Below, in pieces: positions 1 through 25,061 of a stretch of 25,061 nucleotides of DNA (positions within the stretch are counted from its first letter, which is position 1; each line of letters opens with the position of its first letter). Origin of the DNA: a virus; IMG/VR virus record IMGVR_UViG_3300025636_000037, positions 1 through 25,061 of that record; one strand, written 5' to 3'. Both the position numbers and the translations under genes were made by a program. The notes under the pieces were generated by a model. That model was given only the letters and a program-made list of their open reading frames with translations, had not been told where the DNA came from and did no database searches.

Positions 1-203
1 CCAGTACCACTTCCACCACCTTTAGCTGTACCTGTGTTTTTTTCTGTGTTTTTTTCTATTCTTTTTAGAGTAGAAAGCATGTCGGTAAATATACCAAACA
101 TTTGGCCACCTGGAGAAACAGAAGTAGCCGTGATTTGCACGGCTGCTACTGTTTTTTGCTGATTTTCTATTGAAAGTTTTTCAAATGGTGATATTAAATT
201 CAA
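1..203 (-). CDS. Start of a virion/tail protein, possibly the tape measure (partial, runs off the left edge)
   Basis: An uninterrupted minus-strand frame runs from about 203 to the window edge (67 codons seen). No ATG is available at its beginning. The best start is TTG at 203-201, giving a protein that begins M-N-L-I-S-P-F-E-K-L-S. A GTATATA box, close to the late-promoter motif found before other genes, lies about 20 bases upstream at 223-230. The visible part has a helix ending in LSTLKRIEKNTEKN, followed by a Gly/Ser-rich linker. Short 'xxLxxIExNT' helices followed by low-complexity linkers are common near the N-terminus of large phage tail proteins. The position after gp26/gp51 would fit a hub or tape-measure gene. 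The function is inference only; the reading frame itself is well supported. Confidence 0.55.
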   Translation of the reverse strand, partial: MNLISPFEKLSIENQQKTVAAVQITATSVSPGGQMFGIFTDMLSTLKRIEKNTEKNTGTAKGGGSGT

Positions 204-222
204 AATTACACTTAATATTTTT

Positions 223-230
223 TATATACT
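223..230 (-). promoter_or_regulatory. Variant of the GATATATA late-promoter motif
   Basis: The minus strand reads AGTATATA here, 19 bases before the proposed TTG start at 203. It differs from the motif seen before ten other genes, so it is a weaker call. Confidence 0.35.
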
Positions 231-235
231 ATATA

Positions 236-457
236 TTAAATTTTTGGTAGCGACATTTTAGGTGTTTTCATACTTGGCATTTTAGGTGCTTTATATGAAG
301 GCATTCCTTTTTTCATCGCTTCCATTTGATCAGTTTGATCAGAATTCTCAGAGTTTTGTTTCTTAAGGACATCTGAAAGATCTTTAATATAATACCAGTA
401 TTCATAATAATCTAAAGCTTCAATCTCTGAAGGCTGTAATTTTAAATGGTATATCAT
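236..457 (-). CDS. 51: gp51-like baseplate-hub assembly protein or frameshifted extension of gp26
   Basis: The frame is open from 556, inside the end of gp26, but the first ATG outside the gp26 stop is at 457. That gives 73 aa with N-terminus MIYHLKLQPSEIEALDYYEY. In T4, gene 51 (baseplate-hub assembly) directly follows gene 26, and the size and place match; I could not confirm sequence homology. The first half is helical and aromatic (DYYEYWYYIKDL). The second half is polar, then basic with repeated K-x-P-K-M motifs (KAPKM, KTPKM). No clear ribosome-binding site precedes 457. The frame is +1 relative to gp26, and gp26 ends in CTT TAA, so this segment may instead be made as a C-terminal extension of gp26 by frameshifting, like the G/GT tail chaperones of other tailed phages. 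An independent start remains possible. Confidence 0.5.
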   Translation of the reverse strand: MIYHLKLQPSEIEALDYYEYWYYIKDLSDVLKKQNSENSDQTDQMEAMKKGMPSYKAPKMPSMKTPKMSLPKI

Positions 458-469
458 ATAGAACTTTGT

Positions 470-485
470 CTTAAAGAAGTTCTCC
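470..485 (-). promoter_or_regulatory. Candidate +1 programmed frameshift site at the end of gp26
   Basis: The minus strand reads GGAG-AACTT-CTT-TAA-G. A Shine-Dalgarno-like GGAG (485-482) lies 5 bases before a CTT codon that is directly followed by the stop TAA. Slipping +1 from CTT to TTT enters AAG ACA AAG, exactly the frame of the gp51-like ORF. The bacterial prfB site has the same logic: internal SD, then CUU, then a stop codon. Experimental use is not shown. Confidence 0.45.
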
Positions 486-1418
486 AGTGATATCCGAAAT
501 AATGAAAAGAGATTTGAGTCCGTCACGAAAATTAATAGGTACGAGGACCTCCTCATCCTCGCGCTGTACCAGCATTTCAGGTTTAATACCTACTCGCATT
601 TTCTCAGCAAGTCGGTAAACCAACATATATTTTCTTTCACTCCATCCTTGGAAATCTATTTCACCTTGGAAAATTGATCTTTCATTAAATCCTCTCCAAT
701 CCTGTTGGATATATGGTAAGATTTGTAAGAATGCTTGGTCCCATTGACCTCCGTTAACTTGTTTTGTTTTAATATAGTCTGTAACTACTTCCATGATACC
801 GATAGTTGGTGGTGCCATTTCAATAGTTCCAAATGATTTTGTTTCAATCAAAAAAGATCGAGACTCGTGTGAGTAATACTTTTCAATATCTTCAGGTATT
901 GATGATAATTGAAAATATTTAGCAGAGATTTCAACATCAAATTCTAAACCATCTTTATCTCTTGCCTGTGTCATTAATTTATTCTCAGGTTCTGGAAATG
1001 TTAAATCTCTAATAGATAAAAGAATATAAAATCTATCTTCTTCAAGAATATCCTTATATGATAACTTCTTTTTACCAGATGTTATTCTTACACAATTCTT
1101 TACGATATAGTTTAATTTTTCTTCCATATCAACTAGGTTGGTTTCATCTACAATTGAAAAGTTTCTAATCTCTCCAACCTTTGCTGCTCTAACACTAATT
1201 TTTGCATCTTCTGGGTAGAATTTACCACCAGATGGAAGTCCTTTTTCATCTATTGCATGATATCCTAAATGCACATCAGCATCTTGTGCTTTTTGTGTAT
1301 TATATCTTTCCATGTTAACAGATCCTAGATCCACACGCTCTTGTGTATCTTGTTGTTCAGCACTTTCGACGATTTTTTTATAATCGTCATTTAAATTTTG
1401 ATTTTCTTCGTTGCTCAT
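471..1418 (-). CDS. 26: Baseplate hub/assembly protein, gp26 family
   Basis: This 315-aa protein has the pattern I associate with the T4 gp26 baseplate family: an 'LPSGGKFYPED' start motif near residue 60, then a beta strand, then a helical core with VKNCVRI and a YKDILEEDRFYILLSIRDLTF segment. T4 gp26 is about 208 aa. This one is longer, with a polar N-terminal tail of about 50 residues (acidic and Asn/Gln-rich) and a longer C-terminus. The gene starts 3 bases after the stop of the ribbon-helix-helix gene (TAA-TCA-ATG), so the two are likely translationally coupled. The last codons ACT GGA GAA CTT CTT TAA form a possible +1 shift site into the next ORF. Genomic place downstream of the tube gene supports a baseplate role. 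Confidence 0.78.
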   Translation of the reverse strand: MSNEENQNLNDDYKKIVESAEQQDTQERVDLGSVNMERYNTQKAQDADVHLGYHAIDEKGLPSGGKFYPEDAKISVRAAKVGEIRNFSIVDETNLVDMEEKLNYIVKNCVRITSGKKKLSYKDILEEDRFYILLSIRDLTFPEPENKLMTQARDKDGLEFDVEISAKYFQLSSIPEDIEKYYSHESRSFLIETKSFGTIEMAPPTIGIMEVVTDYIKTKQVNGGQWDQAFLQILPYIQQDWRGFNERSIFQGEIDFQGWSERKYMLVYRLAEKMRVGIKPEMLVQREDEEVLVPINFRDGLKSLFIISDITGELL

Positions 1419-1421
1419 TGA

Positions 1422-1637
1422 TTATTTCTTTTTGAGTTTTCTTAAATTATCTTTCTTCCATTCTTTTAAATCATCAGATTTTCGGTCAATTTCCTCTCTA
1501 ATTATTTGTCTAATAAAGGCTGAAATCGAAATAGGTCTCTCACCGTTTTCGATTGCTTCATTTAAAATAATTCTATTAATTGTAGTAACTTCATCTTCAG
1601 ATAAAAGAACTTGTAGTTTCTTATTTAATTTATCCAT
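1422..1637 (-). CDS. Small ribbon-helix-helix (CopG/Arc-like) putative DNA-binding protein
   Basis: This 71-aa protein has the layout of a ribbon-helix-helix fold: a short strand (KLQVLLS, residues 7-13), a helix (EDEVTTINRIILNEAIE), then a second helix with the typical S-A-F-I-R-x-x-I-R pattern (SISAFIRQIIREEID), and a Lys-rich tail. Such proteins usually dimerise and bind DNA with the strand. It lies between tail tube and gp26, just after a terminator, and no exact GATATATA motif precedes it, so it may be driven by read-through or by a different promoter. A regulator in the middle of a tail operon is unusual. A structural or assembly role is possible too. The fold call rests on pattern only. 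Confidence 0.6.
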   Translation of the reverse strand: MDKLNKKLQVLLSEDEVTTINRIILNEAIENGERPISISAFIRQIIREEIDRKSDDLKEWKKDNLRKLKKK

Positions 1638-1674
1638 GTTATTATTATACCATTATATTATATTTTTGTTTCAT

Positions 1675-1708
1675 AAAAAAATAGGGTTTACCTAAAAACC
1701 CTATTTTT
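1675..1708 (-). terminator. Rho-independent terminator after the tail tube gene
   Basis: A 13-bp stem (677-689 with 696-708 of the 1600/1700 block: 1677-1689 pairs with 1696-1708) contains TAGGGTTT/AAACCCTA with a 6-base loop. On the minus strand it is followed by a run of seven T. It lies 14 bases beyond the tube stop codon. Confidence 0.88.
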
Positions 1709-1721
1709 ATAAGAATCTATC

Positions 1722-2276
1722 TTAAGCTAATACTTCTCTCCAAGTATCACATCTCCAAGTAACTTCTAACTGTTGAGCCTCTGTAGTCTCGTAGCTAAGT
1801 TCATTGGTAAATGGTAATCCTGAAGTAATAAAGCAATCTTCTAAAGTTACTGTTCTGTAGATATCACCTGCTCGGTTGAACTGTACAATTACAATTGTTC
1901 CAACATAATCCTTTTTTAAACCCATTTCACCGGTTTGAGGATCGTATTGGTTATTATACCATTGTCTCATTGATTTATATAAGTATGCTTGATTTGCATC
2001 ATTTAAGTTAAGTGAAAAGTTAATGTTCACGTCAACTGTTGTTGCATCAGGCATTCCTGCATAAGATCTAGTTGAGAACTTATATTTTTGTTCAACAGCA
2101 GCTACTTCTTTATAAAGATCTAGTCCGCCGATTGAGTTTACATGTTGAATCATTAAAGGTGCATCTGCAACACCAGCTGGTGGAAGTACTGTTACTTCAA
2201 ACAAATTTGCCTGTACTGGTTCAAACTGTCTACCTTGTCTGCTTGTCTGATCTTGTGAATAATGTGGTAAAGCCAT
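1722..2276 (-). CDS. 19: Tail tube protein, gp19 family
   Basis: This 184-aa protein (T4 gp19 is 163 aa) directly follows the sheath gene, as in T4. The N-terminus has a short polar stretch, then FEPVQANLFEVTVLPP, the first strand of the tube beta-sandwich. Later segments match the family: the VNSIGGLD-like region, YAGMPDATTVDVNINFSLN, a YLYKSMRQWYN helix, and a C-terminal LEVTWRCDTW strand. The protein polymerises into hexamer rings forming the inner tube through which DNA passes. A GATATATA motif sits 20 bases before the ATG, and a strong terminator follows, so tube mRNA can be made as a separate single-gene transcript. That fits the large amount needed per virion. Confidence 0.93.
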   Translation of the reverse strand: MALPHYSQDQTSRQGRQFEPVQANLFEVTVLPPAGVADAPLMIQHVNSIGGLDLYKEVAAVEQKYKFSTRSYAGMPDATTVDVNINFSLNLNDANQAYLYKSMRQWYNNQYDPQTGEMGLKKDYVGTIVIVQFNRAGDIYRTVTLEDCFITSGLPFTNELSYETTEAQQLEVTWRCDTWREVLA

Positions 2277-2296
2277 TTTAAGTTATTTATTTTTTT

Positions 2297-2304
2297 TATA
2301 TATC
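2297..2304 (-). promoter_or_regulatory. GATATATA motif, putative late promoter of tail tube
   Basis: Exact minus-strand copy lying between the sheath stop and the tube ATG, 20 bases upstream of the start. Confidence 0.6.
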
Positions 2305-2314
2305 TAATTATTTA

Positions 2315-4711
2315 TTATAGAAAGTTTCCTGTTGAAATTTCTCCAGTGTTTAAGACTGTTGTTCTGTGAACTACAATTTCTAAACCTTTAACTGGCTCAA
2401 CATATGTATCGATGATACCGAAATTCTGGTCAATCACGTCATTTGTGTTATTTGATTGATCCATAATGTTTCTGTATTCAAATACACCACCATCTTGTTT
2501 TACACTTTCCATGAAAGAATCTACAACCGTCTTAATTTCTAAACGAGTTTGAACATTATTAAATTCAAAAACGTAATCTTTTAAGATATCTGCAATACCT
2601 TCTTGGATATAAATCAATGCTTCTCTAACGTGTGCTGAAGAAAGTGCTGATTTAATTGATTGTTGTGCTGTTTTGTTACCCGTGATGGTTAAACCTACAC
2701 CTCTTTGGAAAACTATTGGGTTAATTCCAAATGGCTCTAAAACATCTCTATCTGATTTGTCAAAAGAATATTCAGCTCCTTTAACATTTATACCAGATAC
2801 TACACCTCTACGTGGTCCAGCAACAATTGACCATGGAAGGGCAGTTGTATACTTATCTAAATAGTTGTTAGCTACATAAGCAGCTGGTGGAACGATAATA
2901 TCTTTACCGTTATCACTAACTATTAAACCAGGTCCATAATAGAATGCATAGTTTGCTCCATCTTGAATTGATGGTAATGCATATATTTTAGTTGGGTTTT
3001 TATCTAAGTTACCTCCTTGTGCAATATATGCAGTATTGAAAGTTCCGTTTTGATCTGTAAATGATGGATCTGTCGAAGCTTTAAAATCTGCAACTGTTGG
3101 TGCATTCAAAATAGCTGAAGCATTTTGTCTGTCCATTGCTAATTGAGATAATTGCGCTTTGTTTAAAATTCCAGTTGAATCATAAGAAGAGAATGTATCA
3201 ACTACGTATCTAAAGTCTATTGCATCTTTATCTATTAATGTGTTGTAAACTCCATTTCCACCAACTAAAGTATTTAAACAGTCGCTAATTTCTTTAGGAT
3301 CTAAAGCTGCACCCTTTAATACAAATGGTTTATAAACTAAAGTTGCATTTTCAAATGATTTGTAGTAATATCCACCCCATGTTGCAGCTGGTGCTACGTC
3401 ACAGTAAATTGTGAAAACATATGATGCTGCAACTCCGGCAACAATTACATCACCTACTGCTGTTACAGGATTACCATCGGCACCTATAACTCCATTATCT
3501 ACATCTTCTTGTGTTGCTAATACTTCATCAATAGCCTCAGTAACTACTTTACCGATTCTCGATACTTTTGCTAATCTATCTCCTTCTTCAATTGCAGTTG
3601 CAGCCTCTACATAATCTCCAGCAGAGATGCTAATAGATGATTCAGTTGTTGTAATTTCAAAAGATGTACCGTTAACTGTATATGTTGCGGCATCACCTGC
3701 AAAATCATAAGCAATCTCTCTAGCGTTAGATTCACCAGCTATTCCAGTGATATATGAAAGTAATTCATGTTCTTCTGCTGGATTTGTTGTATGTCCAACT
3801 AAATCTAGTCCAGTTCCATTTTCATCAATTACTGCATCTTCGTTAACTGCACAGAATAATCCAGTTCTACGTGCTTCTGCATTAATAATAGATTCAATGT
3901 ATAAGTTTCTACCTTCAAGATCTTTAAATCCTGGAATCATAGAACCTGTGTATTTAGCTTCTAAAGTTACTTGACGTAAATTTGCAAATTGATCTAATTT
4001 TGTTTTGTCTAAACCTTCACCTGTAAAGAATGCCCCATATACTGGATCTGTATCCATATCAGATGGGTTAAATTCACCTTTAAATACGAAAACATCAATC
4101 ATGAAATCTGAAATATAATCAAATTCGTTCATGAATGCAGGTACTTCACCAGCACCATACCATTCTCTAGCTGTCATATCAAATTCTGCTACATCTTGTG
4201 CCTTTCTTACAAATACTGTAATTCCAGATTGCTTGATATTAGCAAAGTTAATTAATTGATTATCTGCAGGAGTTAATTCTAAAACTTTAGCATCAGACGG
4301 TGTCATAAACTTATCCATGTCGAAGAAATTAGAATACAATGTTTCTTGATTAGAATGTGCTGATAAATCACCAACAGAACCATTTGTAATTGGTTGTGCA
4401 TAGTAACCTAAATCACTATCACCAAATGAACTAACGTTTAAAGCTAGGATTGGTCCTCTTGATAATGCTTCAATAGCAGATCTATGGAAAAACATTCCTT
4501 TTCTTTCTAAGTTTCTATCAATTGAACCAAAAACATTTCTAAAGTTTTCAGTATTATCGATTAAAACTGGTGTATTGTAAGGTCCCTTTCTTGAGTGACC
4601 TACAATTAATCTTAGTGTGTCAACATTAATATTTGCAGTCTGTGACTTGTCAAATTCTAGTCTGTAAACACCACTAGATTTAAATTGTAATAATTGCGGA
4701 CTTAGTGCCAT
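2315..4711 (-). CDS. 18: Contractile tail sheath protein, gp18 family
   Basis: This 798-aa protein is longer than T4 gp18 (659 aa). The N-terminus (PQLLQFKSSGVYRLEFDKSQ, then LRLIVGHSRKGP near residue 33) is the typical sheath start with the extended arm that links subunits. The C-terminal domain (about 600-798) carries the conserved sheath features: helix REALIYIQEGIADILKDYVF, then a strand pair, and YVEPVKGLEIVVHRTTV. The middle part, about residues 330-450, is rich in Ala, Thr and Val beta strands (TYTVNGTSFEITTTE onward) and looks like an extra surface domain. Sheath subunits stack around the tube and contract during infection. A GATATATA motif lies 29 bases before the ATG. The next gene is the tube, as expected. 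Confidence 0.96.
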   Translation of the reverse strand: MALSPQLLQFKSSGVYRLEFDKSQTANINVDTLRLIVGHSRKGPYNTPVLIDNTENFRNVFGSIDRNLERKGMFFHRSAIEALSRGPILALNVSSFGDSDLGYYAQPITNGSVGDLSAHSNQETLYSNFFDMDKFMTPSDAKVLELTPADNQLINFANIKQSGITVFVRKAQDVAEFDMTAREWYGAGEVPAFMNEFDYISDFMIDVFVFKGEFNPSDMDTDPVYGAFFTGEGLDKTKLDQFANLRQVTLEAKYTGSMIPGFKDLEGRNLYIESIINAEARRTGLFCAVNEDAVIDENGTGLDLVGHTTNPAEEHELLSYITGIAGESNAREIAYDFAGDAATYTVNGTSFEITTTESSISISAGDYVEAATAIEEGDRLAKVSRIGKVVTEAIDEVLATQEDVDNGVIGADGNPVTAVGDVIVAGVAASYVFTIYCDVAPAATWGGYYYKSFENATLVYKPFVLKGAALDPKEISDCLNTLVGGNGVYNTLIDKDAIDFRYVVDTFSSYDSTGILNKAQLSQLAMDRQNASAILNAPTVADFKASTDPSFTDQNGTFNTAYIAQGGNLDKNPTKIYALPSIQDGANYAFYYGPGLIVSDNGKDIIVPPAAYVANNYLDKYTTALPWSIVAGPRRGVVSGINVKGAEYSFDKSDRDVLEPFGINPIVFQRGVGLTITGNKTAQQSIKSALSSAHVREALIYIQEGIADILKDYVFEFNNVQTRLEIKTVVDSFMESVKQDGGVFEYRNIMDQSNNTNDVIDQNFGIIDTYVEPVKGLEIVVHRTTVLNTGEISTGNFL

Positions 4712-4740
4712 AATTTTTATCTTTATTTTTTTTCTTTTAT

Positions 4741-4748
4741 TATATATC
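4741..4748 (-). promoter_or_regulatory. GATATATA motif, putative late promoter of sheath
   Basis: Exact copy between the terminase stop and the sheath ATG, 29 bases upstream of the start. The spacer is almost pure A/T. Confidence 0.6.
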
Positions 4749-4775
4749 TGTGTAATTGTTGTACTTTATATAGAT

Positions 4776-6602
4776 TTACAATAAATCGTAAATATCAAAC
4801 TGTAAATCTCCTTGTACATCACTTTCTTTATACAAAATCTCTTCCATTAGTGTATGTTTCTCTGGATCTATTATATCTAATAACTCTTCCACATAATCTG
4901 CATAATCGGTAGTGGTAAAAAATTCAGTAGCGGTAATAGCAGTCATAATAATATCATCATGTCCCATTTGAGCACCATAACTATTATTTTTTAATACTCC
5001 AAATAAACTAGCTTCTTGAACAGTATCTATATCTGATAGTTTTAGCTTATTCATCTCTATTAGTTTCTTAAAATTTTGACAAAAGACTGATTTATTATCA
5101 GATTTTAATCTAATTCCTGGTTTTAAAGTCTTGGCATCATGTCGGTGTTTAAACCTTAAGACCATTTCATCTTCAAAGTCATTTCTACCTGGAAAAACGG
5201 TACTTAAGTATTTTAATAAGATACTACCATAAGTATTGTATTCAATTACCATTTTTGTATTTTCCGAATTAAAAATGTCGATCGCTAATGTGTATAGTAT
5301 CTTTGCAAAATCTTCAATAGGATGCTCATTACTTTTAAATACACCTACTTGTTTTAATTTAAAGAAATCATACATGGCACCTGGACTTACAAAATTTCGG
5401 ATATCATCATCTTCCATTGGCACTACTTCAAACATATTAATCACACTGTAATCTCCACCGTTTCCTTCTGCAATATCAACTGAAAATAAATAGTATCTTT
5501 GACTATTACCCGCATCTTCCACATCCCAGTCTGGATCAAATCCTAAATAACCTTTTGTATCAATATGAATATTATCAAATTCTTCAAAATCATACCATTC
5601 AAACTTTTTAGCATTGCTTCTCAAATGCTTCATGGTCCCAGGGCTTAATAATAAACTAGAAGAACTTGTAAATTCATTTCCGTATTGTCTGTTAAATGCA
5701 TCTTCTGAACCTAAGTTTCCAAGCTCTCTCTTATACCAAGCATCGTCTCGGTCTGGATGTTGCCACCAATCAATTCTGGTTGCTACATATTCATTATTAC
5801 CTCTTTCGGCTTCTGAATAAATCTCATAAAACTTATTAAAACCATTTGGAGTTGAAGTAATATTAATCCTAGAAATCTTAGAAGCAGATAGGGTTGGATA
5901 AACGTTTTCATAAAAAGAATCTACAATTGTTGGGTGAATATGCGCAAACTCATCCAGATACAAATTGTGAATAGTAAATCCAATACCTGATTTTGCGGTA
6001 GTTGATTGACCTACTAAACGACATCCATTATCTGAACGTACATTCATAACATCATACTTGATAATCCCGGGTTTCATAAAAAACGGTAAGTTTTCTACCA
6101 CCACCTTGGCTTTATCAATAATTTCTTTAGTTGATTCAGATTTATTGGCTAATAATAAGGTTGTTTTATCATAATTAAAAGTAATATACCAAGCATTAAA
6201 AATACTTGCAGTTACGGTTTTACCCATTTGTCGAGAAGCCAACACAATATTAAATCTGTTATGTTGAAAGTCTCGAAGCATTTGCTTTTGATAATCTCTC
6301 AACCTTACTTGTTGTACCCCATCATCTGTCATTACCACCGCATATTTCTCTGCAAAATACACAATATCATTAGCACATTTAGCTAATTCTGTAATTTCGG
6401 CTTCGGTATATTCAAAAACGATATTACCTTTACGAAGAAACTGCTTACCTTCATAAAATGGTAGAGGTACTTTAGGTCTGTATCCTTTATCTAGGGCTAA
6501 TAATAATTCATTAACACTTTTAGTAGACCATATTAATTTAGCTGCTGCTTCTTCAGATTCACCTTTTGGAATCCATCGGTTATCTCCTACATAATCACTC
6601 AT
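4776..6602 (-). CDS. 17: Large terminase subunit (packaging ATPase-nuclease), gp17 family
   Basis: This 608-aa protein (T4 gp17 is 610 aa) has both terminase domains. The ATPase: an adenine-binding-type RDYQKQML near 102, Walker A SRQMGKT at 123-129, Walker B LYLDE at 214-218 with catalytic E218, and coupling motif TSTPNG at 249-254. The nuclease has an RNase H-like fold: first acidic D376 in FSVDIAEGNGGDYS, E454 in MVIEYNTYG, and the last Asp in GHDD (549/550). All key residues are present, so it should be active. It docks on the portal, cuts concatemeric DNA and pumps it into the prohead. The gene starts one base after the small terminase stop (TAA-T-ATG), so the two are surely co-translated. 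Confidence 0.98.
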   Translation of the reverse strand: MSDYVGDNRWIPKGESEEAAAKLIWSTKSVNELLLALDKGYRPKVPLPFYEGKQFLRKGNIVFEYTEAEITELAKCANDIVYFAEKYAVVMTDDGVQQVRLRDYQKQMLRDFQHNRFNIVLASRQMGKTVTASIFNAWYITFNYDKTTLLLANKSESTKEIIDKAKVVVENLPFFMKPGIIKYDVMNVRSDNGCRLVGQSTTAKSGIGFTIHNLYLDEFAHIHPTIVDSFYENVYPTLSASKISRINITSTPNGFNKFYEIYSEAERGNNEYVATRIDWWQHPDRDDAWYKRELGNLGSEDAFNRQYGNEFTSSSSLLLSPGTMKHLRSNAKKFEWYDFEEFDNIHIDTKGYLGFDPDWDVEDAGNSQRYYLFSVDIAEGNGGDYSVINMFEVVPMEDDDIRNFVSPGAMYDFFKLKQVGVFKSNEHPIEDFAKILYTLAIDIFNSENTKMVIEYNTYGSILLKYLSTVFPGRNDFEDEMVLRFKHRHDAKTLKPGIRLKSDNKSVFCQNFKKLIEMNKLKLSDIDTVQEASLFGVLKNNSYGAQMGHDDIIMTAITATEFFTTTDYADYVEELLDIIDPEKHTLMEEILYKESDVQGDLQFDIYDLL

Positions 6603-6603
6603 A

Positions 6604-7254
6604 TTATTCTTCTACGTTTATATCTTCAATCTCTTCATCGTTAGCATCATCAATACCACTACGAATCATTCGCATAAGGTCTTTAGTTCCTCGTTGTGTT
6701 GTATCGCTGGTTTGTTGTCCGCCGCTGGCTTCAGAAATTTCCCTGGTATCTTCACGTTTACGGTATAATTCAATATCTCTAGCAATACGTTTAGTACCTT
6801 CTTCAGCTGCCATTAAATACATAGTTTGTGATTTAATAATATCTAACATTGATTTTTGTAAAGTTGCTAATACTTCAAACATTCTCGGTGCAATATCACC
6901 ATCTTCAATAGTTTGTAATAGAGTTGTTAATGCTCTTTCTCCTGCTTGTAATTGATAGATTAAAGAAGACATTGTCATCTCATCTATTTTCTTTTTAGCC
7001 TGAATGTATTCATCTTTTTCAATAATATCGCTATCTAAATAAAACTTCATCAATGAAGTAATAGTTTTTTGCGCTCTTTTACTAGAAGATGTTTTAAGTT
7101 CTGTATACGACGGAAGTCGTGGTTTTTCTCTTTTAGCCGGAAGTTCTGGGTCTGTATTTATAGTTTCTTCAATCGGGCTATTTCCGCCAATCAAATCATC
7201 TAATTCTTTCCTGATATCTTCAGCCTGTGATTTAATATTCTTTTCGTCTGACAT
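6604..7254 (-). CDS. 16: Small terminase subunit, gp16 family
   Basis: This 216-aa protein (T4 gp16 is 164 aa) lies directly upstream of the large terminase, as in T4. The central helical part fits the family: a helix-rich oligomerisation core, then the segment APRMFEVLATLQKSMLDIIK, which matches the conserved 'PRxxEVxxxLxK' helix of T4-like small terminases. The N-terminal 60 residues and the C-terminal 50 (EISEASGGQQTS, then a very acidic tail DDANDEEIEDINVEE) are likely disordered. The acidic tail may contact the large subunit. The protein forms a ring that recognises or regulates DNA entry into packaging. A GATATATA motif sits 26 bases before its ATG and would drive both terminase genes. 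Confidence 0.86.
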   Translation of the reverse strand: MSDEKNIKSQAEDIRKELDDLIGGNSPIEETINTDPELPAKREKPRLPSYTELKTSSSKRAQKTITSLMKFYLDSDIIEKDEYIQAKKKIDEMTMSSLIYQLQAGERALTTLLQTIEDGDIAPRMFEVLATLQKSMLDIIKSQTMYLMAAEEGTKRIARDIELYRKREDTREISEASGGQQTSDTTQRGTKDLMRMIRSGIDDANDEEIEDINVEE

Positions 7255-7280
7255 ATAATATTATAATATAGTTTATAACT

Positions 7281-7288
7281 TATATATC
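7281..7288 (-). promoter_or_regulatory. GATATATA motif, putative late promoter of the terminase pair
   Basis: Exact copy 26 bases upstream of the small terminase ATG, between it and the stop of the 649-aa gene. Confidence 0.6.
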
Positions 7289-7291
7289 ACA

Positions 7292-9241
7292 TTATCTTGC
7301 ATTGTAAAATTTCTGATAGCCAAGGCTTGGAATAGCATTATCAATCAAATTAGATAATTGATTGTCTCTAACAACATATTGATTTAAAATATTATGGTGT
7401 TGTTCAAGCTCTATTGTTTTCTCAAACACTCTAATATTAGTCATATACGTATTATTACCTCTTAAGTGATAATTCTCATTTGGATTCCATATTAACTCCT
7501 GTGGCATTTCTATAATATTTGTATATTCTTGAATTAAATTATTAGAAGCATCTTGAGGTCTTTGACCAGGTATCATACCACTATTATTTGTTGAATCTAA
7601 TCTATAAATAGAAGCACTTAATTGTAAGAATGTATTGCTAATATTTAAAATTAAACCATACCAACTACTATTACTAAAAGTCAACCCATGATTAAATTCA
7701 TGTTCTATTGAACTAGCCACAACCTTTAATTTAGTATTACTAATATAAATTTTAAATCCACCTATAGCTGCGATATCACCAAATAGGACATACTCTGTCG
7801 TATCTGTGTTGTTAAACTGTGGTGAAAACCATAAACTAATTCCTAAATTTTCAGTTAAACTTAATTTAGAAGGAACTGTATATAAGATTGCAGTATTATT
7901 AGTGGTTATATTTTTTAAATCATAATAGTTTTTACTGATAACAGTCCATCTATTTTTTAAATCATAATCGATAATAGATAAACTCCTATCTGCAAATTGT
8001 CTAATACCATCTCGGTATAATGTAGAAACTGTTTGGAATTGTTCGGGTTTAGTATTTTTTTCGTATTCATCTTGAATCTTTTCGCCAAAGATTTCTTCTA
8101 CTCCAGTTACTAAAGCATCTGTATCATCTTCAAATTCGCCCTTAATAACTGATGTTCGATCTTGATACTTAACTAATTTAACTCTCCAGTATGAATGCTC
8201 TCGATTAAATTCATCAGCCAATGACATAGACTCGATCTCATACATTTTATTAATGATTGGGATATACATATAGTCTTTGTTTCTAGGCTTCTTATTTAAT
8301 CCGAAAACGCGTTCAAACTCTTCTGCCACAATATGGATTTCAAACTCCGCGAATTCCATACCAAAAATATCATAAGTATTTGCTTCATCTGGAAATTCAT
8401 TATCAGGAACTAAAATCTTAACAGTAGCTTTTTCAACCACATTATGTAGTGAATACTCCATCAAGATAACATCTTCAGTTCTAGCGTCTGATTCGGTTCT
8501 AAAATAAGTTACTTCATGTCCAAAAATATTATTAGTAATACCTACTAATTGTTTATAAATGGTAGCACTTTTAGTTAATTGATACGGATTAAAAGTATCT
8601 GTATCACATGAAACTTTAATATTTGCACAACCATCCATTGCAAAAGGATCCGTACATTCCACACAAAACTGTGGGCAGCTTTCTATAACACCAGAGTCGG
8701 TTTCTAAGGTAAATGTAACTGATATTATTGAAATACTATGACCAGCAGATAATGATGCAACCTCAGCCTTTATATCAATCCACAATGGTTTTGATGGATC
8801 AAACATTAATGACTTTATATCACCAATTGCAATACCTTCATTTAATTCTCTAAACTCTGAAAATTCACTGTTGGTATGTGACCATCTATACTCATATTCA
8901 AATTTATTATTATCGTTAACTGGTAAATAATATTCTAAATTAGTAGTTGTAAAAGTTGGTGCTATTGTTAGTTCTAATACATTTTGAGCGCTAATACTAG
9001 CAATTTCAAAAGTTGTATTTCCTAAAATAATTTCATCGCCAGCTGAAAATACTGTAAAATCTGTACCGGTACCTAAAAGCGTGGTTGAACCAGCTGTAGT
9101 ACTAACAGTTCCGATAGTCATTGAATTTTGAACACCAGCTACAATTTCCCAGTCTAATACTTTGATTGTATTGTAGTAAGGTTCTTGTAAAGATGCTATT
9201 AAGTAATCACCGTATTCAGTTGCAGTATATCCTGTTACCAT
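7292..9241 (-). CDS. Large mosaic virion protein with a C-terminal LamG/concanavalin-like domain
   Basis: This 649-aa protein has no name I can give. Residues 38-106 form a Gly/Thr-rich beta module (GTVSTTAGSTTLLGTGTDF, then AGDEIILGNTTFEIASI), a type often inserted into phage tail and neck proteins. The flanking part, EYEYRWSHTNSEFSEFRELN (115-134) followed by WIDIKAEV, resembles sandwich domains of phage baseplate or fibre proteins. A cysteine cluster (C189, C193, C196, C205, C212) follows and could bind metal or form a knot. The C-terminal 190 residues look like a LamG/concanavalin-like jelly roll: LGISLWFSPQF near 466, FKIYISNTKLKVV near 496, a Trp-Tyr-Gly-Leu strand, and a final NIRVFEKTIELEQH helix. 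Such domains often bind sugars. It sits just before the terminases and starts 5 bases after the membrane-protein stop. Confidence 0.7.
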   Translation of the reverse strand: MVTGYTATEYGDYLIASLQEPYYNTIKVLDWEIVAGVQNSMTIGTVSTTAGSTTLLGTGTDFTVFSAGDEIILGNTTFEIASISAQNVLELTIAPTFTTTNLEYYLPVNDNNKFEYEYRWSHTNSEFSEFRELNEGIAIGDIKSLMFDPSKPLWIDIKAEVASLSAGHSISIISVTFTLETDSGVIESCPQFCVECTDPFAMDGCANIKVSCDTDTFNPYQLTKSATIYKQLVGITNNIFGHEVTYFRTESDARTEDVILMEYSLHNVVEKATVKILVPDNEFPDEANTYDIFGMEFAEFEIHIVAEEFERVFGLNKKPRNKDYMYIPIINKMYEIESMSLADEFNREHSYWRVKLVKYQDRTSVIKGEFEDDTDALVTGVEEIFGEKIQDEYEKNTKPEQFQTVSTLYRDGIRQFADRSLSIIDYDLKNRWTVISKNYYDLKNITTNNTAILYTVPSKLSLTENLGISLWFSPQFNNTDTTEYVLFGDIAAIGGFKIYISNTKLKVVASSIEHEFNHGLTFSNSSWYGLILNISNTFLQLSASIYRLDSTNNSGMIPGQRPQDASNNLIQEYTNIIEMPQELIWNPNENYHLRGNNTYMTNIRVFEKTIELEQHHNILNQYVVRDNQLSNLIDNAIPSLGYQKFYNAR

Positions 9242-9246
9242 TTAAT

Positions 9247-9645
9247 TTATTTTTTATTAATTTGATCTTCTGGTTTATAAGCCTCACCGGCTAACCAAGA
9301 TGTTACAAAACCTGTTAATGAAAAGAAGTAAACTGACAATTCTTCTAAGTTAGCCGCAAACCAAATTGCAACTATACCTGCGATTGCCCATATGAAAACC
9401 ATGGCATATATCATCATTTCTCTCCTTGAAGATGGACCTGCTTTTAAAATTCCGGATTTAGTACTTGGTCTTTTACTTTCAGTCCAAATATAAGTAGCAG
9501 CATATGTGGTTAATGAACCAAAATATACTGCTAAGTCAGAAAGACTAGCACCCTTCCAAAAAGCCATAATACCTAATGATACCCATAGAAATACTATAAT
9601 GTAAATCAATGCCTCTCGTTTACCAAAATCTTTTAATATCTTCAA
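9247..9645 (-). CDS. Small membrane protein made of two tandem copies of a two-helix unit
   Basis: This 132-aa protein has four predicted membrane helices (about 12-30, 37-55, 78-97, 103-120). The two halves are clearly related: REALIYIIVFLWVSLGIMAFW / SDLAVYFGSLTTYAATYIW aligns with REMMIYAMVFIWAIAGIVAIW / EELSVYFFSLTGFVTSWLA. They are joined by a basic, Ser/Pro-rich loop (residues 57-75). Both ends are charged. No ATG is available: the start is TTG at 9645, 21 bases after a GATATATA motif. The size, charge and late expression are compatible with a holin or lysis regulator, but no lysin gene lies nearby, so this is only a guess. A membrane role in assembly or superinfection exclusion is equally possible. 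Confidence 0.72.
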   Translation of the reverse strand: MKILKDFGKREALIYIIVFLWVSLGIMAFWKGASLSDLAVYFGSLTTYAATYIWTESKRPSTKSGILKAGPSSRREMMIYAMVFIWAIAGIVAIWFAANLEELSVYFFSLTGFVTSWLAGEAYKPEDQINKK

Positions 9646-9666
9646 TGTATACAGATTTATTTAATC

Positions 9667-9674
9667 TATATATC
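9667..9674 (-). promoter_or_regulatory. GATATATA motif, putative late promoter of the membrane protein and 649-aa protein
   Basis: Exact copy 21 bases upstream of the TTG start at 9645. It lies just past the stop of the 219-aa gene and so marks the return from the replication island to late genes. Confidence 0.58.
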
Positions 9675-9681
9675 TAATATT

Positions 9682-10341
9682 TTAATAGTCTGTTATTAAA
9701 AGAGTTAGTGGATTATCTCTTTCTATTTTATAAGTAAATAATTCTAAAAAGTCTGCTATAATTGAAGCTGATTCTGAAAGCACTTCACTATTTTCTTCTA
9801 ATATAGCTAAATAATCATCAACAGCATCTATTAATTTTAAAGCACTTATATTAACGTAAGGTTCATCTGGTTTTAGTATATTTAATTCATGTAATACTGA
9901 ATTAATTATCTTTATTTCATCATGTTTAAAAACGTCAGAGAGTTTAAGAGTCATTGTTAATATCTTAAAATCAAAATCAATAGTTTTAGAACCCTCATCA
10001 TTAGTAGATATTCTGGTATATGATTTATCTGTGTTTAATGATATTTTAACATATTCTAGATTTTTCATTTCTTTAAGGAGCATCCATATAAAATATATAG
10101 TATTTACTCTATTATGAAAAAACTTAGATCCTGTAGAATTTATTACATCAAGATCATCTTTATAATTCTGTAATAAAATTGCGTTTAATTGATCCTTGGA
10201 TACTATAATGGACTTTTCATTAATTTCAATATAATCTACTAGATTTTTTATTTGAACCCATAGATTGTTGTCTATATAGTTATATTTATATAACGTGACA
10301 TCGATAGATGTCGGGAATAAACTTAATTCTATTATCTTCAT
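9682..10341 (-). CDS. Unknown 219-aa protein
   Basis: I do not recognise this protein. It is 219 aa, rich in Ile, Leu, Asn and Asp, with no membrane segment and no Cys. The first half is mixed alpha/beta (KIIELSLFPTSIDVTLYKYN, then a helix VWIQIKNL-like stretch and IYFIWMLLKEM). The second half is strongly helical and acidic (YLAILEENSEVLSESASIIADFL region). It starts 8 bases after the preceding stop, with no late motif, so it is likely co-transcribed with the nuclease and clamp-loader genes. Its size is near that of the T4 clamp-loader small subunit gp62 (187 aa), which is otherwise not recognisable next to gp44. I see no sequence match, so this is only a positional idea. Confidence 0.72.
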   Translation of the reverse strand: MKIIELSLFPTSIDVTLYKYNYIDNNLWVQIKNLVDYIEINEKSIIVSKDQLNAILLQNYKDDLDVINSTGSKFFHNRVNTIYFIWMLLKEMKNLEYVKISLNTDKSYTRISTNDEGSKTIDFDFKILTMTLKLSDVFKHDEIKIINSVLHELNILKPDEPYVNISALKLIDAVDDYLAILEENSEVLSESASIIADFLELFTYKIERDNPLTLLITDY

Positions 10342-10349
10342 AAATCTCG

Positions 10350-10781
10350 CTAATATACTTTAATTGAATTTTCAATTGATTCTAGTTGCAGGTATAAATC
10401 ATCCTTGGCGTATTTCTCAAGTTCTTTATATTCTCGAATGCCAATTTCATTTTTGTCTATGAAGATTTTAATTACTTCATCACTAGGTATATATTTGCTT
10501 GTTTTTTTATTAGATTTTTTAGAAGTTTTTTTAGTTTTAGTATAAATCCAAAAAGGCACACTTTTAAATCTGGCAGCTACCAAAGACCAACTATCAATAA
10601 CTGCAATTGGATTAATACCATTACGATTAAATAATTGAGCATTTGCTGGAAATTTAATAGCAAAGAAGCGATTTACCATAAAATGGTGTCTCTTCTTGTT
10701 GTAGTTTTTTATCTTTTTATATTCACCAGGCTTAGTGAACATTATTTTTATAAAATCAAACAGCTTTGTTTCGTCTAACAT
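10350..10781 (-). CDS. Unknown 143-aa basic protein in the replication island
   Basis: This 143-aa Lys-rich protein is not one I can name. It has an aromatic, basic N-terminal half (KKRHHFMVNRFFAIKFPANA at about 29-48), a central segment INPIAVIDSWSLVAARFKSV followed by PFWIYTKTKK, a very basic linker (KTSKKSNKKTSK), then a helical acidic C-terminus. The combination of conserved-looking aromatic and Trp motifs with a basic linker suggests nucleic-acid or replisome contact, but this is inference. It is one of the few genes here with a readable ribosome-binding site: the preceding nuclease gene ends in TAAGGT, 6 bases before this ATG, so the two are translationally linked. No late motif precedes it. 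Confidence 0.75.
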   Translation of the reverse strand: MLDETKLFDFIKIMFTKPGEYKKIKNYNKKRHHFMVNRFFAIKFPANAQLFNRNGINPIAVIDSWSLVAARFKSVPFWIYTKTKKTSKKSNKKTSKYIPSDEVIKIFIDKNEIGIREYKELEKYAKDDLYLQLESIENSIKVY

Positions 10782-10785
10782 ATTT

Positions 10786-10793
10786 TTACCTTA
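10786..10793 (-). promoter_or_regulatory. Ribosome-binding site overlapping a stop codon
   Basis: The minus strand reads TTTTAAGGTAAAAATATG. The AAGG core overlaps the TAA stop of the nuclease gene and lies about 7 bases before the ATG at 10781. Such SD-like sites are rare in this window. Confidence 0.45.
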
Positions 10794-12017
10794 AAATAAT
10801 TTACTAGTGGTTTCACTATCTAATTTAGTATTTTTTGGAGTTGGTGATAATCCTGCAAATGGATCGTAACCCGATGGTGCACTATCTCCTTTCTTTTCTA
10901 TCCATTCAGTACCTTCTAAAATACTTTCCATCTTAGATAATACCTTAAAATCTGGTTTTACATCTAAATCCGATTCGATGCTCTTGTATATTTCATTCTG
11001 TATTGCTTCTGGAATAGTATTATAATGCAATAACATTAGATCTAGGTTTTGGTTAAATCTAGTACGTATATCTTCAACGGTAGATTTACCAACCACCTTA
11101 TGAATTATATCAACTATTTTATCTAAATAATCTTGATTGAAAAACATATCGATTCTAAATTCACCATTCTCTGCTGTAAATTGATCTAATACTTTAAATG
11201 AAATCTTTTCACTAATAGAATAATTCATGATACGACCTGATTTTGCAGTTTTAGTCCAGTTGACAACACTTTTTATATTATCACTTTTATCACCTTGTAA
11301 GATCTTACTGAAAATAAATTCATCACAATTAACACTTTCAAACTGTACATTGTTTTTATCGGACCATGATTTAATATCATCTACTAATTTATTACCCATG
11401 GCATTTGTAGATGACATATCAAATAATAGCTCTTCATTAGTTAATGTTTCTTGTCTATCATTATTTAATAAATCTGTAAATCCATCAAATGTAATCAATT
11501 TACGTTTACTATTATAATACCATAGAGTATATGAGTCCATGGCAGTATTATAGTTAACTAATTGGATTAAATCACGATCACCAGTCCATACGATACAGTT
11601 TTTACCTTCATTGTTTAATTGAGTTGACCAACCAAAGATAACATCATCTGCTTCAGCTCCATTAATCCTATGAATAACCACACCTTGTTTTTCTAATAAT
11701 TCTTGCCATTGGGTATATACATCAAAAACACCTTTCCAGTTAATTGAATCATCTTGAGTACGAGTTCCTTTATATTGTGCATCTGGAAATAAATCCTTTC
11801 TCCATGATTTAGCATCTACAGCAACAACAACCTGATCAATAAATGGCGCCATTTTACGAAGCTCTGACGCGAAGTCAATAGATAACTTTCGCATTAATTG
11901 CGATTGGCTCTTATGGTCTCCTAGTAATTGAGTACCTTTTTTTCTTGGTAATACAAATAATCTACTATGTAGAAAGTAATTACCATCAATTAATAAAGTG
12001 TGTTTTGCTAATTTCAT
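10791..12017 (-). CDS. rnh: FEN-family 5'-3' exonuclease / RNase H
   Basis: This 408-aa protein is a 5' nuclease of the FEN/T4 RNase H family (T4 RNase H is 305 aa). The metal-binding acids are all visible: D11 in LLIDGN, D68 in VAVDAK, E122, D124 and D125 in GAEADDVI, D147 and D149 in TGDRDLIQL, and the D243/D246 pair in LQGDKSDNI (helix-hairpin-helix part). It removes RNA primers and flaps during lagging-strand synthesis. The extra length includes a C-terminal low-complexity tail ending in T-S-K-L-F, which could be a sliding-clamp binding peptide, though that is inference. It sits directly downstream of gp44 and lacks a GATATATA motif. A perfect TAnnTTTG box lies upstream. Confidence 0.93.
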   Translation of the reverse strand: MKLAKHTLLIDGNYFLHSRLFVLPRKKGTQLLGDHKSQSQLMRKLSIDFASELRKMAPFIDQVVVAVDAKSWRKDLFPDAQYKGTRTQDDSINWKGVFDVYTQWQELLEKQGVVIHRINGAEADDVIFGWSTQLNNEGKNCIVWTGDRDLIQLVNYNTAMDSYTLWYYNSKRKLITFDGFTDLLNNDRQETLTNEELLFDMSSTNAMGNKLVDDIKSWSDKNNVQFESVNCDEFIFSKILQGDKSDNIKSVVNWTKTAKSGRIMNYSISEKISFKVLDQFTAENGEFRIDMFFNQDYLDKIVDIIHKVVGKSTVEDIRTRFNQNLDLMLLHYNTIPEAIQNEIYKSIESDLDVKPDFKVLSKMESILEGTEWIEKKGDSAPSGYDPFAGLSPTPKNTKLDSETTSKLF

Positions 12018-12039
12018 AATATTAGTTTTATGTTATATA

Positions 12040-12047
12040 CAAATATA
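12040..12047 (-). promoter_or_regulatory. TAnnTTTG box, possible host-sigma promoter for the nuclease operon
   Basis: The minus strand reads TATATTTG, a perfect match to the Bacteroidetes -7 box TAnnTTTG, 22 bases before the nuclease ATG. A TTTG lies upstream at 12062-12065, but only 14 bases away, shorter than the usual spacing of about 19-21. So only the -7 box fits. Confidence 0.4.
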
Positions 12048-12071
12048 ACTATTTTTAATGACAAATAAAAA

Positions 12072-13022
12072 TTATTGTCGAACTATTTCTTGAAGTTTAT
12101 ATACGCACGATAGCATTGTAATAGCTGCATCAATCACTAAAGTTCTTTGTGCCTGGTGTTCTGCCACTACAATTGCAATCTGTGGAATAAACTTAACTGC
12201 GTTTGGTTTTTCTGATTGAATATACTCAATGAACTCTTCACCTAAAGTTTGTAAAACATCATCTACTCGATTAGAATATTCACCTACTAAATATTGATAG
12301 TTTTTGACTGGATTAGTCTCATTAAATATTAATTCAAAAATATCTTTATATACGGAATTGAATTTTTTAACATCTTCGACTGTAATATTAGTAGTACCTT
12401 GTGATTTATAACCTTGTAACTTATTAAGTGTACTTCTTAAATCTGGAAAGTTTCTACGAACAAATTCAACCAATGCTGGTTTTTCGATAGCCATACCTTC
12501 TTTACCACAAATATCATATACTCTACGAATATACTTTTTTGTCAGTTCAGCCTCTTCTGTTTTATTAAAATCAAAGTTAACTACTTCAAATCTACTTAAT
12601 ATAGGATCTGGTATCTTATTAATATAGTTACATGTAGCAATAAATCTACTATTAGATGCAAATTGTTCCATAGTAGCCCTTAATGCTTTAAAGAATTGGT
12701 CAGATACACCATCAACCTCATCTAAAATAACTACTTTAAATTTATCACGATCATCTAAGATTGACATAGTAGAACAAAAATCTGTAATTCTAGTTCTAAT
12801 CACATCAACCGAAGTATCCGTAGAGGCATTAATATATAAGTATGGTAATTCAAACTGTTGTACAATAGCCTTTGCAGTAGAAGTTTTACCAGTTCCTGCA
12901 CTTCCGGCTAGTAATGTATTTTGTGTTAAACCATCTTTAAATTTATTCATTACCATATCAGGTAATATTAAATCTTCTAGATTTTTAGGTCTGTATTTTT
13001 CAGTAAATAAAGCTTGGATCAT
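12072..13022 (-). CDS. 44: Sliding-clamp loader ATPase large subunit, gp44 family
   Basis: This 316-aa AAA+ ATPase (T4 gp44 is 319 aa) begins with the family signature LFTEKYRPKNLEDLILP. Walker A is GSAGTGKT (40-47), Walker B is VVILDEVDG with D101-E102, sensor 1 is IATCN (128-132) and the arginine finger is in the SRF motif (143-145). The C-terminal collar helices follow. It opens and loads the clamp (gp45), which in T4 serves both polymerase and late transcription. The usual partner gp62 is not recognised in the adjoining genes. The gene runs leftward away from the plus-strand gene at 13084, so a divergent promoter region of about 60 bases must serve it. It contains a TATAAT on the minus strand. 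Confidence 0.97.
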   Translation of the reverse strand: MIQALFTEKYRPKNLEDLILPDMVMNKFKDGLTQNTLLAGSAGTGKTSTAKAIVQQFELPYLYINASTDTSVDVIRTRITDFCSTMSILDDRDKFKVVILDEVDGVSDQFFKALRATMEQFASNSRFIATCNYINKIPDPILSRFEVVNFDFNKTEEAELTKKYIRRVYDICGKEGMAIEKPALVEFVRRNFPDLRSTLNKLQGYKSQGTTNITVEDVKKFNSVYKDIFELIFNETNPVKNYQYLVGEYSNRVDDVLQTLGEEFIEYIQSEKPNAVKFIPQIAIVVAEHQAQRTLVIDAAITMLSCVYKLQEIVRQ

Positions 13023-13050
13023 ATATATAAATTTTATATTAATTATATAA

Positions 13051-13056
13051 ATTATA
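13051..13056 (-). promoter_or_regulatory. TATAAT-like -10 element upstream of gp44 (tentative)
   Basis: The minus strand carries GCTATAATTTAT in the short divergent region between the clamp-loader ATG and the plus-strand gene. A clear -35 partner is not seen, and the AT-rich context makes chance matches likely. Confidence 0.25.
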
Positions 13057-13083
13057 GCATAAATGTTTCATGATAAATAGTAT

Positions 13084-13587
13084 ATGGCATATAATAAAAA
13101 ATATCCTAATATCCAAAGGACTGGAGGTCCATATCCAAGAAATCGATATGGTGTTAAATATAATTCAATCTCAAAACAACAACGTAGATTATTATTAGAA
13201 CATCCAATATTAAAAGAACGAGCTCAAAGTGATCAATTCTTACATATCATTTTTGAGATTTGTAGATATCATATGTCTGATAAGAATAGCAAATATTATT
13301 ATGATTGGTCTAAAAATGAATTTTCACAATTAGATGAATTAAAGGATAGTTATAAGACTATTGAATGGAAATGTGCTTTAAGTGATTTACCAATTGAAGC
13401 TAAAATTGATAACTTTAGTGCTAAAAACTTTGTACATCCCAAGTACCATGATACGCTAGGAGGTGCAGTAGATAACCGGATATTAAAATCTTCTATTACT
13501 TTTCGTAAATATGTAAAAAAAATCCTCTTGCGAGAGCAAAAGGATTTTATGAGATTAGCAAAAAAGAATTCTAATTCTAAATTATAA
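13084..13587 (+). CDS. Unknown 167-aa protein, the only rightward gene
   Basis: I do not recognise this 167-aa basic protein. Its N-terminus is Tyr/Asn/Pro/Gly/Arg-rich (MAYNKKYPNIQRTGGPYPRN) and probably disordered. Residues 30-70 are helical with aromatic and His/Cys residues (FLHIIFEICRYHMSD), and the C-terminus is helical and Lys-rich. It starts at ATG 13084 and ends TAA 13585-13587. It overlaps the leftward 400-aa gene by a few bases at the convergent ends (stops at 13582-13584 and 13585-13587). Uninterrupted length, lack of a competing minus-strand gene and Lys/Asn codon use like its neighbours support a real gene. It stands divergent to the clamp loader, so it is likely an early or middle gene. 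Confidence 0.82.
   Translation: MAYNKKYPNIQRTGGPYPRNRYGVKYNSISKQQRRLLLEHPILKERAQSDQFLHIIFEICRYHMSDKNSKYYYDWSKNEFSQLDELKDSYKTIEWKCALSDLPIEAKIDNFSAKNFVHPKYHDTLGGAVDNRILKSSITFRKYVKKILLREQKDFMRLAKKNSNSKL
13514..13548 (-). terminator. Terminator of the 400-aa head gene, embedded in an antisense coding region
   Basis: Arms 13519-13531 and 13536-13548 form a 13-bp stem with a 4-base loop. On the minus strand the only non-Watson-Crick position becomes a G-U wobble, and a run of nine T follows. On the plus strand that position is a C-A mismatch, so the hairpin is tuned for leftward transcripts, although its sequence is also coding on the plus strand. Confidence 0.82.
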
Positions 13588-14784
13588 TAATCTAGAAAAT
13601 TTATCTTTAATACTTAAATTTGCATACTTAGATTCGTTTAGTTTAAAACTCATTTCTAAAGTAGTTATTTCTGATTCTAATATCATTCCTAGATTAGTAC
13701 CTTCTATTTGCCAAGATTCTTTAGCGGAAACTTTATCAATTAAATCTTGTATTTTTTTAATCTTTGATTCATCACCAGATTCTTTAGCCTTTTTCATTAA
13801 ATCATTTAACCTTGCTAATTTACCGTCTTTAGAGTTTTTATCTTTAGACTCTTCACCGTCTTTAGACTCTTCACCGTCTTTAGACTCTTCACCGTCTTTA
13901 GACTCTTCACCGTCTTTAGACTCTTCACCGTCTTTAGACTCTTCACCGTCTTTAGACTCTTCACCGTCTTTAGACTCTTCACCGTCTTTAGACTCTTCAC
14001 CGTCTTTAGACTCTTCACCGTCTTTAGACTCTTCACCGTCTTTAGACTCTTCACCGTCTTTAGGTTCCTTTGGTTCACCGCCGCCTTTCTTATCTTTTGC
14101 TTCTTGTTCTAGTCTTTCTTTTTCTTTTTTAATCTGTTCTGCGTTTTTATCTTCAAAGTCTTCAATTGCCTGCTCTTCTTCTTTAGCCTTCTGAACTAAT
14201 TCTTTCATTTTAGTCTTAAGATCTGCTTTTTTATTTGGATCATCTTCCATACCAGTAGTTCTTTTAATGATCTCTAGCTGTCCTTTAATTTTTTCTTTAG
14301 CAATTCTAGCATCTACAATAGCTCCTTTGCTACTGAATTTATCATCAACCATTTTTTGAAGTTCAGTTGCTTGTAGTTTTACTTTTGGTAATTTAGCTTT
14401 GATTGCCTTTGCCTTATCGCCATCTGCTTGATCTGCTGCAAATTCAAGATCTGCTGCATTCATTTTAATTTTATTAACTTTTTGCTGTGCCTTAGCAGCT
14501 TTCATACTAATAAACCACTGTTTAATTATATCTCCTGCACTAGCTTCATTAACCACTAAATCAGATTCTTCTAATTTTAAACTTTCTTTTAATTCACTAG
14601 AAAGAGTTTCTAATGAAGTCATAATAGAATCTACATCATTAATAATAACTTCTCTATTACTTTTAGGTTCTGTAGTTGCTATAGCAGGTTCGGTTGCTGC
14701 TACAGTAGGTTCTTTAGTCGCAACTGTAGGTTCAGATATCTGTTCATTAATTAAATTATACCAATTGTTAAATGTTTTCATCAT
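13582..14784 (-). CDS. Acidic coiled-coil prohead/internal protein with a 12-copy DGEESK repeat
   Basis: This 400-aa protein lies directly after the capsid gene. It begins MMKTFNNWYNLINEQISEP, which resembles the 'MKTxxxF/WxxxxxE' capsid-targeting peptides of T4 internal proteins. Next come three EPTVATK-type heptads (18-40), a possible protease site VVNE-ASAG at 77-84, then a long helical Lys/Glu/Asp-rich region (about 85-245) with KDKKGGG at its end. The repeat DGEESK occurs 12 times in perfect tandem, giving a net negative charge of -2 per unit. The C-terminus resumes a helical domain (LARLNDLMKKAKESG onward) and ends NLSIKDKFSRLL. Charge, place and N-terminus suggest a prohead core or DNA-associated internal head protein. 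The exact role is not known to me. Confidence 0.8.
   Translation of the reverse strand: MMKTFNNWYNLINEQISEPTVATKEPTVAATEPAIATTEPKSNREVIINDVDSIMTSLETLSSELKESLKLEESDLVVNEASAGDIIKQWFISMKAAKAQQKVNKIKMNAADLEFAADQADGDKAKAIKAKLPKVKLQATELQKMVDDKFSSKGAIVDARIAKEKIKGQLEIIKRTTGMEDDPNKKADLKTKMKELVQKAKEEEQAIEDFEDKNAEQIKKEKERLEQEAKDKKGGGEPKEPKDGEESKDGEESKDGEESKDGEESKDGEESKDGEESKDGEESKDGEESKDGEESKDGEESKDGEESKDGEESKDKNSKDGKLARLNDLMKKAKESGDESKIKKIQDLIDKVSAKESWQIEGTNLGMILESEITTLEMSFKLNESKYANLSIKDKFSRLL
13847..14062 (-). repeat. Coding minisatellite: 12 identical 18-bp units
   Basis: The unit on the plus strand is GACTCTTCACCGTCTTTA, coding DGEESK on the minus strand. Twelve units run without interruption from 13847 to 14062, and I saw no base difference among them. 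A degenerate unit follows on the right. The 18-bp period keeps the frame. There are no spacers, so it is not a CRISPR. Confidence 0.96.
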
Positions 14785-14804
14785 ATTTAGTTTTGTTTAT
14801 ATTC

Positions 14805-14812
14805 TATATATC
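14805..14812 (-). promoter_or_regulatory. GATATATA motif, putative late promoter of the 400-aa head gene
   Basis: Exact copy 20 bases upstream of ATG 14784. It lies immediately downstream of the capsid terminator, so the two elements separate two transcription units cleanly. Confidence 0.63.
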
Positions 14813-14826
14813 TGTATTAATTAAAT

Positions 14827-14860
14827 AAAAAAGGGGAAATCGAAAGATTTCCCCTTTTTA
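14827..14860 (-). terminator. Rho-independent terminator after the major capsid gene
   Basis: A perfect 14-bp stem (14828-14841 with 14846-14859) contains GGGGAAATC/GATTTCCCC, has a 4-base loop, and is flanked by T runs on both strands. It is 23 bases past the capsid stop. Confidence 0.92.
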
Positions 14861-14882
14861 AAATATTTAGTATAATCTAAGA

Positions 14883-16319
14883 TTAAGCTAAGTTGATTAA
14901 GTTAGTCCATGCAGCATCGCCAGTTGCACTAGCAATGTTAAAAGTAACATACTGAGTTTCTGGGTGGAATCCAGCTTCAACTAATGCGAATCTTGACTTA
15001 ACAGCAACTTTAGGAGCCATAGTTCCTTCAGCGATTGTTTGTACAGATTCAGCCATTAAGTAAGGCATGAATACTAATCCAGGTCCGTTTCCGTCACCTT
15101 TTCTACCAACAGCTACTTGATAACCGTTACCTTCAGCACCCCATGCCATTGTTGGATCAGTGTAAACATTGATTCCAGCAACAGATCCTAATGGATAGAT
15201 TGCTCCTGCAGATTGAGTGAATGTGTTGTTCATTGGGTTAGCTACGAAACCAGAAACTGATTGTAATACTGTAGCAACCTGTGGTCCAACAACTGCGAAG
15301 TTACCAGCACCTCTACGTCCTCTGTTTGCGATTAAGTTAGCAGCAGCTAAAACTTGAGTTAAGATTTTTCTTTGCTCAGAAGCAACTGTTTCACCACCTG
15401 TTAAAGCAGCACCACCTCTTAATACAATATCAAATGAAGTTGCACCACCAAACGCTTTAGTTACGTTAGAAATACCTTGAGTTCTAATGTTTTTCAAGAT
15501 GTGTTGGTTAATAGATTGAGTTAATTCGTTAGTTAATACTGACTCAACTTGAGCAACAGCATCTACACCGAATTGTTTTAAATCTTGTACTTGCTCTCTA
15601 GTTACAGCAGCAGCAACTTGGAAAGTTTCAGCAGCAACACTTTTAGAGAATAAAGATAATCCCATTACTTTATCTGGAGTTGATTCACCAGCTTGTCTTG
15701 AGAATGGATTACCATCTTCATCAGCAGCAACAAATCCTTTAATGTGATCTTCTAAAGCTTTTACTAATTCAGCATCAGCGTAAACACCTGTAATAGGGTT
15801 AACATCAGCATTTTCTACTAATTTGATGATGTTTTTTCCATCAATTCTTGAAGTACCTACTAATTGATCAGCTGCATCACCAGTCTCAACACCTTGTACA
15901 GCAGATGTAGTTTTGATGTAAGTTGGGGTTGGAGCATTTTGATTACCGTCAATTTGACCACCTTCATAAGTAAAGTCTAAGTAAGATAATAATCCCATTG
16001 GTCCAGCCATAGGAACTACAGGTACTAAATCTAAACCTACAGTTTGAGCAGCAACTTGCATTGCTAAAGGTAATAATGAAGGAGCTTTGTCTCCTGATCC
16101 ATCAGCTACACCATGTGCAGTTGGGAATTTTGCAGCACCCATACCTGCTAAGTTCATTGTTGGGTCTAAAGACATAATGTTTGCGTCTTCATAAAGTTTA
16201 TGGTTGTGACAGTAAGTCGACATCCAAGCTAATTTTTCTGATTCATTCACACCAGTTGCAGATTCGATAATCGGCGACCATGTTGATCTGATTTCAGATT
16301 CGTTAATTAAATTTGCCAT
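14883..16319 (-). CDS. 23: Major capsid protein, gp23 family
   Basis: This 478-aa protein (T4 gp23 is 521 aa) sits after the protease gene as in T4. The first ~60 residues look like the cleaved propeptide: MANLINESEI, then IIESATGVNES, with x-x-E sites such as KLYE-DANI at 41-48. The HK97-fold core begins near residue 80 with LLPLAMQVAAQTVGLDLVPV followed by VPMAGPMGLLSYLDFTYEGG, equivalent to the T4 'IPNLIAFDICGVQPMNSPTG' region. A long spine helix and a C-terminal LVEAGFHPETQYVTFNIA segment follow. The base sequence is richer in GC than its neighbours and uses a narrow codon set, as expected for a highly expressed gene. It has a 100-base leader after its GATATATA motif. Confidence 0.97.
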   Translation of the reverse strand: MANLINESEIRSTWSPIIESATGVNESEKLAWMSTYCHNHKLYEDANIMSLDPTMNLAGMGAAKFPTAHGVADGSGDKAPSLLPLAMQVAAQTVGLDLVPVVPMAGPMGLLSYLDFTYEGGQIDGNQNAPTPTYIKTTSAVQGVETGDAADQLVGTSRIDGKNIIKLVENADVNPITGVYADAELVKALEDHIKGFVAADEDGNPFSRQAGESTPDKVMGLSLFSKSVAAETFQVAAAVTREQVQDLKQFGVDAVAQVESVLTNELTQSINQHILKNIRTQGISNVTKAFGGATSFDIVLRGGAALTGGETVASEQRKILTQVLAAANLIANRGRRGAGNFAVVGPQVATVLQSVSGFVANPMNNTFTQSAGAIYPLGSVAGINVYTDPTMAWGAEGNGYQVAVGRKGDGNGPGLVFMPYLMAESVQTIAEGTMAPKVAVKSRFALVEAGFHPETQYVTFNIASATGDAAWTNLINLA

Positions 16320-16355
16320 TTTGTTTTTTATTTTTTTTAATGGTTTTTATTTATT

Positions 16356-16396
16356 TCGATTGCTTTTCAGTCTTTTGCTTCTTAACTGATAATCGA
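16356..16396 (-). promoter_or_regulatory. Structured leader in the capsid mRNA (nested hairpin)
   Basis: Two nested short stems occur between the promoter motif and the capsid start: TCGATT/AATCGA (16356-16361 with 16391-16396) and TCAGT/ACTGA (16367-16371 with 16385-16389). They are short, so this is a modest call. Confidence 0.3.
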
Positions 16397-16420
16397 TATG
16401 TTGTTATTGTTTGATATTAT

Positions 16421-16428
16421 TATATATC
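16421..16428 (-). promoter_or_regulatory. GATATATA motif, putative late promoter of the major capsid gene
   Basis: Exact copy, 101 bases before the capsid ATG, the longest gap in the window. It is placed between the protease stop and the capsid gene. Confidence 0.58.
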
Positions 16429-16486
16429 TATATTATCTGTGTAAAAATTTAAAAAAATGGTTTTTTTAAAAATTATTTTTTATATT

Positions 16487-18460
16487 TTACTTTTTAAATC
16501 TTTTAGCTAAAGACTCTTGTACTCCTGTTAAATCGTATGGTAATGATTTAGTTTCCTCTTTTGATTCATTTACTAATTCAACTTTTTCCATTACTTGAGC
16601 AGTTTCTCTTAAGTCTCTTGTTTGCCAGAAATTAGTTACTTGATATTGAGTTTCTAATTTGTGATATTTAGACTGTGCTAAGATTTGATTCTTTTTAGCT
16701 TCTGATAACCTTGAAAATGTTTCTTTATATTCGTTTGGCATCATTTTAATTACGTTAGGCTCATTTGAATTTGGAGCATCTGTAATTAATGCAGCATTCC
16801 ATAATCCTAAGATTTGACCTTCAGTTAAGAATCCTTTACCTTCAACTGCGTTTAATACTTTAGATTTATCAGCAGTTTCTAATTCATTAAAATTGTTACG
16901 AGTAGATTCAGATACAAAACGGAAGAAGTGTGGCTCTGTAGTTTTCTTTTCTTCAGCTTTATTAATTAATGCTTGTAATTTTTCAGTGATTGAATTTTTA
17001 TAAGCATCTAATGTATCATCTTCTTCAGCAACTAAGTTTTCATCTTCTTCAGCAGCTTCCGGCTCTCCTTCGTCATTTATAGTGTCTTCGATTTCTTCAG
17101 CTCTATCTTCTTCTACTTTGTAAGTTTTTCCGTCGAATTCAAATTCAGATTCACCAGCTTCTTTAGCTTTTCTAACTGCGTCTCCGAAAGCATTACCTTC
17201 TTCAACTTCTCCAGCCTCAGAAATTTCTTCACCTTCGGCATCTCCTTTACCTTCTAAATCATCTTCTAATTCTTTAGAATCATCTGACTTCTCTTCACCG
17301 TGTTCATATTCTTTACCTTCAGCATCTACTGTTGGCTCAGTAACATCTTTGTTATCTTGCTCATCTTCTATTTCTTCAACTTCTTTACCAGCACCTTCAT
17401 CATCAGATTCAACGATTAAATTAGTGTTTACAGTTTCAGCTACATATTCAGCATATTCAGTTACTTTTTCTAAGTTACCTTTTAAATAGTCAATATACTC
17501 TAAAAGATTTTCATGAGTTGTTGCTCCTTCATTATAAGACTCTGCTAAATAGTTAGTGTAACCTTTAATTTTTTCCATACCTTCTGCAAGGTGCTCTGAA
17601 TATTGAATAGATTGATCTAATTTTTCAGCTAAAGATTCTGAGTATTGTATAGATTGATCTGTTTTTTCAGCAATATGTTCTGAGTATTGGATTGCTTGAT
17701 CTAGTTTTTCACTAAGATAATTAACATAGTTTTCTAGTTTAGTAGTCGTAGACTCATCTTCCTTAGTGTTAGCTTCATTTAAGCCTTCTTTAAGAGACTT
17801 AATTTCTTCAGCTAAGTACTTAGAATACTTGTTAAAGTCTTCAACCGTGATAAATTTTGATTCAGCCATTTTTTCTTCTGGTTTATTTTCTGTTATAATT
17901 TGTGTTTGTTCTTGTTTATTTATCTCAAAAATTTGGATGTCATCATCCATTGAGAAACCGTAAGATTCATTTACTCTAACCAATTCAGCATTTTCAAATC
18001 CAGGATCTGCTACTAAATCGTATGTAAATAATTGTTTAATTTTAACCTTACCATTAGATTCTACCGCACCGGCAGCTCTACTTGAAATTTGAAGTGGTAC
18101 TCCAGCATCTACTAATGCCTTTGCTTGACGCCCGGCATCTGTATCTAATAAACGGATACGTCCTTTAATTTGTTTATTACCTTCATCGTAATTTATTTCT
18201 TCTATAATGTGAGATACATTCTTTAAAGAAACATCAAAATTTTGAGGGTGGTCTAATTCTCCTAATAATTTAGAAGCTTTAATTTTAGCTTGTAAAGCTT
18301 CGATTTGTGGTAGATATTCTTCCGCTGTATAAATACGGTTGTTGCGGTTTTTCTTATCTAACTCACCAAAGACACCTTCTAATACATATTTACCATCTTC
18401 CGATGAAAATTTTAATTCAGAGGATGATTTTTCTATGATTAATAAATCCTTTGTGTTCAT
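16487..18460 (-). CDS. 21: Prohead protease fused to an acidic coiled-coil scaffold (gp21-gp22 type)
   Basis: This 657-aa protein combines two T4 functions. Residues 1-165 are a gp21-type serine protease: LEGVFGELDKKNRNNRIY near 27-44, the catalytic-His motif GELDHP with H71, NVSHIIEEI at 81-89, and the catalytic-Ser motif LQISSRAAG with S126/S127. It matures the head by cutting core and capsid proteins. Residues 200-350 are a coiled coil with 14-residue repeats (YSEHIAEKTDQSIQ, YSESLAEKLDQSIQ, YSEHLAEGMEKIKG). Residues 350-490 are extremely acidic, and a helical C-terminal domain follows (NFWQTRDL near 620). The last two parts look like scaffold gp22, separate in T4. An internal ATG (17869) begins MAESKFITVEDF and could start the scaffold alone. 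VRVNES at 161-166 could be an autocleavage point between the parts. Confidence 0.93.
   Translation of the reverse strand: MNTKDLLIIEKSSSELKFSSEDGKYVLEGVFGELDKKNRNNRIYTAEEYLPQIEALQAKIKASKLLGELDHPQNFDVSLKNVSHIIEEINYDEGNKQIKGRIRLLDTDAGRQAKALVDAGVPLQISSRAAGAVESNGKVKIKQLFTYDLVADPGFENAELVRVNESYGFSMDDDIQIFEINKQEQTQIITENKPEEKMAESKFITVEDFNKYSKYLAEEIKSLKEGLNEANTKEDESTTTKLENYVNYLSEKLDQAIQYSEHIAEKTDQSIQYSESLAEKLDQSIQYSEHLAEGMEKIKGYTNYLAESYNEGATTHENLLEYIDYLKGNLEKVTEYAEYVAETVNTNLIVESDDEGAGKEVEEIEDEQDNKDVTEPTVDAEGKEYEHGEEKSDDSKELEDDLEGKGDAEGEEISEAGEVEEGNAFGDAVRKAKEAGESEFEFDGKTYKVEEDRAEEIEDTINDEGEPEAAEEDENLVAEEDDTLDAYKNSITEKLQALINKAEEKKTTEPHFFRFVSESTRNNFNELETADKSKVLNAVEGKGFLTEGQILGLWNAALITDAPNSNEPNVIKMMPNEYKETFSRLSEAKKNQILAQSKYHKLETQYQVTNFWQTRDLRETAQVMEKVELVNESKEETKSLPYDLTGVQESLAKRFKK
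17499..17723 (-). repeat. 14-residue coiled-coil repeats in the protease-scaffold protein
   Basis: Residues about 246-320 contain four to five tandem units of two heptads, the central three very similar (YSExxAEKxDQSIQ). The matching DNA is also repetitive (ATTGATCTA-type blocks spaced 42 bases apart), so the coiled coil grew by duplication. Confidence 0.75.
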
Positions 18461-18494
18461 ATTATTATTTTATTATATTTGTATTATATACTAT

Positions 18495-18502
18495 TATATA
18501 TC
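18495..18502 (-). promoter_or_regulatory. GATATATA motif, putative late promoter of the protease-scaffold gene
   Basis: Exact copy 34 bases before the ATG at 18460, just beyond the stop of the 348-aa gene. Confidence 0.58.
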
Positions 18503-18536
18503 AATCTAAAAAATCGATATTTTTACTTTTTTATTT

Positions 18537-19583
18537 TTAAATACCTAAGTCTGCCAATGGATCTTTTTCATCACCACCTTCTGCTTCCTCTTCTGCTTCA
18601 GTTTCTTCAGCATTTACCTCTTCTCTATATTCTTGATAATATGAAATTAATGTAGAAATATCATTTTCTGTGAATGCACTATTACCATATTCTTTATAAA
18701 AATGATCTAAAAATTCATCTTCACTATTAGAACTAACAATTGCTCCTATAATTTCAGTTGATTTAATTTCTGTTTCGGCATCATCTAATGTATAATTATC
18801 AACTACAACTTTTGAATCTGGTGTTACTTCGATAGCTTCTTCATTAACTGATGATTCTGCAAGTGCTTCCGTTCCTTTAGGTAACATCACTGATTCATCA
18901 CCAGCAATATATTTCTTAAACAGTTTTCTTTCTTCACTGTATTCTGCTGAAAGTTCTTTCTTTTTCTTAGAATCCATATCGAAATAATCTTCTCTATCTT
19001 CCATTGACCATCTTTGTACACTTACTAAATCGGTTAATCTCTTAATCTTTTTAGCTTTTAAACCTTTGATTTGTTCAGCGTATTTTTTATGTAATTGTAG
19101 ATAAAGATTGTCCTTTGCTTCAGTAACTACTGATTCATTCTGAGCATCAAACCATGCAATTTCCCAATCGTCAATATCAAACTTATAGAATGCTACTAGG
19201 TCTGCAATTTTATCATTTGCACTTGGATCATCATCACCACGTTCTACTTCTGTAACATCATAATAGTTATCATTAATAAACGATGCAAGTTCTTGTTCGC
19301 TTGGTCTTCTACCTAATTTAGCAATTACTTTCTTAACAGTGTTGTATTTACCAACATCTTCTCTCTTTTCAGAGACTGTTGATTCTACCATCTTAACTAA
19401 ATTTGAATCGATCCATTCTTCATTTGAACCATCCCATCTAATTAATGATTTTTTACCTTTAGTTTTAACTAACTCTCCAGTACCGAACAATTCTCCGCTT
19501 TTATCATAGACATGTACTAAGTCTACGATCTCGTTCATTTCTTTTTCTAAAATAAACTCTTCAAATAATTTTATTCTTTTCAT
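18537..19583 (-). CDS. Prohead core protein with domains joined by protease-site-like linkers
   Basis: This 348-aa acidic protein lies between portal and protease, where T4 encodes its small core proteins (gp67, gp68). It starts MKRIKLFEEFILEKE, similar in form to T4 capsid-targeting peptides. Residues 20-65 look like a small SH3/KOW-type barrel (LVHVYDKSGELFGTGELV, then LIRWDGSNEEWI). Three linkers share a pattern: ESTVSEK (67-73), ESVVTEAK (150-157) and ESSVNEEA (243-250). They split the protein into four parts of about 70-100 residues each. The second part has a GRRPSEQELASFIND helix, the third is basic and helical, and the fourth is acidic and ends EKDPLADLGI. I infer a core protein cut into pieces by the prohead protease. 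No exact late motif precedes it; the leader has GATACATATATT instead. Confidence 0.8.
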   Translation of the reverse strand: MKRIKLFEEFILEKEMNEIVDLVHVYDKSGELFGTGELVKTKGKKSLIRWDGSNEEWIDSNLVKMVESTVSEKREDVGKYNTVKKVIAKLGRRPSEQELASFINDNYYDVTEVERGDDDPSANDKIADLVAFYKFDIDDWEIAWFDAQNESVVTEAKDNLYLQLHKKYAEQIKGLKAKKIKRLTDLVSVQRWSMEDREDYFDMDSKKKKELSAEYSEERKLFKKYIAGDESVMLPKGTEALAESSVNEEAIEVTPDSKVVVDNYTLDDAETEIKSTEIIGAIVSSNSEDEFLDHFYKEYGNSAFTENDISTLISYYQEYREEVNAEETEAEEEAEGGDEKDPLADLGI

Positions 19584-19601
19584 AATATATGTATCCCTTT
19601 T

Positions 19602-21200
19602 TTAAAATCCGCCCATGTCCATTGGATCAACCTCAGGTTCTTCAGCATCCTTTGCTGCTTTTCTAGCTTTATATGATTTATTAGCTGCTTTATCATCTGG
19701 TGATAATTTTAAATATCTATCTATTAAGAATTCCATATCAAAATAGAAATCTTCTTCCATAGTTACTGGATCTGTTTCTACTAATGAATCTTTTAATGAA
19801 GATATAAAATCAATTCTACGTTCCATGATTTCCATATGTTTTAATTCTGCAAACATATTTTCTTCAATATATTGTAATGATATCTGTGTTTTAAATCTTG
19901 GATCGTCTTTAAACTCCGGATATTTTAAACACATTTGTATATATAATGGCTTAACTAAAATTTCTTGGAAAGTACTTCTTAAACGTTTGATAAATTTAGA
20001 GAATTTAATTTCATCTCTAATCATACCATCGGCAGCTAAATTAAAGTCTCCACCGCCATCTTCATACATAAATCTATTAAATGGTATTTTAGAAACCATT
20101 TTAAGTTTATCACTGAAATATTTAAGAGCTTCTGTGTCAGATAACTCTGGACCTTCACCGCCTAATGTTTCAATTTCTGGTTGTTCACCATCTTTACTCG
20201 GTAACCAGTATTCTTTATTAAATTGTAACATTGGTTTTCCATTAGTACTTAAACTACCAGAATCAAAGTCAAAGTCTACAACTTCTTTATAATTATTCAT
20301 TAACTGAGCAAGTGATTGTTTTGCCCTAGTTTTAGATTTACCACCAACTGGGATGATAAATTTCATTCTATAAGATGAGTTTGTTACGGCCCAGATTACT
20401 CTGGTATGTTCCATAATTCTCATTAAGTTAAAAGAACGTATTAATCTTTCTAAATAACTTACACGTGATTTCGTAGTAATAGATGAGTAAGAAATATAAA
20501 TGATCTGTGAATCATATAATACTCTTTCTTTTACTGGATCATCTTTAAATTGAGTCCATACCTTTTTACCATCTTCTTTGTTATATCCTGGAACTAATGT
20601 AATTGGATCTATTTCTTTAAATCCTATAATTTCAGTTTGTTCTGGATTGTAAATAATTTCAAAAGCCAAATAACCATCTATTAAGAACTTTCTGAAATAA
20701 TACCATGCAGATTGATCTGAATTAAATCCAAAGTATTGGTAAATGTCTCTAAACGATTTATGCATAAATTTATCAACATCTTCAGAAACATCCATTCCAA
20801 TAATTTCAGGATTGGCAAAGAAATTCTTGTTATCATATACAACTGTCTCATCACATAAAATATCTAAAATATCTTCTATTTCATCATATGTTGAAAATGA
20901 TCTAAGCTCTTCACGCTTACCTTGGTATTCTTGATCAAAGAACGGTATATTTTTACGCATATTCGTATCAGCCATTGAAAGAGCTGCGAATGCACCATAT
21001 AAATCGTCATTATCAATTCCCATTTGATTTATTTGACCATAACCAATTGCATCCTCCATAGGACCAATTGATTGTGATTGTCTTAAGACTAAATCATCGT
21101 AATACATTCCAAAAGAAGATAACTTTTTTAAAGTATCTTTTAATGTAAATGTTTTTTTACCATAACTAAATGGGCCGTTTCTATCTACAAATCCTGCCAT
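19602..21200 (-). CDS. 20: Portal vertex protein, gp20 family
   Basis: This 532-aa protein (T4 gp20 is 524 aa) shows the T4 portal pattern throughout: a STYDEIEDILDILCDETVVYD helix near 104-124, the YYFRKFLIDGYLAFEIIYN wing, the helix RAKQSLAQLMNNYKE, then FNKEYWLPSKDGEQPEIETL followed by GGEGPELSDTEALKYFSDKL (stem and crown region), and the conserved MIRDEIKFSKFIKRLRSTFQ helix. Twelve copies form the ring at one vertex. It starts head assembly, docks the terminase and later the neck. The start ATG is at 21200, with a GATATATA motif 22 bases upstream. It lies upstream of the core, protease and capsid genes in the same order as T4 20-21-22-23. Confidence 0.96.
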   Translation of the reverse strand: MAGFVDRNGPFSYGKKTFTLKDTLKKLSSFGMYYDDLVLRQSQSIGPMEDAIGYGQINQMGIDNDDLYGAFAALSMADTNMRKNIPFFDQEYQGKREELRSFSTYDEIEDILDILCDETVVYDNKNFFANPEIIGMDVSEDVDKFMHKSFRDIYQYFGFNSDQSAWYYFRKFLIDGYLAFEIIYNPEQTEIIGFKEIDPITLVPGYNKEDGKKVWTQFKDDPVKERVLYDSQIIYISYSSITTKSRVSYLERLIRSFNLMRIMEHTRVIWAVTNSSYRMKFIIPVGGKSKTRAKQSLAQLMNNYKEVVDFDFDSGSLSTNGKPMLQFNKEYWLPSKDGEQPEIETLGGEGPELSDTEALKYFSDKLKMVSKIPFNRFMYEDGGGDFNLAADGMIRDEIKFSKFIKRLRSTFQEILVKPLYIQMCLKYPEFKDDPRFKTQISLQYIEENMFAELKHMEIMERRIDFISSLKDSLVETDPVTMEEDFYFDMEFLIDRYLKLSPDDKAANKSYKARKAAKDAEEPEVDPMDMGGF

Positions 21201-21222
21201 TATATTTTGTATTGATTTTGTT

Positions 21223-21230
21223 TATATATC
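21223..21230 (-). promoter_or_regulatory. GATATATA motif, putative late promoter of the portal gene
   Basis: Exact copy 22 bases before the portal ATG, in the 36-base gap after the 195-aa gene. Confidence 0.6.
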
Positions 21231-21236
21231 ATAATT

Positions 21237-21824
21237 TTATCTTCTTGAAAATAATAACCTAATACCTCTAACTGTTGCTCCATTTAAAGCAATAAAATCA
21301 CATAATGCAATTTTTGGCCAGCTTTGATAACTTACAACCGATTGTGATGTCTTTCTATTAGGTTTATATTGTCTTATTGCAAACTCACATCCAAATCTAC
21401 TTAAGTATGTTTTCATACCATTATATGTTATTCTTAATGGATTTTGAGCGGTTGCATTATTATTTTTATTTCCTGTTGAAGCATTATTGATCTGTCCTTC
21501 CATTCTATTATATAGATCATCCATCAATTGTTCCTTAACACTAACAGGTAATAAGTTTAAATTAATACCTAAATCATTACCATCTACCTGCTCTATTGCC
21601 AATACTACTGGGTTTCTATCAAACCATGGTAAATTTTCAGTGACTGGAGAATATCTAAAAACATAAATTTTACCGGGTTGAAATCTAGTACGTACTTTAG
21701 TAGCTTCTTTAATACTCCTGCTTCTTACTGCTTCATTATACCAGTCTTCAGCCAAACTCCTAGCATTTGATTTACTACCAGCTTCTTTGGTTAATCTCCT
21801 TATTTCTCGCTTAACGTAACCCAT
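21237..21824 (-). CDS. Conserved T4-like phage protein of unknown function
   Basis: This 195-aa basic protein has a helical N-terminus, then the pattern PGKIYVFRYSPVTENLPWFD followed by RNPVVLAIE, DLGINLNLLP and a C-terminal domain with W-P-K-I-A-L-C-D-F and a final GIRLLFSRR. I have an impression of similar 'PGKxYxFxYxP...LPxYDRxP' proteins in other T4-like phages, including marine ones, but cannot name a function with certainty. T4 has gene 53 after gene 4, and the length (196 aa) is alike, yet the sequence as I recall it does not look like gp53. Its start overlaps gp4 by 14 bases, so the two are translationally coupled. The transcript also contains gp55. Confidence 0.78.
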   Translation of the reverse strand: MGYVKREIRRLTKEAGSKSNARSLAEDWYNEAVRSRSIKEATKVRTRFQPGKIYVFRYSPVTENLPWFDRNPVVLAIEQVDGNDLGINLNLLPVSVKEQLMDDLYNRMEGQINNASTGNKNNNATAQNPLRITYNGMKTYLSRFGCEFAIRQYKPNRKTSQSVVSYQSWPKIALCDFIALNGATVRGIRLLFSRR

Positions 21825-22299
21825 TTAATATAGTATCTTCTGTTAAAACAATAAACTGCCAATTTCTATTTTGGCAATATTCTTTTGCTGCATTATATTT
21901 ATCCATATTTTTTACATACTGCTCTGCAAGAAATTTATATGATTCTAATGCTTTGCGTGAATTCTTTTTAGGTGGTTTAGGTTTGGTAATTTGAGACTTT
22001 GGTTTTATTTCTACTAAATACTCAATAGCACTACCATCTTGTTTTAATTGTTTAAAATAAAAATCTGGGTAGTATCTATGTGCTTTATTGTCTTTTCTAA
22101 ACCAATATTTAATTTCAACCGGTTCACTAGACCATTTCAATACCTTGTCGTTTTCATCACACCAAATACAAAACTTACGTTCCCATGAACTTCTATAAAT
22201 AATAGGAGTAGGACCAATATACTTCTCTGGATTCTTTGGTTTAAAATAACCCTGATTGAAGTTTGAATTAGAAGTAGGTTTTACATTTTTAATTGACAT
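21811..22299 (-). CDS. 4: Head completion nuclease, gp4 family
   Basis: This 162-aa protein closely matches T4 gp4 (also called gp50/gp65, 150 aa). Visible signatures are the P-K-N-x-x-K-Y-x-G start, YRSSWERKFCIWCDEN, W-S-S-E-P-V-E-I-x-Y, the active-site strand YYPDFYF, and EIKPKSQ. These are the PD-(D/E)xK nuclease residues: E in SSWE, D in PDFY, and E-x-K in EIKPK. T4 gp4 is needed to finish DNA-filled heads before tails attach. Here it follows gp55 in overlap (TAATG, stop and start share one base), and its end overlaps the next gene, so three genes form one tight translational unit. I consider this identification safe. Confidence 0.9.
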   Translation of the reverse strand: MSIKNVKPTSNSNFNQGYFKPKNPEKYIGPTPIIYRSSWERKFCIWCDENDKVLKWSSEPVEIKYWFRKDNKAHRYYPDFYFKQLKQDGSAIEYLVEIKPKSQITKPKPPKKNSRKALESYKFLAEQYVKNMDKYNAAKEYCQNRNWQFIVLTEDTILNGLR

Positions 22300-22673
22300 T
22301 ATATCGAGTATATACCACTTTGATCATCACTAGAACCGCCAATACCATCAATTGAAATAGTTCCACCATATTTCTTTGGGTGTATTTTATTCCAACCTTT
22401 AGCATATCCTCTCTTTGCTATTTCTGTAAAATAAGCAAACGCATTTGGATATTTTGGATTAAAGTTTCTCCAGTATTTTAATAAATCTAACATTGCAAAT
22501 TGAAGGCAGTCATCTCTATCGTCTGAATTAACGTATCTCATTCTATTAATAGCCTTTTCTGCTAATAACATTAACATCTTTTCTGCAGTAGGTGTTAATG
22601 CGTCTAATTCCTTAGACTCTGACATAGCAGCATGGAAGTCTTTGTTATTTAAATAGTTCTTTTTTCTAGGCAT
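22299..22673 (-). CDS. 55: Late-transcription sigma factor, gp55 family (short form)
   Basis: This 124-aa protein has a sigma-70 region-2-like core: an N-terminal helix, then YVNSDDRDDCLQFAMLDLLK (residues 47-66), WRNFNPKYPNAFAYFTEIAK (68-87) and a basic continuation RGYAKGWNKIHP. The N-P-x-x-x-N-A-F-A-Y-F-T-E-I block is the best match to T4 gp55. T4 gp55 is 185 aa. Here the tail after residue 100 is short (YGGTISIDGIGGSSDDQSGI) and lacks an obvious hydrophobic clamp-binding end other than the last I-Y-S-I. It would direct RNA polymerase to late promoters, possibly the GATATATA motif. The gene itself has no such motif. It follows a strong terminator and has its own AT-rich leader, as expected if it is made before late genes. 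Confidence 0.78.
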   Translation of the reverse strand: MPRKKNYLNNKDFHAAMSESKELDALTPTAEKMLMLLAEKAINRMRYVNSDDRDDCLQFAMLDLLKYWRNFNPKYPNAFAYFTEIAKRGYAKGWNKIHPKKYGGTISIDGIGGSSDDQSGIYSI

Positions 22674-22704
22674 TGAATTTATAATTTATTTATTTAATAT
22701 TATA

Positions 22705-22717
22705 TGCAATTATATTA
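22705..22717 (-). promoter_or_regulatory. TATAAT-like promoter element for the gp55-gp4 unit (tentative)
   Basis: The minus strand reads TTGCATATAATATT about 35-40 bases before the gp55 ATG, after the terminator. It differs from GATATATA, but in such AT-rich DNA a single -10-like box is weak evidence. Confidence 0.28.
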
Positions 22718-22740
22718 AATTGTTTACTATACTTAAAAAT

Positions 22741-22764
22741 AAAAGGACCCATATGGGTCCTTTT
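22741..22764 (-). terminator. Strong terminator between the 325-aa gene and gp55
   Basis: A perfect 24-base palindrome (AAAAGGACCC, ATAT, GGGTCCTTTT) forms a 10-bp stem with a 4-base loop, or longer, with T-rich flanks on both sides. It is 25 bases past the stop of the upstream gene. Confidence 0.9.
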
Positions 22765-22789
22765 ATTATATTATAATTAGTTTTTAAAT

Positions 22790-23767
22790 CTATTTTAAAA
22801 TCTTTGAATTTTTGTTAATCAACTTTTCCATATCTTCTTCACTTAAAGATGCAAAACCAGTTTCACCAAACATTTTATCAGCTAATTTATCAGCCTTCTT
22901 CATATCAATGTGTTTTGACATTTGATCGTTATCTAATGTTGCAAAACCAAATTCACCATAAATATCTTCTGCTGCCTTGTTAAGTTTATCCCATGCATTA
23001 GCTTCAGTTACTGTTGATAATTCTACAATCTTAGCTTCCCAGTTTGTAATTTCTTCATTAATTAATACATCAGCTGCTTTAATTTCTGGAATTGACTTAT
23101 CTGCTTCGGCTAATAAACCTCTTTGGTCTTTTAAGAAAGCAATCATTTCATTACATTCAGCAATCTTAGCTTCTTTTGTTGCTAATTCTTTAGCCTGACC
23201 TTCTACTAATTCTGATAAAAACGATAAAGCATTTTCTCCAGTTTTTTCAGTAACATAATCTACAGCTGCATTTGCATTTTCAGCTAAAAAGAAGTTTGCA
23301 ATACGGTTTTCAGTATTGAATCTTGAAACATATACCTTTTCATCTAATTTAAATACATCTACTATATTATTATTACCTTCAAAAGTTGCTGCAAAATCTA
23401 ATACAATAAAGTTTTCTAATAAAGTTGGAAGTGATTCAAATAATTCTGCCTTTTGTTTTTCATTATATCTAACCATTCCACTAGCCAATACGTGGTTTGT
23501 AAAAGTATTACCTTCAATTAATGAATCATTGTGTTTAAATTTATTTTCATTAATATCAAATATAAATTTACTAGCTCCATGGAACCATTTGATATTATTT
23601 GATCCAAATTCAAAAGATTCAAAAGCGGCAATTGAATTTCTCAATTCAGTTCCAAATGATTCTATTAAATTTAAATTATTATCTTTCATTTCAAAAGCTC
23701 TACCATTAACATAAAAGTTAAATGATTCTTCTACTTTAATAAAAGGTGCTAAAATATTAGTCTTCAT
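22790..23767 (-). CDS. Unknown 325-aa late protein with a C-terminal repeat
   Basis: I do not recognise this protein. Residues 1-170 are alpha/beta with many Phe and Asn (FNFYVNGRAFEMKDNN; IKWFHGASKFIFDINENKF). Residues 175-255 form a long Glu/Lys-rich helix, likely a coiled coil, ending in LSTVTEANAWDKL. S-T-V-T-E-A there resembles the protease-site-like linkers of the head proteins. After it two 18-residue repeats occur: YGEFGFATLDNDQMSKHI (270-287) and FGETGFASLSEEDMEKLI (300-317). A GATATATA motif lies 25 bases upstream, and a strong terminator follows, so it can be transcribed alone or with gp15. A head or neck structural role is likely from context but not proven. Confidence 0.75.
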   Translation of the reverse strand: MKTNILAPFIKVEESFNFYVNGRAFEMKDNNLNLIESFGTELRNSIAAFESFEFGSNNIKWFHGASKFIFDINENKFKHNDSLIEGNTFTNHVLASGMVRYNEKQKAELFESLPTLLENFIVLDFAATFEGNNNIVDVFKLDEKVYVSRFNTENRIANFFLAENANAAVDYVTEKTGENALSFLSELVEGQAKELATKEAKIAECNEMIAFLKDQRGLLAEADKSIPEIKAADVLINEEITNWEAKIVELSTVTEANAWDKLNKAAEDIYGEFGFATLDNDQMSKHIDMKKADKLADKMFGETGFASLSEEDMEKLINKNSKILK

Positions 23768-23792
23768 AAGTTTTTATTTTATTTTATTAATT

Positions 23793-23800
23793 TATATATC
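23793..23800 (-). promoter_or_regulatory. GATATATA motif, putative late promoter of the 325-aa gene
   Basis: Exact copy 25 bases upstream of the ATG at 23767, immediately after the gp15 stop. Confidence 0.6.
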
Positions 23801-23801
23801 T

Positions 23802-24899
23802 TTAATTATTGTATGAAATTATCGAATTAATTTCACTAACCACATACCAAACATCATTTGATTTTTTAATTGTTATAGATCCATTTTCTAAGATAGTAAT
23901 ATCATCAATTCCCGGGAAATTAATAGTGCTAATTGTAACATCATCATTTATTGCGATTAATGTTGATTCTACATTGTCTGAATCTGAATTTATTATTAAG
24001 TTTGAGGATATTGATCCGTCTACAAAATTATAAGATTTGTTAGTTCCTACTATATTTAATATATTATTTGTCGGTGGATTTATAATAGATTGAGCCACTT
24101 CTGGATTAGTTGCGGGTCCGTTATTATCAATAGTAATTGTATCGCCATTAGTTCCATTATTATCAATAGATGGAATAATGTTATTTATAATTTCATACAT
24201 TCTATTACCGATATGTGTTTCACTATCCCATTCAAAAGTTGGAATATGTGTATTAACTTCTATTGGTAATGTGATCTTGTAATTTTCTTTGTCATCAAAT
24301 GTAAAATCAAGCGGTCGTTGTATATCATAATCATCTGGCATGGCATAATAAGCCGGTAATCTATAAGTACCTTCATTTAAATGACCTACTTCAACATTAT
24401 AATAATTAGATTTATATAACCTTTTAATAATCATTTCAGTGATTTTAAGAGCATCTAATGTAGAACTAACTAATATCTCAATATCAAACCCGATAGTTAA
24501 TGGAATGGCTTCAAATTCAGCCGTATAGCCTTCCATAGCACCATCTGCATTCATTTTAGTATAACTACCTTGATTTCTTTTATTAACTAGCTTACTAGAA
24601 TCAACTGAAACTGAAGTTAAATTAACAACACCTCTAGGTACTTGATCGTAATTACCATCGGCAAATCCTTTGTCTGGATGACAGTCAGGACCGCTAGCCG
24701 TTGTAAATAAGAATTGATCACGTAAAAATTGATCGTCACCAGTAATTGAATAATAAAAAGGTATATCTACAGTTACTCTAGTGTTATTATCTAGTTGTCT
24801 TTGAAAATATACTTTATTATTTAAGTCTGCTAGTAAACCTATAATAATATGACGAATTACACTATCGTCTGAGTTAAATTTTAAATTATACGAAGCCAT
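23802..24899 (-). CDS. 15: Tail completion and sheath stabiliser protein, gp15 family
   Basis: This 365-aa protein matches T4 gp15 (272 aa) along its first 230 residues: an opening strand and helix (SVIRHIIIGLLADLNNKVYF), QRQLDNNTRVTVDIPFYYS, a central VPRGVVNLTSVSVDSSKLVN strand pair, a TAEFEAIPLTIGFDIEILVS strand with the following ALKITEMIIKRLYKSNYYNV helix, and KENYKITLPIEVNTHIPTFE. T4 gp15 caps the tail as a hexamer and joins it to the neck. The last ~130 residues are an addition: an Asn/Thr/Asp-rich linker (SIDNNGTNGD) and a small beta-rich domain (ILENGSITIKKSNDVWYVVS). A GATATATA motif ends only 7 bases before the ATG. The place fits T4 order 14-15, although the upstream gene is cut off. 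Confidence 0.85.
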   Translation of the reverse strand: MASYNLKFNSDDSVIRHIIIGLLADLNNKVYFQRQLDNNTRVTVDIPFYYSITGDDQFLRDQFLFTTASGPDCHPDKGFADGNYDQVPRGVVNLTSVSVDSSKLVNKRNQGSYTKMNADGAMEGYTAEFEAIPLTIGFDIEILVSSTLDALKITEMIIKRLYKSNYYNVEVGHLNEGTYRLPAYYAMPDDYDIQRPLDFTFDDKENYKITLPIEVNTHIPTFEWDSETHIGNRMYEIINNIIPSIDNNGTNGDTITIDNNGPATNPEVAQSIINPPTNNILNIVGTNKSYNFVDGSISSNLIINSDSDNVESTLIAINDDVTISTINFPGIDDITILENGSITIKKSNDVWYVVSEINSIISYNN

Positions 24900-24906
24900 A
24901 TGAAAT

Positions 24907-24914
24907 TATATATC
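24907..24914 (-). promoter_or_regulatory. GATATATA motif, putative late promoter of gp15
   Basis: Exact copy only 7 bases before the gp15 ATG and directly after the stop of the gene upstream. If it is a -10 element, the mRNA would have little or no leader. Confidence 0.55.
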
Positions 24915-24915
24915 T

Positions 24916-25061
24916 CTATTCTATTTTATCAATTGAAAACTTAGAGAATCCATTCTCTCTATATATTTGAATTTGTCTATCAAATAATTCTCTAGGTAAT
25001 TCAGTATGGTTAATAACAAACGTATTTAACCCTGTTTCTTTAATTACTTGACTTAATATCT
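24916..25061 (-). CDS. C-terminal end of an upstream gene, function unknown (partial)
   Basis: A minus-strand frame enters from the right edge and stops at TAG 24916-24918, giving 47 visible residues that end ENGFSKFSIDKIE. The visible part is mixed helix/strand (ELFDRQIQIYREN). By T4 order this could be a neck gene (13 or 14), but nothing in these residues proves it. The stop lies one base before the late motif that precedes gp15. Confidence 0.6.
   Translation of the reverse strand, partial: ILSQVIKETGLNTFVINHTELPRELFDRQIQIYRENGFSKFSIDKIE

Follow-up and report, generated by a model that had tools for sequence, protein, structure and literature searches.

On the minus strand of the window, here the whole 25,061-nt stretch of viral DNA that was analyzed (IMG/VR record IMGVR_UViG_3300025636_000037), an open reading frame of 315 amino acids (1418-471) ends with ACT GGA GAA CTT CTT TAA G, and a second open frame overlaps its end. 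The phage is distantly related to T4, and the locus raises the question of how this second frame is translated, and where ribosomes would leave the first. A preliminary description, made from the letters alone, had noted that the second frame lies +1 after CTT (AAG ACA AAG), is open as far as 236 and back to 556, and has at 457 an ATG without a Shine-Dalgarno-like sequence upstream, all of which was confirmed, position 556 being an ATG; it had proposed a +1 slip at CTT-TAA, of the kind used by release factor 2 (prfB) genes, that would fuse a T4-like gp26 to gp51 across a GELL-KTK junction. The overlap itself is real and not due to chance, since nearly all relatives share the relative phase of the two frames and all 23 clade representatives end in GAA-Leu-CTT-TAA. 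As argued below, the locus very likely encodes a tail assembly chaperone pair whose long form would arise by a change of frame further upstream, at T_CTT_TTC (510-504), by -2 (favored) or +1.

Locus layout and remote homology

Homologs were collected by tblastn with the protein, which recovered Lak megaphages, uncultured jumbo phages, and phages of Chryseobacterium, Tenacibaculum, Flavobacterium, and Sphingomonas, and by a scan of viral contigs, which gave 80 loci of 48-94% identity. The clade of the window (clade 1) was represented by 22-23 sequences of <90% nucleotide identity, with a tree of 54 distinct sequences used for parsimony; a second clade of 52 sequences was fetched with a megaphage homolog, and no relatives of MA9V were found among viral contigs. 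The parts of the locus are as follows.

2315-4711, minus strand: tail sheath gene (phrog_34521 tail sheath, E 1.5e-129)
1722-2276, minus strand: tail tube-like gene, upstream of the chaperone (phrog_3629 tail tube, E 6.6e-6)
471-1418, minus strand: TAC-N, the putative gp26-like tail assembly chaperone, short form, 315 aa, zero frame (open reading frame; profile-profile match to T4-like gp26; AlphaFold model)
504-510, minus strand: proposed slip site T_CTT_TTC, with T at 510, CTT at 509-507, and TTC at 506-504, codons -12/-11 of the gp26-like frame (invariant motif; the constraint switches frame)
474-503, minus strand: dual-coded segment, comprising the short-form tail IISDITGELL in frame 0 and the start of the C domain, within SLFRISLENFF, in the other frame (synonymous shares)
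471-476, minus strand: CTT-TAA, the slip site of the preliminary description
471-473, minus strand: TAA stop of the short form (TAA in 23/23 representatives)
236-505, minus strand: TAC-C, the gp51-like C-terminal extension, predicted to be read only after the shift (SLFRISLENFFKTKFYMIYHLKLQPSEIEALDYYEY...), with its stop at 238-236 (phrog_634; profile match to the cyanophage extension; helix in the model)
3-203, minus strand: 5' end of a tape-measure-like gene, cut by the end of the window (place, and length and hydrophobicity in relatives)

The genes are ordered sheath, tube, chaperone, and tape measure, the sheath and tube being recognized by profile, whereas only length and hydrophobic stretches point to the tape measure. 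At the tape-measure place, relatives carry an open reading frame of at least 750 to 900 amino acids with 8-12 hydrophobic stretches; a PHROG search with the tape-measure-like gene returned no match, and we infer from its place, and from length and hydrophobicity in relatives, that the gene downstream of the chaperone pair is a tape measure. A small open reading frame with a weak ribbon-helix-helix match (1422-1637, minus strand) lies between the tail tube and chaperone genes, an odd location for a DNA-binding protein. Elsewhere in the window, an 18-bp repeat (KDGEES) occurs in 12.4 perfect copies at 13841-14063, inside the open reading frame 13582-14784, and a 42-bp repeat occupies 17595-17715.

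Neither protein has a Pfam family or useful match, and in the PHROGs search the 315-aa protein matched an unnamed family, while the downstream protein gave a weak match to “baseplate hub assembly catalyst” (the gp51 family). The family profile of the window, searched directly against T4 gp26 and gp51 alone, also found no significant match, and profiles were therefore compared with profiles. By hhalign, the gp26-like short form scored 49.4 against the T4-like family (15 shuffled controls, ≤23.9) and the C-terminal extension 49.3 against the cyanophage gp51-type extension (shuffled controls, ≤12.4); the fused G and T frames scored 104.9 against the fused T4-like family, and the best of 15 shuffled controls scored 19.1. 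The BFVD matches of the AlphaFold model of the short form (pLDDT 83) included T4-like baseplate hub assembly proteins. Foldseek against the PDB returned nothing significant (best E 0.18), and a second PDB comparison placed the HK97 tail assembly chaperone 2ob9 in the top row (Z 5.7, next 3.3; rmsd 5.6 over 86 residues). By profile comparison, the 315-aa open reading frame is a remote homolog of gp26 and the overlapping downstream frame is a gp51-like C-terminal extension, and the suggestion that the two form a G/GT-type pair was supported by the fused profile score and the BFVD matches.

Position of the frame switch

Among 22-23 representatives, codons up to -16 vary mostly in the wobble base of the gp26 frame, and from codon -10 on the variation falls mostly on the first base of gp26-frame codons, equivalent to the wobble base of the downstream frame; the frame under constraint switches 33 nt (about 35) upstream of CTT-TAA, at codons -12/-11. 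Where residues of the gp26 frame exchange (Ile/Val/Leu, Gln/Ser, Ala/Ser/Thr, Ile/Leu/Phe), the residue of the downstream frame almost always stays the same. The synonymous share of differing codon pairs was 0.377 in the gp26 frame and 0.057 in the downstream frame over codons -30 to -16, and 0.096 and 0.713, respectively, over codons -11 to -2. Constraint on the gp26 frame, including Lys-Ser/Gly with a change of Ser codon family, lasts to codon -13. Parsimony on the 54 clade 1 sequences assigned 14/21/72 changes to gp26-frame positions 1/2/3 before the slip site, 1/0/0 on it, and 28/8/9 from the slip to the stop (p about 1e-9), and 46/23/136 to the positions of the downstream frame after the stop; the corresponding counts for the 52 sequences of the second clade were 36/36/83, 0/0/0, 14/3/8 (p 0.003), and 60/21/152. 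This codon-position constraint, seen in both clades, implies that the downstream frame is read before the ribosome reaches CTT-TAA, and the substitution patterns place it under amino-acid selection already 33 nt before that point.

The protein comparisons bear on the same place. If the downstream frame is begun at the slip, the gp51 profile (phrog_634, baseplate hub assembly catalyst) matches it from residue 2 (E 2.8e-4), and this match is lost when the frame is begun at CTT-TAA. In the model of the T domain, a helix of residues 7-21 spans the CTT-TAA junction with a pLDDT of about 90, and in that of the short form the confident fold stops near residue 305, at the slip codons, the final residues being poorly predicted.

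Three other routes to the C domain were weighed against this evidence. The RF2-like slip, in which GGAG would stimulate a +1 move at CTT-TAA and join GELL to KTK, is very improbable and was rejected for the clade of the window. The site does resemble prfB, where CUU followed by a stop is a known +1 site, in that the first frame closes with CTT and a stop, and CTT-TAA is kept in all 23 representatives; Lak phages (TTT TAA) and L192 (CTT TAA) likewise have a shift-prone codon before UAA. However, the selected frame is already the new one 33 nt upstream, so AAC TTC TTT AAR (Asn-Phe-Phe-Lys) in the other frame largely accounts for the conservation of CTT-CTT-TAA, and the gp51 profile match disappears with this junction. 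The GGAG is present in 17 of the 23 representatives and missing in 6, and lies 5 nt from CTT rather than the 3 nt of prfB; Bacteroidota ribosomes generally miss Shine-Dalgarno sequences, and the prfB site itself keeps a perfect one there (PMC8710568). Comparison of relatives, which the preliminary description had called for, upheld the conserved CTT-TAA within the clade and the common phase, but the short frame of the second clade ends AAA GAA TAA, without any shift-prone codon. With selection on the downstream frame from codon -11, a GELL-KTK peptide would be missing from the main product.

Translation of the C domain as a separate protein would need a start of its own, and many relatives have no start codon ahead of the conserved QPSE region; together with the common phase, this makes a shift, rather than a separate gene, the natural reading. 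A new-frame ATG is lacking from -89 to +51 in 6/23 representatives. Initiation inside the gp26-like gene without fusion, at a GTG at -53 or -50 or at another codon, is quite improbable: although most representatives have such a GTG, it is missing in L002, L093, and the L034/L036 group, it is a by-product of the gp26 residues Arg-Asp or Gly-Gly encoded there, and gp26-frame constraint continues beyond it to codon -13; an internal start also leaves no role for the invariant motif or for its match to the -1 slip position of other phages. Termination at 473 followed by restart at the ATG at 457 is hardly credible, as conservation reaches upstream of the stop and none of ATG, GTG, and TTG occurs within the first 17 codons of 8/23 representatives, even though the window and its nearest relatives do have an ATG 14 nt past the stop.

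The proposed slip motif and the direction of the shift

The bases at the frame switch are nearly invariant. Across the 54 distinct clade 1 sequences, TTC is without change and codon -12 varies between C and A only, and ATT TTC is unchanged in the 52 sequences of the second clade. T_[CA]TT_TT[CT] recurs in PAU, PTm1, MA9V, MaF61, L010, L013, and the second clade, and in most of the six named cases the new frame starts FSLF or FSL-like; elsewhere within these genes, the motif was found in-frame at 3 of 6923 codons. T invariably precedes the slip codon, even though other bases would be permitted by several codons, and TTT is never seen at the slip codon, where it may be avoided because the -1 heptamer would re-form and lead into the wrong frame. 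Because its extension lies in the +1/-2 frame, T_[CA]TT_TTC differs from the canonical -1 tandem-slip form X_XXY_YYZ. Neither upstream nor downstream was a conserved stimulatory RNA structure detected (no pair by RNAalifold; single-sequence z -0.81).

Several variations accompany the motif. At codon -15, ahead of the slip (532-510 in the window, and in relatives), Ile is encoded by ATC in 20/20 Ile-coding representatives, and this invariant codon may be part of the shift signal. At the equivalent place, Lak phages have ATA TTC and Tenacibaculum phage pT24 (L012) has ATT GTC, even though the two frames of pT24 keep the common phase. Lak and relatives (L003, L005, L190-L192) have no [CA]TT_TTC; their short frame ends TTT TAA T or CTT CTT TAA T, their extension carries an insert of ~50 aa, and these phages may truly shift +1 at the stop.

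The new frame can be reached from the slip site by -2 or by +1, and the sequence by itself is compatible with both. A +1 move of tRNA-Leu from CUU to UUU is rather unlikely, despite being the commoner kind of route into such a frame (PMC5009743) and involving the same re-pairing as in prfB; a +1 shift on a similar pyrimidine stretch, UCC_UUU_CGU, is reported for influenza A (PMC3498833). In the second clade, MA9V, PTm1, and two clade 1 subclades, ATT occupies the slip position, so that a +1 move there from AUU to UUU would create a first-position mismatch, and +1 slippage leaves the invariant T before the slip codon and the invariant TTC without a reason. Re-pairing from UUC to UUU, by comparison, is cognate at all clade 1 and clade 2 loci. 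For these reasons, namely the always cognate UUC to UUU move, the invariant T, and the mispairing of ATT slip codons in +1, the slip is probably -2.

By the preferred -2 route, most ribosomes would read the gp26-like frame to the TAA at 473-471 and produce the short form, TAC-N, of 315 aa, and a minority would shift at T_CTT_TTC and produce a long form, TAC-NC, ending in the ~90 residues of the gp51-like C domain. The tRNA-Phe would leave UUC and pair fully with the overlapping UUU, the preceding Leu or Ile tRNA would keep its middle pair with the invariant T, and the predicted junction is K-SLF-SLFR, versus K-SL-SLFR by +1. Both chaperone forms would precede translation of the tape-measure-like gene; as in lambda G/GT, coating of the tape measure may fall to the short form and recruitment of tube subunits to the C domain.

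Comparison with known tail assembly chaperones

Two papers (PMC10885494 and PMC12846349) credit Vladimirov, Gautam and Davidson (2022, Virology 566:9-15) with recognizing gp26/gp51 as the chaperone pair of T4, with polyT -1 sites in relatives; the link that the preliminary description drew between these proteins and the chaperone system of other phages holds but had already been published. T4 was listed in 2016 as an exception to G-T frameshifting (PMC5009743), an exception that the 2022 paper reportedly settled as separate genes for the short and long chaperones. Both T4 proteins match phrog_150, gp51 having an additional C-terminal part. Klebsiella phage Roth22 (L103:940-2234) also has two chaperone-like genes, the longer with a C-terminal extension followed by the shorter, but unlike those of T4 they adjoin on one strand.

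In cyanophages and in KVP40-like, Aeromonas, Rhizobium, and Stenotrophomonas T4-like phages, gp26 ends on T_TTT_TT[CG] with the extension in the -1 frame, and T_TTT_TTC with a gp51-like -1-frame extension was present in 79 of 83 distinct sequences from cyanophage and other T4-like loci (L096-L189). These pairs share with the window a homologous short protein and C-terminal extension ahead of a tape-measure-like gene, and in most of them the slip position is the same; however, their T_TTT_TTC leads into the -1 frame, whereas T_[CA]TT_TTC here leads into the -2/+1 frame, and in the clade of the window the stop lies 10-13 codons past the slip, so that the overlap is dual-coded. Homologous chaperone pairs in T4-like phages would thus be built in three ways: by a -1 shift, by a shift to the other frame (-2 or +1), or as two genes. 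New here, among relatives of Bacteroidota phages, is a version that combines a probable -2 (or +1) shift with a dual-coded segment. On balance, we lean toward a scenario in which a whole T4-related branch associated with Bacteroidota hosts kept the site but changed its chaperone shift from -1 to -2, T_TTT_TTC becoming T_[CA]TT_TTC, with a U-rich prokaryotic -2 slip and a dual-coded segment as the result. Annotation calls for caution, as the C domain is missed or shortened in annotated relatives: the entries of MA9V, PAU, and P-SSM7 begin too late, gp51 of P-SSM7 being annotated publicly as a 31-aa open reading frame with too late a start.

Chaperone frameshifts set the ratio of short to long forms needed for tail assembly. 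Like the pair proposed here, lambda G/GT lies ahead of the tape measure gene and yields a short and a long chaperone through a frameshift close to the end of its first gene, but the lambda shift is -1, and its proteins have no detectable sequence relation to those of the window. The -2 sites of arterivirus nsp2TF and Trichomonas vaginalis virus 1 have an NUU_UUU core, resembling CUU_UUC here. Both viruses infect eukaryotes, however, and the arterivirus shift requires a viral protein. The two -2 shifts are reported in PMC5009743. Few examples of -2 shifting are known, and the locus offers a conserved, compact prokaryotic site for its study. The chaperone pair of phage Mu also has a reported -2 shift (PMC5009743); as read here, its site is CGG_GGG, upstream of the stop, where a tRNA that slipped back by two bases could pair with an identical codon, a G-rich site in contrast to the U-rich Phe site of the window.
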